Program-made: the position numbers and the translations under genes
Part shown: one piece after another, positions 1 to 64,000 of the stretch
Position numbering within the stretch: the stretch's first letter is position 1
Layout of the letters: each line of letters starts with the position of its first letter
The notes under the pieces: generated by a model
The model's input: the letters and a program-made list of their open reading frames with translations, nothing else
What the model was told of the DNA's origin: nothing
Database searches by the model: none
Source of the DNA: Chthoniobacter flavus
GTDB lineage: Bacteria; Verrucomicrobiota; Verrucomicrobiia; Chthoniobacterales; Chthoniobacteraceae
Direction of reading: 5' to 3'
Length of the DNA stretch: 64,000 nt
Assembly: GCA_945861435.1 (NCBI GenBank)
Contig: CAMAUX010000023.1
Coordinates: forward strand, 1 to 64,000

Positions 1-1
1 A

Positions 2-919
2 CAGCGTAAAGCTCATGGGACAGCATCCGCCCGAGAAAGAAAATCCCGCTCGCGAAAGCTGCAATTGCCTCCGCTCAAATTTCGCCGCCCTCCCTCTGTA
101 AAAGTCCCTTCAGAACCTCGGTTTCCTCAGGCTGTGGGATGGCTGTGGAATTTGAGCGCGTTCATGCAGGCGGTGAAGCAGCGTTTCAGCCAGTGGTTGA
201 ACACCCGCGATGAGCGGGCCGGGACACTTTGGGAAGGTCGCTTCAAGAGCGTGCTCGTGGAGGGGGCCGGCCGGACGCTTGCGACCATGGCTGCTTACAT
301 TGATCTCAACCCGGTGCGCGCGGGGATCGTGCGGGAACCCGGCCGTTATCGATGGAGCGGGTACGGCGAGGCGATGGCAGGCCGGCCATTGGCGCGTCGC
401 AGACTGCGGAGGGTGGTGCTCGGAGTGCTGGTGGAAGATCTACCAACTCAATCCGCCCAGTCTCCCCTGTCCGCCACAGACCACGTTCGAAGGAGCGTTC
501 CTCAGCGTAATCACGGTGATGGCTCCGCGCGTGAGGATCGTAAAGAGACGCGACGCGTGCTTTCGGCGTATCGGATGTACGTTTTCGAGAACGGAGTGGA
601 ACGGGCTCCGCAACCCGGGGACCCGAGATGCCGACGAGCCCGCCGGGGCATGTCCATGCAGGAGGTGGACGAGGTGATCCGGATGGGTGGACATCTGGGT
701 TTCTACGAGGCGATGCGGTGTCGGGTGAGGTATTTCACGGACGGTTGCGTACTGGGGTGTCGGGCATTTGTGGAGGGGTTCTTCGGCAAAAACCGAGAGA
801 GGTTTGGGAGCAGAAGAAAGAGCGGCGCACGCGATTTGCGCGGCGTGGAAATACCGTGGCTATTCACGGTCCGAGATTTGCGGCGCGCGGCGATCCGTCG
901 CACTAAACCCGTGGCGTGA
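2..919 (+). pseudogene. REP-associated tyrosine transposase (Y1_Tnp family), 5'-incomplete
   Basis: The reading frame is open from the left edge, so no true start is visible. The block from about nt 150 to 390 matches the C-terminal half of REP-associated/IS200-type transposases: a KQRFSQWLN helix, GTLWEGRFKSVLVE, then AAYIDLNPVRAGIV, whose Tyr (nt 296-298) sits at the expected nucleophile position. The family's HUH histidine pair (usually HFHLL) should lie upstream. The basic, proline-rich stretch before nt 150 does not resemble that domain, so the gene is either cut by the window edge or 5'-degenerate. Such proteins nick and move short palindromic repeats in cis. Short repeats do occur elsewhere in this window, but a link is only inferred. 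Confidence 0.6.
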
Positions 920-1182
920 TTACTCAAACGACCAGCAACGACAGCCCCCACCGAAGCCCGCCCCCGTTTCGCCCGCTTCCGGTGCGTCGAGCGCCAGAGC
1001 AATTTCCTGCAAACGAACAAACAACACATCACCCCCATCCGGCCCCGGCGATATTGCGCGCCCACGCACACAGTGAGGCAGCCCACCACGGAACAACCAT
1101 CCACGTTCCAACGGCACGCAGAAAGCGCCCCCATCGGAGCACCGGCCTTCAGAACAGGCCCCGGCCCGCAAACCATCCGCAC
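920..1182. other. Gene-free gap between transposase remnant and tdk
   Basis: No ORF here resembles a known protein; the long frames are GC-driven shadows. The two flanking genes converge on this gap. No clear terminator hairpin with a T-run was seen. Confidence 0.5.
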
Positions 1183-1812
1183 TCAGCGCGGCTCGAGCGG
1201 AAGCACCGGCTGCACAAGCTCCACCGCGCTCTCCCCCGCCATGATTTTTTTGAACTCCGCACGCGACACCGACACGTAACGCTCGTTGCCCCCCACCTCC
1301 ACCTGCGGCCCGTCCGTCACCGCCCGTCCGCGCTCGTCCACGCGCACCACCATCGTGGCCTTGCGCCCCGTGTGACAGATCGTCTTCAACTCCACCAAAT
1401 TGTCCGCCCACGCCAGCAGATGCTGGCTCCCCTCAAAAAGCTCCCCGCGAAAATCCGTCCGTAATCCGTACGCGAGCACCGGGATCCCCAGCGCATCGGC
1501 CACATCCGTGAGCTGCCACACCTGCGCCTTGCGTAAAAACTGCGCCTCATCCACCAGCACGCAGTCGATCCGCACCCCGCCTGCCAGCGCTGCACGCACG
1601 ATTCCCAGCAGATCCTCGTCCTGCGTGAACGCACGCGCTACCGCCCTCAACCCGATGCGCGACGCCACCACCCCCTCCCCGGCCCGCGTGTCCAACTTCG
1701 GCGTCATGAGGAACGCACGCATCCCGCGCTCCTCATAATTATAAGCGCTCTGGAGCAGGGCCGTCGTCTTCCCCGCGTTCATGCTCGAGTAATAGAAATA
1801 CAGCTTTGCCAC
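1183..1812 (-). CDS. tdk: Thymidine kinase
   Basis: Phosphorylates thymidine to dTMP in the pyrimidine salvage pathway (cytosol). At 209 residues it has the usual length of bacterial type II TK. It shows the P-loop [11 protein letters not shown] (residues 11-21), VLVDEAQFL (DEAQ Walker B/catalytic region), the [12 protein letters not shown] lasso segment and the [11 protein letters not shown] substrate loop. The structural zinc site looks largely lost. The region that reads ICFCGRKA and VCRKHY in the E. coli enzyme reads ICHTGRKA and VSRAEF here, so only one of the four usual ligands remains. The gene stands alone, with the oxidoreductase pair upstream on the same strand after 141 bp. Confidence 0.93.
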
Positions 1813-1953
1813 AGTGCGGATGGAGTCGGGATGCGTGGGGATTGGTCGCGTTCAGCCGGATGCCACCCGCTTCCACAATCCACCCTGCCTCCCATGCATC
1901 CCTTGCTCAAGCCTGCGCACCTCCCGATGCAGCAGGGCTCTAGCCCCACTGCC

Positions 1954-3483
1954 TCAGCGCGCCAGCGTGTTGAGCGTGTACGCCACCATCGTGTGCCCCA
2001 ACGCCTGTCCGCCGGACGCCACCCCCTGGAACGTCACCCGATAAACCCGGTGCGCCTGCATCCCCGCGTAAACCAGATGTACGCTTCGCCGATCCGCACT
2101 CCATTGAACCGCAGTCGGCATCACGCGCTGCGTGCCCTCCTCCGGACTCCCGTAACTCGAACTGTACTTGTACCCATACACCTCGGTGCCAAACGCCTGC
2201 GGTGCATCCCCCGCCCCCGCATCCACGGGCTCCGTGAACTCGAGTTCAAACCCGTCCGCCACCAGATGCATCCGCAGCACCTCAAACACGCGCCCCCCGC
2301 GAAACACAATGCGCTGCAACCCCTCCATCGCACCCGCCCACTCCCGCATCGTCTGTCCCACATACAGCTCCGTGCCTTCCGGTGAAAACACCAGCCGATT
2401 GGACCCGTTGCGCAGCCCGTTCTCGGAATAAAAATCGACGCACGCCCCCTGCCACGTCCCGTTCACCTTCTCCACCATCGCACGGATGATCCGCGGTGCC
2501 GCCGCATCGGCCACCAGCATCTGCCCCGCAAACGGACCGAAGCGCCCCTTCGTCGTATCCACCAGCGGCTGCGCCGGCGAACGCGAGAACCCGTAGGGAA
2601 ACGCCACCGCCTCCGGCACGCGCGCCGCATCCAGCGCCTCCATCGGCTCCTTGAGCGGATCCCTCTTCGCATCGCTCTTCACAAACTCCGGGTCCCACAC
2701 CATCGACGAAGGATGCCCGTAAAACCCTCCCTTCTCCACATGGTAAAGCGGATTGGTGGATCGAAAATCCCCCTGATTATCCGTCACCCACAGATTGCCC
2801 TCCGCATCCGTCCCGATCCCATTCGGACTCCGGAACCCCTTCGCCCATGGCTCCACACGCCCCGCTGCATCCAGATGCAGGATCCACCCGCGGTACGGCA
2901 CCGAGGAGAAATTGCGTCCACGCCGCCCCACCGCAGAAAACTCGCCGCGCGTGTGGACGAACGTGAACCCGCTGTAGGAAGCGGTGTTCATCGCGATGAA
3001 GTACCCGCCTTTGCCGTCTGACACAGGACCCGCCGTCACCTCGTGATACGCCCCGCTCAAGTTGAAGCTCGCAAGGTTGCGGTACTCATCCGCCACGCCG
3101 TCTCCATCCGTATCGCTCACCTGCGTGAGTTCAGGCATCTGACTCACCAGCATCCGGTTCTCATCCAGCACCAGAACGCCGTTGGCATTGTGCAGGGACT
3201 GGTCGCTGAACACCTCCCACGCAAACTGCGACGCATCCTTCACCGGACGCGCCCGCAGGATCCCCGAACGCCGCGTGACCACCACCAACTTCCCGCCCGG
3301 GGTGAAATCCAAGCCGCCGATCTCGGGCGCCACACCCTTGGGCATGGGGATCTCCTCCACCGCGTAAGGTCCAACAGCCACTGTCTGCGCCACCGTCTGC
3401 GCCTGCATCCAAGCCAGTCCGCAGCCCATCCACAACGCGGCAAACCTTCCCAACTTCCGCTTCGTCGATTTTGAAAAGTTCAT
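1954..3483 (-). CDS. Secreted sorbosone/glucose-dehydrogenase-like beta-propeller protein
   Basis: About 509 residues starting at ATG 3483, which has a GAGGTG ribosome site 6 nt upstream; a GTG three codons earlier would place the site inside the gene. An N-terminal signal peptide (basic start, then a hydrophobic run ending near AQT) predicts export. The body contains propeller-type repeats typical of the PQQ-dependent sorbosone dehydrogenase-like proteins abundant in Planctomycetes and Verrucomicrobia: a GLDFTPGGKLVV strand, a DTDGDGVADEY calcium-type loop, FRSPNGIGTDAEGNLWVTDNQG, and a GSNRLVFSPEGTELYVGQT blade. It follows the cupredoxin gene by 21 bp, so the two are probably co-transcribed. 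The natural substrate cannot be read from the sequence. Confidence 0.75.
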   Translation of the reverse strand: MNFSKSTKRKLGRFAALWMGCGLAWMQAQTVAQTVAVGPYAVEEIPMPKGVAPEIGGLDFTPGGKLVVVTRRSGILRARPVKDASQFAWEVFSDQSLHNANGVLVLDENRMLVSQMPELTQVSDTDGDGVADEYRNLASFNLSGAYHEVTAGPVSDGKGGYFIAMNTASYSGFTFVHTRGEFSAVGRRGRNFSSVPYRGWILHLDAAGRVEPWAKGFRSPNGIGTDAEGNLWVTDNQGDFRSTNPLYHVEKGGFYGHPSSMVWDPEFVKSDAKRDPLKEPMEALDAARVPEAVAFPYGFSRSPAQPLVDTTKGRFGPFAGQMLVADAAAPRIIRAMVEKVNGTWQGACVDFYSENGLRNGSNRLVFSPEGTELYVGQTMREWAGAMEGLQRIVFRGGRVFEVLRMHLVADGFELEFTEPVDAGAGDAPQAFGTEVYGYKYSSSYGSPEEGTQRVMPTAVQWSADRRSVHLVYAGMQAHRVYRVTFQGVASGGQALGHTMVAYTLNTLAR

Positions 3484-3504
3484 AAAATGCACCTCTTCGT
3501 GGGG

Positions 3505-4983
3505 TTATTCCTTGGACTGCGCGTTCGCTCCGGCCCCGCTCTTTTTCGCGGGAACTTCCAGCGGCTTCTCCCTGCGATCTCGGATGTTCACGTTCACACG
3601 CGTCACAGCACCCTGTTGCGCGGTCTTCACGGAAACCGCCTCGCGCTCCTGCGCCGCCACCTTCCACTCCACCGCCCCTCCCTCCACCTCGACCTCCAGC
3701 GAAAACGCACCCGCAGCACCCGCAGCACCCGCAGCACCCGGCACCACCCGCTCGCGCACCGTGCGTCCGTCCACCGTGTAGAAGAACTCCGGCGCACCCT
3801 TCACCATCCTGTATCCTCCGAAGCGCGGAGCCTCCTGAGCGCCACCAGACAGCGGTGCCGGGCCCGTTGCACGGTACACCAGCGCGCCCACCAGCTTGGG
3901 AATGTAATACTTCGGCCGCATGCCCCCGGGCTCCTTGCCCCAGTACGTGTTCATATCCAGAAACCCACCGCGCCACGCGTAAAGCAGCCTGCACTCCGTG
4001 CTGTCCCACACATAAGCAAACTCCTCCCCGTGGCTCACCGCGATCGCCCCGGCCACACCCTTCTCCGCCGCCACCACCACCGGTTCCTCCCGCTCCAAGC
4101 CCGTCTGCGCATCCTTCTCCTTCTTGGTCACATCGCGCCGCGTCGCAGGATCATACTTCACCGCGTTCTGCCCGCGCCCATGATGCGCAAACACCGCATC
4201 GTCCAATCCCGGATCCGGCGCAAAAGTGCGCATCACCAGCGGCTTCGCCATAGTGCCCATCGGCGCATGCGTCACCCCGGAATCCCGAAGCGCATCCGCC
4301 ACGGCGTCCGCCTTGAACTTCACCCGCTCCGCATCCTGCAACTTCTCCCCCTCCGGCCGCACCCGCATCACCCCGCGCATCGTGAACCAATGGCCCGGAA
4401 ACGTGCACAGATAAGTGTAATCGCCCGGTTTCTGTGGCGCAGTGAACTTCACAGTCTCCGTCGTCCCGGGGGCCAGCAGCTTGCTCGCAGCAAGGATTCC
4501 CGGCACCTCCGGAACGAACCCTTTTGCGAATCCCTCGGCGCCGAGCGTATTCACCGCCCCCACCACGGCCGGTTCCGCATCCAGATCGAGGAACAACACG
4601 TTGTGCGGCATCACGCACCCGTTCTTGAAACTGAGCGCCACCGACTGCCCCGCGTGCACGTCAAAGCGTGTCATGTCGAACTTCACCTGGCTGGGAATCA
4701 CCTGCAGCGTCACCTTCAACACCTTCTCGGCGGGAACAGTGCGGACAAGGGTTTGAACAACGGAGGCAGGTTTGTTCTCAACCGCCTTTTTTCCACGATC
4801 CGCAGCCGTCTCCGAAGCATCTTCCTTTTTCACCCCGGCCTGCGCCACCTCCCCTACGCCGGCAGCCACCGACCCTGAAGCAGGTGCAGCAGTCGCAGCG
4901 CTCCACCCCGCTCCCGCCAGCAAACACGCGAACACCAACAGTTGCAGTCTTCGGGACACAGCGGGGGAATTCAGAGGATCCAT
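3505..4983 (-). CDS. Secreted cupredoxin (azurin/plastocyanin-like) protein with C-terminal extension
   Basis: 492 residues. A signal peptide (LLVFACLLAGAGWSAATAA) is followed by an Ala-rich linker and a cupredoxin domain at about residues 85-210. Its type-1 copper ligands are visible: His in GCVMPHNVLF, then CTFPGHWFTMRGVM supplying Cys, His and Met. The remaining roughly 280 residues form a second region without ligands I recognise; near its end is a PGAAGAAGAAGAF run encoded by a short tandem repeat (nt 3711-3740). It probably passes electrons in the periplasm, and the downstream propeller dehydrogenase is the obvious partner. Family membership is clear; the electron route is inferred. Confidence 0.78.
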   Translation of the reverse strand: MDPLNSPAVSRRLQLLVFACLLAGAGWSAATAAPASGSVAAGVGEVAQAGVKKEDASETAADRGKKAVENKPASVVQTLVRTVPAEKVLKVTLQVIPSQVKFDMTRFDVHAGQSVALSFKNGCVMPHNVLFLDLDAEPAVVGAVNTLGAEGFAKGFVPEVPGILAASKLLAPGTTETVKFTAPQKPGDYTYLCTFPGHWFTMRGVMRVRPEGEKLQDAERVKFKADAVADALRDSGVTHAPMGTMAKPLVMRTFAPDPGLDDAVFAHHGRGQNAVKYDPATRRDVTKKEKDAQTGLEREEPVVVAAEKGVAGAIAVSHGEEFAYVWDSTECRLLYAWRGGFLDMNTYWGKEPGGMRPKYYIPKLVGALVYRATGPAPLSGGAQEAPRFGGYRMVKGAPEFFYTVDGRTVRERVVPGAAGAAGAAGAFSLEVEVEGGAVEWKVAAQEREAVSVKTAQQGAVTRVNVNIRDRREKPLEVPAKKSGAGANAQSKE

Positions 4984-5139
4984 GAGGGAACTTTTACTCT
5001 ACAAACTTCCGCATCCTAATCCAGCGCCACTCCTGCGCCGTTCATCGTTCCAGCAGCGCTCCCCATACCCCGCCATTTCTGCTATCCCACGCTCAGGGAA
5101 TCCAGCCACCTCCAATCCCCCCTACCACGTCCTCCCCTC
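4984..5139. promoter_or_regulatory. Divergent intergenic region between cupredoxin and sulfatase genes
   Basis: A 156-bp region from which the cupredoxin/propeller unit (minus strand) and the sulfatase (plus strand) diverge, so both promoters must lie here or close by. No strong -35/-10 pair is evident in this GC-rich stretch. Confidence 0.4.
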
Positions 5140-6648
5140 ATGACAAACCTCCCACTTCCCCTGCTGTCCTTGGTCATCGCCGTGGCACTGCATTCAGCAA
5201 CAACCACCGCCAGCGCCGCCCAGCCTCCGCCCAACGTGGTCTTCATCCTCGCCGATGACCTCGGCTGGGGCGAACTCGGCTGCTTCGGCCAAAAGAAGAT
5301 CCCCACGCCGCACCTCGACCGCCTCGCAGCACAAGGCACACGCCTCACCCAGCACTACAGCGGCGCCCCCGTGTGCGCCCCCTCCCGCTGCGTGCTCATG
5401 ACCGGCAAACACCTCGGTCACGCAGAAATCCGCGGCAACAAAAAGGCGACCTCCACCTCCAAGGAATTCACCGAAGGCCAGCATCCGCTCAGCGCCGCGG
5501 CCATCACCCTTGCCCAACTCTTCCAACAAGCCGGCTACAAAACCGCTGCCATGGGCAAATGGGGCCTCGGCCCCGTCGGCAGCACCGGCGATCCCAACAA
5601 AAAAGGCTTCGACCTCTTCTTCGGCTACAACTGCCAGTCCGTCGCCCACTCCTTCTATCCCGCACACCTCTGGCGCAACTCGGAAAAAATTCCCCTCAAC
5701 GCCAAACCCATCTCCGGCCACCAAACACCCCTCGAGGGCGATGTGCGCATGGAAACCTACATCGGCCAGAACTACGCGTCCGACTCCATCCTCGCTGAAG
5801 CCGAACGCTTCATCGCACAGAACGCCCAGCACCCCTTCTTCCTCTACCTCCCGTTCACAGAACCGCACGTCGCCATGCATCCACCGGCGGCCTCCGTCGA
5901 CCGTTTCCCGAAGGAATGGGATCCCGAACCCTACCGCGGCGAATCAGGCTACCTCCCGCACCCACGCCCGCACGCGGCCTATGCCGCGATGATCTCCGAC
6001 CTCGACTCCCATGTCGGTCGTATCATGGACGCACTCGAAAAAAACCACGCCGCCTCCCACACCCTCGTCCTCTTCTCCAGCGACAACGGCACCACCCACC
6101 CGGGCAAACCCGGCACCCGCTTCCACATCGGCGGCGTCGACCCCTTCTTCTTCAACTCCACTGCGGGCTTGCGCGGCTTCAAAGGCTCCGTCTACGAGGG
6201 CGGCATCCGCGTCCCCACCATCGCATGGATGCCGGGCCGCATTCCGGCCGGACGCAGCGACGACACCCCCAGCTTCTTCGCCGACTGGCTGCCCACCCTC
6301 TGCGACGCGGCATCTCTCCCACCCCCCGCACACCTCGATGGCGTCAGCCTCTGGCAACGCCTCACAGGCGGCCCCGCCCCCACCCGCGCCACACCCATGC
6401 TCTGGATATTCCCGGAATACGGAGGCCAGATCGCCGTGCGCATCCGCGACTTCAAACTCCTCCGCCAACGGCTTGCCACCAAGAACCCCGGCCCCTGGGA
6501 GATCTACGACCTTGCCAGCGATCGCTCCGAAAAAAACGACATCGCCTCCAAGCACCCCGAACTCATCTCCCAAGCCGAGGCACTCCTGCGCCGCGAAGTC
6601 TCCCCCAACCCCACCTTCCCCATCGCCATCCCCGGCGTCACCCCGTGA
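5140..6648 (+). CDS. Secreted arylsulfatase
   Basis: 502 residues with an N-terminal signal peptide (hydrophobic run to about residue 27). The metal-binding start FILADDLGWGE carries Asp39 and Asp40. The sulfatase signature CAPSR at residues 79-83 provides the Cys that is converted to formylglycine, and MGKWGLG and SSDNG motifs follow. This is a type I sulfatase expected to hydrolyse sulfate esters, probably from sulfated polysaccharides, in the periplasm or outside the cell. The maturase (sulfatase-modifying enzyme) is not in the window. The gene is not part of an obvious operon; the repeat-rich patch begins directly after it. Confidence 0.92.
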   Translation: MTNLPLPLLSLVIAVALHSATTTASAAQPPPNVVFILADDLGWGELGCFGQKKIPTPHLDRLAAQGTRLTQHYSGAPVCAPSRCVLMTGKHLGHAEIRGNKKATSTSKEFTEGQHPLSAAAITLAQLFQQAGYKTAAMGKWGLGPVGSTGDPNKKGFDLFFGYNCQSVAHSFYPAHLWRNSEKIPLNAKPISGHQTPLEGDVRMETYIGQNYASDSILAEAERFIAQNAQHPFFLYLPFTEPHVAMHPPAASVDRFPKEWDPEPYRGESGYLPHPRPHAAYAAMISDLDSHVGRIMDALEKNHAASHTLVLFSSDNGTTHPGKPGTRFHIGGVDPFFFNSTAGLRGFKGSVYEGGIRVPTIAWMPGRIPAGRSDDTPSFFADWLPTLCDAASLPPPAHLDGVSLWQRLTGGPAPTRATPMLWIFPEYGGQIAVRIRDFKLLRQRLATKNPGPWEIYDLASDRSEKNDIASKHPELISQAEALLRREVSPNPTFPIAIPGVTP

Positions 6649-6675
6649 TCCCGCAATGGGGGCCGGGCCGGGGCA

Positions 6676-6704
6676 GGAGAAAAATTCCCTGTCCCTATCG
6701 GGCT
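6676..6704 (-). repeat. ATAGGGACAGG motif, copy 1
   Basis: Plus strand reads GGAGAAAAATTCCCTG then TCCCTATCGGGCT. It starts 27 bp after the sulfatase stop. The same 29-bp sequence recurs exactly at 7229 and 7596. Confidence 0.85.
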
Positions 6705-6725
6705 GTCCCATCGCATCGCCAGCCT

Positions 6726-6935
6726 CTCGCGCCCCTGACCGGGGTGCGTCGCGTGGGGAAATGCGGTCCGGTGGTTTCCTGCGTCCGGAGCCAATAGGGA
6801 CAGGCAAAATCTCCTCGCATCATCAGCCTTCTCGCGCCCCTGACCGGGGTGCGTCGCGTGGGGAAATGCGATCCGGTGGTTTCCTGCGTCCGGAACCAAT
6901 AGGGACAGGCAAAATCTCTTCGCTGCTGTCGGAAC
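6726..6935 (+). repeat. 105-bp tandem repeat, two copies
   Basis: Copies at 6726-6830 and 6831-6935 differ at only a few positions. Each begins CTCGCGCCCCTGACCGGGG, contains GGGGAAATGCG, and ends with an ATAGGGACAGGC motif. A more diverged inverted copy lies at about 7690-7801. Confidence 0.88.
6791..6814 (+). repeat. ATAGGGACAGGC motif, copy 2
   Basis: CCAATAGGGACAGGCAAAAT followed by CTCC, inside the first 105-bp repeat. Confidence 0.85.
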
Positions 6936-6959
6936 CAATAGGGACAGGCAAAATCTCTT
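6896..6959 (+). repeat. ATAGGGACAGGC motif, copies 3 and 4 in tandem
   Basis: Two copies of CCAATAGGGACAGGCAAAAT plus CTCTT at 6896-6920 and 6935-6959 form a 39-bp direct repeat with the spacer CGCTGCTGTCGGAA. The remnant of a PEP-CTERM gene ends just downstream. Confidence 0.85.
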
Positions 6960-6984
6960 CGCTGCTGTGGAACGCGAACCCGAG

Positions 6985-7228
6985 CTACTCGCGCTTGAAG
7001 CGGCGGCGCTCGCGGCAGGCTATCAGGCCGAGCAGGAGGCCGCCGGCAATCCATGTGGAGGGCTCGGGAACGGCGGTGAGTTCGTAGTAATTGTTGCCGT
7101 TGAAACTCACCTGCGTCTCGCCGGCAAGTGAGCCGTTGAGGCTGATCCGGCCGAGCACGCCGGATACCGAGTTACTGAAAAGCACACGGCCGTTGCCGGT
7201 GGCGCCGAAGTTGGTGAAGGCCAGGAGA
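6985..7228 (-). pseudogene. 3' remnant of a PEP-CTERM sorted protein gene
   Basis: The minus-strand frame ends in the PEP-CTERM signal: a VPEPSTW motif, a hydrophobic segment (IAGGLLLGLIA) and a basic tail RERRRFKRE, then a stop at 6985. Upstream it keeps about 45 residues of a typical passenger C-terminus (FTNFGATGNGRVLF, ending NNYYELTA). The coding sequence ends exactly against motif copy 5 at 7229, and nothing upstream continues it, so the 5' part of the gene is gone. An intact gene of this type would carry an export signal and be sorted by an exosortase; no exosortase gene is visible in the window. Confidence 0.8.
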
Positions 7229-7257
7229 GGAGAAAAATTCCCTGTCCCTATCGGGCT
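7229..7257 (-). repeat. ATAGGGACAGG motif, copy 5
   Basis: Identical to copy 1. It forms the junction between the PEP-CTERM remnant and the duplicated epimerase fragment. Confidence 0.88.
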
Positions 7258-7564
7258 CGCGTCTGCGGAGTGAGAAAGCGCTCACGGAAAAACCGGATGC
7301 CGAGCCGGCCGCTGCACAGGATCAAGCCGCCGAGCAGGGCATCAATCAACACGACGCTGCGCGGCGGCGCCCACGGCATTGCGACATACTCGTAGCCGAA
7401 CGCGACAAAGCACGCACTCGCCACACAGACACCCAGGATCCGCCTGAGGTCTGGCGTGCTGAAATAGCTCAGCGAATCCTCGAACTGGCCGAACGCGTAC
7501 AACACCGCGAGCTTCAACGCGGCCACCCAGAGCAGCACCGCCCCCAAAGACGCGCCCAACGTCT
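7258..7564 (-). pseudogene. 307-bp duplicated fragment of the epimerase/dehydratase gene
   Basis: This block aligns without gaps to 9559-9865 in the intact gene downstream (constant offset 2301) with about six mismatches, roughly 98% identity. It encodes residues 45-146 of that protein (from LGASLGAVLLW to FFRERFLTPQ), that is, transmembrane helices without the catalytic domains. It has no start of its own and is framed by motif copies at 7229 and 7596, so it is a non-functional scrap. Confidence 0.93.
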
Positions 7565-7595
7565 ATTCGCCTCACGTCTCAGTGGGCTTGGAAGA

Positions 7596-7624
7596 GGAGA
7601 AAAATTCCCTGTCCCTATCGGGCT
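7596..7624 (-). repeat. ATAGGGACAGG motif, copy 6
   Basis: Identical to copies 1 and 5, in the same orientation. It lies 31 bp beyond the end of the duplicated fragment. Confidence 0.88.
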
Positions 7625-8012
7625 CGGCAACATCGGCACGCCGGAGGCATGAGAGAAATTAGCCGGCCGGTGACCGGCGGCCGCAACGCGCACGCAGGGA
7701 ACCACCGGAACCCGTTTCCCCACGCGACGCGCTCCGGCATGGGGCGCGAGAAAACCGATGATGCGAGGAGATTTCGCCTGTCTTTGTAGCCCCCATCGGC
7801 TGTCGGCTCCGTTATCTACCAACCTGAGCGCACTCCCCTCCGACCACATTCCGCTTCGGCAAAAAACGTGCCTCCAACCCGCAGAGGAATCGCCTCATCC
7901 GCCCCCCCCAGTATCCAGCGACCGGATCAAAACCCGCCTGCACTCCGGACCACGAAGCAGATCCTCTCAGGTCGATCCACAAGCCCACCGCCCACCGCCC
8001 ACCGCAACCATC
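7625..8012. other. Gene-free stretch with a diverged inverted repeat copy
   Basis: Nt 7690-7750 are an inverted, diverged copy of the 105-bp repeat, and 7767-7801 a degenerate motif copy. The rest, up to the end of the epimerase gene, shows no gene or RNA I can recognise. Confidence 0.6.
7767..7801 (-). repeat. Degenerate ATAGGGACAGGC motif, copy 7
   Basis: Plus strand GGAGATTTCGCCTGTCTTTG then TAGCCCCCATCGGCT. It keeps the CGCATCATC flank seen next to copy 2, but inverted. Confidence 0.6.
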
Positions 8013-9998
8013 TCAACCCAACCCCGCCTTCAACGCTCCTCCCGCCTGAATCTGCGCCTCCCCGGCACCCACCAATTCCCCAGCAGCCTCCCCGCCACCA
8101 CCGACCACACATCCCGCTCCCCTGACTCCCCCCATCTGCGGCTGGTATTCGGGAACCACCCGCTTGAGCAAAACCTTGAGTTCGTCGCATGACGCCACCG
8201 GCAGCACCGTGACAAGGCTCTCAAGGATCGCCTTCATCGCCCCGTAGCGCGCCGGCTCACCGCGCAACCGCAGGATCTTCGGATGCTCCGTGGCCAACAC
8301 GTTTTCAGAGCGATGACTCAGCTCTTCAAAAAGTTTCTCCCCGGGACGCAACCCCGTGAACACCACCTCGATGTCCTCCCCAGGACGCAGCCCGCTCAGT
8401 TCGATCATCTGCCGTGCAAGATCCGCGATCTTCACAGGCTCGCCCATATCCAGCACAAAAATTTCCCCGCCCTCCGCCTGCGCAGCACTCTGCAGCACGA
8501 GACTCACCGCCTCCGGGATCGTCATGAAATAGCGCGTCACCTCCGGATGCGTCACCTTCACGGGCCCGCCTGCCGCGATCTGCCGGGTGAAGATCGGCAC
8601 CACACTGCCTGAACTCCCCAGCACATTGCCAAAGCGCACCGCCACAAACCGCGTGCATCCGCCCTCCCTCTGCTGCAGCCCCTGCACCACCTTTTCCGCA
8701 AGCCGCTTGGTGGCCCCCATCACATTGGTCGGATTGATCGCCTTGTCCGTGGAAACCAGCAGAAAAAGTCCTGTCCCATGGCGCCACGCCAGTTCCGCCA
8801 CCTGTGCAGTCCCGAGCACATTATTGCGCAGAGCCTCTGCCGGCTGCCCCTCCATCATCGGCACGTGCTTATGCGCCGCTGCATGGAACACCACGGCGGG
8901 CTTGTGCGTCCCGAACACCGCCCCCATGCGCACCGCATCCGTCACATCGGCCACCACAGCCTCCACCCGACCACCCTGCCCCATTTCCAAAAGCTCCTGT
9001 TCAATGGGAAAGAGCGCCGCCTCCGAACGTTCCACCAGCAGCAGACGCGCAGGCTCCATCGCCGCAATCTGACGGCACAGCTCCGAGCCAATGCTTCCGC
9101 CCGCTCCCGTCACCATCACCACACGCCCCACCAGCAGCGAGCGCACATTCTCAGAACCAATCTCCACCACGTCGCGCCCGAGAAGATCCTCGATCTGCAC
9201 CGCACGCAGACTGCTCACGCTCACCCGCCCAGTAGCCAACTGCCCCATCGACGGGATCGTACGGAATCGGACCCCGGATTTCTGCACCACCTCCACGATC
9301 TCCCGCAGACGCGCCGGGCGCACGGAAGGCATCGCGATCACCACCTCGTCCAACCTTGCGCCCAGCCCCTTCTCCGCCAGCCATTCCGGAGGCCCCCATA
9401 CCGCAATGCCGTGCACTCGCGAACCAGGACGCCGGTGATCGTCGAAGAACGCCACAGGCCGCAGCCCCAGCCATCCTTTCGCCAGCAGATCGCGTGCAAG
9501 CGCCGTCCCCGTGTCCCCGGCCCCGATCACACCCACCCGCCGCGGACGCTTCATCCCGCGCGTCTGCGGAGTGAGAAAGCGCTCACGGAAAAACCGGATA
9601 CCGAGCCGGCCGCTGCACAGGATCAAGCCGCCGAGCAGGGCATCAATCAACACGACGCTGCGCGGCGGCGCCCACGGCATTCCGACATACTCGTAGCCGA
9701 ACGCGACAAAGCACGCACTCGCCACACAGACACCCAGGATTCGCTTGAGGTCTGGCGTGCTGAAATAGCTCAGCGAATCCTCGAACTGGCCGAACGCGTA
9801 CAACACCGCGAGCTTCAACGCGGTCACCCAGAGCAGCACCGCCCCCAAAGACGCGCCCAGCGTCTCCGGCACGTCGAAGTCGAAGCGCAGCTCATACGCA
9901 AGCCACAGCCCCACCATGCTCCCCCCTGCGTAAAGCGTCCCAAGCGTCACAAGGCGCGCCGCGCGTCCATTGGCCAGAAATCCGTAGATCGTGTTCAT
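8013..9998 (-). CDS. Membrane-bound nucleotide-sugar epimerase/dehydratase (CapD/PglF-like)
   Basis: 661 residues. Four N-terminal transmembrane helices (about 1-140) are followed by a first Rossmann-like region (VGVIGAGDTG, from about 154) and then the catalytic SDR domain with VMVTGAGGSIGSELCRQ. The catalytic STDKAINPTNVMGATKR segment carries the Ser/Thr-Asp-Lys and ATK pattern of the inverting 4,6-dehydratase/5-epimerase family (WbpM, FlaA1, PglF). It most likely makes a UDP-4-keto-6-deoxy sugar. The DegT aminotransferase next to it would then aminate the product. A Gly/Ala-rich C-terminal tail of about 40 residues looks non-conserved. It follows the aminotransferase by about 1 bp. Confidence 0.9.
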   Translation of the reverse strand: MNTIYGFLANGRAARLVTLGTLYAGGSMVGLWLAYELRFDFDVPETLGASLGAVLLWVTALKLAVLYAFGQFEDSLSYFSTPDLKRILGVCVASACFVAFGYEYVGMPWAPPRSVVLIDALLGGLILCSGRLGIRFFRERFLTPQTRGMKRPRRVGVIGAGDTGTALARDLLAKGWLGLRPVAFFDDHRRPGSRVHGIAVWGPPEWLAEKGLGARLDEVVIAMPSVRPARLREIVEVVQKSGVRFRTIPSMGQLATGRVSVSSLRAVQIEDLLGRDVVEIGSENVRSLLVGRVVMVTGAGGSIGSELCRQIAAMEPARLLLVERSEAALFPIEQELLEMGQGGRVEAVVADVTDAVRMGAVFGTHKPAVVFHAAAHKHVPMMEGQPAEALRNNVLGTAQVAELAWRHGTGLFLLVSTDKAINPTNVMGATKRLAEKVVQGLQQREGGCTRFVAVRFGNVLGSSGSVVPIFTRQIAAGGPVKVTHPEVTRYFMTIPEAVSLVLQSAAQAEGGEIFVLDMGEPVKIADLARQMIELSGLRPGEDIEVVFTGLRPGEKLFEELSHRSENVLATEHPKILRLRGEPARYGAMKAILESLVTVLPVASCDELKVLLKRVVPEYQPQMGGVRGAGCVVGGGGEAAGELVGAGEAQIQAGGALKAGLG

Positions 9999-9999
9999 G

Positions 10000-11163
10000 T
10001 CATCCTTGATTGGCCAACGTCATTCGTTCCCGGGCGCGCCGGTGCACCCTGCCCACCACCTCACACACCCGCTCAAGGTCCGCCTCCGAAAGCGCAGAAC
10101 CACTGGGCAGGCACAGGCCGCGCGCAAAAAGCTCCTCGCTGTTTTCCCCACCCACCACACGGCACCCCTCAAAACTCTTCTGCAGATGCAACGGCTTCCA
10201 CACCGGCCGCGCCTCGACATCCTGCTCCTCCAACGCCACGCGCAACTCCGCCGCACTCGCGCCAAAATCCTCCGGATCCACAAGGATGCACGTCAGCCAG
10301 CAGTTGGAGTGCGATCCCGCCGGAACCGGCATGAAACTCACCCCCTCCATCCCACTCAGCGCCTCCTCGTAATATGCGCGATTGCGCCGGCGCGCCGCCA
10401 CCCGCTCCTCCAACACCGCAAGCTGCGCGCGCCCCACCCCGGCCAGCAGATTGCTCATCCGGTAATTGTAACCCGCCACCACATGCTCGTAATGCGGCGC
10501 ACGCTCCCTCGCCTGCGTCGCAAGATAGCGCGCACGCTCCACCAACCCGCCATCCTCGGACACCAGCATCCCACCACCAGACGTCGTGATGATCTTGTTC
10601 CCATTGAAGGAAAACACCCCCGCACGCCCAAAACTCCCCGCCATGCGCCCGTTCCACGACGATCCCAGCGCCTCCGCCGCATCCTCAAGAATCGCCACCC
10701 CGTACTCCTCACACACCGGCACAATGCGCCCGTAGTCCGCGCAGTCCCCGTAAAGATCCACCGCCACGAGGACCCTCGGCACCCGCCCTCGACGCGCACA
10801 CGCCGCCAGTTCCTCCTCCAACAACCCCGGATCCAGGTTCCACGAATCCCTTTCCGCATCCACAAACACAGGGCGCGCCCCGAGGTGCACCACCGGATTC
10901 GCACTCGCTGCGAACGTGAGGCTCGCGCACAACACCTCCTCCCCGGCCTCTACCCCAAGCAACTGCAGACCAAGGTGCACGGCCGCCGTCCCCGAACTCA
11001 ACGCCGCCGCGTACGGCACCCCCACCTTCCGCGCAAACTCCGCCTCAAACGCATCCACGTGCGGCCCCAGCGGCGCCACCCAGTTGGAATCCAGCGCCTC
11101 GTTCAAATACTCACGCTCCCGTCCGCTGAGATGCGGCGGCGAAAGATAAATGCGCCCGCTCAC
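10000..11163 (-). CDS. DegT/DnrJ/EryC1-family PLP aminotransferase
   Basis: The start is taken at GTG 11163, which overlaps the preceding gene's stop by 4 nt (GTGA) and gives MSGRIYLSPPHLSG, the usual family N-terminus; the longer frame upstream is Gly-rich noise. Family features are SSGTAAVHLGL (phosphate binding), VDLYGDCADY, ILEDAAEALGSSW, and the PLP lysine in SFNGNKIITTSGGGM. It transfers an amino group to a keto-sugar nucleotide. Placed directly before the CapD-like dehydratase, it suggests that the polymer contains an amino-dideoxy sugar such as a bacillosamine-type unit. Confidence 0.9.
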   Translation of the reverse strand: MSGRIYLSPPHLSGREREYLNEALDSNWVAPLGPHVDAFEAEFARKVGVPYAAALSSGTAAVHLGLQLLGVEAGEEVLCASLTFAASANPVVHLGARPVFVDAERDSWNLDPGLLEEELAACARRGRVPRVLVAVDLYGDCADYGRIVPVCEEYGVAILEDAAEALGSSWNGRMAGSFGRAGVFSFNGNKIITTSGGGMLVSEDGGLVERARYLATQARERAPHYEHVVAGYNYRMSNLLAGVGRAQLAVLEERVAARRRNRAYYEEALSGMEGVSFMPVPAGSHSNCWLTCILVDPEDFGASAAELRVALEEQDVEARPVWKPLHLQKSFEGCRVVGGENSEELFARGLCLPSGSALSEADLERVCEVVGRVHRRARERMTLANQG

Positions 11164-12344
11164 AGCCCACCTCCCGCCCCGACTCCCCCCGCCTCCACCA
11201 CACCCGGAAGCGCACTCCGATACGCCGGGAAATACCCCGCACGCGCAGGCCCCAACCCATGCCGCGCCCACGCAGTCGCCGCACGCTCCACCGCCTCCCC
11301 ATAGGCCTCGGCATCCACCACCCAACTCCAGCCACCCACCGCAAACCGATGCTCCGAAAAGCCCGCCTTGAACTCGAAAAGCGAATCCTCGCTCCCCGCT
11401 CCACCGCCCAGATGCAACCAGCGCGCACCGAATCGCCACCCAAGCAGTCGCGCCTCATCGAGCACCAGCTTGAGCGCCGAACTCTTCACCCACGCGTCCC
11501 GGACTCCCGCAAGATGGTATTCCACAATCCCCGCGCTCTCCACAAACACCGAACCCGCGATCATTTCCCCCACTCCGCCATCCTCTCTCTTCGCCCTCAC
11601 GCTCAGAAGATGCGCCCGGTCCCCGAGACGCTCAAAGAACTCCTCCACAAACCGCTTCCCCAGAAAGAACTCACTGCGCGCCCCCACCCGCCGCATCGTC
11701 TCCAGATACACTTCGATAAACTCGCCAAGCGCCGCCCGTGCAGCCTCATCGCCGCCCGCCCCCGCAGCCTCCTCCCGACATTCCAACCCCGCCTTGCGCA
11801 GCTTACGGATCCGCTGCCGATGCGTCGGCCGCATCCCCTTCCACTGCGCCTCCGGCTCGATCCCGAGCTCCATAGCCACCGTGTTCCCAAACCACCGCAC
11901 CTCCCCCAACCCCGCCACCAGATGCGCCTGCCTGAGCACCGGATTGAGTCGGCTGAACACCGACACCACCCCCTCGGATTCCACATCCCTCTTCAACCGC
12001 TCCTGGAACCTCGCGATCATCGCCTCCGAACAGCCCTCCGACCCCACCGGCCCCGCATAACCGTTCACCGACACCAGATCCAGCCGCCCCGCGCCCCACT
12101 CCTCCAGCCCCTCCACCTCCTCCAACCGACGCGCCAGCAACGGCAGCGCGATCCAGCAATCCCCCTCCCGCAGCACATACAACCGCGGACTGCCCTGACC
12201 AGAGGCCTCCGCCATTTGGTGGAACTCCGCCAGATGAGCGAAATCGTGCGCACCACAGCCATCCAGCGCCTCCTGCCAATCGCGCACACAAGAGGCCCCC
12301 AGCACCCTCCACCCCGCTTCCAAGACTTCCATCTGTTGCATCAT
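11160..12344 (-). CDS. FemAB/GNAT-superfamily acyl- or aminoacyltransferase
   Basis: About 394 residues with the layout of the FemAB-related GNAT family found in polysaccharide clusters: a central THRQRIRKLRKAGLECRE segment, an IEVYLETMRRVGARSEFF helix, and a C-terminal VEYHLAGVRDAW / GARWLHLGGGAG / LFEFKAGFSEHRFAV fold typical of these double-GNAT proteins. It may attach an acyl or aminoacyl group to an amino sugar or lipid-linked precursor. The neighbouring ATP-grasp ligase and aminotransferase fit such decoration. The substrate is unknown. Confidence 0.75.
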   Translation of the reverse strand: MMQQMEVLEAGWRVLGASCVRDWQEALDGCGAHDFAHLAEFHQMAEASGQGSPRLYVLREGDCWIALPLLARRLEEVEGLEEWGAGRLDLVSVNGYAGPVGSEGCSEAMIARFQERLKRDVESEGVVSVFSRLNPVLRQAHLVAGLGEVRWFGNTVAMELGIEPEAQWKGMRPTHRQRIRKLRKAGLECREEAAGAGGDEAARAALGEFIEVYLETMRRVGARSEFFLGKRFVEEFFERLGDRAHLLSVRAKREDGGVGEMIAGSVFVESAGIVEYHLAGVRDAWVKSSALKLVLDEARLLGWRFGARWLHLGGGAGSEDSLFEFKAGFSEHRFAVGGWSWVVDAEAYGEAVERAATAWARHGLGPARAGYFPAYRSALPGVVEAGGVGAGGGL

Positions 12345-12421
12345 TGCTCCTTCGTTTCTCCCGCCTCACCGCGCTTCAGGCCACACCCCGCCGTCGTGCT
12401 CACGCCCCTCTCCGCCATTCC

Positions 12422-13453
12422 TCAATCCGCAGCCCCCGCCACCTGCGCCACGCGCTCGTACTTTGCCCCCACCACACCGGGCCGCATCCGCAGCCACGCT
12501 GGATCCGCCTCCTCACCCCGCAGCTGCGCCACGAGATACGCGGGCACATTCGCACCCGCCAACTGCGTGAATGGATAGCCCCCACCGAAGCGCGGGTTCA
12601 TCTCCAGAAGCGTGCAGCGATCCCCTTCCACAAACGCATCGCAATCCAGCACGCCCACATGCCCCAGCGCGCGCCCGAGCACCGCCCCCATCGCCTCCAG
12701 CGCAGGATGCTCCACCGTCTCCGCACGATCCGTCTCCCCGGCTCGCATCCCGAGTTTGCGCCTCACAAACGTCCCCACATGGCGCCCCTCAAGATCGTTG
12801 ACCACGTCGAGCCCGTACTCCCGCCCACCCAGCCGCTCCTGGATGAGCAACGTGTCCGGCCCATCCCCCGCCCCTGCAAGAATCGTGCGCCGCAGACGAC
12901 GCCGCGCCAGCTCAAACATCGGTTCAAGCTGCGCCTCCTCCTCCACCAACTCCACCCCAATGGACGCCGATCCCCACCGCGGTTTGAGGACAAGGGGAAA
13001 CCCCACCTCACCCGCACGCACCGCACCCAGAGCATCCCCGGGGTTGAGAAAAGTCTGCGGCGCACCGATCCCCAGCTCCCGCGCAAATGACGCAGTACGC
13101 CACTTGTCAAAACACACATCCACCACCTCCGGTCGGGACACCAGCACCCGCGTGCCCGCTCCGGCAAACCGACGCTCCTCACGCGCCAGCAGCGGCAGCT
13201 CCAAATCATTGAGCGGCACAAGAAGCCTCACCCCGTTTCCGTGGCAGATCTCCAGCAACCGCTCCACGTACTCCGGATCCCCAACCTCGGGCACCACAAA
13301 CCCGCGCGACGCCTGTGAAAGCGCAGGCGCGTCCGCACGGCAATCCGCCGCGAGCACCCGCCCATCACCCCCCAGCGCATCCGCAAACGCCTCCATCACC
13401 ACGCTCCTCCTCCCCGCACAGGTGAAGAGAATGTTCAGTTCTTGCTTCTGCAT
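12422..13453 (-). CDS. ATP-grasp ligase (carbamoyl-phosphate-synthase-like)
   Basis: 343 residues. N-terminal Rossmann-like pre-ATP-grasp region (NILFTCAGRRSVVMEAF), then ATP-grasp elements: FDKWRTASFARELGI, FPLVLKPRWGSASIGV (ATP lysine and glycine loop), LIQERLGGREYGLDVV, and LLEMNPRFGGGYPF with the metal-binding Glu and Asn. The family joins a carboxylate to an amine by way of an acyl phosphate. In polysaccharide loci such enzymes add amino acids or small acids to sugars; this role is inferred from position between the PglC-like transferase and the FemAB-like gene. Confidence 0.82.
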   Translation of the reverse strand: MQKQELNILFTCAGRRSVVMEAFADALGGDGRVLAADCRADAPALSQASRGFVVPEVGDPEYVERLLEICHGNGVRLLVPLNDLELPLLAREERRFAGAGTRVLVSRPEVVDVCFDKWRTASFARELGIGAPQTFLNPGDALGAVRAGEVGFPLVLKPRWGSASIGVELVEEEAQLEPMFELARRRLRRTILAGAGDGPDTLLIQERLGGREYGLDVVNDLEGRHVGTFVRRKLGMRAGETDRAETVEHPALEAMGAVLGRALGHVGVLDCDAFVEGDRCTLLEMNPRFGGGYPFTQLAGANVPAYLVAQLRGEEADPAWLRMRPGVVGAKYERVAQVAGAAD

Positions 13454-13530
13454 AATCTACTCCTTCTTCGCGCGCCCACCCCACGCGGACGCCCCTTTCC
13501 ACAGCATCTCCACACCCACAGCCCCACTCC

Positions 13531-14181
13531 CTATCCCCCGCCCCCCGCCCCGTCCCTCTTGCCCACCTGCCCCTCCGGCCCGCTCCCCATGAACTCGAGG
13601 CCGCTCACAGAATCGGGCGCCGTCACGCCACGCCTCCCAAACACCGCACCGATCGTCCTCCACAGAATGAGCGCATCGAGCAGCAACGAGCAGTGCTCCA
13701 CGTAATACAGATCCAACGCAAACTTCGTCTCCCAACTCAGCGCATTGCGCCCATGCACCTGCGCCCATCCCGTGACACCGGGCGCCACCTCGTGCCGCCT
13801 CCGCTGCTCCGCCGTGTACCGATCCAGATACTTCATGAGAAGCGGCCGCGGCCCCACCAGACTCATCTCCCCGCGCAGCACATTCACCAACTCCGGCAGC
13901 TCATCCAGACTGCTGCGCCGCAGCCACGCACCGAACGCCCCCAGCCTCATGTCGTCCTCCAGTTCCCGCCCCGCAGCATCGCACCCATCGCTCATCGTCC
14001 GGAACTTCCACATCTCAAAAGGCACCTCGCCACGGCCGGGACGCCACTGCCGGAAGAGCACGGGAGCCCCGAGTTTCCAGCGCACCAGCAACGCCACGCC
14101 CAACATCACCGGCATCAGCATCACCAGCGCAGGAATCACCAGCGCAAGGTCCAGCAGCCTTTTTCCACTCACGCGGTACAT
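13531..14181 (-). CDS. Initiating sugar transferase (PglC/WcaJ-type, polyprenol-phosphate hexose-1-phosphate transferase)
   Basis: ATG 14181 gives a 216-residue PglC-sized protein; the longer frame upstream is not conserved. MYRVSGKRLLDLALVIPALV is the re-entrant membrane helix. The family motifs follow: PVLFRQWRPGRGEVPFEMWKFRTM, LRRSSLDELPELVNVLRGEMSLVGPRP (catalytic DE), and APGVTGWAQVHGRN. It moves a sugar-1-phosphate onto undecaprenyl phosphate and so starts repeat-unit assembly. It overlaps the upstream glycosyltransferase gene by 13 nt, which suggests translational coupling. Confidence 0.93.
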   Translation of the reverse strand: MYRVSGKRLLDLALVIPALVMLMPVMLGVALLVRWKLGAPVLFRQWRPGRGEVPFEMWKFRTMSDGCDAAGRELEDDMRLGAFGAWLRRSSLDELPELVNVLRGEMSLVGPRPLLMKYLDRYTAEQRRRHEVAPGVTGWAQVHGRNALSWETKFALDLYYVEHCSLLLDALILWRTIGAVFGRRGVTAPDSVSGLEFMGSGPEGQVGKRDGAGGGG

Positions 14182-15317
14182 GATCCCTCCATCGCGTAGA
14201 AACCCGCCTGCTCCTCGATGAACCGCCCACGACAGAACCGCCCGCGCCCCTCCAACGCCGCCTCCGCGTAACGCGCACGCAACCCCCCATCCCGGCACAC
14301 CGCCTCCATCCGCAGCGCCAGCGCCTCCTCGGAGCCGTCCCCCAGCACCTCCCCATCCACCCCGTCGCGCACCACGTCCGCACATCCGCGCGCCGTGCTC
14401 GTGAGCACAGGAACCCCCATCGCCAGCGCCTCCATCAAACACACCGACATCCCCTCCCTCTCGCTCGGAAACACCATCACGTCGCTCGCCGCCAGATACT
14501 CCTCCACCCGCTCCTGATCTCCAGCCACCACCACCTGCCTCGACTCCGCCAGGCGCAAACGCTCCTCCGCCGACAACCCGCTCCCATGCAGCGGATCGTA
14601 CCCGCCCAACAACAGCAGACGCGCTTCGGGACACACCCGCGCCACCCGCCAGAACGCACGCACCGTGCGCGCAAACCCCTTGAAGGACGTCCACCGCCCC
14701 ACAAACACAAACACCACCTCCCCCATCCCAAACCCAAGTCGCCGCCTCAACACCTCACGCTCCCCGTTCGTGAATCGCCCGGGTTCAAAACGCCCAAGCT
14801 CACACCCCACCCCCGCAGAACCCAGCACACGCACCGCCATCCCGGACCGCCACCGCAACAACTCCCGCCGGTCCCCCTCCGTGAGCACCTGCACCTCATC
14901 CATGCGCGATGCCGCCCAGCATTCCGCAATCCCATGCACCGCCCGCCGCCAACCCTTGAGCACTGCAAAAGACACCCCATGGAATGTCCCCAGCGTCCTC
15001 GGCCACCCACGCCTGCGCGCCAGTGCCACCGTGAAGATCCCCGCCGAAAAATGCGCGTGCACCACATCCGGCTTCCAACGCTCCACCACCTCCCTCAACT
15101 CCCGCGCCGCACGCAGATGCGCCCCCGGCTCAAACCCACGCGCCATCGCCACGGGATGAAAGCGCACGCCCTCCGACGCGCCGTTGCGCCGTCCAAACAC
15201 AGGATCAAACCCACACACACAATGCACCTCGGCGCCACGCTCCATGAGCGCCGCGCCCAAACCAGCGAGGAAACACTCATAACTCGCCACATTAGGAACC
15301 ACAAAACACACACGCAT
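14169..15317 (-). CDS. Glycosyltransferase, family 4-like
   Basis: 382 residues with a GT-B fold: N-terminal MRVCFVVPNVASYECFLAGLGAAL, then DVVHAHFSAGIFTVALAR and TFHGVSF. The C-terminal half has VVFVFVGRWTSFKGFARTVRAF, and an E-x7-E-like donor site in FPSEREGMSVCLMEALAMGVPVL. It should add a sugar to the lipid-linked repeat unit on the cytoplasmic face. It precedes the initiating transferase with a 13-nt overlap. Donor and acceptor are unknown. Confidence 0.88.
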   Translation of the reverse strand: MRVCFVVPNVASYECFLAGLGAALMERGAEVHCVCGFDPVFGRRNGASEGVRFHPVAMARGFEPGAHLRAARELREVVERWKPDVVHAHFSAGIFTVALARRRGWPRTLGTFHGVSFAVLKGWRRAVHGIAECWAASRMDEVQVLTEGDRRELLRWRSGMAVRVLGSAGVGCELGRFEPGRFTNGEREVLRRRLGFGMGEVVFVFVGRWTSFKGFARTVRAFWRVARVCPEARLLLLGGYDPLHGSGLSAEERLRLAESRQVVVAGDQERVEEYLAASDVMVFPSEREGMSVCLMEALAMGVPVLTSTARGCADVVRDGVDGEVLGDGSEEALALRMEAVCRDGGLRARYAEAALEGRGRFCRGRFIEEQAGFYAMEGSCTA

Positions 15318-15387
15318 ATCCTCAAGCCCTCCTCACAAGTCCCTCCACTTCACCATATCCAGCACCCTCGACCAACGGGGTCTTCCC

Positions 15388-15421
15388 CCCATCAATCCCA
15401 TCAATCCCATCAATCCCATCG
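15388..15421. repeat. 9-bp tandem repeat (ATCAATCCC)
   Basis: About four copies of ATCAATCCC lie in the 106-bp gap between two glycosyltransferase genes, immediately downstream of the stop of the gene at 15424. Confidence 0.8.
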
Positions 15422-15423
15422 CT

Positions 15424-16626
15424 TTAACCCAGTCCCACCAACGCACCGATTTCCTCCGCCTCCTCCTCCTCCCTGAGCGCCTCCGCATACACCGCGTCCG
15501 TGAGCGCACCCATCTTGGAAAGGCTGAACTCCCTGCTCACTCGCCGCGCCGCCTCCTCTCCCATGCGATGCCGCAACGGCGCATCCACCATCCTCTCAAA
15601 CGCACTCGCAAACGCCTCCGGCCGCCCCACCGGCGCCAGCAACCCCGTCACCCCATCCTCCACCACCTCGGGCACCGCACTCACCGCGCTGGCCACCACG
15701 GGCCGCCACGCCGCCATGGCCTCCAAAAGCACCAACCCAAACCCCTCGTACAACGACGTGAGCGCCAGCACATCCAACGCCCGCATCACCTCACCCACAT
15801 CCTCCCGAAACCCCGCCCACACCGTCGCTCCTTCAATCCCCAGGCACCCCGCAAGCCGCCTAAGCTCCTCCTCCAGCGGCCCCACACCCACCATCACCAA
15901 GCGCGCTTCCGGATGCCCGCGCGCAAAGAGCGCAAACGCACGCAACAGCGTCCCCAGATCCTTCTGCGGCACCAACCGCCCCACAAACCCGATCACCAGC
16001 GCGTCCTCCCCCACCCCCCACAGCCGGCGCAATGCCGCCGCCCCACCCGGCTCGCGCTCCACCATCCGCGCCGGATCAATCCCGTAGTGCACCACCCGCA
16101 GCTTGCCCCTCTCAATCCCCGCACTCGGCCCCTCCATGTACCGGGCCACCGCGTGCGAGATTGCGATCACCCGCCGCGCACGCCCCGCGGTCCACCGCGC
16201 CATCCAACGCTCACCCGGCATCCGACAGAATGGCTCGTCGTTGTGCTTGGAAATCACCAAGGGAAGCCGCACCCCGTCCACCCCCAGCATCGCCGCACGC
16301 GCGTACAACTCCGCCGGTGGCAGATGCGCGTGCACCAAATCAAAGCCGCCCCGCCTCAACAACCTCGCAAGGCGCAGGCACGGCCCCGGTTCCCCATAAT
16401 ACTGCAACCCCAGCCCGTGCACCTCCGCTCCGCACTGCTCCAGAGCCGCCCTCCAGTAAGCGTCGGCCCGCAGATGCGCCACAGCCACACGCCTCCCCTC
16501 AGCTCTCTGATGGCGCACGAGGTCCACCAGATGATTCTCCGCCCCCCCGCGCCCCAGCGCCGTGATCACATGGAGCACAGAGCGCGCCCCCCCCGCCTCG
16601 ACCAACCCTTCTTCTGCTTCAACCAT
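15424..16626 (-). CDS. Glycosyltransferase, family 4
   Basis: The start is set at ATG 16626 because an AGGAG site lies 8-12 nt upstream (the same bases as the preceding gene's stop) and the protein then begins just before VLHVITALGRGGAENHL. It has about 400 residues with the GT-B signature: LVHAHLPPAELYARAAML, VISKHNDEPF, LVIGFVGRLVPQKDLGTLLRAF, and ALTSLYEGFGLVLLEAMAAWRPVVAS, which contains the E-x7-E donor-binding motif. It probably extends the exopolysaccharide repeat unit. Sugar specificity cannot be told. Confidence 0.9.
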   Translation of the reverse strand: MVEAEEGLVEAGGARSVLHVITALGRGGAENHLVDLVRHQRAEGRRVAVAHLRADAYWRAALEQCGAEVHGLGLQYYGEPGPCLRLARLLRRGGFDLVHAHLPPAELYARAAMLGVDGVRLPLVISKHNDEPFCRMPGERWMARWTAGRARRVIAISHAVARYMEGPSAGIERGKLRVVHYGIDPARMVEREPGGAAALRRLWGVGEDALVIGFVGRLVPQKDLGTLLRAFALFARGHPEARLVMVGVGPLEEELRRLAGCLGIEGATVWAGFREDVGEVMRALDVLALTSLYEGFGLVLLEAMAAWRPVVASAVSAVPEVVEDGVTGLLAPVGRPEAFASAFERMVDAPLRHRMGEEAARRVSREFSLSKMGALTDAVYAEALREEEEAEEIGALVGLG

Positions 16627-16642
16627 AACCTGAAAGCTCTCC

Positions 16643-17869
16643 TCACCACACCCGCCGCGCGTACCCGGGCCGCCCCACATGTCTCTCATGTCCCACTCCC
16701 CGCGACCTCCCAAACCCGGCATCCGCCACAGAATTGCCTCCCCGGTCCCCATTCCCACGCCGTGCGAAAATCCACGCCAGCAACAGCAGCGGGAAGAACC
16801 CGGAAAAATAGCGGTCCTTCACCCCGGGCCCTCCGAGAAACAAATACCCCATCACCAGCGACACCCCCAGCGCGCTATTGCACCAGCGCCTCAACTCCGC
16901 ATCGCGCAACACCACCCCCCGGCGCCGCCACAACCCCGCACACACCCAGTAGTAAAACGCACCGTACACCGAACTAAACACGCTCCATAAATCCATGGAA
17001 CCCCACGCAAAAAGAAACTGACAGGGCAGCGGCAGCAACAGCCCCACCAGCGGCGCCAGCACCTTCGACCCAAACGCGCTCCCATACACCAGCGAGAAAA
17101 CCCGGCCCGTCTCCGGCACCACCTCACTCCCGTTGAACGCCGGCAGCACAAGGAACAACCCCAGCATCCCCAGCCCGAAAACGCCCGGATGCATCCGCCC
17201 CACCACGCTCAAGCGCATCAGCGCCACCAACCCGAACAACCCCGCGAAACTCACCCGGAACAGCCCCATCGCACACACCCACGGAAACGCCCGCACCGCG
17301 CTTCCCCCGGCGAAAAGGGCCGCAAGAAACATCAACACCAGCGACTCGCTGAAGGACTCCTTGAAGTGCGTCGCCGCGTAATACAGCGACACCGGATTCC
17401 ACACCAACCACCGCGCCTCCCGCGTACTTAATCCAAAGGCGCGCACCGCACGCGCCACCGCCAGCGCCGACACCACGCTGGTCACCAGCACGAAGGAAAA
17501 CGGGTGATCCCACACCGCATAGCTCAGCGCATGCACCACCACGATCGGCATCACCGTGTTCAAGTAATGCCCAACCCCATCCCACTCCCCCCACCGCTCC
17601 ACGTTGTCCACATGGATGTCGTAAAAATGCTCCAACTCCTCAAACCCGGCCTCCTCCACAATCGCCCCAAGATCCGCATGCCCGGGATCCTCCCACCTCT
17701 GCAACAGATACCGCCCCAGCATGTGGTAAGCCTCCGGATCCCCTCCCGACCCAAGGTAGCCGGAGCAGGAAAACACCACCGCCAGAATCAACCGCACTAG
17801 GAGGCTCCTTGCGAAAACGCTCGAAGGCCACAGCCCCCCCCCGCGCCCCATTGCATCCCTCCCCACCAT
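16643..17869 (-). CDS. Polytopic membrane protein, possible polysaccharide polymerase or GT-C-type transferase
   Basis: ATG 17869 has a GGAG site 7 nt upstream and lies 1 nt after the flippase stop. The protein has roughly ten hydrophobic segments and a large loop after the first helix (about residues 40-95, rich in Glu/Asp/His). A WNPVSLYYAATHFKESFSES segment resembles the conserved loop-plus-helix of Wzy-like and GT-C membrane enzymes. No other polymerase is recognisable in the cluster, so this is the best Wzy candidate; the assignment rests on position and topology only. The hydrophilic C-terminal tail (from about residue 375) looks poorly constrained. Confidence 0.65.
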   Translation of the reverse strand: MVGRDAMGRGGGLWPSSVFARSLLVRLILAVVFSCSGYLGSGGDPEAYHMLGRYLLQRWEDPGHADLGAIVEEAGFEELEHFYDIHVDNVERWGEWDGVGHYLNTVMPIVVVHALSYAVWDHPFSFVLVTSVVSALAVARAVRAFGLSTREARWLVWNPVSLYYAATHFKESFSESLVLMFLAALFAGGSAVRAFPWVCAMGLFRVSFAGLFGLVALMRLSVVGRMHPGVFGLGMLGLFLVLPAFNGSEVVPETGRVFSLVYGSAFGSKVLAPLVGLLLPLPCQFLFAWGSMDLWSVFSSVYGAFYYWVCAGLWRRRGVVLRDAELRRWCNSALGVSLVMGYLFLGGPGVKDRYFSGFFPLLLLAWIFARRGNGDRGGNSVADAGFGRSRGVGHERHVGRPGYARRVW

Positions 17870-17870
17870 C

Positions 17871-19400
17871 TCAGCGCTCCAACTGCTCCACCCCATCGCG
17901 CCTCACGAACAAACGCGCGGGCCATGCCGTGCCGTCCCCAAGAAACCGCGTCACAAACGCGCCCAAATCCCGGTCCCTGCTCAGCAACCAACACCCCCCG
18001 CACGCGAACACCACCATCCACCCCACAAACCCAAGCACCGCGCTCATACCGGCCCCGAAGCCAGCCCACCCTCCGAGCAGATGACCGGCACCCCACGCCC
18101 CGCCGCCCAACGCCACGGCCCTCGCCGCGAACCCCACGCTCGCCCGTGAAAGCAGGTCGCGCAGAAAAACGAGCGAGCAAAGCGCAAGCAACGCGCGCAC
18201 CCAGCACACCCCCAGAAGCAGCGTCTGCAAAGAACCCCGCCAGCACAGCGCCAGCACCAGCACGCTGCCAGCCACCTGCAGCACGTTGAGCCCCCCCAGC
18301 ATCCGATAACGACCATTGCGCAACAGCACCGGCGACGCGCACCCCCGCATCCAGTTTTCCACCGCACTGGGCACCAGCAGCACCACCGCCCAGTGCGCCG
18401 CCGCCCCGTACCGCCCCCCATACACCACCGGCACCAGATGCCCCAGCAACACCGCGGCCGCCGAGATGCAGCACGCATACAACAGCGCCGAAAGTTTGAA
18501 CACTCGCTCCGCCGCCTCCGCCTGCGCCTCCGCCCCGTCCCCCACGCGGCTCAGATAAGGCCCCACGAGGTTGCCCATCGGCAGCACCGTCAAACCAAGA
18601 CACTTCCCCACAAGATCGAACGCCAGCCCCAACACCGCCACCGACGCCGCCTCATGGCGCACCGCAGCCACCAGCAACAACACCGTCCCCCCTCCCAACA
18701 TCGCACCCGCCTTGTCCAGGATCGTCATCCACCCATACACCCGCGCCCTTCCCAACAAACCCTCGGGCAATGGCCCATCCTCCCCCGCCACCCGGGCAAG
18801 GAAACAACGGTGCACACAAAACGCCTCCACCCAAACAAGCACCGCCCAGCAACCCACCACCGCCTCCAGTCCGAACCCCGTCCATGCAAGCCCGGCAGCC
18901 ACCAACGCACGCCCCACCGCAAAACCCTGCTGCAGCATCAGCCCCCGCCGCACATCGAAAAGGGCCATCAACCCGTAGTGCCCCAGCAGCCTTCCCAGCG
19001 TACCCGCCGCCACCAACCCGATTCCCGCATACATCCAGCCCCGCCCCTGCAACGCCTCCATCCCCGTCTGCCCGCCATACAAAGGCCCCAGCACCCAAAG
19101 CGCCCCTGCGCACAAAACCCCGGCCACCACACGGCCCCTCAGCAGCCTCCGGTAAAACCGCTCCCGCGCCCCGCACCCCTGCGCCTCGCGCAGATAACGC
19201 GTCAGCCCGCTGTTGGCACCTGCCTCGAAGAGGAACGTCGCAAGCCCCACCATCGCACCCAGCGCGCAATACTCCGCATACAGGCCCACCGACATCGCAC
19301 GCACCAGCACCATCGAGGAGCACACCGACGCCGCAAAGCCCACAAGACTCAGCCACCCATTGGCCCTCAGCGCCGACACCACGGGATGCCCCGCACTCAA
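17871..19400 (-). CDS. Polysaccharide flippase (Wzx/MATE-like membrane protein)
   Basis: About 510 residues, with 12-14 hydrophobic helices of the oligosaccharide-flippase family. It starts ANGWLSLVGFAASVCSSMVLVRAMSVGLYAEYCALGAMVGLATFLFEAG, the standard first two helices. TTG 19400 overlaps the upstream stop by 4 nt (TTGA) and is preferred; GTG codons at 19382 and 19379 are alternatives. The frame further upstream is Gly-rich shadow sequence. It is expected to flip the undecaprenyl-linked repeat unit to the periplasm. Confidence 0.85.
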   Translation of the reverse strand: MSAGHPVVSALRANGWLSLVGFAASVCSSMVLVRAMSVGLYAEYCALGAMVGLATFLFEAGANSGLTRYLREAQGCGARERFYRRLLRGRVVAGVLCAGALWVLGPLYGGQTGMEALQGRGWMYAGIGLVAAGTLGRLLGHYGLMALFDVRRGLMLQQGFAVGRALVAAGLAWTGFGLEAVVGCWAVLVWVEAFCVHRCFLARVAGEDGPLPEGLLGRARVYGWMTILDKAGAMLGGGTVLLLVAAVRHEAASVAVLGLAFDLVGKCLGLTVLPMGNLVGPYLSRVGDGAEAQAEAAERVFKLSALLYACCISAAAVLLGHLVPVVYGGRYGAAAHWAVVLLVPSAVENWMRGCASPVLLRNGRYRMLGGLNVLQVAGSVLVLALCWRGSLQTLLLGVCWVRALLALCSLVFLRDLLSRASVGFAARAVALGGGAWGAGHLLGGWAGFGAGMSAVLGFVGWMVVFACGGCWLLSRDRDLGAFVTRFLGDGTAWPARLFVRRDGVEQLER

Positions 19401-20488
19401 CTCCGCCCCCCCCCTTTGCAACTCCCCAAAACATCCAGCACCCGCCCCGCAAGCCCCTCCAGCGAATGTTCCCGCTCCACCTGCCCCCGCAGATACCCGC
19501 CCACCAGCGAACGCTCCGCCGCACTCCACCCCAACACCGCCTCCACCCGCGCAGCCAGCGCCGCCTCATCCCCAGGCGCAAAAAGCAACGCCGACTGGTA
19601 CCTCCCCAGCGTCCCTGCAAAATCCGCATTAGCCAACACGCACGGCCGTCCGCAGCTCATCGCCTCCCACGCCACCTTGTCCCCAAACCCCTTCGGCGTG
19701 AGGTTCACATGCACCGCGCACCGCTGAAAATACCCCGGCAGCAGATCGGGCGGCACCGCCGGCGCCACCGTCACGCGCCCCCCGCACTGCAGACGAGCCG
19801 CCGTCGCCAACACCTCATCCAGATACGCCTCGTCCTCCCGGCACGTCGTCGCCCCCACAATGAGCAAACGCCACGCCCGCCTCACCCGCGCAAGCGCACG
19901 CACCAGCGTCAGATGCCCCTTCACCGGCGAGATCCGCCCCACGCACAACACCAACCCCTCCTCCTCCGCAGGCTTGCGCGCAGGCGCAAACAACGCCGTG
20001 TCGATCCCCTGCCCGATCACCTCCACCTTCGAACTCCGGTACGGATAAGAACCCGGAAGACTCGTCACCATCCGATCCGAAACCCACTGCGCCATCCGCA
20101 GCGTCGGCGTGCGCGAGGGATGCGCATACCAACTCACCAGCGGCACCCCGCGCACCCGCAACACCGGTGCCGCGAGCACTGAGAACACCGTGATCATGTG
20201 GGAAAAACATCCCGCCACAGGCCCCTCACGCAGGATCCCTCCCAGATGCTTGTAAAACTCCACCACGCGCCGCGGCTTTGAATACCCGCGCTCAAGTCCC
20301 ACGGAATGCACACGCACATTGGAAGGCAGCGCCAGCCGCCCCTTCTGCATCGTCAGCACCTCCACCCGCCCCACGCGCCGCGCCAACTCCCGCACCCAGT
20401 ACGTCGTGAACCCCAGCACCGGATGATCGATGTCCGTCGCAAGATTGAACACCAGCAACCTCGCACCGCTCCATTCCTGTGGCGTCAT
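19397..20488 (-). CDS. Glycosyltransferase, family 4
   Basis: ATG 20488 overlaps the previous stop (ATGA), giving MTPQEWSGARLLVFNLATDI and a protein of about 363 residues. GT-B features are GYSKPRRVVEFYKHL, FSHMITVFSVLAAPVL, GLVLCVGRISPVKGHLTLVRAL and LTPKGFGDKVAWEAMSCGRPCVLAN. The first Glu of the usual donor-binding pair appears replaced by Asp within GFGDKVAWEAM. It is co-translated with glycosyltransferase genes on both sides. Confidence 0.88.
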   Translation of the reverse strand: MTPQEWSGARLLVFNLATDIDHPVLGFTTYWVRELARRVGRVEVLTMQKGRLALPSNVRVHSVGLERGYSKPRRVVEFYKHLGGILREGPVAGCFSHMITVFSVLAAPVLRVRGVPLVSWYAHPSRTPTLRMAQWVSDRMVTSLPGSYPYRSSKVEVIGQGIDTALFAPARKPAEEEGLVLCVGRISPVKGHLTLVRALARVRRAWRLLIVGATTCREDEAYLDEVLATAARLQCGGRVTVAPAVPPDLLPGYFQRCAVHVNLTPKGFGDKVAWEAMSCGRPCVLANADFAGTLGRYQSALLFAPGDEAALAARVEAVLGWSAAERSLVGGYLRGQVEREHSLEGLAGRVLDVLGSCKGGGRS

Positions 20489-21693
20489 CCCCCCACCTCC
20501 TCCCGCTCCCCATCCCCCACCACACACCCCCGCCCACCCGCTCCATCCACGCCACCCTCCGCGATCCGCCTCCACACCCGCAACTGCGCTTCCGCATTTC
20601 CCCCTGGATCCAGAACCCCCTGGACACGCCCGCGCGCCGCACGCCCCATACGCTCGCGCAATACGCCGCAACCCACCAAACGCGACAGCGCATCCGCAAG
20701 ACCGTGCGCATCTCCCACAGGCACCACAAACCCGCTCACCCCGTCCTCCACAGCCTCCTCTGCACCACTCACCTGCGTGCACACAATCGGCAGTCCGGCC
20801 GCTGCGCCCTCCATCAGCACGCGCGCGTACCCTTCGAAGTCCGAACTCAAAACCAACACATCCGCCCCTCCGAAACAGGCCGCAATCTCCGAGCGTTCCA
20901 CCGCCCCGCGGAAACGCACCTGCTCTCCCAAACCCAGATTCTCCACCGCGCGCCGCAACGCACCCTCCTCAGGCCCGCTCCCAGCCAGCACCAGCTCAAA
21001 CGCCGGCAAACCGCGCCCCCTCATCCGCACCAATGCATCAAGGAGCAGCGGCAGATTCTTCTGCCCAACCAAACGCCCGACAAAAAGCAACCGCACCACC
21101 CCGCCCGCAACCCGCTCCAACCCCAGCTCAAGAAAACGCCCAAGATCGCAGGGCACCACCGGCTTCAAAAACACACGCCAAGGCTCGATCCCGCCCTCCG
21201 CAAGCCGCCTCAACGTCAGCACACCGTCCACCTGCACGAAATCGCTGCGCCGCAGAACCGCCCTCCCCACCCAGCCCAGAATCCGGTGCGTCCAGTGACT
21301 CCCCACCCAGTGCGGATCAAACCCGTTGGGCCCGTAAACGCAGAGGTTCACCGGCACTCGAAACCACCACCCCAGCACCAGCGCCGCAAGCCCGCAGTAA
21401 AAGGGATCCTGCGCCTGCACCACATCCACCCGCTGCCTGCGCAGCCACCGCGCACCGATCCACACCATGCGCACCCACCCGTCCACAGGCGTGTACGCAT
21501 CCGTGGGCACGCACTCCCAGCACGGCGCCAGCCGGATCGCCGACAGGCGGTGCCGCTTGTAAGAGGTCGTCACCATCCGGTACGACCCCAGCCTCCGCGC
21601 ATACTGACTGAGCCGCGCGTAATCATCTGACCCCGCACCCTCCCAGAGCGCACGCGTGGATCCCAGCGAGAGCACAGCAAGTCCGCTCCTCAT
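20485..21693 (-). CDS. Glycosyltransferase, family 4
   Basis: 402 residues. It opens MRSGLAVLSLGSTRALWEG; the N-domain segment DVVQAQDPFYCGLAALVLG is followed by VRLLFVGRLVGQKNLPLLLDAL and SSDFEGYARVLMEGAAAGLPIVCT. The equivalent of the E-x7-E motif is present as E-x7-E in FEGYARVLMEG. It is linked to its neighbours by 4-nt ATGA overlaps at both ends. The Gly-rich C-terminal tail is probably not essential. Confidence 0.9.
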   Translation of the reverse strand: MRSGLAVLSLGSTRALWEGAGSDDYARLSQYARRLGSYRMVTTSYKRHRLSAIRLAPCWECVPTDAYTPVDGWVRMVWIGARWLRRQRVDVVQAQDPFYCGLAALVLGWWFRVPVNLCVYGPNGFDPHWVGSHWTHRILGWVGRAVLRRSDFVQVDGVLTLRRLAEGGIEPWRVFLKPVVPCDLGRFLELGLERVAGGVVRLLFVGRLVGQKNLPLLLDALVRMRGRGLPAFELVLAGSGPEEGALRRAVENLGLGEQVRFRGAVERSEIAACFGGADVLVLSSDFEGYARVLMEGAAAGLPIVCTQVSGAEEAVEDGVSGFVVPVGDAHGLADALSRLVGCGVLRERMGRAARGRVQGVLDPGGNAEAQLRVWRRIAEGGVDGAGGRGCVVGDGEREEVGG

Positions 21694-22871
21694 TGAGCCC
21701 TCCCCACCTCAGTCACCTCACCCGCGCCCTCCCCACCCTGCACTGCCTCCGCAAGAACCCGCTCCGTGGCACCCACCATGCCTTCGTGCGAGAACCTGCG
21801 CCCCAGCTCAAGGCGCGCCGCCTCCACCAATTGCACCGCCAGCCCGGGCGCATCCCACAACTTGCGCACCGCCTCCAGGAGCGCCCCTCCATCGCCCACT
21901 GGCACGAGCAATCCCGTCCTCTCATGCACCACCACCTCCCCCGTCCCCCCCGCATCCGTGGCCACCACCGGCACGCCCACCTCCATCGCCTCCAACACCA
22001 CATGCGGCAACCCCTCGTAACTGGAGTTCAGTACGAACGCGTCCGCCGCCCGCAGATACGCTGGCACCGCACGCCGAGACACCTCGCCCACGAAACACAC
22101 ACGCCCCGCCACCCCGAGCCGCCCGGCCAGCTCCACCAGCGCCCCCCGCTCAGGCCCGTCGCCCACCACCACCAAACGCGTTCCCGGCAGTTCAGACAGC
22201 ATCGCAATGAGCCCATCCACCCCCTTCCATGGCACCAGCCTGCACACCGTCACCAACGTCCTCCCCTCCCACGGATCCCCCGCAATACGCGCCACCCGAG
22301 GCATGCCGTGCGCAACCGGCGCCGCATTGAGCACCACCTCCACCCGCTCCTCCTCCATCCCCCAGGAGCACACCATCGCGCGCAGATACTCGCTGGGCAC
22401 CACCACACGCACCGCACGTCGCAGCGGCCAGTTGCGGACAAAATTCAGCACCTTGAAAAACCAGTGCCCATCCCGCTTTTGATACTCCTCCATCGTCCCG
22501 GAAAAGACCCCCAGCCCCACCGCCCGCTCCCACGCATAATCGCCCACCACCTTGCACACCATCGGCTTCCCGGCCCACCACGCCCCCAGCGCCGACTCCA
22601 CCCCCAACCCATTCACATACACCACATCCACATCCCTCGCATCGTGCCCGATCCACACCGTCGTCAGCAGCACCCGGAAGGGCCAGAACAACCCGCGCCT
22701 TACACGCCGCACCTCAAACGCGTGCGGATTGCTCCAATGTCCCCCACTCCCAAGACACAGCACCCGCACGCTATGCCCCCTTTCCGCCAGCGACTCCGCC
22801 ATCGCAGGCACGTAACTCGCTGGACCCCCGTGATCCGGTGGAAAAATTCCGCTTACCAGTAAAACCCTCAT
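21690..22871 (-). CDS. Glycosyltransferase, family 4
   Basis: ATG 22871 follows an AGAGGGGGG site and starts the canonical MRVLLVSGIFPPDHGGPASYVP; a TTG eight codons upstream is less likely. About 393 residues. Other markers are VVPSEYLRAMVCSWGM, TLVTVCRLVPWKGVDGLIAML, and NSSYEGLPHVVLEAMEVGVPVVATDAGG, which matches the donor site of WcaC/PelF-like enzymes. It lies 25 bp after the Wzc-like gene. Confidence 0.92.
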   Translation of the reverse strand: MRVLLVSGIFPPDHGGPASYVPAMAESLAERGHSVRVLCLGSGGHWSNPHAFEVRRVRRGLFWPFRVLLTTVWIGHDARDVDVVYVNGLGVESALGAWWAGKPMVCKVVGDYAWERAVGLGVFSGTMEEYQKRDGHWFFKVLNFVRNWPLRRAVRVVVPSEYLRAMVCSWGMEEERVEVVLNAAPVAHGMPRVARIAGDPWEGRTLVTVCRLVPWKGVDGLIAMLSELPGTRLVVVGDGPERGALVELAGRLGVAGRVCFVGEVSRRAVPAYLRAADAFVLNSSYEGLPHVVLEAMEVGVPVVATDAGGTGEVVVHERTGLLVPVGDGGALLEAVRKLWDAPGLAVQLVEAARLELGRRFSHEGMVGATERVLAEAVQGGEGAGEVTEVGRAQ

Positions 22872-22898
22872 TGTATGCCCCCCTCTGTTAACCAACCT

Positions 22899-24986
22899 TC
22901 AAAGACCCAAACCCTCACGCGCCACGGCAGCCGTCTCCTCGCCCAGCCCGCCCGCACCCTCACGCGCCCCATAATAGCGCACGTCGTAACCACGCTGCAC
23001 ATCGGCAGCACGGTTGAGCACCACCCCAGCCAACACGCAACCGCACTGCCTCAAGCGCTCCAGCGCCCCCGTCACATCAGCCCGCCGCGTCTTGCCCGCC
23101 CTCACCACAAAACACACCGCATCGCCGAGGGAAGCCACCAGTAACGTCTCGCTCGCCACACGCACAGGCGCTGCGTCCACCACCACACGGTCATACCGCC
23201 CGGCCAGTTCACTCAACAGCGCCCTCAACGGCTTCTCCCTCAGCACATCCACCCCGCATCCGCGTCCCGCCGGCAACACCTCCAACCCCTCCACCTGCGT
23301 GGACCGCACCACACGCCCCCATGCCACATCCCCCTGCAGACACGCCCCCAATCCTCCACCCCCGGCGTCCACACCCAGCCGCGCCGCCAACGCCGGCGCC
23401 CGCAGATCCGCATCCACCAACAACGTCCTCAATCCCTGCCCCGCCAGTGCCATCGCATAGCGCACCGCACAAAACGTCTTCCCCTCGCCAGGTAGCGCAC
23501 TCGTAAACACCAGCACCCGCGCACGCCCCGCCTCCCCCAGCGACAATCCCATACGCAGAGCTCGGAAAGCCTCCTCCACCATCACCTCCGCCCCAGCCCC
23601 TTCCCCAGAAGCCTCCGGCACCGCGCTCAAAAGCGGCAGCCTGCTACAACGCTCCAACTGCGAACCCCGATGCAGCGCATCCCCAAGATAATTGGGAACC
23701 ATCACCCAAAGCACCGCCACCACCCCTCCGGCTATCACACTCACCAGCAGCGCCATCAACCCGCGCCCCTGCTCCGGCCTCACGGGCAGCGACGCCGGCA
23801 CCACGAGCCGCACAGCAAACCGCGACACCCCCTGCCCCACATCCGCCTGCTTGAGCCGCCCAAGCACCGCCTCATAAAGGACACGCTCCGCATTCAAATT
23901 GCGCAGAAGCTCCTGGTAGGGAATCCCAATCGCCCCAAGCTCCAAAGCAATCGTCTCCTGCGATCGCACCGCCTGCTCCAAGCTGCGCTCCGTCGCCACC
24001 GCCCCCTGCCACGCCGTGTCCACCGTAGCCATCGCCTTCTCCACCGCCTTCCCCAACGCCTGCCTCCACTCCGCCACCTCGCCAGCCAACTGCTGATACT
24101 TCGGATGCCCCGGCCTGTATCTTCCCGAAAGCCCCGCGAGCAGGCTTTCCTTCTCACTCAATCGATTGCGAAGCGCAGCCACCTCCTCCGAGCGCGCGAT
24201 ACTTCCAAGCGACAGCAACTCCTCGGGCCTCCGCGCACGCATCCGCTCCACCTGCCCACGGTCCCCCTCCAACCGAAGCCGCTCCGCCTTCGCTGACGCC
24301 ACCTTCGTGTTCAGTTCCCGCAACCTCTCCACCGCCATGTTCTGTCGCTCCTCCAGCGACACCGTCTCGTGCACCTCCCTGTAGCTCTGCAACGCCTCCT
24401 CCGCCTGCGTCAGCGACCTCTTCAAGCGCCCCGCCTCCTCATGCAGAAACTCGTACGCCTTGCGCGAAACCTCCACCCGCCCTTCCGCACTCGATTCCAA
24501 AAACTGCTCCACCCACAGCCCCGCAAGCTTGCGCGCCATCGCCGGCCGCTCGTCACCCACCCGCACATCAATCATCGACGTCCCGCGCCGCACCCTCGCA
24601 TTCATCCTCCCCTGCAGCCCGTCCGCCAGCCCCTGCACAGAAACGGGACCCCGTGCATCCACCGAAAAACCCGGGTCTCCCACCCCACCCGCTCGCTCCA
24701 CCACCCGCAATGCCAGCGCAGGATTCACCAGACTTTGCTCAAGGGTCTTGAGCACCTCCTCCGACACCGCCGCCACCTCCGCCCCGCTCACCACACGCTG
24801 CCCCTCGCCCTCCACCAAAAGCGTGGCCTGCGACACATACAACTTCCTGGCACCTGCCCCCCACCACACTCCCAGCCCCAACGCCACCGCCATGATCAGC
24901 CCCACCGTCCATGGCCTCGCACGCAACTCCCTCAAAACATCCCACCACTCCACCCCCTGCCCCACCGCATCAGAATCTTCGTTCAT
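22899..24986 (-). CDS. Wzc-like polysaccharide co-polymerase and tyrosine autokinase
   Basis: About 695 residues from ATG 24986. There is an N-terminal Wzz-type region with a transmembrane helix (TVGLIMAVALGLGVWW). A long coiled coil (about 170-330) follows, then a GNVR-like segment (PYQELLRNLNAERVLYEAVLGRL) and a second helix (LMALLVSVIAGGVVAVLWVMV). The C-terminal BY-kinase domain has Walker A SALPGEGKTFCA, Walker A' LLVDADLRAP and a Walker B-like RYDRVVVDAAP. The tail keeps a small Tyr cluster (YDVRYYGAREG), as in autophosphorylating kinases. It controls chain length and export together with the Wza-like protein encoded 4 nt upstream. Confidence 0.92.
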   Translation of the reverse strand: MNEDSDAVGQGVEWWDVLRELRARPWTVGLIMAVALGLGVWWGAGARKLYVSQATLLVEGEGQRVVSGAEVAAVSEEVLKTLEQSLVNPALALRVVERAGGVGDPGFSVDARGPVSVQGLADGLQGRMNARVRRGTSMIDVRVGDERPAMARKLAGLWVEQFLESSAEGRVEVSRKAYEFLHEEAGRLKRSLTQAEEALQSYREVHETVSLEERQNMAVERLRELNTKVASAKAERLRLEGDRGQVERMRARRPEELLSLGSIARSEEVAALRNRLSEKESLLAGLSGRYRPGHPKYQQLAGEVAEWRQALGKAVEKAMATVDTAWQGAVATERSLEQAVRSQETIALELGAIGIPYQELLRNLNAERVLYEAVLGRLKQADVGQGVSRFAVRLVVPASLPVRPEQGRGLMALLVSVIAGGVVAVLWVMVPNYLGDALHRGSQLERCSRLPLLSAVPEASGEGAGAEVMVEEAFRALRMGLSLGEAGRARVLVFTSALPGEGKTFCAVRYAMALAGQGLRTLLVDADLRAPALAARLGVDAGGGGLGACLQGDVAWGRVVRSTQVEGLEVLPAGRGCGVDVLREKPLRALLSELAGRYDRVVVDAAPVRVASETLLVASLGDAVCFVVRAGKTRRADVTGALERLRQCGCVLAGVVLNRAADVQRGYDVRYYGAREGAGGLGEETAAVAREGLGL

Positions 24987-24990
24987 AAGC

Positions 24991-25602
24991 TCAAAAATAC
25001 CGCTCCCCCACACTGATCACGTCCCCCGCCTCCACTTGAAAACGCGGACACGCCGCATCCTCCGCCATCCGCCGCCCGTCCAGATTGTATACCGTCTCCA
25101 CCCCACCCACTCGACGCTTCACACGGATCCTGCCGGGCGCCGCCAGCCGCGTGTACCCCCCCGCAATCCCCACCACCTGCATCAAATCGAGCGCCTGCCG
25201 CTCCGGAAACCGATACGTCCCGGGATGCTGCACCTGCCCCAGCACCGTGAACAAACGCCGCCCCGGCTCCACCACGCTCACCGTCACATGCGGATCCACC
25301 AGAAAACGCGCCGCCAGCAACGCAGCGATCTGCCGCGCTGCCTGCGCCACCGTTTGCCCCGCCACCGAAACCTCCCCGACCAGCGGCACCAACACCCGCC
25401 CATCCGCACCCACTCGCACCGAAGTGTCGAGCTCGGGCTCCTGATACACCTTGATCTCCACAAGGTCCCCGGAAGCCAGCACCGCTCCACCGCCCCTGCT
25501 CTTCGCAGCCACCGAACCAGACACGGGTGCCGGCGCGGCCACCGCCGCCATCCCAACCCCCATCCACACCGCAACCGCCCACGCACAAATTGCTTTCCAC
25601 AT
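24991..25602 (-). CDS. Polysaccharide export protein (Wza/PEP-type, SLBB)
   Basis: 203 residues beginning at ATG 25602, chosen because a strong GAGGAGGTT site sits 4 nt upstream. A signal peptide (AICAWAVAVWMGVGMAAVAA) is followed by the Poly_export domain (LASGDLVEIKVYQEPELD, LVPLVGEVSVAGQT) and one SLBB domain (FTVLGQVQHPGTYRFPERQALDLMQVVGIAGGYTRLA). No lipobox Cys is seen, unlike E. coli Wza. It should form the outer-membrane or periplasmic part of the export channel with the Wzc-like kinase. Confidence 0.9.
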   Translation of the reverse strand: MWKAICAWAVAVWMGVGMAAVAAPAPVSGSVAAKSRGGGAVLASGDLVEIKVYQEPELDTSVRVGADGRVLVPLVGEVSVAGQTVAQAARQIAALLAARFLVDPHVTVSVVEPGRRLFTVLGQVQHPGTYRFPERQALDLMQVVGIAGGYTRLAAPGRIRVKRRVGGVETVYNLDGRRMAEDAACPRFQVEAGDVISVGERYF

Positions 25603-25605
25603 AAG

Positions 25606-25614
25606 AACCTCCTC
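25606..25614 (-). promoter_or_regulatory. Ribosome binding site of the Wza-like gene
   Basis: GAGGAGGTT on the minus strand, 4 nt before ATG 25602. It is the best Shine-Dalgarno match I noticed in the cluster, and it fixes the start 17 codons inside the longest frame. Confidence 0.85.
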
Positions 25615-25624
25615 GAGCACCCCC

Positions 25625-25653
25625 GTTATACCCGCCCGGCGCAATCCCCTCAA
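25625..25653 (-). promoter_or_regulatory. Candidate sigma-70-type promoter before the Wza-like gene
   Basis: On the minus strand TTGAGG (25648-25653) and TATAAC (25625-25630) are separated by exactly 17 bp, close to the consensus. They lie between the barrel gene's stop and the Wza-like gene's ribosome site. A CCCC-CAATTG-GGGG palindrome (25646-25659) overlaps the -35 element and could be an operator. Confidence 0.5.
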
Positions 25654-25669
25654 TTGGGGTGCCGCCCTC

Positions 25670-27070
25670 TCACAACCTCAGCTTCAAGCGCATCTCCACC
25701 AACTGCTCCCGGTAACCCAACTGCGAGTCACTGGACGCATTATGCCGCCCCTCCCATCCCGCCTCAGCCTCCGCACGCTCAGTGAAAATGTACCCCACTC
25801 CGGCCCGCACGCTCCAGAAACGCTCGCTGCGCCCACCACCTCCGTCCCCCCTCTCATAATTCCCATTCTCCAGCAACCCACCCAGACGCAGGCGCCAGCG
25901 CTCCCGCACCATCTTCTGCACAGTCCACTCCACTCCCACACGCGTCAGATTCTCCGCGGAATCAAAGCGCGATGTCTCCACCCTGCGATGCGCCCGCAAA
26001 CCCACATCCAGCCCCTCCCACGGACGCCACTGCACACCCAGCTCAAACACCGGATTCAAGCGCTCCTCCTGCGCCCCTCCAAAATCCCGCCACTCCAGCG
26101 CTCCCCTCAACTCCACATCCGTCTTCGCGCTCACAGAATACACACCGCGCGCCGCCAACTGCTCGTACACTTGGCTCCCGGTCCCCTCCAGATTCACCAC
26201 CCCAAGCGCCCCTCCCACACCCACCCGCACTCTCTCGCTCCACCCGTGCATCGCAAAAACCGACACACGTCCCTCCCGCAGCGACACCCCCAACTCCCGC
26301 CGCTCGTCCAACCCAAAAAGCTCCAGCTCCAAACTGGTTTTCCCCGTCAGCAAAAACTCCGCCCCACAAGTCCCGCCAAGACTCTCCCTCCGCACCCGCT
26401 GCCCGGAGGAAGCAATCCGCGTCGCCACGTCCGTGCTCCGCTCCCCGCGCGACTCGAAACGCACCTCACCAAACCCACGCACTCTCCCGCCCTCCCACTG
26501 CGCACGCGCACGCGCGTCGTGATCCACAGAGTCCTGAGTGTCGAATCGCGCAAAGTTCACAAACGCCATACCGTAGTCGAATAACCATCCCGTCCCCGTC
26601 CCCTGCCGCAAATATCCATTCTCCAGCATGCCCGCACCCCTCTCCCAATCGCCCCCTGCCGCACTGAATCCCGGGACAGCAGTAAACACAAAGTCTGCAC
26701 TGCGCTCCACCGGTTGCAGGAACACGTTGTCATCGTAGAGCACGCTCAACTCCAAATGCGGCGTCAGTGTCCACCACCGGCTGCCCACCCCAGTCCCCGG
26801 CTCCCCCTCCGGATTCCACCCCCCCACACCACCCCCAAATTCCTCCTCACCAAGCCCTGCCTCCACCCGCAGCTCCTCCCCGAGCGGACGCAACCACCCA
26901 TCCAACCCATCTCCGCGAATCACCCCGCGACCACGCACAGACGTGCTCCCTCCCCCCGGGCCAGATTCCAAATCTCCCGCTTCCTCCTCAACCGCACGCG
27001 CCCATCGGCAACCAAGCAGCAACAGCCACGCAGCTCTCACCAATACCGCCTCGCGAAGGATCCGCCACAT
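25670..27070 (-). CDS. Outer-membrane beta-barrel protein of the exopolysaccharide locus
   Basis: ATG 27070 gives MWRILREAVLVRAAWLLLLGCRWARA, a signal peptide, and a 466-residue protein. After a variable region, LTPHLELSVLYDDNVF is the first strand typical of barrel porins from exopolysaccharide/exosortase loci. Alternating amphipathic strands then run to the end, which is Leu-Arg-Leu rather than the usual terminal Phe or Trp. It may form the outer-membrane export pore or a secretion partner for the Wza-like protein. The first gene of the cluster, it starts 151 bp downstream of the plsC-like gene. Confidence 0.75.
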   Translation of the reverse strand: MWRILREAVLVRAAWLLLLGCRWARAVEEEAGDLESGPGGGSTSVRGRGVIRGDGLDGWLRPLGEELRVEAGLGEEEFGGGVGGWNPEGEPGTGVGSRWWTLTPHLELSVLYDDNVFLQPVERSADFVFTAVPGFSAAGGDWERGAGMLENGYLRQGTGTGWLFDYGMAFVNFARFDTQDSVDHDARARAQWEGGRVRGFGEVRFESRGERSTDVATRIASSGQRVRRESLGGTCGAEFLLTGKTSLELELFGLDERRELGVSLREGRVSVFAMHGWSERVRVGVGGALGVVNLEGTGSQVYEQLAARGVYSVSAKTDVELRGALEWRDFGGAQEERLNPVFELGVQWRPWEGLDVGLRAHRRVETSRFDSAENLTRVGVEWTVQKMVRERWRLRLGGLLENGNYERGDGGGGRSERFWSVRAGVGYIFTERAEAEAGWEGRHNASSDSQLGYREQLVEMRLKLRL

Positions 27071-27221
27071 ACCCCGTGGCCGCGCATCCTCGGACCACGC
27101 CCTCGCACTGCGCAAGCAGCCAGCAGACCCCGAGCACCCACTCGGCACCACCTCCCAGACTCACCCACGCAATCGCACAGCCCCCGAACAACGCCCCACA
27201 AACCACCGCAACCTCACCCAC

Positions 27222-27845
27222 CTAGACGCCTTCCATCTCAATCGCACCAATACGCTCCATCACCCGATCACTCAGGTGCTGGTAGAGCTCCCGACCCTCG
27301 CGCCCCTCAAAATCCCCCTCCCCAAAATACATCGGCTCACCCACCACCAGCGTGACAGGAGTGAAGAGCCGCGGAATGCCCCCCTTCGGAAAAGCTCGGT
27401 GCGCACCAAAGATCCGCATCGGCACCACCGGAGCCCGCGTCTTGGCGATCACCATCCCGAGCCCGGGCTGGGCCGCCCGCAAACACCCGTCGACCGAACG
27501 CGTGCCCTCGGGAAAAATCACCGTCGCCTCACCCGCTTTCACCAACCGGATCACCGTCTTCAGCGCACTCATGTCCGCGCGCACCTGATCGACCGGGATC
27601 ACATTGAGATGCGGCAGCAACCTCCCCAGCACCGGAATATTCAGCAACGTGCGCCGCGCAAGGTAGAAGATCTGCCGCTCACACGAAATCCCGGCCAGCG
27701 GTGGATCCAAAAAACTCTCGTGATTGGAAGCGAAGATCACCCCGCCGCTCTCGAGGATCCTCTCCGGGTGCACCACCCGGAAACCAAACAGCGTCCGCGC
27801 AACAAAGCGCGCAAGTCGGTAGTTCGTCTCGTAAATGGCGCCCAC
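27222..27845 (-). CDS. plsC: 1-acyl-sn-glycerol-3-phosphate acyltransferase
   Basis: 207 residues; makes phosphatidic acid from lysophosphatidate at the membrane. It has motif I NHESFLD (the NHx4D catalytic pair), motif II-like LPHLNVIPVDQ, motif III FPEGTRS, and a motif IV-like region near APVVPMRIFG. Length and layout are typical. It follows cmk by 18 bp, so it belongs to the cmk-aroA-tyrA unit rather than the polysaccharide cluster. Confidence 0.9.
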   Translation of the reverse strand: MGAIYETNYRLARFVARTLFGFRVVHPERILESGGVIFASNHESFLDPPLAGISCERQIFYLARRTLLNIPVLGRLLPHLNVIPVDQVRADMSALKTVIRLVKAGEATVIFPEGTRSVDGCLRAAQPGLGMVIAKTRAPVVPMRIFGAHRAFPKGGIPRLFTPVTLVVGEPMYFGEGDFEGREGRELYQHLSDRVMERIGAIEMEGV

Positions 27846-27863
27846 TGCAGACCTCCCAATTTC

Positions 27864-28529
27864 CTACTTCAAATCCAAACCCTGCGCCCGCAGACGCGCC
27901 ACGAGTTCCCCCACCACCTCCTCCACACTCATCAGCGAACTATCCACAACCTGCGCCCCCTCCGCCACCAACAGCGGCGACTCCGCCCGCGAACTATCCT
28001 GCCGATCCCTCGCTCCAATCGCATCCCTCAACCCCTGCCGCGCACGCCGCTGCGCACGAATCTCAGGCGACGCATCAATGTAGAACTTGTGAACCGTCTC
28101 GGGAAAAACCACCGACCCAATGTCCCGCCCCTCCATCACCACATCCCACTCTCTCGCATAGCAGCGCTGCAGATCCACAAGGAACCTGCGCACCTCCGGT
28201 ACCGCCGCCACATTGGACACATTCCCGTTCACCTCTTCGGAGGCAAGGTGCTCCGAGGGATCCACCCCACCCATCCGAATCGTAGACTCCCCCCCCTCCA
28301 CTCCGCACTCCATCCGCCCTTCGCCCTGGCAGTTCGCCAGCACCCTGCGCACCGCCTCCGCGTCCGCACTCGCAACGCCCTCCCTCAACACCTGCCACGT
28401 GAACGCCCGGTACATCGCCCCGGTGTTCACGTAAACAAACCCAATCCGACGCGCCAATGCACGCGCAACGCTGCTCTTCCCCGATGCAGCCGGACCGTCA
28501 ATCGCAATGACAACGTGCGCAGGCGACAT
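27864..28529 (-). CDS. cmk: Cytidylate kinase
   Basis: 221 residues; phosphorylates CMP and dCMP. P-loop IDGPAASGKSSVARALARR (residues 9-27), YVNTGAMYRAFT (substrate domain), VVMEGRDIGSVVFPE, and the C-terminal LID region IRAQRRARQGLRD and RDRQDSSRAESPL are all standard. It starts 4 nt after the aroA stop, the common aroA-cmk arrangement. Confidence 0.95.
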   Translation of the reverse strand: MSPAHVVIAIDGPAASGKSSVARALARRIGFVYVNTGAMYRAFTWQVLREGVASADAEAVRRVLANCQGEGRMECGVEGGESTIRMGGVDPSEHLASEEVNGNVSNVAAVPEVRRFLVDLQRCYAREWDVVMEGRDIGSVVFPETVHKFYIDASPEIRAQRRARQGLRDAIGARDRQDSSRAESPLLVAEGAQVVDSSLMSVEEVVGELVARLRAQGLDLK

Positions 28530-28533
28530 CGCT

Positions 28534-29862
28534 CTAGTGCAGATGCGTGATCACCGGCGTCTGCGGCGTCCGCGGACGCTTCAGCGCCAACTCCAACTCC
28601 TTGTCAAACCCCGGATACGATGTCGCAACGCACTCCGTCCCCGTAATCACCGTCTCCCCCTCCGCAAACAATCCCGCAATCGCAAACGCCATCGCAATGC
28701 GGTGATCCCCAAAACTCTCCAACACCGCCCCATGCAAAGGCGCGCCCCCGTTGATCTCCATGCCGTCCTCCGTCTCCACCACCTCCACGCCCATCGCACG
28801 CAGATTACCCGCAATCGCCGCAATGCGATCCGTCTCCTTCACCCGCAACTCCTTCGCATCCTTGATCACCGTGCGCCCCTGCGCCAGCGCCCCGGCCACC
28901 GCAAGCACCGGCAGCTCGTCAATCACATTGGGAATCTCACGCCCCCCGATCACCGTCCCCCGGAGGTTCGCTCCCGTGATCTCAATCGCGCCCATCGGCT
29001 CCGCACCATCGTTGCTGATCACCTCGCGCACATGCGCACCCATGCGCACCAGCACAGCCAGAATCCCCGTGCGCGTCGTGTTCAACCCCACGTCCTTCAC
29101 CAGCAACTTTGCCTCTGGATGCGCCCCAGCCGCCACCAACCAAAACGCCGCACTCGAAATATCCCCGGGCACCACAAAGTCCCGCGACTCCGGCGTCTGC
29201 ACCCCGTGGATGCTCACGCTCAAGTCCTTCTTCTTCGGATGCACCAGGAAATACTCCAGCATCCGCTCCGTATGATCCCGGCTCTGGAAGGGCTCCGTCA
29301 CCGTCGTCTTCCCATGCGCAAACAACCCAGCCAGAAGCACCGCGCTCTTCACCTGCGCACTCGCCACCGGCGACAAATACTGCAGCGGCTCCAACTTCCC
29401 ACCCTCAATCCTCAAGGGCGGCCGCCCATCCGCACCCTCCGCCACAATGCGCGCACCCATCTTCGCGAGCGGCTCCATCACCCGCCTCATCGGCCGCTTC
29501 GAAAGCGATGCATCCCCAGTCAACCGCGTGGTGAAGGGCTGCGCCGCCAAAATCCCCGACAGCAACCGCATCGTCGTCCCGGAATTCCCGCAGTCGATGT
29601 CCCCGGAAGGCGCCTTGAAATGCCCGCGCTCCCCATGCACCACCAAAGTCGTCTCATCCACCCTCTCAATCTCAATGCCCAGCGCCCTCATCGCTCCCAC
29701 CGTAGCAAGACAGTCCTCGCTCGGCAGAAATCCTCGGATCATGCACGGACCATTGCTCAACGCAGCCAGCATCACCGCCCGATGCGAAATGCTCTTGTCC
29801 CCGGGCACCGTGATCTCTGCTTGAATTGCCGCGGCTTTGCGAATCTTCCAGTCGGACATCAT
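28534..29862 (-). CDS. aroA: 3-phosphoshikimate 1-carboxyvinyltransferase (EPSP synthase)
   Basis: About 442 residues; the sixth step of the shikimate pathway, joining PEP to shikimate-3-phosphate. Motifs: VPGDKSISHRAVMLAAL, DIDCGNSGTTMRLLSGILA, TGDASLSKRPMRRVMEPL, VIDELPVLAVAGALAQG, KELRVKETDRIAA and GDHRIAMAFAIAGL. Two in-frame ATGs (29862 and 29859) open the gene. The first overlaps the tyrA stop (TAATG), indicating translational coupling with tyrA. Confidence 0.96.
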   Translation of the reverse strand: MMSDWKIRKAAAIQAEITVPGDKSISHRAVMLAALSNGPCMIRGFLPSEDCLATVGAMRALGIEIERVDETTLVVHGERGHFKAPSGDIDCGNSGTTMRLLSGILAAQPFTTRLTGDASLSKRPMRRVMEPLAKMGARIVAEGADGRPPLRIEGGKLEPLQYLSPVASAQVKSAVLLAGLFAHGKTTVTEPFQSRDHTERMLEYFLVHPKKKDLSVSIHGVQTPESRDFVVPGDISSAAFWLVAAGAHPEAKLLVKDVGLNTTRTGILAVLVRMGAHVREVISNDGAEPMGAIEITGANLRGTVIGGREIPNVIDELPVLAVAGALAQGRTVIKDAKELRVKETDRIAAIAGNLRAMGVEVVETEDGMEINGGAPLHGAVLESFGDHRIAMAFAIAGLFAEGETVITGTECVATSYPGFDKELELALKRPRTPQTPVITHLH

Positions 29863-30716
29863 TAAGGGAGCCGCAGCCGATCACGCTCGGCTTTGGCAAG
29901 GGTTAGAAATTGTTCCATCGAAGGGGTGGGCGAATCAGGGCCAAGGAGTTTGATGATTTCACGGAGCTTTTCAACCATTGCCTCAGCCGATTCACGCACC
30001 GCCTCCCGATTCGCCCCCAAAATCCCCGCCCACATCCCCGGCGCACCCCCTGCCACACGCGTCGTATCCCGGAAACCCGGCCCGCACAACTCCAACGCCC
30101 CAGGGTCATTCTCAGACACCGTGCGCACCAGCACCGCCGCAAGCAGATGCGGAAAGTGACTGATCCACGCAACCGCCCTGTCGTGCTCCTGCGCCCCCAT
30201 CCGGTGCACCCGGCATCCCAACAGCTCCCAGAACGCCCCAGCCTCCGCCACCGTCGCCTCCTCACACCCCACACCAGGCGTGACAATGCACGCCGCCCCT
30301 TCAAAAAGCCCCGCCTTCGCAGCCCTCATCCCCGTCTGCTCAGACCCCGCCATCGGATGACTCCCCACAAAGCGCGCACGCCCCGCAAAACACGGGTCGA
30401 GCGCCGCATGCACCGCCCCCTTCACACTTCCCACATCGGTAACCAGCGTGTGACGCCCCACCAGCGGCACCATCTCCCTGCCCAACTCACCCATCGAATC
30501 CACCGGCGTGCACAGCACCACCACATCAGCCCCCCTCACCACCGCCCCTAGCTCCACCGACGCCATGTCGCAAAACCCTCCCTCCAACGCCTCCTTCACC
30601 GACTCCTGCCGCCTCGCCCAAATCGCCACCTGCGCATCCGAACGCTTACGCAAACCAAGCGCAATGGATCCACCGAGCAATCCCGGACCGATCACGGCCA
30701 CCTTCTTCATGGGCAA
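29862..30716 (-). CDS. tyrA: Prephenate dehydrogenase
   Basis: 284 residues. VAVIGPGLLGGSIALGLRKR is the NAD(P)-binding site. TDVGSVKG and FVGSHPMAGSEQTGMRAA carry the conserved catalytic His, and the helical domain includes AVAWISHFPHLLAAVLV and FRDTTRVAGGAPGMW. It converts prephenate to 4-hydroxyphenylpyruvate for tyrosine synthesis. It stands before aroA, as in many bacterial shikimate operons, whereas pheA lies 15 kb away on the other strand. Confidence 0.93.
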   Translation of the reverse strand: MPMKKVAVIGPGLLGGSIALGLRKRSDAQVAIWARRQESVKEALEGGFCDMASVELGAVVRGADVVVLCTPVDSMGELGREMVPLVGRHTLVTDVGSVKGAVHAALDPCFAGRARFVGSHPMAGSEQTGMRAAKAGLFEGAACIVTPGVGCEEATVAEAGAFWELLGCRVHRMGAQEHDRAVAWISHFPHLLAAVLVRTVSENDPGALELCGPGFRDTTRVAGGAPGMWAGILGANREAVRESAEAMVEKLREIIKLLGPDSPTPSMEQFLTLAKAERDRLRLP

Positions 30717-30798
30717 AGCCCCCGCGCCCCCCCCTCGGCCGCCCTCTCCTCAAGCCGACGAGCGCACATCCCGCGAAAGGCGAAAAGCGCCTTCACGC

Positions 30799-31158
30799 TC
30801 ACGGCACCAGAAAAATCCTCTTCGTCCAAGGATCCAGCGCCTCGGACCCAGGGGGAAAACCACGCACATCAATGTACCCAGCTGCCGGAGCGTAAGGACT
30901 CGTCACAATCCCGGGCTTGCCGGGCACCGGAACCCCGTACTTGTAATCCCCCACCCGCGAGGGCGCCACCGGCGGCGGCGGCGGCGCCTCCACCTCAGGC
31001 GGCACCTCCGCAGGCGGTTGCTCGACCACCTCCGTCGCCTGCGAACCAGAAACCTGGGCGGATACCGGTTGGGACCTCAAGGGAAGCCGGAACGTCTCGC
31101 AACCCGCTAAAGAAACAACGGCAAGCACGAGTGGCAACTGGGCTGGGAAACGCTTCAT
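30799..31158 (-). CDS. Small proline-rich lipoprotein
   Basis: From ATG 31158 (AAGGAG site about 12 nt upstream) the protein has 119 residues. The signal peptide FPAQLPLVLAVVSLAGC ends in a lipobox LAGC, so the Cys should be lipidated. A proline-rich spacer (VPPEVEAPPPPPVAPSR) is followed by a conserved-looking core GKPGIVTSPYAPAAGYIDVRGFPPGSEALDPWT. The function is unknown; the PVC-type layout suggests an envelope protein. It follows the alpha/beta-hydrolase-like gene by 46 bp and precedes tyrA by 82 bp. Confidence 0.7.
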   Translation of the reverse strand: MKRFPAQLPLVLAVVSLAGCETFRLPLRSQPVSAQVSGSQATEVVEQPPAEVPPEVEAPPPPPVAPSRVGDYKYGVPVPGKPGIVTSPYAPAAGYIDVRGFPPGSEALDPWTKRIFLVP

Positions 31159-31204
31159 AGGCACGGCCGACTCCTTACCCCAGCCCACCCTCCCGTGACA
31201 ACGT

Positions 31205-32122
31205 TTATCCCGTCATCCTCCGGAGCGCATCCAACCCATCCGCCACCGCAGACGCCATCTTCTCCGGCGTCTCCAACGCCGCCAGCAAAGCACCGCTCTC
31301 CAAAACCTGCACCCGATTGCGCAGCTTCAGGGCGGCCTCACCGAAATCAAAAGCAAGCCGCCCCCCGAGCCAACTCAACACCGCATGCTCCGCCCCGGGT
31401 TGCTGCGCGCATGTCGCAAACACCTGCAGATCCACATCGCTCACCTTCTCAGGCTGCGAAAACGCCTCCTCGCGCAACCACTGCACGATCGTCTTCCTCG
31501 TCGAAAGATGGTTCCGGTACAAAAACCGCCCCAGAAGCGCCTGCCGATAAATGACCTTCGTCATCGCCGAAATCGGCTGCAGCCCAAACTCGCCACCCCC
31601 GTTGGGCCGGTAAAACACCATCCCCCCCACCAACTCCGGATGCGCCACCGCCAATGCCGCGCAAAAACCCGCCCCCAATCCGCTCGCCACAAACACCGCA
31701 GGCCCCGTGGCATCCCCACGCGTCACCGCGCGCACAAAGTCCGCCAACTGCCCCACGTAATCCGCCGCAGTAAAACGACGCGCCGGCCGCGCAGACTCCC
31801 CAAACCCCACAAGATCCAGCGCAATCACCCGGTGATCCCTCACGAACGCAGGACAGACTTTAGACCACTCGTAGGACGAACCTCCGCAGCAGATGTCATG
31901 CACGAAGATCAGCGGCTGACCGCTCCCCGCCTCGTGGTACACCGTCTCCCCCAACGCCGTATTCACCACCTTCGTGGAAAACACCGCCGGCGAAATACTG
32001 TCGGGCACCCGCAGCTTCGTCGCCGATCGCACAAAAAACTTCAACGCCACCACCGCCAGCCCCGCAAACCCAGCCCCCACCCCAAGCGTCCAAGCCTGCT
32101 TGCCCAGAAGTTTCTTTCGCAT
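31205..32122 (-). CDS. Membrane-anchored alpha/beta-hydrolase-fold protein lacking catalytic Ser and His
   Basis: ATG 32122 has a GGGAG site 8 nt upstream, giving 305 residues. An N-terminal hydrophobic helix (about residues 11-30) is an anchor or uncleaved signal. The fold is clear: GSGQPLIFVHDICCGGSSYEW, VIALDLVGFGESARPARRFTAADYVGQLADFV, and the strand-turn-helix VFVASGLGAGFCAALAVAHPELV. At the nucleophile elbow the usual G-x-S-x-G reads A-S-G-L-G, with Gly148 at the Ser position. The region that normally holds the catalytic His (GH..HLE) reads GALLAALE. It is probably a non-hydrolytic relative, or uses other residues. Confidence 0.78.
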   Translation of the reverse strand: MRKKLLGKQAWTLGVGAGFAGLAVVALKFFVRSATKLRVPDSISPAVFSTKVVNTALGETVYHEAGSGQPLIFVHDICCGGSSYEWSKVCPAFVRDHRVIALDLVGFGESARPARRFTAADYVGQLADFVRAVTRGDATGPAVFVASGLGAGFCAALAVAHPELVGGMVFYRPNGGGEFGLQPISAMTKVIYRQALLGRFLYRNHLSTRKTIVQWLREEAFSQPEKVSDVDLQVFATCAQQPGAEHAVLSWLGGRLAFDFGEAALKLRNRVQVLESGALLAALETPEKMASAVADGLDALRRMTG

Positions 32123-32181
32123 GAGCCGATCTCCCAATTCCCCGCCGGTTCAACGCCTCAAATCCACCAGTGACGCCCCCG

Positions 32182-33216
32182 CTAAAAACGCAGCTGCACC
32201 ACCCCACTCCCGCGCACAATGCGCCCAATCCGACGGGCCTTCGTACGCCGGATCACAGCCGCGGCATCCTTCTCGGAAACCACCAGCACCATCCCCACAC
32301 CCATATTGAAAACCTGATACATCTCCGCCCGATCCACAAAGCCCCCCTCCTGAATGTGCCGGAACATCGCCGGCACCTTCCAAGAGCCCGTGTCGATCTC
32401 CGCATCGCAATCCTTCGGAAGCACCCTTGGCAGGTTGTCCACCAAACCACCCCCGGTGATATGCGCAAGCCCCTTCAACACCCCATGCGGCATCCCACCG
32501 ACCAGCGGCTGGTAGTTGCGGTGCACTCTCAAAAGCTCCTCCCCCACCGTCTTCGCAAGCCCAGAAAGCCGCGAAGCCGGAGTCAACCGCATCTGTTCAA
32601 AAAGCACATGCCGCGCAAGGGAATACCCGTTCGTGTGCAGCCCGTTGGATGCCAACCCCAGCACCACATCCCCCACGCGAATCTTGGACCCATCGATCAT
32701 CTTCGGCCGGTCCACCACCCCCACAATCGTCCCACAAAGATCGTACTCCCCCGGATGATACATCCCAGGCATCTGCGCCGTCTCCCCACCCACCAGCGCG
32801 CATCCCGCCTGTTTGCACGCCTTAGCAAACCCCTTGAGCAACTGCTGGAACACCGGCGGCTCCAACTTCTCCGCCCCTATGTAGTCCAAAAAGAAAAGCG
32901 GCCGCGCACCCAGCACCGCGATGTCATTCACACAATGATTCACCAAATCCTGCCCCATCGTGTCATGACGGTTCAGCGCAAACGCCAGCTTCAGCTTCGT
33001 TCCCACCCCATCCACACTCGACACCAACACCGGGTCCTTCATCCCCTTGAAGTTCGGACGAAACAAACCGCCAAATCCGCCGATCTTCCCGAGCACTTCC
33101 GGCCCGTGCGTACCCTGAACCATCCGATGGATGCCACTCTTCACGCGGTTGCCAAGGTCCACGTCGACCCCCGCACGCGCGTACGCTTTCGGGGCTTTTT
33201 TAAGCTGAGATGCCAT
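32182..33216 (-). CDS. purM: Phosphoribosylformylglycinamidine cyclo-ligase (AIR synthetase)
   Basis: 344 residues, standard length, fifth step of purine synthesis. Features: YARAGVDVDLGNRVKSGIH, LVSSVDGVGTKLKLAF (ATP site), GQDLVNHCVNDIAVLGARPLFFLDYI, LVGGETAQMPGMY, ASNGLHTNGYSLAR and AHITGGGLVDNLPRVLP. It follows purF by 100 bp on the same strand; purB is elsewhere in the window. Confidence 0.96.
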   Translation of the reverse strand: MASQLKKAPKAYARAGVDVDLGNRVKSGIHRMVQGTHGPEVLGKIGGFGGLFRPNFKGMKDPVLVSSVDGVGTKLKLAFALNRHDTMGQDLVNHCVNDIAVLGARPLFFLDYIGAEKLEPPVFQQLLKGFAKACKQAGCALVGGETAQMPGMYHPGEYDLCGTIVGVVDRPKMIDGSKIRVGDVVLGLASNGLHTNGYSLARHVLFEQMRLTPASRLSGLAKTVGEELLRVHRNYQPLVGGMPHGVLKGLAHITGGGLVDNLPRVLPKDCDAEIDTGSWKVPAMFRHIQEGGFVDRAEMYQVFNMGVGMVLVVSEKDAAAVIRRTKARRIGRIVRGSGVVQLRF

Positions 33217-33316
33217 ATGCTATTGAGCAGTTGATTGTGAAAAAGTAACCCGCCCCCATGGGCTCATGATGCCTTAACTATGCGCTTAATATGCACTAAA
33301 AGCACCGCGCGGGGCT

Positions 33317-34765
33317 CTACTGAAATAAATCCGGCTGCCCGGCCGCAGGCGCCAGAAGACTCACCCTCTGCCGACGACGTTCCATAATGAACTTGTCCAG
33401 CTTCGGATCCACCGGCACCGGATATTCCCCGTTGAAACACGCAAGACAGAACGCATTCTCCGGCTGCCCCGTCGCACGCACCATGCTCGCCGTATCCAGA
33501 TAACCAATCGAATCCGCCCCAAGATAATCCCGGATCTGATCCAGCGTGCACTGATTTGCCAAAAGCTTCTCGGGATCCGGAAAGTCGATTCCGTAATGAC
33601 ACGCAAACCGGTGCGGCGGACACGAAATGCGCATGTGCACCTCCTTCGCCCCCGCCTCACGCAAATTCACCACGCGCGCGCGCGCCGTCGTCCCACGCAC
33701 AATCGAGTCGTCCACCACCACCACCCGTTTCCCTGCCACCGCCTCCTTGATGAGGTTCAACTTCACCCTCACGTTGAAGTCCCGGATCAGCTGCGTCGGC
33801 TGCAGAAACGTGCGCCCAATGTAATGATTGCGCACAAAGGCGTGGTGATACGGAATCCCCAACTCCTCCGCAAATCCAAACGCCGCGTAATTCCCAGAGT
33901 CCGGCACCGGCACCACAATATCCGCCTCCACCGGATGCAACCGCGCCAGCTCACGCCCCATCTCCGTGCGCACCCGCGCCACGTTCACACTCCCAAAAAT
34001 CGAGTCCGGCCGCGCAAAATACACATACTCAAACACGCAGAACGCACGCTTCTCCTCCCGGAACGGAAACTCCGAGCGAATCCCCGTCTCGTCGATAATC
34101 ACCACCTCGCCCGGCTCAATCTCCCTCACAAACTCCGCATGAATCAGGTCAAACGCGCAGGTCTCGCTCGAAAGCACATACGCTCCATCCAGCCTGCCCA
34201 GCGCCAGCGGCCGGAAACCAAAGGGATCCCGCACCCCGATGATCTCACGCTCGCTCATCATCACCAGCGAGAATGCCCCCTGGATCCGGCACAGCGCTGA
34301 AAGCACACCCTCCGCCTTCTCCGGCTGCGAGAGCAGATGCAGGATGATCTCACTGTCCACCGTCGTCTGAAAAATCGACCCCCGTTGCTCCAACTCATCC
34401 CTCAACACCCCGGCGTTCACCAAATTTCCGTTGTGCCCAATCGCAAGCTGCCCACGCGCACAATCCACCATCAACGGCTGCGCGTTCTTCAGGTTGCTTG
34501 AACCCGTCGTCGAATACCGCACGTGTCCGATCGCCCGCGTCCCCTTGATCCGCTCCAAATCCGCATGCGAAAACACCTGCGATACCAGCCCCATATCCAC
34601 ATGCCTGTTAAACTGACTGTTCGGCCCATCGGCAGTCACGATCCCCGCACTCTCCTGCCCGCGATGCTGCAGGGCAAACAGTCCGTAGTACGTCAGGACG
34701 GCGGCGTTGGGATGTCCAAAAACGGCGAAAACGCCGCACTCGTGGGTCGGTTTATGGTGCTTCAC
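33317..34765 (-). CDS. purF: Amidophosphoribosyltransferase
   Basis: 482 residues from GTG 34765; the first committed step of purine synthesis. A nine-residue propeptide precedes Cys10 in HECGVFAVFG, the glutaminase nucleophile. The PRTase signature is RVVVVDDSIVRGTTAR. Cysteines in KRAFCVFEY, ISCPPHRFAC and NAFCLACFNGE match the four ligands of the [4Fe-4S] cluster in the Bacillus-type enzyme, so the protein is probably oxygen-sensitive and processed at its N-terminus. It diverges from dnaX across 218 bp. Confidence 0.95.
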   Translation of the reverse strand: MKHHKPTHECGVFAVFGHPNAAVLTYYGLFALQHRGQESAGIVTADGPNSQFNRHVDMGLVSQVFSHADLERIKGTRAIGHVRYSTTGSSNLKNAQPLMVDCARGQLAIGHNGNLVNAGVLRDELEQRGSIFQTTVDSEIILHLLSQPEKAEGVLSALCRIQGAFSLVMMSEREIIGVRDPFGFRPLALGRLDGAYVLSSETCAFDLIHAEFVREIEPGEVVIIDETGIRSEFPFREEKRAFCVFEYVYFARPDSIFGSVNVARVRTEMGRELARLHPVEADIVVPVPDSGNYAAFGFAEELGIPYHHAFVRNHYIGRTFLQPTQLIRDFNVRVKLNLIKEAVAGKRVVVVDDSIVRGTTARARVVNLREAGAKEVHMRISCPPHRFACHYGIDFPDPEKLLANQCTLDQIRDYLGADSIGYLDTASMVRATGQPENAFCLACFNGEYPVPVDPKLDKFIMERRRQRVSLLAPAAGQPDLFQ

Positions 34766-34983
34766 TCGGGGCGGGCCCGGAGACTAGCCCACGCCTGCCT
34801 TCGGTCAAGCGGAGTCCTAATGAAACCCGCTTTTTACAAAACCCACCCAGCCCCACCTCTCACCGTCCGCCTCCAAAACCTGCTCCGCGGCCCAACCCAG
34901 CCACTCATCCACCTCCAACCCAACCCCACCAAACCCTGAGAGATTTTGTTGGCCCAGTGCCCACGCTTCATTAGGTTGCCCCC
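34766..34983. promoter_or_regulatory. Divergent region between purF and dnaX
   Basis: A 218-bp region that must carry the purF (minus) and dnaX (plus) promoters. No purine riboswitch or clear operator was recognised. Confidence 0.4.
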
Positions 34984-36837
34984 GTGAGCTACACGGTTTT
35001 TGCCCGCAAATATCGGCCGCAAACGTTTGCCGACGTCGTCGGCCAGGAGCACATCACCACCACGCTCCAAAACGCCATCCAACAACAACGCCTCGCCCAC
35101 GCTTACATCTTCGTGGGCCCTCGCGGCACAGGGAAAACCTCCACCGCGCGCATCCTCGCCAAAGCCCTCAACTGCGTCCAAGGCCCCACCATCACCCCCT
35201 GCAACCAGTGCGATGTCTGCCGCGAAATCGCTGCGGGCACCAGCCTCGATGTCCTCGAGTTCGACGCCGCCTCCAACACCCAAGTCGACAAAATCCGCGA
35301 GATCATCATCGAAAACGTCCGCTACGCCCCCACCCGCGGAAAGTACAAACTCTACATCGTCGACGAAGTTCACATGCTCTCGAACTCGTCCTTCAACGCC
35401 CTCCTCAAAACCCTCGAGGAACCACCGGCTCACGTGAAGTTCGTCTTCGCCACCACCGACGTCCAAAAAGTCCCCACCACCATCCTCAGCCGCTGCCAGC
35501 GCTTCGATCTCAAACGCATCCCCGCCCAGCTCATCTCCTCCCATCTCCTCTCCATCGCCACCAAGGAATCCATCCAACTCTCCAACGCCGCCGCCGACTC
35601 CCTCGCCCGCGGCGCCGAGGGCGGCATGCGCGATGCAGAGTCCATGCTCGACCAACTCGTCGCCTTCTGCGGCAACCATATCGAGGAAAACGACGTCCTC
35701 CAAATCTTCGGCTTCACCGCTCGCGAAACCGTCTCCTCCCTCTGCGAACACCTCATCGCAGGCCAGATCCCAGAAGCCCTCCACCTCCTCCAACAACAGG
35801 CTGAGGCCGGCAAGGACCTCTCACGCCTCTTCGGCGACCTCATCACCCACCTCCGCAATCTCCTCGTCGCCAAGGCCGACCCCAAAGGCCTCTCCGCCGA
35901 CCTCGGCCCAGAGACCGTCGCCGCACTCCTCCAACAAGGCGAACGCCTCGAAATGACCCGCCTCCTCGAACTCATCGAACAGTTCGCAGAGGCCGAATCC
36001 CGCATCAAATGGGCCCCGGACAAAAAGATGCACTTCGAGATCGCCCTCATCCGGGCATCCCAAACCCTCCAGCAAGCCACCCTCACCGAGGTCCTTCAAG
36101 CCCTCAGCGCCATGGCTCAGGGCCAGCCCGTCCAATCACGCACCGCAACAAAGCCCTCGCTCAAACCCGAGCCCAAACCCGCCGCGCCCTCCCCCAAGCC
36201 CACCGCCGCTCCGGCTCCGAAACCTTCAGCCCCCCAACCCGCCTCCACACAGGCGCCCCCATGGGATCCCGCCCCCAACACCGCCGCCACCGCGAGCCCA
36301 GCCCCGGCTGCTCCTGCCATCCCTCCCAGCACCCCGGCCCCGGAGCCCACCAAAAAGACAAAGCCATCGGCAGTCACCACCCCAAAAGCCGAACCCGCTC
36401 CCGCTCCAGTCTCAGCCAAAGAAATCACACCGGAGCCACAACCGGCAACCGCCCCCCTCGCAGACTCCACCGACGCCGCGGCACTCTGGAAAGCACTCCT
36501 CGCTGAGGTTCAAAAGCAGCGTCCTCTCATCGCCGCGTGGGTGCGCGTCGGCACCCTCCTGGAACTCCACGCCGACACCGCCCTCATCGGCTTCCCTCCG
36601 GACGAAAGCCTCTCCCTCGAATACTGCGAACAACCCAACAATCGCACCCTCCTCGAGAACCTCATCCAGACCCTCCTCGGCCGCCCCGTCCGCATCAAAA
36701 TGGCCCTCAAGGAAGGCCTCGCCAGCGCCCCGGCTCCCGAACCCGAACGCCCGCGCGATCCCATGGAGGAATTCAAAAACGACCCCCTCATCCGCAAGGC
36801 ACTCGAAATCTTCAAGACCGAGATCCACCCCGCGTAA
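34984..36837 (+). CDS. dnaX: DNA polymerase III subunit tau (clamp loader)
   Basis: 617 residues from GTG 34984. FARKYRPQTFADVVGQEH opens the protein; Walker A GPRGTGKTSTARILAKALNC, a zinc finger built from CVQG and CNQCDVC, Walker B LYIVDEVHML, and sensor 1 ILSRCQRFDLKRI follow. A proline/alanine-rich linker (about 375-480) leads to a tau-type C-terminal domain. No slippery A6G heptamer was found in the linker, so a gamma form made by frameshifting is not supported. It forms an operon with ybaB 24 bp downstream. Confidence 0.95.
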   Translation: MSYTVFARKYRPQTFADVVGQEHITTTLQNAIQQQRLAHAYIFVGPRGTGKTSTARILAKALNCVQGPTITPCNQCDVCREIAAGTSLDVLEFDAASNTQVDKIREIIIENVRYAPTRGKYKLYIVDEVHMLSNSSFNALLKTLEEPPAHVKFVFATTDVQKVPTTILSRCQRFDLKRIPAQLISSHLLSIATKESIQLSNAAADSLARGAEGGMRDAESMLDQLVAFCGNHIEENDVLQIFGFTARETVSSLCEHLIAGQIPEALHLLQQQAEAGKDLSRLFGDLITHLRNLLVAKADPKGLSADLGPETVAALLQQGERLEMTRLLELIEQFAEAESRIKWAPDKKMHFEIALIRASQTLQQATLTEVLQALSAMAQGQPVQSRTATKPSLKPEPKPAAPSPKPTAAPAPKPSAPQPASTQAPPWDPAPNTAATASPAPAAPAIPPSTPAPEPTKKTKPSAVTTPKAEPAPAPVSAKEITPEPQPATAPLADSTDAAALWKALLAEVQKQRPLIAAWVRVGTLLELHADTALIGFPPDESLSLEYCEQPNNRTLLENLIQTLLGRPVRIKMALKEGLASAPAPEPERPRDPMEEFKNDPLIRKALEIFKTEIHPA

Positions 36838-36861
36838 TCCACGCCCACCACACTCCCTTTT

Positions 36862-37176
36862 ATGAACCTGAAAAAAATGATGCAGCAGGCCAGCAAGCTA
36901 CAGGAACAGATGGCCCAAACTCAGGCCGACCTCGCTTCCAAGACCGTCACCGCCACCGCTGGCGGCGGCAAAGTCTCCGTCGTCGCCAACGGCGCGGGCG
37001 ACGTCGTCTCCATCAAGATCAGCAAAGACGTCGTCGATCCCGAAGACGTCGAGATGCTCGAAGAACTCGTCCTCACCGGCGTGCGCAAGGCGATCGAAGA
37101 GGGCAAAAACCTCGCCCAATCCGAAATGAGCCGCCTCACCTCCGGCATGGGCCTCCCTCCGGGGCTCGGTTTCTAG
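36862..37176 (+). CDS. Nucleoid-associated protein, YbaB/EbfC family
   Basis: 104 residues: MNLKKMMQQASKLQEQMAQT, a central VTATAGGGKVSVVANGAGDVVSIKIS strand region, and the helix EDVEMLEELVLTGVRKAIEEGK. It binds DNA as a tweezer-like dimer. The dnaX-ybaB pair is widely conserved, but recR, which usually follows, is absent here. Confidence 0.93.
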   Translation: MNLKKMMQQASKLQEQMAQTQADLASKTVTATAGGGKVSVVANGAGDVVSIKISKDVVDPEDVEMLEELVLTGVRKAIEEGKNLAQSEMSRLTSGMGLPPGLGF

Positions 37177-37188
37177 CCTCCAAACATC

Positions 37189-37228
37189 AGCCTCGGCCTC
37201 CGGGGCTCCAAAAACGGCCGCCGAGGCT
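37189..37228 (+). terminator. Hairpin after ybaB
   Basis: AGCCTCGGC (37189-37197) pairs perfectly with GCCGAGGCT (37220-37228), starting 13 nt after the ybaB stop. There is no T-run, so it may be a weak terminator or an mRNA end-protecting stem. Confidence 0.45.
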
Positions 37229-37287
37229 CAATTCACAATGGGTCAAACCGACCTTTTGGTTCACTCAGGGCCTCTCTATCGGTCTTC

Positions 37288-37356
37288 CGGGTCATGGTTT
37301 TGTTTTGGGTTCGGGTCGCTTACTCGTTCCCGACCCTACCATGACCCGCTTTTTTT
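37288..37356 (+). terminator. Nested hairpin followed by seven T residues
   Basis: An 11-bp perfect outer stem CGGGTCATGGT / ACCATGACCCG (37288-37298 and 37338-37348) encloses a second 6-bp stem GGGTCG / CGACCC (37313-37318 and 37331-37336). TTTTTTT follows at 37350-37356. It looks like a strong intrinsic terminator for dnaX-ybaB transcription. The large, branched form could also be a small RNA. Confidence 0.6.
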
Positions 37357-37537
37357 GCAGAACTCGTAGGATACTACCGGACCGGCACATCACTGGCCTA
37401 CGATTCTCTCTTTAAAGGCCGAGCATCCCGCGGTTCCGAACCCGAGCTCCAGCCGCCTGAATCCAGCCGACCCTTTGGATGTCATGCGGAGCCGATGGAT
37501 GGAAGACGAACCGCAAACCGTCACCACAAAAGAACCT

Positions 37538-37705
37538 ATGCCGCTCTACGAATACGTCTGCCGCAAATGCCAGCACCAGTTCGCTGAGATCCTCACCCTC
37601 AAGGAACGCGGAACAGCCAAGGTGGAATGCCCAAAGTGCAAGAGCACCGAACTCGACAAAGTCATCGAACCCTTCTTCGCCAGAACACCCAGCAAAACAC
37701 ACTGA
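37538..37705 (+). CDS. FmdB-family zinc-ribbon protein
   Basis: 55 residues from ATG 37538, the usual FmdB start MPLYEYVCRKCQHQF; the frame extends upstream but without similarity. Two CxxC pairs (CRKC, CPKC) form a zinc ribbon. The family is a putative regulatory protein with no settled function. It stands alone after the dnaX-ybaB terminator region, facing the acyltransferase gene. Confidence 0.85.
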   Translation: MPLYEYVCRKCQHQFAEILTLKERGTAKVECPKCKSTELDKVIEPFFARTPSKTH

Positions 37706-37806
37706 GACGGCATCCAATCAATGGATCCCCCAACCGCCACCATGGTCCGGTCCCGCGCTGGAGGGGCGTGAATCGGGAGAAACGCAGGGATCAAACAAAC
37801 ACCGCG

Positions 37807-39240
37807 TCACCGGACCTGAACCCCAGCTCCGTCCGGTCTTACCACCGACTCCACTGGCGTCGCCGCAGCCACACTCGGCGGCCGATATCCGGCAATCTTC
37901 AGGAGCACGCTGGCCACCACGCAAACCAACGAGAGCTGCACAGCCTGAAGACTGAACCAGTTCGCACTCCCCGGCCACGGATAGAAAAGAAAGCGGGTCA
38001 CCACCACGAACATCATCAGATACGCACCACCCTGAACCAAACGCACCCAGCGCGGCCCCCCACCAACCCCCGCCGTAACCGCGACAGCCTCCACTGCCCG
38101 CCCGCCACGAGAGCTCAGTTTCACCCCGGAACCACCGAGGAGCCACGAGGGAAAGGCCGGCACAAGACGCAACACGAGCGGTTTGAGCCAGTCATTCGCA
38201 GGCCGTTCCACCAAACGACTCATCAACCAGGCCAGCCCAAACACGATCGGAAAACTCTTCAGAAAAACCAACAGCGGCACATCCGATTCCAGCGCAAATA
38301 CCAAAGAAATCGGCCACCCAAACAAATAAATCCCGTACGAAAGATCCCCCATCTTCTCCACCATTCGGGACACAGGGCCGGGCCTCTGCCCAAGGTAGGC
38401 CAGCAGGAACGGGCCGCTGAATGCGAACACCACATGCTGGAGGCTGAACGCCAGCGCCCCGATGGTTACCCCCAACGCCACCTTCACCGCCGCCCCTGAG
38501 AGCCCCCACCTCTTCTGCCACGCGTAGTACACCACTCCGCCAAAGAAATACGGCAGCGTCTTGTCCAGCATCGCCATCGGGATCTGTACCGCCCCCATCG
38601 GATCATCCCTCCAGTTCACCGTCACCCACCCCATCTTAGTCCCCACCACGGAAACCAGCGCCAGAGCCAACCCGGCCACCGCAACCCACGAATCCCGGCG
38701 CAGCAGCATGAAGAGCGACAGCAAGAACAAGTAATAGACCATCTCGTAAGAAATCGTCCAAAGCGCCCCGTTCATGTAACCGGCCAACTCCCGGTGCCGG
38801 GATGCCGCCAAAGGCAATTCCCCGTAATCGTTCATATACCCCACCGAATTCACAATCGACGTCCAAGCCTTCGAGGAACACAGGTTCTCCCAGAAACCCA
38901 CCGGCGAAAGAAACGGCGCGATTACCAGAAACATCACCAAAATCGCAAAGCAGAACCCCGGAACGATCCGCAGCAACCGGTTCACCAGAAACCGCAGCGG
39001 ATCCGCATTCTGATCCAGACTGCGAGTCAGAAGAAACCCGCTCATGATGAAAAAAATCCTCACCGCATAATCCCCGAGGCTGTTCCCCACGCCCAAAAGC
39101 GTCGCCAAAGGATCCGATGCCCTTTCGCCCAGCGCGATCGGATAACAATGCGACAACACCACCCCCCACGCCGCCACAAAGCGAACCCCGTCAAACCCGG
39201 AAAACCCGGTGCCACCCGAACGTTTGGAGTGGGCTTTCAC
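37807..39240 (-). CDS. Membrane acyltransferase (Acyltransferase_3/OafA family)
   Basis: The conserved part begins GFSGFDGVRFVAAWGVVLSHCYPIAL, so the start is taken at GTG 39240 (477 residues). The much longer open frame upstream crosses the intron fragment and repeats and is not coding. About ten transmembrane helices follow; catalytic-site features are the Arg in GVRFVAA, the His in VVLSHC, RIFFIMSGFLLTRSL, and NRLLRIVPGF. Such enzymes O-acetylate surface sugars. It is not linked to the polysaccharide cluster. The start is uncertain, as no good ribosome site is seen. Confidence 0.82.
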   Translation of the reverse strand: MKAHSKRSGGTGFSGFDGVRFVAAWGVVLSHCYPIALGERASDPLATLLGVGNSLGDYAVRIFFIMSGFLLTRSLDQNADPLRFLVNRLLRIVPGFCFAILVMFLVIAPFLSPVGFWENLCSSKAWTSIVNSVGYMNDYGELPLAASRHRELAGYMNGALWTISYEMVYYLFLLSLFMLLRRDSWVAVAGLALALVSVVGTKMGWVTVNWRDDPMGAVQIPMAMLDKTLPYFFGGVVYYAWQKRWGLSGAAVKVALGVTIGALAFSLQHVVFAFSGPFLLAYLGQRPGPVSRMVEKMGDLSYGIYLFGWPISLVFALESDVPLLVFLKSFPIVFGLAWLMSRLVERPANDWLKPLVLRLVPAFPSWLLGGSGVKLSSRGGRAVEAVAVTAGVGGGPRWVRLVQGGAYLMMFVVVTRFLFYPWPGSANWFSLQAVQLSLVCVVASVLLKIAGYRPPSVAAATPVESVVRPDGAGVQVR

Positions 39241-39414
39241 AGGCAGCTTGCAATTCCTTGAGCGTACACGCCGGACATCATGGACACCCGCCCGACGGAC
39301 TGACAAGGCCAGTTCCAGTGGCCCAATTGCGCAATGGACGCCAACCAGATCCTCTTTCCCACTCGCGAAGGGAATCCATGAGCATTCTCTTCTTCTTTTT
39401 TCTCCTTCTTTTTT

Positions 39415-39428
39415 CAATAGGGACAGGC
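39415..39428 (+). repeat. ATAGGGACAGGC motif, copy 8, interrupted by the intron
   Basis: CAATAGGGACAGGC ends exactly where the group II intron 5' end GTGCG begins. Confidence 0.75.
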
Positions 39429-39849
39429 GTGCGCCGGAGAATGCGGTGCTCAAGCGGGTGAAAGTCCCGTCTGCCGAGTGGGCTGTATGCGGCAGTGATG
39501 AGTCGGGAACTGCGTCGCCGTGAGGCGGGGTGGAGAGCAACCGATTCAAGACAGCCAGGCCGTAATGAAAATGAACCACAGATGAGCGTCGAAAACTTCC
39601 TCTCAGAGCCAGCCGAGCCGATGCCTGTCGGTGAGCCGAACGCAGTGAGACAGACTGCCGCAGGCAGCCCGTAGGGTGCGAAGCATCAACGCCAGCGAGG
39701 TCAGCCCAAGAGCAACAGTCCGGCTGACGCAACCTCTGAGGGCGTATTCGTGGACGGCATGGTTGGAAATGACACCGAGATAAACCGGGAGATCTGCTCG
39801 GGCGGGGCGAAAGCCTCAACCGCCGCTTCAAGCCTGTACGCAGGTAAGG
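39429..39849 (+). ncRNA. Group II intron, 5' fragment (no reverse transcriptase, no domain V)
   Basis: The sequence starts GTGCG, the group II 5' consensus, and continues with the characteristic GCGGGTGAAAGTCCCGTC element. Further on come GAGTCGGGAACTGCGTCGCC and GGCGGGGTGGAGAGCAACCG of domain I, and a domain III-like GGGGCGAAAGCCTC. No intron-encoded protein and no domain V (usually GAGCCGTATG and CGTACGGTTC) follow. The element stops against a motif copy at 39850, so it is a truncated, probably splicing-dead remnant. Assignment is by recognition of conserved intron elements, not by folding. Confidence 0.75.
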
Positions 39850-39884
39850 GATAGCGGATAGGGACAGGCAATTTCTCCACTCTG
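39850..39884 (+). repeat. ATAGGGACAGGC motif, copy 9
   Basis: GATAGCGGATAGGGACAGGC then AATTTCTCCACTCTG, directly after the intron remnant. The 35-bp form recurs at 39999 and 40186. Confidence 0.88.
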
Positions 39885-39998
39885 TTGAGCCAGCCGCCAA
39901 CCACCTCCAACGCAGCGCGATCCCTCGCCCTCTGCTCGTCCTACCCCACCCCCACCGTCCGCGTCAGCAGATTCTGGGAAAACGCGAAATGCGCATTG
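39885..39998. other. Scrap between two motif copies
   Basis: On the minus strand one frame reads FAFSQNLLTRTVGVG and then a stop, which looks like the C-terminal end of some protein without the rest. I do not recognise the source gene. It resembles the gene scraps at 6.9-7.6 kb in being bounded by motif copies. Confidence 0.4.
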
Positions 39999-40372
39999 AT
40001 AGCGGATAGGGACAGGCAATTTCTCCACTCTGCCTCTCCTCCCAACGCCCTGCCTTGGAGCCCCCCCTTGTAGCCGATAGGGACCCCCTGCCACCGCGCC
40101 CACGCTCAAACACCTCTCCACATACCGCAACACCCTCCGCAGCTCACGCCTCTGCGCGGCATCGGAACTCCGAGAAATGGTAAGGGATAGCGGATAGGGA
40201 CAGGCAATTTCTCCACTCTGCCTCTCCTCCCAGCGCCCTGCCTTGGAGCCCCCCTTGTAGCCGATAGGGACCCCCGCCACCGCGCCCACGCTCAAACAGA
40301 CCTCTCCACATACCGCAACACCCTCCGCAGCTCACGCCTCTGCGCGGCATCGGAACTCCGAGAAATGGAGAA
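39999..40372 (+). repeat. 187-bp tandem duplication with motif copies
   Basis: Two copies, about 39999-40185 and 40186-40372, are nearly identical apart from small indels. Each contains the 35-bp motif (39999-40033; 40186-40220), a CTGCCTTGGAGCCCCC block, a TGTAGCCGATAGGGAC half-motif (40069-40084; 40256-40271), and about 80 bp from the 3' end of the hypothetical gene at 40292-40669. A 2-bp difference (CAAACACCTC versus CAAACAGACCTC) changes that gene's reading frame at its stop. Confidence 0.88.
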
Positions 40373-40669
40373 CTCCAACAACGTCACCAGACTGTTCGCC
40401 AACCCCAGTGCGTTGAGTGCATCCGCATCCACCCCCTCAATCGGCGCCAATGGGGCAAGTCCGACCATTTCCCGGACATGCCCGTAATTTTTTCGTAGCC
40501 ACTCGATGAGTTGCGCATGGCTGAGTCGCCCGTCCTCCAAAGGACAACCGCTCGCCAGACAGACCTTCACAAACGCCCGGCTCACCCGGGCGTGGTGACA
40601 TAGCTGCTCCACCGGAAGCGGAATGAAGTCCTCCGGCCCAAACTGAATCATCGCAGGGGAACGTTGCAT
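40292..40669 (-). CDS. Hypothetical protein with possible HTH segment
   Basis: 125 residues from ATG 40669. A helical region IPLPVEQLCHHARVSRAF followed by VKVCLASGCPLEDGRLSHAQLIEWL resembles a MerR/CbpM-like helix-turn-helix. The C-terminal half (NALGLANSLVTLLEFSI, then RRELRRVLRYVERSV) is helical. I do not recognise a family. The last roughly 27 codons are duplicated downstream in the tandem repeat, where the reading frame is shifted. No good ribosome site is seen, so the start is uncertain. Confidence 0.55.
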   Translation of the reverse strand: MQRSPAMIQFGPEDFIPLPVEQLCHHARVSRAFVKVCLASGCPLEDGRLSHAQLIEWLRKNYGHVREMVGLAPLAPIEGVDADALNALGLANSLVTLLEFSISRSSDAAQRRELRRVLRYVERSV

Positions 40670-40780
40670 GGAACTCAATGAAGCATAGAGCGCGCCACTC
40701 CCGCGCAGATCCATTGCGCCGCGTCACGACACCAGCCTCCCATTTGACGCCCAATCCCACCCCATGCAAAAGTACAACCC

Positions 40781-41602
40781 GTGCGCCACCTCCCCTCACT
40801 CCTCATCCCGCTCTGCATCCTCGTTTGCAACGCATTCCCCATCCCGAGCGCAAGCACCGCTCACGCCGCCACTGGGACTACCGAGGAGTCCCAGTCCAAA
40901 GCTCCCAACCAGCGCGACGCCCTAACCCTATTCAACAAAGCCGACCGCGAGTTGAACTTCGCATGGACCGCACTCAAGAAAGCCATCGAATCCTCCGCAC
41001 CACTGGAATACCGCACCCTGCTCCAGTCTCAGCGCTCTTGGGCCGAATACCGCGACCGTCTCGCCCGCTCCCCGCTTTTCATGGGACCAAAAAACAACGC
41101 TCCGTGGCGGATGCAGGTAGGACTCGAGACCGGCGCCATCTTCAGAAAGGATTCCGCTGCCTACCTCGCCACCGCGGCGGACATGAACTCAGAGCGGGCC
41201 GAATTCCTCAACCGCCTCGTCAAACACCGCGAGTCCGACACCATCGACGGCGTCTGGTCCGACGGCATCGGGGGCCGCCTCCTCCTTATGCAGGAACCCG
41301 GCGGAATGCGTTTCGCATTTTCCGTCATTCGCGGTGAAGACAACCGACCGGGCACCATCGCCGGAAAAGCTCTCTGGAACAAACCCATCGGCTGGTTCAG
41401 TGACAGCGGAAGACTCCCTTCCAAGGCTGCAGAAACAAGTCTCAGCTTCGTTCTCGACGCCTTTAAGATCCAAGTCGTCGGAGCCAACACCCTGTTCTAC
41501 CACGAGACACCTGCAGCCTTCGACGGCGCCTATTACAAAACCGAGTCTCTCGACGACGCCACCAGGGCAGAGCTGCTGAAAACAAGCCTGCCCGTCAAAT
41601 AG
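40781..41602 (+). CDS. Secreted protein with LprI-like (DUF1311) N-terminal domain
   Basis: 273 residues from GTG 40781, with a signal peptide (SLLIPLCILVCNAFPIPSAS). Residues about 48-95 (ALTLFNKADRELNFAWTALKKA, QRSWAEYRDRLA) match the lysozyme-inhibitor LprI/DUF1311 pattern. The C-terminal 120 residues (DGVWSDGIGGRLLLMQEPGG and so on) form a second beta-rich domain I cannot name. It probably acts in the periplasm; an inhibitor role is inferred from the family only. The gene stands alone, convergent with nrdB. Confidence 0.65.
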   Translation: MRHLPSLLIPLCILVCNAFPIPSASTAHAATGTTEESQSKAPNQRDALTLFNKADRELNFAWTALKKAIESSAPLEYRTLLQSQRSWAEYRDRLARSPLFMGPKNNAPWRMQVGLETGAIFRKDSAAYLATAADMNSERAEFLNRLVKHRESDTIDGVWSDGIGGRLLLMQEPGGMRFAFSVIRGEDNRPGTIAGKALWNKPIGWFSDSGRLPSKAAETSLSFVLDAFKIQVVGANTLFYHETPAAFDGAYYKTESLDDATRAELLKTSLPVK

Positions 41603-41719
41603 CTCAAATCCTCGGACCCCGGCTCACCTCGGCCAAACTCCACCGACAGCCCCACAACCCAACACCGCTGGGCAAACTAATCGGCAAAAAACCGGACAAA
41701 CCGAAGGCCGGAACCGCCG

Positions 41720-42901
41720 TCAGATCAGGTCGTCTTCGTTGGAGTTCGTGACGCTTCCGCTGGTCTGATACTCCGTCACGCGCGTCTCGAAGAAGTTCTT
41801 CTCCTTCTTCAAAAAAATCACCTCATCCAACCAGAGGAAGGGGTTGTCCTTCACCTTGGAGAGCGTCGGTAACCCAACCCCGGCAAGGCGCCTGTCTGCG
41901 TTGTAGTCCACATAGTCCAAGAACTCACGCTGGCTCATCCCCACCGTATCCTCGGGCAGACAGTCCCTCACAAACTCCTTCTCCAACTCCACACCCTGCT
42001 TCATGAAGTCCACCAGTTCCTGCCGGAACTCGGGAGTCCACACATCCGGATTCTCCTGCACCAACTGCTGGATCAGGAACCGCCCAAGGGCGATGTGGTT
42101 GGATTCATCACGCAGCGTGTACTGAAACATCTGCCCAATCCCCGTCATCTTGTTCTGCCGATGCAACGACAGAATCATCGCGAACAACGCGTAAAACTGC
42201 GTGCCCTCCATCACCTGCGTGATCCCAAAAAGCGCCTTCGTGAACTTCTGCTTGTTCTCCGTCTTCGTCAGGTCGATGCCCATCTTCAACTCCGGCATGC
42301 TGCGCATGATGAAGTCGTTCTTGCGCCGAATACTCGGAATGTCCTGAAACCTCGCAGTCACCTCGTCCAAATCAATGTTCAGACTGCCGATGATGTGCAG
42401 CAGCGAGTCCATGTGAATCGACTCCTCCGCGATATGCCGCAGCGACGCATGCTTGAGTTCCGCCGCACTCAAGTTGTCCTCAATCACGTGCAACACCGAA
42501 TCCCCCACAATCCCCTCGGCTGCGGAGAAGTAACCCACTCCCATCTCAATGATCCACCGCTCCTTCGGCGACAAAGCGTTCGAATTCCACTGGGTGCAGT
42601 CCTTCGTCATGTCAATCACGTCCGGCTCCCAATGGTTCGCCTTCATCTGCTTATAAATCCTGTACGCCTCGTGGTACTTCAGCGGCAGCACATTGAGTTC
42701 CGCACTCCGGTGCCCGTTGATCACACGCTTGCCCGCAATCCGCTCGCGCGCCTTGTCCTTGTTCAACCGAAACGTCTTCCCCCCCAGCGTGTACACCACG
42801 TGGTTCCCCTCCTCTCGCACCAACGTCTCGGCCGTGGGGTCGATTCCTTCAATGAGATCAGGGGGTAGGGTGGGTAGGGTGGGTAGGGTGGCTGTGCTCA
42901 T
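41720..42901 (-). CDS. nrdB: Ribonucleoside-diphosphate reductase subunit beta, class Ic-like
   Basis: 393 residues. The segment LPLKYHEAYRIYKQMKANHWEP and the C-terminal NPFLWLDEVIFLKKEKNFFETRVTEYQ match the Chlamydia-type R2. Metal ligands are visible: Glu129 (YFSAAEG), Glu160 and His163 (AEESIHMDS), Glu in VMEGTQF, and Glu and His in RDESNHI. The first ligand is Glu, not Asp. The residue where class Ia enzymes carry the radical Tyr (E-x-x-H-x3-Y) is Leu167. Both traits fit a tyrosyl-radical-independent Mn/Fe (Ic) or related enzyme. The large subunit nrdA is not in the window. Confidence 0.93.
   Translation of the reverse strand: MSTATLPTLPTLPPDLIEGIDPTAETLVREEGNHVVYTLGGKTFRLNKDKARERIAGKRVINGHRSAELNVLPLKYHEAYRIYKQMKANHWEPDVIDMTKDCTQWNSNALSPKERWIIEMGVGYFSAAEGIVGDSVLHVIEDNLSAAELKHASLRHIAEESIHMDSLLHIIGSLNIDLDEVTARFQDIPSIRRKNDFIMRSMPELKMGIDLTKTENKQKFTKALFGITQVMEGTQFYALFAMILSLHRQNKMTGIGQMFQYTLRDESNHIALGRFLIQQLVQENPDVWTPEFRQELVDFMKQGVELEKEFVRDCLPEDTVGMSQREFLDYVDYNADRRLAGVGLPTLSKVKDNPFLWLDEVIFLKKEKNFFETRVTEYQTSGSVTNSNEDDLI
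42861..42890 (+). other. G-rich tract with quadruplex potential at the nrdB start
   Basis: The plus strand has GGGGGTAGGGTGGGTAGGG and further GGG runs, five or more tracts separated by one or two bases. It encodes the LPTLPTLPP repeat at the start of NrdB and lies on the template strand of that gene. Confidence 0.6.
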
Positions 42902-43347
42902 GGCAGATGAATTTTGGACGATTTACAGAATTTACTCGGAGATTTTTTGAACGGGGATTGCGCAGCTGGTGAAGGATCAAAGTCAAAACCCACTCACGTA
43001 CTGAGAACTGGAGAGCACCAACCGAGAAGCCCGGCGCCGATCCGCAATCCCTCCGCACGCATCCCAACCAGCACGCAATCAACACAGACCATTCACCAAC
43101 CACCAAATCACATGCTCGTTTCAGAACAACGTCCGCAGTAACTGCACACGGCAACACGGGCAACACGGCCAAGCACCCCATATCTTGTGGGCACAGCCAA
43201 TTCCTCCACTACCCATAGTGCCTGACGAGCAAGGTGTCAACTGACCACCTACCAGAAATTCTCCCACCCGCCCCTCCTCCGCTCCCCCAGCAAAAACCAA
43301 CTCTCCGCTTCCCATTCCTCCCCCCCCATCAGTAGTCTCCCTGATCC
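42902..43347. promoter_or_regulatory. Divergent region between nrdB and scpA
   Basis: 446 bp without a credible gene. It must contain the promoters of nrdB (minus) and scpA (plus). The part nearest nrdB is AT-rich (42910-42950). I found no clear NrdR box pair, and no other structure besides a short CAACACGG direct repeat near 43150. Confidence 0.45.
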
Positions 43348-44057
43348 ATGTCTGGCGAATATAAGGTCAAGTTGGAGGTCTTCGAAGGCCCCCTCGATTT
43401 GCTGCTCTATCTGATCAAAAAGGACGAGGTCGACATCTACGACATCTCCATCGAAAGGATCACCGAACAGTACCTCGACTTCATGGAGGCCTTCAAAGTG
43501 CTGGACCTCGATGTGGCGGGCGAATTCGTCGTCATGGCCGCCAACCTCATCTACATCAAGAGCCGCAGCCTTCTCCCCACCGATGTCCAACCCCCTGAGG
43601 AAGAGGCTGAGGAGGATGACCCGCGCTGGGAACTCGTCCGACAACTCGTAGAATACAAAAAATTCAAGGACGCCGCCGCGAAACTCGGCCGCCTCGAATT
43701 CGAGCAGTCCAATCTTTTCACAAGACTTTCCGAAGCCGCCCCGCCTCCCGAGCGTCCCCTCGGCGAGGTCAGTGTCTTCGACCTCATCAACGCCTTCAAC
43801 GGCATCCTCAAACGCATCAACCAGAAGGAAGACCTCCGCGAGATCTTCGAGGAAAACTACTCCGTCTCGGACAAGATCGACCTCATTCTGAAATTCATGA
43901 GCTCGGGCGTCGCGCTGCGGTTCACCGAGCTCTTCGCTTCCGCAGCCTCCCGCACGGAGATCGTCGTCACCTTCCTCGCGCTCCTCGAACTCATCCGCCT
44001 CAAACAGGTGCGTGCCGTCCAGGAGGAAGTCTTCGGAGAAATCGAATTGCGACCCGC

Positions 44058-44061
<4 letters not shown>
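43348..44061 (+). CDS. scpA: Segregation and condensation protein A
   Basis: 237 residues; kleisin subunit that bridges Smc heads. The N-terminus YKVKLEVFEGPLDLLLYLIKKDEVDIYDISIERIT and the segment VAGEFVVMAANLIYIKSRSLLP are diagnostic. The C-terminal winged-helix region (IVVTFLALLELIRLKQVRAVQ) is intact. Its stop overlaps the scpB start by 4 nt. Confidence 0.95.
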
Positions 44062-44913
<852 letters not shown>

Positions 44914-44927
<14 letters not shown>

Positions 44928-45990
44928 AGTCCGCAAAAAGATCGACGCGATCGACGACCAACTTCTGCGACTCTTCAAGGAGCGCGCCGATCTGGTGCAC
45001 GAAGTAGGAGTGATCAAAAAAGCCGAGGGCACGGCCATCTACGCTCCGGAACGTGAGGAACAAGTTCTCCGGGGACTCGTAGAAAAAAACCAAACCCTTG
45101 GCGGACGCCTTCCAGAAAAGGCTGTGCGCGCGATCTATCGGGAAATCATGTCTGCCTCCCTGGCGCTGGAGAAGGATCTCACCATCGCCTTCCTAGGGCC
45201 AGAAGCCACCTACACGCACCAAGCTGCGCGCAGCAAGTTCGGCGCGAGCGTCAATTACGCGGCGCAGACCAATATCGCCGACGTGTTCGACCGCGTCGCC
45301 CGCGGTCAGGCGGACTACGGCGTGGTTCCGATCGAGAATTCCACCGAAGGGGCGGTGAACCACACGCTGGACGTGTTCATGGAGAGCGATCTTCGCATCT
45401 GCGCGCAGATCCTTCTCAAGATCGAAAACAACCTCATGGCGCGCTGCGCGCGGGAGGAGATTCAGAAGGTTTACAGTCATCCGCAAGTGTTCGGCCAATG
45501 CCGCAACTGGCTGCGCAACCACCTCAAGGGCGTCGATCTCATCGAGGTTTCCAGCACCACGCGCGCCGCTGAAATGGCCGCCAACGACCCCCACGCAGGA
45601 GCGCTCGCAGGCCGCATGGCCGCAGAGGTGTACAAACTCGAAATCCTCGACTCCTCCATTCAGGACAGCCCCAACAACACGACTCGCTTTCTTGTCATCG
45701 GACACTCCGCGTCTCCGCCCACGGGCAATGACCGCACCTCTCTCATGTTCTGCGTCCAGGACAAACCCGGTGCACTCTTCGCCGCCCTCGAACCTTTCAA
45801 CCGGCTCAAGATCAGCATGAGCAAAATCGAAAGCCGCCCCTCCAAGCGCAAGGTGTGGGAGTACTTCTTCTTCGCCGATGTCGACGGACACGCCAGTGAC
45901 CCGCATTTGCAGGAAGCCATCAGCGACCTCGAGAAGGACTGCAGCTTCGTCAAGATCCTCGGGACCTATCCCAAGCCACCCTCTGCCTGA
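44914..45990 (+). CDS. pheA: Bifunctional chorismate mutase/prephenate dehydratase
   Basis: 358 residues. N-terminal chorismate mutase (VRKKIDAIDDQLLRLFKERADLVHEVGVIK); prephenate dehydratase with FLGPEATYTHQAA, VPIENSTEGAVNHTLD and the NNTTRFLVIG motif; C-terminal ACT domain with the ESRP phenylalanine-binding motif (SKIESRPSKRKVWEYFFF). It makes phenylpyruvate and should be feedback-inhibited by phenylalanine. Its start lies inside the end of scpB (14-nt overlap), an unusual coupling of chromosome-segregation and amino-acid genes. Confidence 0.96.
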
Positions 45991-46325
45991 GCCGCCTGAG
46001 CCGCCTGAGCCCAAGACCAAGGACCGGGTGACGAACTAGCGCCAATCCACTGCGTTTGTCAGACGCGGGCTCCCAAGCCCACAGCGGCGCTGCTGCTTAA
46101 ACGAGCGCAGACTGAATCCCCATCCAGCACTGACCAGAGCATCGATTGAGGATCGCGCAATAGGGTGACACGCCACGCCCAAAAGCTGAGCCCGTTCCGG
46201 GTATCACCGTAATGTGCGACGCCCAATAAGAACCCTGAGTCCCCCCCCGAACAATTCGCCACGATCGAAAACCACCACTCACCCGATCCCACCACCCTCT
46301 CCGCACCCTTTTAAGGAGCCCGCCT
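45991..46325. other. Gene-free convergent gap
   Basis: 335 bp between pheA and the oxidoreductase gene. It begins with three tandem GCCGCCTGA-type units that follow the pheA stop. No gene, terminator with T-run or known RNA was recognised. Confidence 0.45.
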
Positions 46326-47219
46326 TCAAGACCGACGGGAGAGAAAGGTCAGCTCCGCAATTCCCGACTTGTCCAACTCCCCCTTGCCCGCCGCCACCAA
46401 GCGATCGAACTGCGCCTTGGTGGCCTGTGCCAGCGGTAAAACAAGCCCGGCCTCCTCCGCCAGCGCGAGCGCGATCCCGCTGTCCTTGGCCGCATGCGCC
46501 CCGGAAAAGAAGCACGCATGATCCCGGTTCTGCATGTCCTCCCCATCCGTCTGCAGCACGCGTGAATTCGCACCCGTCTGGGAAAAAACCTCGCGCACCA
46601 TTGCCAGATCCAGGCCCAGCGCCTCGGCCAACCCCAGGCCCTCAGCCAGCGCCGCGGTATTCATATTCATCACCATATTCACCAAGGCCTTCAACTGCGC
46701 CGCACGCCCGGTTCCACCCACATGCCGCATCGAAGCGCTCAGAGCCTCCAGCACAGGCCGCGCACGCTCGAAGCTCGAAACCGCCCCGCCGCACATCAAG
46801 TAAAGCGTCCCCTCGCGCGCCTGAGGAATGCTGGAAGCCATGCATGCCTCCAAGACCTCAGCCCCGACTGCACGTGCCCGGCGCTCCACCTCCACATGCA
46901 TGCCGGGACTTACCGTTGCACAGTTCACAAAAAGCCGACCCCCGGCATGCCCGCCCGCCAGCAGCGAGTCACCGCTGGAGCTGAAAATCGCATCCATCGC
47001 CCTGTCATCCGTCACCACCGTAAGGATGATGCTCGCCAGCGCACTCACCTCCGCAAGCCGCTCAGGCACCGCCACTCCCAGTTCCACACCAAGCGCCTCC
47101 GCCGCAGGCCGGTGCGCGTCGTAGACCGCGCTCAAGACGAAACCTTTGTCCTTCAGCCGACGCGCAATGTTGGCGCCCATCCGGCCCGTTCCAACGACTG
47201 CAATCTTCTCTTCGATCAT
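46326..47219 (-). CDS. 3-hydroxyisobutyrate dehydrogenase-family NAD(P)-dependent oxidoreductase
   Basis: 297 residues. N-terminal Rossmann motif IAVVGTGRMGANIARRLKDKG, the conserved substrate-loop region near LFVNCATVSPG, GTLYLMCGG, and the catalytic Lys in AAQLKALVNMVMNMN. The family includes 3-hydroxyisobutyrate, tartronate-semialdehyde and glyoxylate/succinic-semialdehyde reductases; I cannot choose among them. It overlaps the stop of the upstream MBL-fold gene by 4 nt, so the two are coupled and may act on related metabolites. Confidence 0.85.
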   Translation of the reverse strand: MIEEKIAVVGTGRMGANIARRLKDKGFVLSAVYDAHRPAAEALGVELGVAVPERLAEVSALASIILTVVTDDRAMDAIFSSSGDSLLAGGHAGGRLFVNCATVSPGMHVEVERRARAVGAEVLEACMASSIPQAREGTLYLMCGGAVSSFERARPVLEALSASMRHVGGTGRAAQLKALVNMVMNMNTAALAEGLGLAEALGLDLAMVREVFSQTGANSRVLQTDGEDMQNRDHACFFSGAHAAKDSGIALALAEEAGLVLPLAQATKAQFDRLVAAGKGELDKSGIAELTFLSRRS

Positions 47220-48064
47220 GGGGTGTGGGGAGAGGTGAATTCAGAAGCAAAAAACGGGTTGTGTTTGCGCTCCTCCCCCACCGTCGTCAGGGGACCGTGC
47301 CCGGGACACAGCACCGTATTCTCCGGCAGCCTCAAAATCTTCTGGCGGTTGTTGCGTAGCGCGTCCTCGTAGGACACGCCACCGCCCCCCATCGATCCGG
47401 CAAAGATCGAATCTCCCACGATTGCCACAGGACGCGCGAGTCCGTTGACCACATAACTCATCCCCCCCAGCGAATGGCCCGAGGTCAGCAGCGTATCCAC
47501 TGAAAGCCGCCCGATCTGGAACGTCGCACCATCCTGCAACGGTTGCGCACCCTCCACAGGCTCCAAAGCGCTCACCAAGGCAGGCGCCCCAGTCTTCTCA
47601 CGCAACCGGTCCAGATCGAAGATGTGGTCGCCGTGACTATGGGTAATCGCGATCAGGCTCAGGCGCAGCCCGCGCGCTGCCAGAAACTCAAGCATCACCG
47701 AGCAATCGGAGCCCGTGTCAAAAGCCGCCGCCGCCTTCGAAACAGGATCCCACACCACATACGCGTTCACGCACATGTCATCAAAGGGCGTGTTGAACTG
47801 CGCCAAACCTTCCACAGCCACCGCCGCGGGATAAAAGCTCCTGCGCCCCGATTCCACGAGCGCACCGGGATCCAACCCCAGCACCGGAGCGATCTTGCGC
47901 GCAGCCACCTCGTTGAACTGCCCCTCCCTCAAACACTGAATCTCCAGCGCCGCGATTCCGGTTCGCTCAGCCAGTTCCACGTCCCCCAGACGCAGCCCCC
48001 TCATGGCCTTGGAAATGATGTCGTTGAAGTGATCCTCGAGCGGAATGGGCGATGTTTGAGGCAT
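47216..48064 (-). CDS. Metallo-beta-lactamase-fold hydrolase with N-terminal HTH-like domain
   Basis: 282 residues from ATG 48064. Residues about 10-70 (MRGLRLGDVELAERTGIAALEI, then LREGQFNEVAARKIAPVLGLD) look like an XRE-type helix-turn-helix. The glyoxalase II-like MBL domain then has THSHGDHIFD (HxHxDH metal site), a second metal His in TSGHSLGG, the Asp in VGDSIFAGSMG, and the final His in CPGHGPLTTVGEE. It may hydrolyse a thioester such as a glutathione-type conjugate. A DNA-binding-like domain joined to this enzyme is unusual. Confidence 0.85.
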   Translation of the reverse strand: MPQTSPIPLEDHFNDIISKAMRGLRLGDVELAERTGIAALEIQCLREGQFNEVAARKIAPVLGLDPGALVESGRRSFYPAAVAVEGLAQFNTPFDDMCVNAYVVWDPVSKAAAAFDTGSDCSVMLEFLAARGLRLSLIAITHSHGDHIFDLDRLREKTGAPALVSALEPVEGAQPLQDGATFQIGRLSVDTLLTSGHSLGGMSYVVNGLARPVAIVGDSIFAGSMGGGGVSYEDALRNNRQKILRLPENTVLCPGHGPLTTVGEERKHNPFFASEFTSPHTP

Positions 48065-48160
48065 GGCGAGCGTTGGCAACCGTTAACAGCATCGTGCGAG
48101 CGCTGTCCAGCGGACGCATGCCACCCCAGCCCACAAACACACCCAATCACCAAAGCGCCA

Positions 48161-48264
48161 CACTCGCTTTGCACTCGCCTTGCACTCGCCTTGCACTCGC
48201 CTTGCACTAGCTCCGCACTAGCTCTGCACTAGCTCCGCACTAGCTCTGCACTAGCTCCGCACTA
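48161..48264. repeat. 11-bp tandem repeat array
   Basis: About nine units. The first block is TCGCCTTGCAC (four copies with one variant), passing into alternating TAGCTCCGCAC and TAGCTCTGCAC units. The array runs into the end of the MFS gene and supplies its TAG stop codon. The 11-bp period is close to one helical turn. Confidence 0.93.
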
Positions 48265-49482
48265 GCTCTGCGGCACCGGACTCGCGCTCGGCTCAGCCTT
48301 CCGCTGAGGAGACACCATCGCAACAAGGAAAAATGTCACCACCAGCAACCCCGCCCCCACCCAGAAAGGCACCCGCCCGTAATGCGCATCCACGCTTTCA
48401 AACTCCAACAACCAAAACGCCATGGAGAACCCCGCAAACCGCCCCAGACTTCCCGAGGATTGCATCAACCCCAGCACGCGTCCCTGGGCCCGTGCCGATG
48501 TGTGCCGCGAAACCAATCCGTTGAGCATCGGCGTGATGAACCCATTGCCCAGAGCCAACCCCACGCACACCCACATCACCCGTGGCACCGAGCCCGCCAT
48601 CGGCAGCAGAAACAAACTCAGTGAAAGCACCGCCGCCCCAATCAGCGCCAGTTGCTTTTCAATCGGACGCCTCATCAACCGCCGCACCAATCCGCCTTGG
48701 ATGAAAATCCCAAGCACCCCGATATAAGCCAGCAGGTATCCGATATCGTCCTTCGCCAGCCCAAAGTGCTTCTTGCAGAATACCGCAAACAGCGCCGTCA
48801 TGATCGAGAACCCCGTGATCGATGTCAGATAGGCCAGAAGGATCAGCCCGATCATCGTCCCGTGTTCCGCACGAAACACCTCCCCCAAAGTCGCCCGCTC
48901 GTCCGCCCGGTTCTCCTTTGAATGAGTCTCCGGCAGGAATCGCATCACCAACACCGCATTGAGCAGCGCAAGGCCCGCCGCCACATAGAACGGCGTCGAA
49001 AAACCGTACCTCTCGCTCAGCACCCCGCCCATCGCCGGCCCAAACACGAACCCGAGCCCGAACGCAGCCCCGATCAACGCCATCGACTTGGAACGCTGAT
49101 CCGGCGGGGTCACATCCGCAATGCACGCCTGCGCCGTGGCAATATTACCACCACTGATCCCATCGATAATCCGCCCAAGGAACAGCATCGCAAGAGTCTG
49201 TGCCGCCCCGAGGATCGCGAAACCCGCCGCCGTCCCGAGGATGCTCACCACGAGCACCGGCTTGCGCCCCACCCGGTCCGAGATCTTCCCGAACACTGGC
49301 GCGAAAACGAGCTGCAACAGCGAGTAAATCCCCATCAACAATCCCATGGCCAGGGGACTCGCCCCAAAACGGCCCTCCTCCACGGAAAGCGGCAGGATCG
49401 GCAGCACGATGCCGAAGCCCACCATGTCGATGAAGATTGTGAGGAAGATGAGCCCGAGGGGGGACTTGGGTTTTTGCGACAT
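48262..49482 (-). CDS. MFS efflux transporter (TetA/multidrug type)
   Basis: 406 residues, 12 predicted helices. MFS motif A between helices 2 and 3 reads FGKISDRVGRKPVLV. SPLGLIFLTIFIDMVGFGIVLPILPL is the typical first helix of the TCR/Tet (DHA1) subfamily, and PAMGGVLSERYG is motif C-like. It is likely a proton-coupled drug or metabolite exporter; the substrate is unknown. The stop codon falls in the 11-bp tandem repeat. Confidence 0.9.
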   Translation of the reverse strand: MSQKPKSPLGLIFLTIFIDMVGFGIVLPILPLSVEEGRFGASPLAMGLLMGIYSLLQLVFAPVFGKISDRVGRKPVLVVSILGTAAGFAILGAAQTLAMLFLGRIIDGISGGNIATAQACIADVTPPDQRSKSMALIGAAFGLGFVFGPAMGGVLSERYGFSTPFYVAAGLALLNAVLVMRFLPETHSKENRADERATLGEVFRAEHGTMIGLILLAYLTSITGFSIMTALFAVFCKKHFGLAKDDIGYLLAYIGVLGIFIQGGLVRRLMRRPIEKQLALIGAAVLSLSLFLLPMAGSVPRVMWVCVGLALGNGFITPMLNGLVSRHTSARAQGRVLGLMQSSGSLGRFAGFSMAFWLLEFESVDAHYGRVPFWVGAGLLVVTFFLVAMVSPQRKAEPSASPVPQS

Positions 49483-49723
49483 GTCGGCCTTGAAAGAAAG
49501 GTGGCCGGCGCCTCAGGAGCAAGACTCTTTCCCTCCCACCCGATCCGCCACCGCCCCACGGAAAAGCCGCTCGCCAAGGCGCGATCTCAGATTCCCTGCT
49601 CCATGGTGCCTCGCGAATGAGCACCACAACGGCCAGACCTCAAAGCCCGTGCATTTGAATGCACAGCGAATGAGCGCCCCACAGGCCAACACTGGCCCGT
49701 ATTCGCCTCTCTCTCCGAGAGGT

Positions 49724-49963
49724 CTAATGGCAGCCGCAGCCCGTCCCACAACTCCCGCCACTCCCACCCACCGCACCACCACCGGACGCCGACGCCGCTC
49801 CCATAGACTTCGCCGCGTAACCGTACCCGCCCAAAATCACCCTCCGGATCGACTCCCCCGTCTCGGGATGCCGCTCCAGCGGCTTCTCCTTCATGCTCTG
49901 CTGGATTTCAAAGCGCCGCACAGGCTTCGACGCATCGGTGGTCTCGTAAACGTAGGTGGCCAT
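49724..49963 (-). CDS. Small FmdB-like protein with Cys-rich tail
   Basis: 79 residues from ATG 49963. MATYVYETTDASKPVRRFEIQQSM and HPETGESIRRVILGGYGY follow the FmdB pattern, but the paired CxxC zinc ligands at the usual positions are missing. The C-terminus is Gly/Ser-rich and ends CGTGCGCH, which could bind a metal instead. The long frame upstream is a shadow of the propeller gene. Function unknown. Confidence 0.7.
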   Translation of the reverse strand: MATYVYETTDASKPVRRFEIQQSMKEKPLERHPETGESIRRVILGGYGYAAKSMGAASASGGGAVGGSGGSCGTGCGCH

Positions 49964-50099
49964 ACCCGCTATTCTGATGCGAATCGGCTTCCAATTCAAT
50001 CCCCCCCCACAACGCCGCCGCTCCACGCGTACGCACCCGCCCTCCATTCCCACGAAATCGAGTTGCAGCACCCCGCCGCATTCCCGACCCTCACACCCC

Positions 50100-51359
50100 A
50101 TGAAGCGCTCTTCTCCACGGCCCCCCGCTCCATCGCTGCGCAACATCGCCTCGGTTGCCATCCTCGCCGCCACGCTCTCCGCCTCACACGCCGCAGACTG
50201 GCAACACTTCCGCCCCACCGACTGGCCCCATTTCCGCGGCACCACCATGGATGGCACCACCACGGAAACGCTCCCCGTCGAAAAAGGGAGCCTTCGCGAG
50301 CTTTGGAAAACCAACGTGGGCACCGGTTCCTCCGGGGCGGTCATCGCGGGTCCACACGCCTTCACCCTCGGCAATCGCAACGGACGCGACACCGTCCTCT
50401 GCATCGATGCGCGTTCGGGCCGCGTTCTCTGGCAGCACGAATACACCGCCCCTCTCGACAAGCGGATGTTCGAAGGCGGCCCCGCCGCCACACCCACCGT
50501 CGACGGCTCCCGCCTCTACACGCTCGGCCACCAGGGCGAGCTGCACTGCCTGGATGCCACCTCCGGGAAACTCCTCTGGCAGCACCATCTCCAGCGCGAC
50601 TTCGGCGGCATCCGCCCCCAGTGGGGCTACTCCGGATCCCCCACCGTCGAGGGACAGACGCTCCTTCTCGATGTCGGCGGCAAGGCCTCCTCCACCGTCG
50701 CCTTGGATAAAACCACCGGCAAACTCCTCTGGCAGTCCGGCTCCGATGAAGCCGGCTACGCATCGCCCCTCGTCGCCACTCTCGAAGGCAAACGCACCCT
50801 CCTCGTCTTCAAAGCCCGCGCCCTCGTCGGACTCGACCCCGCCTCCGGCTCCGAACGCTTCCGCATCCCGTGGAAAACCAGTTACGACGTCAACTCCGCC
50901 ACCCCCCTCGTATTCGGCAACCACGTCTTCCTCTCCAGCGGCTACGGCAACGGCTGCGCGCTCTTCGAGGCAAAGGAGGGCAGACTCGTCGAACGCTGGC
51001 ACAACAAGAACCTCCGCGCCCATGTGACCAGCCCCGTCCACTGGAATGGCCGCATCTTCGGCATCGACGGCCAGGCCGAACCACGCGCCCCACTCGTCTG
51101 CCTCGATGCCGCCACTGGCGCCCTTCTTTGGAGCCAGAAAAACATCAGCGGCTCCGTCATCGTCGCTGCTGGAAAACTCATCGTCCTCAGCGAGCGCGGC
51201 GAACTCCTCGTTGCGCCGGCCGATGGCGACTCCTTCCGCCCCTCCCTGCGCCAGCAAATCCTCGGCGGCCGCTCATGGGTCCAGCCCTCGCTGGCCAACG
51301 GCTGCCTCCTGCTCCGCAACAACCAAGGCGACCTCGTCGCTCTCGACACCGCTCCCTGA
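50100..51359 (+). CDS. Secreted PQQ-like beta-propeller repeat protein
   Basis: 419 residues from ATG 50100 (MKRSSPRPPAPSLRNIASVAILAATLSASHA, a signal peptide). The mature part starts DWPHFRGTTMDG, the common opening of this family. Several blades carry the PQQ-repeat signature (VLCIDARSGRVLWQHEY, LHCLDATSGKLLWQHHL, VALDKTTGKLLWQSG). These are abundant in PVC bacteria and mostly have no known substrate; PQQ binding is not proven. It lies 28 bp upstream of surE on the same strand. Confidence 0.85.
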   Translation: MKRSSPRPPAPSLRNIASVAILAATLSASHAADWQHFRPTDWPHFRGTTMDGTTTETLPVEKGSLRELWKTNVGTGSSGAVIAGPHAFTLGNRNGRDTVLCIDARSGRVLWQHEYTAPLDKRMFEGGPAATPTVDGSRLYTLGHQGELHCLDATSGKLLWQHHLQRDFGGIRPQWGYSGSPTVEGQTLLLDVGGKASSTVALDKTTGKLLWQSGSDEAGYASPLVATLEGKRTLLVFKARALVGLDPASGSERFRIPWKTSYDVNSATPLVFGNHVFLSSGYGNGCALFEAKEGRLVERWHNKNLRAHVTSPVHWNGRIFGIDGQAEPRAPLVCLDAATGALLWSQKNISGSVIVAAGKLIVLSERGELLVAPADGDSFRPSLRQQILGGRSWVQPSLANGCLLLRNNQGDLVALDTAP

Positions 51360-51387
51360 GCACCAAAAACCCCACCATCACCACCCC

Positions 51388-52074
51388 ATGAAATTTCTCG
51401 TCAGCAACGACGACGGCATCGACGCACCCGGCATCCGAACCCTCTGGGAGGTCGCCAAAACCCTCGGCAACCCCGTGCTCGTCGCACCCGCCGGCCCCCA
51501 GTCCGGCGTCAGTCACACCGTCTCGTGGGAGAAACCCGTGCGCATCGAGGAACGTGGCGCCCGCGAATACGCCGTCCACGGCACCCCCGCAGACTGCACC
51601 CGCATGGGATTGCTCCACCTCGCCCCGGACACCCAGTGGGTGCTCAGCGGCATCAACCACGGCGGCAATCTCGGCGCCGACGTCCACTACTCGGGCACCG
51701 TCGCCGCCGTGCGCGAAGCCGTGCTCCACGGCATCCCGGGCATCGCACTCTCCCATTTCCACGCGCGCGGCCGCGAACTGGACTGGAAACGCGCCAGCCA
51801 ATGGGTGCGCCCCGTCCTCGCAGACCTCCTCTCGCGCTCCGTCGAGCCCGGCCTCTTCTACAACGTCAACCTCCCCCACCTAGAAACCCACGCGCCCGAC
51901 CCGCAGGTCGTCTTCTGCGGTCTGGATCCCAGCCCCCTCCCCCTCAGCTACCGCCACGAAAACGGCGCCCACCTCTACGACGGCGACTACCAAAACCGCC
52001 GCCGCATCGCCGATGCCGACGTCGACACCTGCTTCCGCGGCTCCATCAGCGTCAGCGTGGTCAGGCTCTTCTAA
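51388..52074 (+). CDS. surE: 5'/3'-nucleotidase SurE
   Basis: 228 residues. MKFLVSNDDGIDAPGIRTLW holds the Asp-Asp metal ligands of the family (NDDG). VAPAGPQSGVSHTVSW and LSGINHGGNLGADVHYSGTVAAVREAV contain the conserved Ser and Asn ligands. It dephosphorylates nucleoside monophosphates and is metal-dependent. It is slightly shorter than the E. coli protein (253). Probably co-transcribed with the propeller gene. Confidence 0.95.
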   Translation: MKFLVSNDDGIDAPGIRTLWEVAKTLGNPVLVAPAGPQSGVSHTVSWEKPVRIEERGAREYAVHGTPADCTRMGLLHLAPDTQWVLSGINHGGNLGADVHYSGTVAAVREAVLHGIPGIALSHFHARGRELDWKRASQWVRPVLADLLSRSVEPGLFYNVNLPHLETHAPDPQVVFCGLDPSPLPLSYRHENGAHLYDGDYQNRRRIADADVDTCFRGSISVSVVRLF

Positions 52075-52610
52075 GTTCGTGCGCGGGCGCAACCCAGCAT
52101 GAGTGGGCCCCAGCCACCATGCTCAACGCGCGCCCCGAAGCGTGCAGACCTCGCTGTAAGGTTTCTGAAAAACCAAGACAGAGACGGACTACGCACCTCA
52201 CTTTGCGCGGATGCGCAAGAAGGCCGGCGGCGCCCCTTCAAATACCACGGCGAAGCCCCTTATCTCAGTGCCATTCACGCCCGACCGGTAAAACGCAGGA
52301 GAAAAGGCGCTCCATTCGCAAACACAGGTCCCCTGCTATCTAATGTCCCCTCGCGCACGCGCGGGCCGCATCGCTGAACCCAGTGCCACTCGATACCGAC
52401 CTGCGTCCCCTCGTGCACGCGCGGGCCGCATCCTGACTATCATCCCATCTCACTACCAACGCTCCACCCATTACATTCACAAAAACAAACGCGCCACCCC
52501 CCTCCAGCAATCATCCCCATCCTACGCGCCCCTTATTAAATCCCCCCACATCCCACACACTCCCCCACCCGCGCATTGACTAACCAACCCAACCCGCTCC
52601 TCATCACCCC
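52075..52610. other. Gene-free stretch with a 28-bp direct repeat
   Basis: 536 bp with no credible gene. It carries two copies of a 28-bp sequence starting GTCCCCTCGCGCACGCGCGG at 52345-52372 and 52405-52432 (one mismatch, period 60). From about 52440 it becomes AT-richer before the monooxygenase gene, where that gene's promoter probably lies. Confidence 0.55.
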
Positions 52611-52931
52611 ATGATCCACGTCCTCGCTCTCATCGAACTCCACCCCGGCACCCGCGAAAAGTTCCTTCACGAATTCCACGCCCTCATCCCCCTCGTCCAC
52701 GCAGAACACGGCTGCATCGAGTACGGCTCCGCCATCGACTGCCCCACCGCCATCCCGGTCCAAAGCCTCCTCGGCAACGACTCCGTCATGGTCGTCGAAA
52801 AATGGTCCGACACCGCCGCTCTCGAAGCCCACCTCACCGCCCCTCACATGACCGACTACCGCACCAAAGTGCGCGACTTCGTCAAAACCGTCAGTCTCCG
52901 CATCCTCCGGCCCAGCACCGACGCGGCCTGA
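52611..52931 (+). CDS. Antibiotic-biosynthesis-monooxygenase-domain protein (YgiN-like)
   Basis: 106 residues with the dimeric alpha+beta barrel pattern: IHVLALIELHPGTREKFLHEFHALIP, EHGCIEYGSAID, VVEKWSDTAALEAHLTAPHM. The family includes quinol monooxygenases and heme-degrading relatives. The His/Trp-containing strand VVEKW is the usual core motif. It is followed by the DUF421 gene 34 bp downstream. Confidence 0.85.
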   Translation: MIHVLALIELHPGTREKFLHEFHALIPLVHAEHGCIEYGSAIDCPTAIPVQSLLGNDSVMVVEKWSDTAALEAHLTAPHMTDYRTKVRDFVKTVSLRILRPSTDAA

Positions 52932-52965
52932 TTACCGACACGCTCCTCTTACCCGCAACCTCACC

Positions 52966-53463
52966 GTGGAAACCCCACCCGTCTCGATGTGGAACCTCAC
53001 CGTCTCCTGGCCCGAACTCATCGTCCGCAGCCTCATCGTCTACGTCTTCCTCCTCATCCTCCTGCGCATGACGGGCAAACGCCAGATCGGTCAACTCGCC
53101 CCCTTCGACCTCGTCCTCCTTCTCGTCCTCTCCAACGCCGTTCAGAACTCCATGAACGGCGGCGATAACTCCGTCACCGGCGGCCTCGTCTCCGCCGCCA
53201 CACTGGTCGCTCTCAACTGCCTCGTGAGCTTCCTCACCTTCCGCAGCAAGACCATGGAAGCCCTCATCGAGGGGCGTCCCGAAATCCTCATCCACAACGG
53301 CGTCCTCTTCGACTCCGTCATGCGCACCGCAAAGATCACCCACCACGAACTCGCCGCCGCTCTGCGCCAAGGTGGCTGCCTTTCCGTCGACGACGTCCAC
53401 ACCGCCGTGCTCGAAAACAACGGCTCCATCAGCGTCGTTTCCAAAAGCAAAGTCGCCGCTTGA
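52966..53463 (+). CDS. DUF421 (YetF-like) membrane protein
   Basis: 165 residues from GTG 52966 (ATG 52987 is an alternative). Two or three N-terminal helices (LIVRSLIVYVFLLILLRMTGKRQIGQLAPFDLVLLLVLSNAVQNSM) contain the conserved RMTGKRQIGQ and PFDLVLLLVLSNAVQ motifs of the family. A cytosolic alpha/beta domain follows (EGRPEILIHNGVL; HHELAAALRQGGCLSVDDVHTAVLENNGSISVV). The physiological role is unknown. Confidence 0.88.
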   Translation: METPPVSMWNLTVSWPELIVRSLIVYVFLLILLRMTGKRQIGQLAPFDLVLLLVLSNAVQNSMNGGDNSVTGGLVSAATLVALNCLVSFLTFRSKTMEALIEGRPEILIHNGVLFDSVMRTAKITHHELAAALRQGGCLSVDDVHTAVLENNGSISVVSKSKVAA

Positions 53464-53603
53464 TAGCGCGGGTGCCAACACCCACCGCTTCCACCTCCAC
53501 GGACAAACCGAGGAAAATGCCGGTAACCGTCTGATCCAGCACCAGCCTTTCCCCCAAGCCTGCTCCACCCCAAAAACTCGCGAGCAACAGGCTCCGACTC
53601 CGC

Positions 53604-55040
53604 TTAAAGAATCCGCCCCGCCTTCACTCCGGCGGACTCCGGCACCCGCTGCATCCAAGCCTGCGCCTGCTCGACGAACCCATCCACCTGCGCCCCGGCC
53701 GAGCCCGTCAACTCCGCGGCCCGCGCCACCGCATCCGCCAGCACCTCGCGGCTCACGCGCAACCGCCCATCAGCCGCCAACCGATCCACCAGATCGTTGC
53801 GCTCTGATTTCCCCGAACGCAAATCGCGCGCCACAGCCACCGCGTGTTCCTTGATGGCCTCGTGCGCCTCCTCACGCCCCGCACCCGCCTTCACCGCCTC
53901 CATCAGAAACGTGGTCGTCAGCAGGAACGGCAGGTAATGCCGCGACTCCTTCTCCACCATCGGAGTGTTCACCTCCATCTGCCCGAGCACCGTGAGAAAC
54001 GCCTCCAACAACCCGTCCATCGCCAGGAACGCATCCGGCAGCAGCACCCGGCGCACCACCGAACACGACACATCGCCCTCGTTCCACTGCTCCCCGGAAA
54101 GCGACGCCGCCATCGCCAGATACCCGCGCAAAATCACGTGCAACCCATTAATACGTTCACAAGTGCGCGCGTTCATCTTGTGCGGCATCGCCGAGGATCC
54201 CACCTGACCGGGGAGAAAACCCTCGCTCGCCAACTCGTGCCCCGCCATCAGCCGCAGCGTCTTCGCAAAGGACGACGGCCCAGACGCAGCCGACAACAGC
54301 GCCGACACCACCTCCAGATCCATCGAGCGCGGATACACCTGCCCCACCGCCCCCAGCACCTTCGGGATGCCCAGATGAACCAGCACCCGCGCCTCCAACT
54401 GCGCCACCTTCTGCGTGTCGCCTGAGAACAACGTGAGCTGATCGAGCTGCGTGCCCACCGCGCCCTTCAGCCCGCGCGCCGCAAACGCTCCCAACGCCCC
54501 GTCCACCTGCGCCACACCGCGCAGACACTCCTCGCCAAACATCGCCCACCGCTTGCCCACCGTCGTCGGCTGCGCCGCCACATTGTGCGTGCGCGCCGCG
54601 ATCAACACATCCCGGTCCAGCGACGCCCGCCGCGCCAGCGCACCCAGCGCCGCCACCGCCTTGGCTCGGATCAACTGCAGCGAGCGAAACACCTGCAACT
54701 GCTCCACGGATTCCGTCAGATCCCGGCTCGTGAGCCCCTTGTGCACATGCTGATGACCCGCCAGCGCGCAGAACTCATCGATGCGCGCCTTCACATCATG
54801 CCGCGTCTCCTCCTCGCGCGCGCGGATGGAGTCAAAGTCCACCTCTTCGCGCACCCGCTCGTAAGCCGCGAGGGCTTCGGCGGGGATGTCCAACCCGAGG
54901 TCCCGCTGCGCCTTCATCACCGCGATCCAGTACTCGCGCTCCAGCACCACGCGTCCGCGCGTGGACCACACCGCCTTCATGGCCCCGGAGGCATAGCGGT
55001 CGGCGAGAACATTAGGCACGAGATCAGTTGGGGTCGACAT
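53604..55040 (-). CDS. purB: Adenylosuccinate lyase
   Basis: 478 residues; cleaves SAICAR and adenylosuccinate. VHKGLTSRDLTESVEQLQVF, LIAARTHNVAAQPTTVGKRW, and the fumarase-superfamily signature GQVGSSAMPHKMN (flexible catalytic Ser loop) are all present. The length suits the long, eukaryote-type subfamily. It is separate from the purM-purF pair and lies 306 bp upstream of the giant gene, in the opposite direction. Confidence 0.96.
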   Translation of the reverse strand: MSTPTDLVPNVLADRYASGAMKAVWSTRGRVVLEREYWIAVMKAQRDLGLDIPAEALAAYERVREEVDFDSIRAREEETRHDVKARIDEFCALAGHQHVHKGLTSRDLTESVEQLQVFRSLQLIRAKAVAALGALARRASLDRDVLIAARTHNVAAQPTTVGKRWAMFGEECLRGVAQVDGALGAFAARGLKGAVGTQLDQLTLFSGDTQKVAQLEARVLVHLGIPKVLGAVGQVYPRSMDLEVVSALLSAASGPSSFAKTLRLMAGHELASEGFLPGQVGSSAMPHKMNARTCERINGLHVILRGYLAMAASLSGEQWNEGDVSCSVVRRVLLPDAFLAMDGLLEAFLTVLGQMEVNTPMVEKESRHYLPFLLTTTFLMEAVKAGAGREEAHEAIKEHAVAVARDLRSGKSERNDLVDRLAADGRLRVSREVLADAVARAAELTGSAGAQVDGFVEQAQAWMQRVPESAGVKAGRIL

Positions 55041-55346
55041 AAACGGCCATAGCTATCACGCCCCCGGTTCCTCCGCAACCAGCCCGACCAGCCCACTTAC
55101 GGGCCCACTCAACGGCACCAACGGCTGCACGGCCACGCAGAGAGTCGAGGCCGATCCGCACGACATATCTAACGAACAAATCTAACTCAAAACAAACACA
55201 TCACTCTTAAAATCAGCCACTAACAACCACTCCTACACTCACTGTCCATAAACAAAACCTCAAGACACATCTCTCCGAACATAGACATCGCATTTTACCT
55301 CAAATCGTGTATTAGGGACCGTGGCCGATTTTACACCCTGTGTTCT
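55041..55346. promoter_or_regulatory. AT-richer divergent region before the giant gene
   Basis: 306 bp, the most AT-rich part of the window (from about 55165), between purB (minus) and the giant secreted protein (plus). It should hold both promoters. No gene or known RNA is seen. Confidence 0.45.
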
Positions 55347-58300
55347 ATGAAACTGCAACGCTTCGTCATCCCTTTCCTCATCGCCCTCGCAGCCGTGCTG
55401 CTCCTCAAAAACCAAAGAATCCACCGCCCCACGGACCACAGCGCCACCCTCAGTCACACCGACCTGCCCCAGTCCCCGATCCCCCCCACGCAAACACTAT
55501 CCTCGAGCGACTCCACCCACCCCTCAACTCCTCACACCCCGCAACCGCACCAACTCCAACATCCTCCTTCTAAACCCAGCGCCAGCGCCCCCATGGACGC
55601 CGGCCTCGCCGACGCCCTGCGCCACGCCCGCTACCAATGGGAGGCCCTCGACCCCAAAGCCCCCCACGCCCGCGGTGCCCTCTCCTTCGCCGCCAACCCC
55701 CGACAGCAACTGCGCACATGGCTCGGCGAACACGGCCTCGAATTCGCCAGCGGCCTGCGCTCCCAACCCGGAGTGCCACCATGGTCCGTTCAACTCTCCC
55801 TCCAAAGCGCCGGACGCGAGGACGCATCAACCCATTCCACGGCCATCACCACCAGCCAGCGCACCCTCCGCGCCGACTCCTCCCGCGTGGAAATCACAGA
55901 CCCCGCACTCGGCCTCGTCGAGTGGTACGAAAACCAACCCGCCGGCATCGAACAGGGCTTCACCCTCTCCTCTCCGCCCGCAGGAAACGGCCCCCTCCAA
56001 ATCCGCCTCTCCGCCTCCAACGGCGCACGCTTCACCCCTTCGGACGACGCCGCCACCGTCCACATCCAACATCCGGACGGCCGCCCACTCCTCGCCTGCT
56101 CCGCCCTCCACGCATGGGATGCCGACGGCCGCATCCTCGATTCCCACATGAGCGCGGACGGCTCCACCCTCACACTCTCAGTCGCCGACGCCGGCGCACG
56201 CTACCCCGTCACCATCGACCCTCTCTTCACCAACATCGAGGCGCGCCTCGCCGAGGAGATCGTCACCGGCGATGAATTCGCCACCGCACTCGCTCTCAAC
56301 GCCCACACCGCACTCGTGGGCGCACCCGGCGCCGACGGCATCGCAGGCCCCAATTCCGGCGCCGCCTACATCTTCACGCGCTCCGGCACCCGCTGGGAAT
56401 TCCAAGCCAAACTCGTCGCCGACGATGCCGCGCTCGACCACCAGTTTGGCAACGCCGCGGCCCTCGGCGCCGACACCGCCGTCCTCGGCGCACCGGGCGC
56501 CACTGCCGCCTATGTCTTCGTGCGCTCCAACAACCAATGGACCCAACAGGCAAAGCTGCTCGCCAGCGATGCGTCCTCCCTCAGCCTCTTCGGCTCCTCG
56601 GTGAGTGTCTCCTCCGAGACCGCCGTCGTCGGCGCCAGCGGTGCGAACGCCGCCTACGTCTTCACGCGCTCCAACTCCCTCTGGACCCAGCAGGCGAAAC
56701 TCACCGGCAGCCAGAGCCTCACAGGCGATGAATTCGGCTCCAGCGTTGGCCTCGACACCGACACCGCGGTCGTCGGCGCGCCCTCCGCCACCGTCGGCAC
56801 TTTCGCCACCCAAGGCTGCATGTACGTCTTCGTGCGCAGCGGCTCCTCATGGACCCAGCAACAACGCCTCACCGCTTCCAACGGCGCACGTTATGACCGC
56901 CTCGGCAGCGCAGTGGCCATCAGCGACAACACCGCCATCGCGGGCCTTGATAGCTCAGACCCTCTCGAGACAGGGCGCGCCTATGTCTTCCTGCGCACAA
57001 GCTCCACATGGGCTCAACAGGCTCAACTCACCGGCACCTCCCTCGCAACCGGAAGCCGCTTCGGCGCCGCCGTCGCCATCGAGGGCAATCAGGCAGTCGT
57101 CGGCGCGCCCGCCAATGACGCAGGCAGCCAGTTCGCCTGTGGCAGCACCTACGTCTTCCTGCGCACAGGCTCCACATGGGCTCAGCAGGCAAAACTCGCA
57201 GCAACCGGCGGCTCCACCGACGACCTCTTCGGCGCCAGCGTCGCACTAAGTTCCGGCACCCTCCTCGCCGGCAGCCCACAGGACGCCACAGCCGCAGGCG
57301 CTCAGTCCGGCAGCGCCGAAGTATTCCTTCTCAGTGGCAGCACATGGAGCTCCCAAGCCCAGTTGCTCGCAGGCAATTCCGCCGGATTCGACCTCGCCGG
57401 TTCTTCCGTCGCACTCAGCGCCGACACCGCCCTCATCGGCGTCCCCTACGATGACTCCTCCTCAGGCGCCGACGCCGGTGCCGCCTACGTCTTCACCCGC
57501 TCCGGTGCGCGCTGGACAAGGCAGGCAAAGCTTTACCCAACCGACCCCGCCGCCTCCGCGCTCTTTGGCTCCGCCGTCGCACTCGATGGCGACAAGGCCC
57601 TCGTCGGCGCCCCCATGGCCACCGTCAGCGGCGCCACCACCGCAGGCGCCGCCTACCTCTTCGCCCGCGCCAACTCCGCATGGACGCAGGAGGCCAAACT
57701 CACCGCCACAAGCCCGGTCGCCGCCGATCAGTTCGGAAAAGCCGTCGCCCTCAAGGGCCAGACCGCCCTCGTCGGAATCCCCTTCCGCGACCCCTCCTCT
57801 CTCACCAACGCAGGCGCCGTCTGCGTCTTCACCTGCACCGCCTCCACATGGAGCGTCCAGACCACCCTCACCGCACCAACCCCGGCCGCATCGGATTTCT
57901 TCGGATCCTCCGTCGCCCTCAGCGGCGAGACGGCTCTCGTCGGCGCGCCCGCAAACTCCCCCGCGCTCGGCAGTGCCTACGCCTTCCTGCGCACAGGGAC
58001 TTCCTGGAACATCCAAGCCACTCTCCAAGGCAGCGACACAACCGCAGGCGACGGCTTCGGATCCGCTGTGGCCTTGGACAACGCCACAGCCCTCATCGGC
58101 TCCCCCTCCCACACCACCATCGCGGGCGCGGGCGCCGGCACCGCCTACCTCTTCACGCGCACAGACACCGCATGGACCCAGCAGGCCCGCCTCACCGCAG
58201 CCGATGGCGCCGCCAACGATCACTTCGGGTCCGCCGTCGCAGTCCGCGAATCCATGGCCCTCATCGGTGCACCGTCCAAGGATCTCGCCAACAACCAAGA

Positions 58301-61300
58301 CGCCGGCACCGCCTACCTCTTCACCTCCACCAACTCCCTCTGGAGCCAGCAGGCACAGTTCGGCTCCGGCCTCGACAGCTCAGCCGGCGATCTCTTCGGC
58401 GCCGCCCTCGCCCTCGATGCCGACACCGCTCTCGTCGGAGCCGCCCTCGACGACACCTCCGATGTCGATGCCGGAAGCGCCTACTCCTTCCGCCTCGGCG
58501 AACTGCCCGCCATCCTCACCCCGCCTGCTTCGCGCACCGTTGTTCCGGGCACCACTCTCACCTTCACCGCCACCGCCTCGGGCTACGCGCCCCTGCGCTA
58601 CCAGTGGCGCCGCAACGGCGTGGAAATCGCCGGCGCCACCGCCTCCTCCCTCACCCTCACCGTCCCCTCGCAGGCCCCGTTCACCGCGTCGGAGGGCAGC
58701 TACGACGTCCTCGTCTCCAACGCCGGCGGCGTCGCCCTCAGCTCCCCCGCCCTCCTCAAAGTCAACGCCCTCTCCGTCCTCACCCAAGTCGATCCCACCA
58801 CCCTCGACCCTCGCTCCAACGCCCAGGGGTTCCTCCTCGTGCGCATCTTCCCAGACACTCTCACCGGCACGTCATGGCGCTTCGTCGGCGAACAACTCTG
58901 GCGCACCCCAGGCATCCCCGTCGGCGGCCTCGCCACCGGCGACCGCGAAATCGAGTTCCGCCCCATCCCGGGCTACCTCCACCCCTTGCGTGAACCGGTC
59001 AGCATCGTCAGCGGCTCCCCAACCTCCGTCGTCGACCGCGAATATTTCACCATCGAGGAACCAGCCACCGCGTCGCTCAACATTACCCTCCTCCCCGCCT
59101 CCGTCTCTGCCACCGCGCGCTGGCGTTTCCTCGGCGAAAACGACGCCGCCTTCCAGCCCTCCGCCACCACCCGCTCCGGCCTCTCCGCCGGAATTTACAT
59201 CGTCGAATTCTCCGACGTCCCCGGATACTCCACCCCGCGCCCACTCTCTGTCAGCGTCTCCGAATCGGAATCCAAAACCGCCTCCGCCACCTACTCCCTC
59301 CCGGACGCCACCGTGGGCGCTCGCCCCCAACTCACAGGCTTCGACTCCGTCGTCGCCCCGGGCGACTCCAACCCCACACGGTTCGTGGGCCAGATCCGCA
59401 ACGACGCAGGCGCGGGCACCGGCTTCGTCGTCAAACCAAGGGTCGTGTGCACCGCCGCCCATGTCGTCTTCGACGAGGTCGCAGGCGCCCCGTTCACAGG
59501 CCTCAAATGGCTCTTCCAACTCGAACGCGGCTCCCACGACCCCGTCGCCCAAACTCCGCGCGGCTCCTACATCCTTTCCGGCTACAGCACCGCCCGCGCC
59601 CAGCCAGGCTCCATCCCAGGCCAGAGCACACCGGAATCCCAGAACCTCGACGCCGCTGCCCTCTGGTTCTACGAAAAATCCTCCAACGGCCGCAGCCAGA
59701 ATCCCCTTGCCGCCCGGGGCGGCTCCAGCGGTTACCTAGCCAGCGACGCCGCTGCCAACGAGTGGCTCCTCTCCTCCCGCCTCAAAACCATCGTCGGCTA
59801 CCCCCTCGACGGCATCCCCCCAGCCAACCAAGGCCGCATTCACAGCGTCCCTCCGCTCAACGCCTCCTTCACCCAAGCCTCCGCGCGCGTCTACCTCACC
59901 TCCGACATGACATCCTCCGCCGGCAACTCCGGCGGACCCGTCTGCGTCCAATACGACGACGGCCGTTACTACCCCGCCGCCATCTACATCGGCGGCTCCA
60001 CCCAAACCCGCGTACGCGCCATCGACAGCGATGTCATCTCCCTCTTCACCACCGCCGAAAACAGCGCCAACTCCGGCCTCAACTTCCTAGACTCCGGCCA
60101 AAGCCTCTCTGGATCCGATCTCGCTGGCCCCGCCTCCGGCACACTCCAAGTCGTGCTCGAACCCGCCTCCGCCCGCACCGATGGCGCCGCATGGCGCATC
60201 GGCTCCAATTCCTACCTCCTGAGCGGCCAGACCCGATCCTTCCTCCAAAACGGCAAATACAGCCTTCAGTTCAAAGCCCTCCCGGGCTACCGCGCCCCGG
60301 ACACCCGCATCGTCACCGTCAACGGCAACACCACGGTCACCGCCACCTACGTCCTCGTCCCACGCCCCGCCCTCTCCGGCCCCGCCTCCATCCGCGTCCC
60401 ACGCGGCACGCCCCTCCAAAAACAGGTCGTCGCTAACAGTTCCCCCACCAGCTACGCCGCAGAAATCGTCGGCGGCGGTTCCCTCGCCGGCATGGGCCTC
60501 AGCTTCAACACCTCCACCGGCGAACTCACCGGCTCCCCCTCCCAAGAGGGCTCGACACAGCTGCGCCTCACTGCCTCCAACGAAACCGGGACCAGCGACG
60601 CTCTCGTCCTCGCTCTCACCGTCATCCCACCACCGCCAGTCCTCTCCGGCACATCCACCCTCAACGCCACCGTCGGCGTTCCTCTCCAAAGCCAGATCAC
60701 CGCCTCCAACTCCCCCTCCTCCTACTCCGCATCCCTCTCCGGCGCACCCTCCCTCGCCTCAATCGGCCTCGCTCTGGACTCCGGCACCGGCCTGCTCACG
60801 GGCATCCCCACCACCGCAGGCACCTACTCCCTCACCATCATCGCCTCCAACGAAGCGGGCTCCTCTTCTCCTTTCTTTCTCTCCCTCGTCGTCGCTCCGT
60901 CCGCGCCCTCACTCACAGGCCCCACCGAATTGCGCACCGTAAAAGGCGCCCCCATCACATCGCCACAACTCCAAGCCACCAACTCCCCATCCAGCTACGC
61001 CGCAAACGTCGTCGGTGGGGCATCCCTCTCAAGCCTCGGCCTCACCTTCAATTCCACCACAGGCGCACTCACCGGCACCCCGACACAGACAGGCTCCTTC
61101 CCACTCTCCTTCACCGCCTCCAACAGCGCAGGCACAAGCGCCCCGCTCCTTCTCACACTCACCGTCATCCCGCCAGCCCCCGTCCTCTCAGGCGCCTCCA
61201 CCCTCAACGCCACCGCAGGCGTCCTCCTCCAACAACAGATCACCGCCTCCAACTCCCCCTCCTCCTACTCCGCATCCCTCTCCGGCGCACCCTCCCTCGC

Positions 61301-63011
61301 CTCAATCGGCCTCGCTCTGGACTCCGGCACCGGCCTGCTCACAGGCATCCCCACCACCGCAGGCACCTACACACTCACCATCATCGCCTCCAACGAAGCG
61401 GGCTCCTCTTCTCCTTTCTCCCTCTCCCTCGTCGTCGCTGCCCCTCCAGTCGCACCCGTCCTCACAGGCCCCACACAACTGCGCACCCTCACCGGCACGC
61501 CCATCACCCCCCTCCAGTTCCAAGCCACCAACTCCCCCTCCCGCTTCGCCGCAAACGTCGTCGGCGGCGCATCCCTCTCAAGCCTCGGCCTCTCCTTTGA
61601 TTCCACCACAGGCGCCCTCTCCGGCACCCCCACCCAGACCGGCTCCTTCTCCCTCTCCGTCACCGCCTCCAACGACGCCGGTTCCAGCTCCCCTCTCCTC
61701 CTCGCTCTCAACGTCACCCAACCCGGCCGCCTCTTCGCCTCCCTCAGCACCCCCAACGGCGCCCGCGGCTCCATCGAACCCGCCATCCCCACCGAAGGCC
61801 GCGTCTTCACCCAGGGCTCCCTCCTCAAACTCACTGCCATCCCCGCTCCCGGCTCCCTCTTCGCTGGTTGGACAGGCACCACTTCCTCACCCACCTCCTC
61901 CACCCCCGTCTCCTCCTCCAATCCCGCCCTCTCCCTCACCGCATCCTCCCTCATGGAGGTCCAAGCACACTTCATCCCCAATCCCTTCCTCCAACTCGGC
62001 GGCAATTACGTCGGCCTCGGCAGCCCCTCATCCCCCTCCGGCTCCGATTGCGGCATTTCCCTCACCCTCATCGAAACCGGCGCCTTCACAGGCAGACTCA
62101 ACCTCGGTTCCAAATCCCTCGTCCTCTCCGGCAAATTCGATTCCAGCGGCAACACCCTGCTCTCTCTCCCTCAAGGCAAGGGCCTCCCCAACCTTCTCCT
62201 CTCCCTCACCTTCACCCCCACCGACTCCGGCTCCATCTCCGGATCCCTCCAAGCGCAGGGCAGCGAACCCTCCCTCAGCACCATCTCCCTGCGCCGCGTC
62301 CCATGGTCCACCACCAACCCCTCGCGCCTTGCCGGCAATTACACCGTCCTCCTCCCGCCAGCCGACAACACCCGCACCAACCCCGCTTTCCCACGCGGCA
62401 CAGGCTACGCCACCCTGAAAATCGACACCGCAGGCAAGGCCACCTTCACCGGTAAACTCGGCGACGGCACCACCCTCTCCGCCTCCTGCTCCCTCGACGC
62501 CGCAGAACAACTCCCCCTCTTCACCTCACCCGCTGCCCTCCTCGGCGGCTCCCTCTGCGGCTCCTGGAGCTTCGACGCCGACTCCGCACCCACCGCATCC
62601 CTCTCGTGGGTCACCCCGGCTCGCTCCAAGGCCGCCATCTATCCCGCTGCCTTCAACGGCACCCTCGATGCCGTCGGCAACCGCTTCACCCCGCCTCCCA
62701 CCGATACACGCGTCCTCGATTCCTCCTCCCTCCAAATCGCATTCGACGCACCAGAGGGCGTCTCCCTCCCCCCCTCACTCACCGCCACCCTCGACACCAA
62801 AAACAAACTCACCCTCTCGCTCCCCAACCCCAGCCTCCTCCAACTCACCCTCAACTCCAAAACAGGCGCCCTCTCCGGTTCCTTCCGCCTCGCCTCAAAG
62901 AGCGTCTCCTTCACCGGCGTCCTCCTCCAGCAGGACCGCTTCGCCGCAGCCCTCTTCCTGCTCCCCATCCAGAAAGCCTCCGCCTCCCTCTCCCTCGCTC
63001 CGGTCCAGTGA
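55347..63011 (+). CDS. Giant secreted protein: FG-GAP-like propeller, Ig domains and embedded trypsin-like protease
   Basis: 2554 residues with an N-terminal signal/anchor (FVIPFLIALAAVLLL). About 294-1050: some fourteen repeats of the GDEFGSSVALDTDTAVVGAP / GAAYVFTRSG type (FG-GAP-like propeller blades). About 1050-1330: an Ig-like domain and two PEGA-like segments. About 1330-1560: a trypsin-like fold with His1372 (CTAAHVV), Asp1435 (NLDAAALW) and Ser1528 (GNSGGP), a full triad. About 1590-2120: a PEGA-like segment and several He_PIG/putative-Ig repeats, two nearly identical at DNA level (about 60650-60890 and 61190-61430). About 2125-2205: an InlB-like repeat with GWTG. The rest forms a C-terminal beta-rich domain. 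Probably cell-surface or secreted; target unknown. Confidence 0.85.
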   Translation: MKLQRFVIPFLIALAAVLLLKNQRIHRPTDHSATLSHTDLPQSPIPPTQTLSSSDSTHPSTPHTPQPHQLQHPPSKPSASAPMDAGLADALRHARYQWEALDPKAPHARGALSFAANPRQQLRTWLGEHGLEFASGLRSQPGVPPWSVQLSLQSAGREDASTHSTAITTSQRTLRADSSRVEITDPALGLVEWYENQPAGIEQGFTLSSPPAGNGPLQIRLSASNGARFTPSDDAATVHIQHPDGRPLLACSALHAWDADGRILDSHMSADGSTLTLSVADAGARYPVTIDPLFTNIEARLAEEIVTGDEFATALALNAHTALVGAPGADGIAGPNSGAAYIFTRSGTRWEFQAKLVADDAALDHQFGNAAALGADTAVLGAPGATAAYVFVRSNNQWTQQAKLLASDASSLSLFGSSVSVSSETAVVGASGANAAYVFTRSNSLWTQQAKLTGSQSLTGDEFGSSVGLDTDTAVVGAPSATVGTFATQGCMYVFVRSGSSWTQQQRLTASNGARYDRLGSAVAISDNTAIAGLDSSDPLETGRAYVFLRTSSTWAQQAQLTGTSLATGSRFGAAVAIEGNQAVVGAPANDAGSQFACGSTYVFLRTGSTWAQQAKLAATGGSTDDLFGASVALSSGTLLAGSPQDATAAGAQSGSAEVFLLSGSTWSSQAQLLAGNSAGFDLAGSSVALSADTALIGVPYDDSSSGADAGAAYVFTRSGARWTRQAKLYPTDPAASALFGSAVALDGDKALVGAPMATVSGATTAGAAYLFARANSAWTQEAKLTATSPVAADQFGKAVALKGQTALVGIPFRDPSSLTNAGAVCVFTCTASTWSVQTTLTAPTPAASDFFGSSVALSGETALVGAPANSPALGSAYAFLRTGTSWNIQATLQGSDTTAGDGFGSAVALDNATALIGSPSHTTIAGAGAGTAYLFTRTDTAWTQQARLTAADGAANDHFGSAVAVRESMALIGAPSKDLANNQDAGTAYLFTSTNSLWSQQAQFGSGLDSSAGDLFGAALALDADTALVGAALDDTSDVDAGSAYSFRLGELPAILTPPASRTVVPGTTLTFTATASGYAPLRYQWRRNGVEIAGATASSLTLTVPSQAPFTASEGSYDVLVSNAGGVALSSPALLKVNALSVLTQVDPTTLDPRSNAQGFLLVRIFPDTLTGTSWRFVGEQLWRTPGIPVGGLATGDREIEFRPIPGYLHPLREPVSIVSGSPTSVVDREYFTIEEPATASLNITLLPASVSATARWRFLGENDAAFQPSATTRSGLSAGIYIVEFSDVPGYSTPRPLSVSVSESESKTASATYSLPDATVGARPQLTGFDSVVAPGDSNPTRFVGQIRNDAGAGTGFVVKPRVVCTAAHVVFDEVAGAPFTGLKWLFQLERGSHDPVAQTPRGSYILSGYSTARAQPGSIPGQSTPESQNLDAAALWFYEKSSNGRSQNPLAARGGSSGYLASDAAANEWLLSSRLKTIVGYPLDGIPPANQGRIHSVPPLNASFTQASARVYLTSDMTSSAGNSGGPVCVQYDDGRYYPAAIYIGGSTQTRVRAIDSDVISLFTTAENSANSGLNFLDSGQSLSGSDLAGPASGTLQVVLEPASARTDGAAWRIGSNSYLLSGQTRSFLQNGKYSLQFKALPGYRAPDTRIVTVNGNTTVTATYVLVPRPALSGPASIRVPRGTPLQKQVVANSSPTSYAAEIVGGGSLAGMGLSFNTSTGELTGSPSQEGSTQLRLTASNETGTSDALVLALTVIPPPPVLSGTSTLNATVGVPLQSQITASNSPSSYSASLSGAPSLASIGLALDSGTGLLTGIPTTAGTYSLTIIASNEAGSSSPFFLSLVVAPSAPSLTGPTELRTVKGAPITSPQLQATNSPSSYAANVVGGASLSSLGLTFNSTTGALTGTPTQTGSFPLSFTASNSAGTSAPLLLTLTVIPPAPVLSGASTLNATAGVLLQQQITASNSPSSYSASLSGAPSLASIGLALDSGTGLLTGIPTTAGTYTLTIIASNEAGSSSPFSLSLVVAAPPVAPVLTGPTQLRTLTGTPITPLQFQATNSPSRFAANVVGGASLSSLGLSFDSTTGALSGTPTQTGSFSLSVTASNDAGSSSPLLLALNVTQPGRLFASLSTPNGARGSIEPAIPTEGRVFTQGSLLKLTAIPAPGSLFAGWTGTTSSPTSSTPVSSSNPALSLTASSLMEVQAHFIPNPFLQLGGNYVGLGSPSSPSGSDCGISLTLIETGAFTGRLNLGSKSLVLSGKFDSSGNTLLSLPQGKGLPNLLLSLTFTPTDSGSISGSLQAQGSEPSLSTISLRRVPWSTTNPSRLAGNYTVLLPPADNTRTNPAFPRGTGYATLKIDTAGKATFTGKLGDGTTLSASCSLDAAEQLPLFTSPAALLGGSLCGSWSFDADSAPTASLSWVTPARSKAAIYPAAFNGTLDAVGNRFTPPPTDTRVLDSSSLQIAFDAPEGVSLPPSLTATLDTKNKLTLSLPNPSLLQLTLNSKTGALSGSFRLASKSVSFTGVLLQQDRFAAALFLLPIQKASASLSLAPVQ

Positions 63012-63054
63012 CCTCGCACCACCCACCGCACATTCCTCCTCACTCCACCCCTGC

Positions 63055-64000
63055 GTGAACCTCTCCACTCTCCGCATCCTCCCCCTCCTCTGCCTCCTCG
63101 CCACATCTGCCGCCCACCTCCACGGGGCTGAAAACCAAGCCATCCTCGTCGAAAAAGAAGGCCGCGTCGTCCTCACCAAATCAGGCAAACCCACCGCCCC
63201 CGCCGAAAAGGGCGCCGTCCTCGAAGCCCGCGATCGCATCGGCACCGGCGAATCCAGCCGCGCAGTCCTGCGCATGTCTGAGCGCTGGTTTGCGCGCATC
63301 GACGAAGAAACCGAACTCACCATCACCCCCGCCGCATTCGGTGCCAAGGATGCCAAGGCCCTCGATGTCGCTCTCGGCGGCGCCTTCATCTACAGCCGCG
63401 AAGCCGAGGGCGAAGTCCAGATCCAGACCCCCTCCGCCACCGGAGGCCTCCGCGGCACCCAACTCCTCGTGCGCGTCGCCAAAGACGGCACCTCCCACTT
63501 CCACGTCCTCGAAGGCCGCGTCGATCTCGCCAACCCCCACGGCCGCGTCTCCCTCGCTGCAGGCGAAGCCGGCGAAGCCTCCAAAGACAAAGCCCCTCGC
63601 AAAACCGCCGTCATCCAAGCACGCAACATCCTCCAGTGGGCCCTCTATTACCCCGCCGTCCTCCAACCCGAAGACCTCCCACTTTCCCAAACCGAACAAC
63701 GCCACCTCGACCCTTCCCTCAACGCCTACCGCCAAGGCGACCTCCTCGCCGCCCTCGCCCTCCATCCCAAAAACATCCCACCCACCAGCACCAACACCCG
63801 CCTTTACCACGCAGCCGTTCTCCTCGCCGCAGGCAGAGTCGATGCCGCACGCGCCGCCATCGCCCAGACCCCAACCGAACATCCCGCACGCAAGGCTCTC
63901 GAACTCATGCTCGCCGCCGTCCTCCTGCACGAGCGCCCCGCCCCCCTCCCCGATTCCCCCTCCGCCAGCGCCCTCATCGCAGAAAGCTACTACCAACAAT
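63055..64000 (+). CDS. FecR-domain protein with TPR-like C-terminus, right end cut by the window
   Basis: GTG 63055, 43 nt after the giant gene's stop, opens a frame that stays open to the window edge (at least 315 residues). It starts with a signal peptide (LRILPLLCLLATSAAHLHGA). A FecR-type domain follows: AILVEKEGRVVLTKSG, ARDRIGTGESSRAVLRM, GAFIYSREAEGEVQIQTPSATGGLRGTQLLVRV, and HVLEGRVDLANPHGRVSLAAGE. Helical, Ala-rich repeats resembling tetratricopeptides come after about residue 225. It is very likely co-transcribed with the giant protein and may sense or stabilise envelope complexes. Confidence 0.85.
   Translation, partial: MNLSTLRILPLLCLLATSAAHLHGAENQAILVEKEGRVVLTKSGKPTAPAEKGAVLEARDRIGTGESSRAVLRMSERWFARIDEETELTITPAAFGAKDAKALDVALGGAFIYSREAEGEVQIQTPSATGGLRGTQLLVRVAKDGTSHFHVLEGRVDLANPHGRVSLAAGEAGEASKDKAPRKTAVIQARNILQWALYYPAVLQPEDLPLSQTEQRHLDPSLNAYRQGDLLAALALHPKNIPPTSTNTRLYHAAVLLAAGRVDAARAAIAQTPTEHPARKALELMLAAVLLHERPAPLPDSPSASALIAESYYQQ

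Follow-up and report, generated by a model that had tools for sequence, protein, structure and literature searches.

The window, by which we mean the whole 64,000-nt stretch of Chthoniobacter flavus DNA analysed here, contains two patches in which a short motif recurs among pieces of other genes. The first patch (6655–7801) holds seven motif copies, the number given in the preliminary description: six exact copies of ATAGGGACAGG at 6688–7618 and one degenerate copy. Copy 1 (AGCCCGATAGGGACAGGGAATTTTTCTCCT; 6675–6704, minus strand) has 30 nt identical to copies 5 (7226–7257) and 6 (7593–7624), both also on the minus strand, and copies 2 (6788–6818) and 3 (6893–6923) lie on the plus strand; all five carry the exact core. 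Copy 4 (6932–6962, plus strand) is a blunt tandem duplication of copy 3, with a shared segment of 39 nt and a spacing of 39 nt. Degenerate copy 7 (...AAAGACAGGCGAAATCTCC...; about 7770–7789, minus strand), recognised from its sequence and by alignment, heads a copy of a hairpin-rich dispersed repeat of about 150 nt, LR (7633–7782, minus strand), and partial LR matches occur at 6725–6787 and 6819–6892 (plus strand). In agreement with the preliminary description, the irregular spacing of motif copies (39 to 553 nt) rules out a CRISPR array.

Unrelated gene pieces do lie between the copies. One is the tail of a PEP-CTERM gene (6970–7222, minus strand), which from about 6983 to 7222 is 79–88% identical to PEP-CTERM gene ends in contigs C27, C45 and C18. 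In the window and in C45 such tails directly neighbour motif clusters, and in C18 there is one close to a cluster. Another is an epimerase gene fragment (7258–7564, minus strand), 98.0% identical over 307 nt to positions 9559–9865, which belong to an intact epimerase-like gene of the polysaccharide-biosynthesis type (8013–9998, minus strand; identified as an open reading frame and by BLAST) 2 kb away. One junction of this fragment has a short shared AGACG. The idea that each minus-strand scrap directly follows a motif copy fails here, because the epimerase piece is set off by about 30 nt of other DNA. When congeners were compared for empty sites, epimerase relatives were 67–70% identical and the sulfatase had one weak relative (48%), on another contig.

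The second patch had been said to hold the same motif together with gene ends and an intron piece. It has four exact copies of ATAGGGACAGG (39417–40204), and the gene end proved to be part of a local 185-nt tandem duplication, whose upstream copy (39998–40180) is 97.3% identical to the other (40186–40368) and carries a motif plus the 3′ end of the neighbouring gene at 40292–40714 (minus strand). Motif copies with core matches lie at 39843–39884, 39991–40032 and 40179–40220 (all plus strand), and a fourth, with the exact core (39417–39428, plus strand), sits directly 5′ of the end of a group II intron. The intron piece, a 5′ portion (39429–39848, plus strand), is joined exactly to ATAGGGACAGGC, and its first part is 95–98% identical to pieces in L047, L075 and L048, each behind GGGACAGGC. 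In this genome the intron begins exactly after GGGACAGGC at four loci and after a GGGACAGGTG variant at a fifth, the intron 3′ end is followed by AAAATCTCC as 3′ exon, and the GCCTGTC of the intron, a putative EBS1, is complementary to GACAGGC in the motif. The motif is probably a homing site of the group II intron, which would be a passenger of the patches rather than their cause, a separate explanation for what had been listed as a captured scrap. Intron pieces seated exactly in the motif (ATAGGGACAGGC^AAAATCTCC) were seen at L043 (180–770), L047 (4137), L048 (3946), L075 (2846) and in the window (39429). The L043 copy keeps domain V in about 570 nt with no room for an ORF, so that its maturase would have to be supplied in trans. 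The intron in C15 has itself received a motif-bearing cassette, with about 32 nt lost.

The recurrence noticed in the window extends through the genome (5.35 Mb, 105 contigs), in which ATAGGGACAGG has 117 exact copies on both strands and the reversed-pattern control has none; for the shorter core GGGACAGGCAA the count is 149 (control, 2). Of the three congeners compared, one has three copies of ATAGGGACAGG and the others have none. The consensus in the Chthoniobacter flavus genome is RATAGGGACAGGCAAAATYTCC, with GGGACAG as core, and dinucleotide shuffles of the window gave a mean of 0.32 matches at no more than one mismatch (maximum 2). Motif copies are grouped in clusters, many of them near contig ends, so the true copy number probably exceeds 117. 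The same right-hand families (LR, 'CACTGCCCTCGTGTCC...' and 'GAATGGCACTTAG...') stand downstream of the motif at several unrelated loci. The second family, GAATGGCACTTAG...AAGGGGCTTC, was observed behind the motif at L040, L044, L053, L062 and L073. An Rfam scan of the 64,000-nt window returned nothing at gathering thresholds, and no account of the motif turned up in a full-text literature search for GGGACAG together with transposase, a Thiomargarita match being a primer.

Marks of breakage surround these sites. We scored a stutter where the 8 nt to the left of GGGAC were repeated within 90 nt upstream, and found stutters in 41 of 187 distinct motif contexts in this genome (22%), compared to 3 for the reversed 8-mer and 54 of 4974 random positions (1%); duplication is thus about 20 times commoner at the motif than at random positions. 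The left flank differs locus by locus (TGCGGTCCA, GGTGCATA, GAGTCGATA and others), indicating local duplications rather than copies of one master. Twelve of 25 directly adjacent duplications in this genome are joined with no overlap and six with an overlap of 1 nt, joints that favour filled-in breaks and disfavour slippage. The commonest end points of partial copies are after G, GG or GGGAC, the right-hand ends of duplications are scattered (after G, GG or GGGAC, or at +17 to +29), and a search for a sequence preference at the restart points found none. To the left of the core, 21% of same-cluster pairs share at least 9 nt, compared to 1.9% of pairs between loci, and 3% share at least 16 nt; to the right, the corresponding values are 32%, 2.9% and 5%. 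The duplicated site is therefore compact, typically 16–35 nt with the motif included, and the duplicated segments enclose from 0 to about 1,300 nt of other DNA.

In the stretches around motif clusters that were compared, a small number of pieces could be traced to a source: the epimerase, RAYT, gene-end and PEP-CTERM pieces each copy, or are related to, a gene that is still present, in three of the four cases nearby. Most traced pieces were therefore copied from neighbouring DNA whose source was left in place. These results suggest that the genome has been repeatedly broken and patched at the motif. The preliminary description, which had the motif as a recombination or insertion site that captures DNA fragments, was right about a site of repeated breakage and insertion that gathers DNA pieces, but many of the scraps arose locally, by copying or tandem duplication, and were not captured from afar.

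That description had also suggested looking for an enzyme gene shared by genomes with the motif, and such a gene accompanies the motif both here and in other genera. Six genes in the genome matched Y1_Tnp (PF01797), and five of them encode proteins of about 390 aa that resemble REP-associated tyrosine transposases (RAYTs) and are 80–89% identical to a reference copy (PF01797 E 5.5e-14, above cut-off). The window itself has a RAYT gene remnant (137–916, plus strand) that lacks the N-terminal HUH part and is 80% identical to RAYT residues 125–390. In an alignment of eight proteins, the HUH motif NHxH (NHVH here) and the tyrosine signature YIDLNP are invariant, the latter fitting the class 2 signature Y---NP (PMC6006769). 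The match to NCBIfam NF047646 (REP-associated tyrosine transposase; E 3.7e-16, 59.3 bits) is split by an insertion between HUH and Tyr and falls below the cut-off of 80, marking the RAYTs here as divergent relatives. About 113 residues separate the HUH motif from the tyrosine (His64 to Tyr178), and the 390-aa protein has a long C-terminal tail. The earlier suggestion of an uncharacterised system thus holds only in part, since RAYTs form an established family of transposases.

Each of the five intact RAYT genes is preceded, at no more than about 300 nt, by a motif of the GGGACAGGCA type or by one that differs from it in a single base (GGGTCAGGCAA in C64). The form in C15, C20 and C86 is GGGACAGGCA(A/G)T with a stretch resembling (C/T)(C/T)ATCAAA behind it, at about 70 nt from the RAYT start codon. 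Pieces of the gene accompany it: in C15, two that both begin at gene nt 299 and end at 501 and 597 lie between GGCTTCAAGGGACAGGCAGTTTATCAAAGC copies directly before the intact RAYT gene, with their ends meeting the local flank via GGG and GG, and in C20 and C86 truncated RAYT starts stand ahead of the intact genes. Most of the 117 motif copies sit away from RAYT genes. LR, which has at least 45 matches genome-wide (for example at L064, 4460–4620), mostly directly 3′ of a motif variant, is possibly a non-autonomous RAYT element.

The linkage recurs in other Verrucomicrobiota. In a scan of named genomes from many members of the phylum, 57 of 71 verrucomicrobial RAYT loci had GGGAC[AG]G, in one orientation or the other, at up to 130 nt from the RAYT start and mostly at 54–67 nt, compared to 3/56 and 3/62 (about 5%) in two controls; a further control window, some 1,300 nt beyond the start, gave 12/64, which may reflect a right-hand motif. 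The exact core is absent from 14 of the 71 loci. An unbiased ranking of 7-mers in the 130 nt upstream placed GGGACAG first (39% of loci compared to 1.3% of background windows), with its reverse complement CTGTCCC also high. The motif is upstream only at 44 of 65 loci and on both sides at 9. Other genera have the same core upstream of their RAYT genes with species-specific tails (GGGACAGACACTTT, AAAGGGACAGGTC, GGGACAGGCCTTTTG and others), and these variants are dispersed in turn: the count of GGGACAGACACTTT is 94 in G020, 32 in G002, 16 in G012, 14 in G034, 10 in G024 and 7 in G032, with 0–2 elsewhere and none in controls, and AAAGGGACAGGTC has 12 copies in G038, including one beside each of four RAYT genes. 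In G020, the motif nearest the RAYT genes is a close variant of GGGACAGACACTTT and not the exact word, and G032 and G034, in which GGGACAGACACTTT is dispersed, gave no RAYT match at the threshold used. Stutters recur at the loci of other species (68/397; control, 3). We also observed that at more than one third of the verrucomicrobial RAYT loci (among L205–L278) the upstream motif is reversed (TGCCTGTCCCTTT), about 55–65 nt before the gene, and in several cases stuttered on its outer side.

Proteobacterial plasmid RAYTs present a like picture with GGGG(T/A)CAG. Skermanella, Pseudoalteromonas, R. rubrum and P. aeruginosa have plasmid records in which similar stutters at GGGGTCAGA/GGGGACAG adjoin RAYTs, with stuttered copies such as CACGCAAATGGGGTCAG in Skermanella mucosa, GGAAATGGGGTCAGAG in S. 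rosea and GAATAAAGGGGACA in P. aeruginosa. Pseudoalteromonas and R. rubrum have inverted motif copies on both sides of the RAYT, and Photobacterium has a variant. The motif is absent from RAYT relatives of Paraburkholderia, Caballeronia and Saccharobesus, the last of which has a long insertion, and a search of phages for RAYT relatives gave no match.

Several known systems share parts of this arrangement. IS91/ISCR elements and Helitrons combine an HUH enzyme, one fixed end and a variable other end with captured neighbouring gene fragments, and their enzymes are larger, rolling-circle HUH proteins. The HUH enzyme, single fixed end and gene fragments seen here resemble such one-ended transposition, whereas the Y1 enzyme and the locus-specific site duplication do not. 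PATEs, which are palindrome-associated elements with IS200/IS605-like ends, are alike in carrying unrelated DNA. They are also non-autonomous and stem from the transposase superfamily to which RAYTs belong (PMC4853749). The ends of PATEs, however, are palindromic, whereas here there is one short non-palindromic motif with ragged right ends.

The closest comparison is with REPtrons, in which a RAYT (TnpAREP) is paired with REPs or REPINs. As in REPtrons, a Y1 HUH transposase (HxH, Y---NP) is encoded by a low-copy gene whose flanking sequence is dispersed through the genome in clusters, and gene and repeat co-vary between species (PMC2817692, PMC8266576). Dispersal in many copies, correlated with RAYT, is accordingly of the REP/REPIN type. 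Unlike in REPtrons, the motif flank has no GTAG-headed palindrome, copies carry locus-specific duplicated flanks and gene pieces, and the motif is mostly on the 5′ side only. The consensus RATAGGGACAGGCAAAATYTCC lacks the GT(A/G)G head of REPs and REPINs, and folding of the motif gave no hairpin (z-scores from −1.2 to 0.6 at five verrucomicrobial sites); the R. rubrum site is palindromic, with a folding z of −2.2. The motif is thus not a canonical REP, and with neither hairpin nor GTAG guide the known rule of RAYT recognition is not directly applicable. We also considered GGAC as a described REP head tetranucleotide and rejected it, as it has no occurrence in PMC2817692 or PMC8266576. The TnpAREP subclasses 2.1 and 2.3 (PMC6006769) likewise have long proteins and several diverged copies per genome without a canonical REP nearby, and subclass 2.3 agrees further in its long HUH-to-Tyr spacing (median 110 residues, about 113 here; PMC6006769) and long C-terminal tail. 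Both subclasses differ in being described without an identifiable REP-like flank, whereas the genes here have a non-palindromic flank motif.

We consider it reasonably probable that the motif is the cognate site of the RAYT, a Y1 HUH transposase of single-strand DNA, and that RAYT nicks and error-prone repair duplicate the site and patch in mostly local sequence. Originally, the motif would have been the 5′ boundary of a RAYT element. RAYT acting in trans would nick DNA at or near the GGGAC of dispersed copies, the repeated breaks being due to the enzyme or to processing of its nicks, and fill-in and rejoining of the ends would yield a blunt tandem duplication of 9–40 nt around the site. A free 3′ end could instead be extended on a nearby template and return, which would leave copied DNA between two locus-specific copies of the site. 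Because every event would leave the motif intact, the site would be reusable and the patches would grow. Both RAYT cleavage at the motif and this route of repair we infer from sequence patterns, and the opposite orientation of the motif at more than one third of verrucomicrobial RAYT loci is unexplained by a simple strand-specific nick. Further points against this model are the scatter of duplication right-hand ends, which do not fall at one point, the absence of a hairpin or GTAG guide, the 14 verrucomicrobial loci without an exact core, the proteobacterial RAYT relatives that lack the motif, and the two genomes (G032 and G034) with a dispersed variant but no RAYT match at the threshold used.

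Strict transposition, in which motif-headed cassettes (the RAYT element, LR and others) are excised and inserted beside motif copies like IS200/IS605 elements or integron cassettes with scraps as passengers, is an unlikely alternative. It would account for the motif at the head of RAYT copies and for the LR, 'CACTGCCCTCGTGTCC...' and 'GAATGGCACTTAG...' families behind it at unrelated loci, but the traced scraps are single or local copies, their right ends vary, and the duplicated site is locus-specific with 8–14 nt of local left flank, which precise insertion would not create. Distinctly less probable is that the motif is only a RAYT promoter or operator, with arrays formed by replication slippage and recombination between dispersed repeats. 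A promoter would be in keeping with the near-constant spacing between motif and RAYT start and with the TTGAC-like box that follows the motif after about 20 nt; most of the 117 copies, however, lie away from RAYT genes, blunt duplications without homology do not fit slippage, and duplication is roughly 20 times as frequent at the motif as at random positions. We regard it as very improbable that the group II intron made the patches through repair, with scraps, of intron-nuclease breaks at its homing site: the exact seating of its 5′ ends, its 3′ exon and the GCCTGTC–GACAGGC pairing are as expected, but five intron pieces face 117 motif copies, the same stutter accompanies different motif variants in further genera and phyla, and RAYT linkage is left unexplained. 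Least credible of all is an assembly artefact of this metagenome-assembled genome, which contig ends at many motif clusters might suggest, as many clusters are mid-contig and plasmid records and other genomes have the same stutters.

Extended beyond this genome, RAYT action at the motif becomes a more tentative proposal, one we would put at somewhat under even chances: that RAYTs without canonical REPs, in Verrucomicrobiota as in Proteobacteria, share the site GGG(G)(A/T)CAG, which is mostly non-palindromic, cut there, and so drive general local copying of genes via fill-in and template switching. If so, repair of breaks at dispersed sites would preserve the site each time, and gene pieces would collect there as mosaics. 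For the large RAYT subclasses that lack REPs, the main survey could identify no REP-like flank (PMC6006769), and a short motif at a near-fixed place is a candidate substrate for such enzymes. Should RAYT act at the motif, the enzyme's effect on its host genome would stand recorded in the stutters and scraps, and this activity could explain repeat patches where metagenome assemblies break.

Two minor observations concern the surroundings of the clusters. Contigs of this genome (G000) often stop within about 1 kb of a motif cluster, as do C6, C9, C15, C17, C21, C29, C38, C40, C45, C46, C65, C75, C81 and C82. At L070 (5930–6000), tandem GATGCGCTAGCTTA-like repeats adjoin a motif cluster, and kindred phrases (CCGATGCGGTGGCTTA) occur at the motif patch of C27.

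Follow-up and report, generated by a model that had tools for sequence, protein, structure and literature searches.

Canonical RAYTs (REP-associated Y1, HUH transposases) are accompanied by REPs and REPINs, short repeats that are tied to the Y1 transposase gene and form clusters genome-wide, and whose spread by RAYTs has been called poorly understood (PMC8266576). TIRYT genes carry terminal repeats with the consensus GGGGWSAS, and some of these repeats form dimers or clusters (PMC3733652). For subclasses 2.1 and 2.3 of the TnpA_Y1 family, whose members cut and join single-stranded DNA, the part of the published survey drawn on here reports no REP-like sequence, a TIR consensus apart (PMC6006769). 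In the titles and abstracts of the open-licence literature, we found no description of RAYT-site arrays with trapped gene pieces.

The arrays described here share with REPs and REPINs the link to a Y1 transposase gene and the genome-wide clustering, but differ from them in having linear units without a GTAG-plus-hairpin and in containing gene pieces between those units (PMC8266576). We found no GT[AG]G at a hairpin foot, as in REPs and REPtrons; GTAG occurred in the units by chance only, and five unit sequences folded no better than their shuffles (z -1.14 to +0.56). As with TIRYTs and TIRtrons, there is a RAYT-like gene with a GGGGWSAS repeat similarly placed upstream (AGGGACAG in this genome, agreeing at 7 of 8 positions, and GGGGACAG in the relatives G012 and G041), and the repeat forms clusters (PMC3733652). 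Unlike in TIRtrons, no inverted partner occupies a fixed downstream place: the sequence C[TC]G[AT]CCC lay within 400 bp of the RAYT stop at only 7 of 25 loci, with no common position. Ladders and trapped gene pieces, both present here, do not figure in the part of the TIRYT description drawn on (PMC3733652). The motif site therefore fits neither REPs nor TIRtrons fully, having neither the REP hairpin nor a fixed inverted partner. In outcome, the trapping of gene fragments in association with an HUH-type enzyme resembles gene capture by Helitrons; however, these are eukaryotic transposons, whereas the scraps seen here stay in local arrays beside the site, with no enclosing transposon ends (PMC4778049).

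The PF01797 profile recovered six genes from the genome, five of them RAYT-like, with a Y1 domain scoring 52-54 bits (cut-off 23) and with the HuH and Y---NP motifs of RAYTs and TnpA_Y1 class 2; the NCBIfam model REP_Tyr_transpos gave 55.6, below its cut-off of 80. Their long protein, C-terminal tail, Y---NP motif and lack of a gene-adjacent REP hairpin recall subclasses 2.1 and 2.3, and their presence as several copies per genome at modest identity recalls subclass 2.3 (PMC6006769). In the published table against which the genes were compared, subclass 2.3 has NHYH, YVDLNP, about 325 aa, a core insertion and a long tail, and subclass 2.1 has YIELNP, whereas all five genes here have NHVH and YIDLNP in open frames of 391-481 aa (PMC6006769).

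A gene fragment within a motif array

The window, a stretch of 64,000 nucleotides from Chthoniobacter flavus, contains a 307-bp block that self-BLAST matched to an epimerase gene 2.3 kb away (E=3.5e-149; Table 1). The original prediction of a constant-offset match with about six mismatches was accurate: the offset is 2301 throughout, and the two copies differ at exactly six positions, three silent and three amino-acid changing, with the copied frame still open. It had also held that only the transmembrane-coding part was copied, which is roughly right, as the copied residues form the hydrophobic region preceding the dehydratase domain, with hydrophobic windows beginning at residues 46-54, 87 and 114-116.

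The block is framed by direct, identical copies of the 30-bp motif AGGAGAAAAATTCCCTGTCCCTATCGGGCT, with identity extending over 34 bp (7226-7259 and 7593-7626). The framing by identical direct copies had been recognized, with the motif given as 29 bp, and the block does begin directly after the left copy and end 30 bp before the right one; a third copy had been overlooked, and these three are the only full 30-mers in the 5.35-Mb genome at up to 3 mismatches. Read along the motif direction (minus strand), the piece has its filler at its start, and its end abuts the next unit directly.

Table 1. Coordinates of features in the window
Feature	Position	Strand	Match or remark
5'-truncated RAYT gene, no adjoining motif	140..916	+	protein 77% identical to the C15 RAYT, residues 126-390
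Prefix-motif unit 3	6675..6704	-	identical 30-mer
Opposed array of three motif units (cores 6794, 6899, 6938) plus tandem rung	6785..6961	+	
PEP-CTERM gene 3' end, starting right after unit 2	6986..7225	-	88% to C27:1278-1517
Prefix-motif unit 2, abutting the end of the trapped epimerase piece	7228..7257	-	identical 30-mer; junction reading
Trapped epimerase-gene piece, residues about 45-146	7258..7564	-	98.05% over 307 bp to 9559-9865; sense to motif strand
30-bp filler between prefix-motif unit 1 and trapped piece	7565..7594	-	no match at <=3 edits elsewhere in the sequence examined
Prefix-motif unit 1 (AGCCCGAT-AGGGACAGG...)	7595..7624	-	identical 30-mer
Worn copy of hairpin-rich dispersed repeat (motif at the left end in copies elsewhere)	7627..7782	-	
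Intact 661-aa polysaccharide biosynthesis epimerase/dehydratase gene	8013..9998	-	Pfam Polysacc_synt_2, E=1.1e-114
Source of trapped piece, within epimerase gene	9559..9865	-	self-BLAST
Second motif array of the window (cores 39417, 39858, 40006, 40194)	39417..40220	+	
Stretch reading as 5' part of a group II intron, directly after AGGGACAGGC, ending before the next prefix	39429..39848	+	no Rfam match at gathering

As had been stated, the source locus has no motif-like unit; the epimerase ORF contains only a bare GGGACAGG octamer (minus strand, start 8777), about 0.8 kb from the copied stretch. Comparison with relatives had been proposed as a check: all three congeners have the epimerase gene, and their matches to window positions 6500-10100 cover the gene but not the array. 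The 2.8-4.3 kb around their epimerase genes contained no motif array, only a single GGGACAG in L192. With its source inside an intact ORF, its own position in a motif array and congeners that match the gene only, the block finds support as a recent copy placed inside a motif frame. The further claim that the copy gained this frame on arrival did not hold up: the motif belongs to one of many RAYT-tied arrays, and several other fragments have been trapped besides this block. What frames the block is the motif together with a prefix specific to the cluster, a combination that has been duplicated repeatedly, also with nothing in between. With moderate confidence, we read the epimerase copy as a trapped gene fragment in an array that has grown at a RAYT recognition site. 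Target-site duplication by an ordinary insertion sequence was rejected, since no such element lies between the motif copies and the duplicated length varies.

The PEP-CTERM gene end beside unit 2 is, judged from sequence, likely a second trapped or truncated piece; at 88% identity, its partner on contig C27 may be a paralogue rather than the source.

Distribution of the motif and its link to RAYT genes

With up to 2 mismatches allowed, the core ATAGGGACAGGnAnAAT occurs at 140 places in the genome, whereas the reversed pattern occurs at 4. These places are clustered and spread over dozens of contigs, many lying near contig ends, and one direction predominates within a cluster. Within the 53 stretches examined around listed core places and RAYT genes, which cover a subset of the 140, steps measured between 14 bp and more than 1,000 bp and intervals between 0 and more than 1,000 bp; units were often cut short, and the prefix varied by cluster. 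In 28 of 39 loci, GGGACAG was on the C-rich strand (p=0.009), a moderate bias relative to replication; other versions of the test gave 30 of 47 loci (p=0.08 by a binomial test, p=0.02 by a t-test) and 27 of 39 (p=0.024), with loci of equal counts on both strands left out throughout. The support that these tests lend is slight.

Among the five RAYT genes, which share 74-87% DNA identity, alignment agreement begins at AGGGACAGGC in four copies (the site is degenerate in L107, and an insertion in L108 shifts it further upstream). The motif core GGGACAG thus marks the left edge of homology among the RAYT genes of this genome. No common right end was found among the five copies, in which homology stops near the stop codon. 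RAYT relatives were present in 16 of 57 genomes, this one included. Of 28 RAYT loci tried, 25 gave a start, and at 19 of these 25 the core preceded the YHC codon by no more than 140 bp, at -94 to -107 in 17, counts that are not independent because loci of one species are paralogues. The other six had no core in the tested window, some having variants such as GGGACGC or being truncated where the contig ends. Lying upstream of RAYT, the motif could be no more than a promoter or operator of that gene. Many clusters have no RAYT nearby, and the nearest one on this contig is 5'-truncated, so any RAYT action there would be in trans. In L107 (2206-2706), an inverted RAYT 3' piece of 82% identity sits beside motif copies rather than between them.

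This spelling of the motif is all but confined to the species. No recognizable relative in the named-organism collection had the 18-mer AATAGGGACAGGCAAAAT, for which the collection yielded 17 scattered stretches with a single match each, and a 16-base form (up to 1 mismatch), present 81 times in this genome, occurred in only one of 37 relatives searched, at three places in G001. In several relatives, the RAYT site is instead spelled GGGACAGRCMYTTT, with 40 exact copies in G002, 41 in G012, 106 in G020, six in G001, four in G041 and none in G014; reversed controls gave zero throughout, except for one in G001. Arrays of this sister spelling occur in G002, G012 and G020, with steps of 28-74 bp plus larger inserts in G002. 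The spelling of the motif thus shifts between lineages while its link to RAYT persists. In G020 (e.g., L214, L219), the 106 copies are for the most part scattered, in either direction, instead of packed into tight arrays, which is another style of expansion.

Tandem ladders at the motif core

We identified exact tandem duplications, or rungs, at the core: 16 distinct ones in this genome and 12 in relatives. Their left edge has its mode 11-12 nt before GGGAC and falls mostly 9-13 nt before it here, with a wider spread in relatives, whereas the right edge is variable, with a peak immediately after GGGAC. As a control, 200 permuted heptamers on the same sequences gave a mean of 0.72 rungs in this genome and 0.27 in relatives, the top scorers being GGACAGG and other shifted forms of the motif. 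An exact shared prefix of 8-14 nt was found in 27% of 115 adjacent unit pairs, compared with 3.2% of 5,000 random cross-locus pairs; 0.9% of adjacent pairs shared 15-30 nt and 59% only 0-3 nt, suggesting that many units were not born side by side or were altered later. Locally, the motif multiplies in copies whose 5' edge is fixed about 9-13 nt before GGGAC and whose 3' edge varies.

Y1-family enzymes hold the 5' end of the cut strand covalently. A fixed 5' edge beside a conserved core, together with a variable 3' edge, is what would be expected if a strand were cut at a set distance, extended variably at its 3' end and rejoined to the same 5' end. We consider it fairly probable that RAYT acts at the motif site and that re-joining or repair duplicates prefix and motif, occasionally copying nearby or distant DNA in between; we infer RAYT to be the enzyme because a constant site precedes its gene and ladders occur at that site. 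On this model, the RAYT nick would fall in one strand, about 11 nt before GGGAC and perhaps also at GGGAC^AG; the free 3' end would be extended through prefix and motif, at times switching to another template, either on the same strand at a distance of some hundreds to some thousands of bases or elsewhere; and the 5' end at the prefix start would then be rejoined. Without a template switch the product would be a short tandem rung, and with one it would be motif, gene scrap and motif, the epimerase copy representing a single such event.

The same ladders bear on a passive origin, in which the motif is hard to replicate or repeat-rich, slippage and microhomology repair make the duplications and fill-ins, and RAYT merely has the motif in its promoter. 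Slippage and microhomology-mediated repair do leave tandem rungs and templated inserts, and the repetitive motif would itself promote further change. However, the edges lie at set distances from GGGAC in several genera, unlike those of permuted motifs of the same composition, and pure slippage does not account for these set distances. The absence of a stable fold, the near-fixed position upstream of RAYT and a RAYT link that outlasts changes of spelling also speak against passive instability, which we regard as unlikely, though worth weighing.

Trapped gene pieces

Pieces of host genes, the RAYT gene included, sit between motif copies and are joined directly to the prefix on one side. Besides the epimerase piece, cluster C6 contains the 3' end of a gene read as encoding a PIN-domain protein, which contig C1 matches best (96% across the searched part; 93.5% over 292 bp when the downstream repeat is included). 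At its source, this piece runs on into the hairpin-rich repeat described below, and homologous recombination may therefore account for it. Cluster C15 carries RAYT-internal pieces of 203 and about 300 bp in two successive intervals, 97-98% identical to the RAYT just downstream; they share their start and so probably reflect one event followed by duplication. In the relative G041, a 132-bp piece from inside RAYT lies in locus L168, its source being about 0.5 kb away. A genome-wide search with 26 low-repeat segments gave three clear matches outside the cluster repeats, namely the PIN piece, a stretch resembling an intron, and a piece of about 100 bp that looks like part of an element. The last, in C27, is 94-96% identical to six other places and may be a remnant of an ordinary element, as its other copies begin at the same point; a segment of L062 matched C62 at 83% over 81 bp. 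The trapping documented here is real but limited, with a source identified for few intervals.

A stretch beginning GTGCGCC, which we take from its features to be the 5' end of a group II intron, lies directly after AGGG[AT]CAGGC at three unrelated places (window 39429-39848; L061 5139, minus strand; L125, C64:1-2500, minus strand), as if an intron homed to the motif.

The pieces could then have come from reverse transcription, with a group II intron homing to the motif right after AGGGACAGGC and opening the DNA, and its RT copying host mRNAs into the break as sense cDNA scraps. Reverse-transcriptase genes are present in this genome, intron-like sequence follows the motif directly at these three places, and the pieces with a coding source (epimerase, PIN, C15 RAYT, L168 RAYT and PEP-CTERM) are all sense to the motif strand. 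Nonetheless, nearby same-strand copying also predicts sense orientation, as for the epimerase, C15 and L168 pieces. Only one of seven RAYT-bearing relatives matched the RVT_1 profile; rungs and a trapped RAYT piece occur in G041, one of the six without a match (G041, G002, G014, G047, G049 and G026). The position of the intron, after GGGACAGGC, likewise differs from the usual rung edges after GGGAC and about 11 nt before it. The scarcity of RVT_1 matches and this offset disfavor the reverse-transcription route, and we judge it improbable.

Assembly error at repeats would fit a draft of 105 contigs in which many motif clusters lie near contig ends, but the six differences between copy and source, and similar structures in many contigs and in other species' assemblies, make it very improbable. 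CRISPR-like integration, in which an integrase inserts DNA pieces and duplicates a repeat, would account for units of about 30-35 bp, several per cluster, with differing DNA between them, but is hardly credible given the irregular steps and intervals, shortened units and cluster-dependent prefixes described above and the scatter of clusters over dozens of contigs, where a CRISPR array has regular repeats and near-constant spacers.

Returning to RAYT action at the motif site, we offer a broader proposal tentatively, rating it somewhat below an even chance: this REP-less RAYT family may be a bacterial fragment-trapping machine that cuts beside its own GGGACAG site and rejoins the same 5' end to any available 3' end, so that the arrays would sample host genes, its own included, and the edges at about -11 and GGGAC^AG would be the cellular cut sites. 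If RAYT does act in this way, the arrays record its site, cut positions and lineage-specific expansions, and bacteria have a route for copying gene scraps to new places, with an outcome comparable to Helitron capture. The role of RAYT is testable with one purified protein and one oligonucleotide.

Other repeats in and near the arrays

A hairpin-rich dispersed repeat (CGCGCCCC-ATGC-CGGGGCGCG ... CATGCCTCCGGCATG) occurs at window positions 7627-7782 and at about a hundred further places in the genome, often with the motif at its left end; it is possibly a non-autonomous element of the motif/RAYT system or a structured RNA, and the whole window gave no Rfam match at gathering thresholds. A second dispersed repeat, CTCACACCAAGGCACCAAGGCACAAAG, occurs in both directions and is common in or near motif clusters (L058, L069, L071, L076 and others). 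An element starting TAGCCCGCATAAATCAC, possibly an unnamed insertion sequence, lies at L067 4385-4511 and has six further matches (C50, C10, C77, C54, C84 and C53), several of them near contig ends. The window itself has direct repeats, 110 to 800 bp long and 65-92% identical, at 44670-44889, 56470-58491 and 60365-61723, which probably encode repeat-domain proteins.
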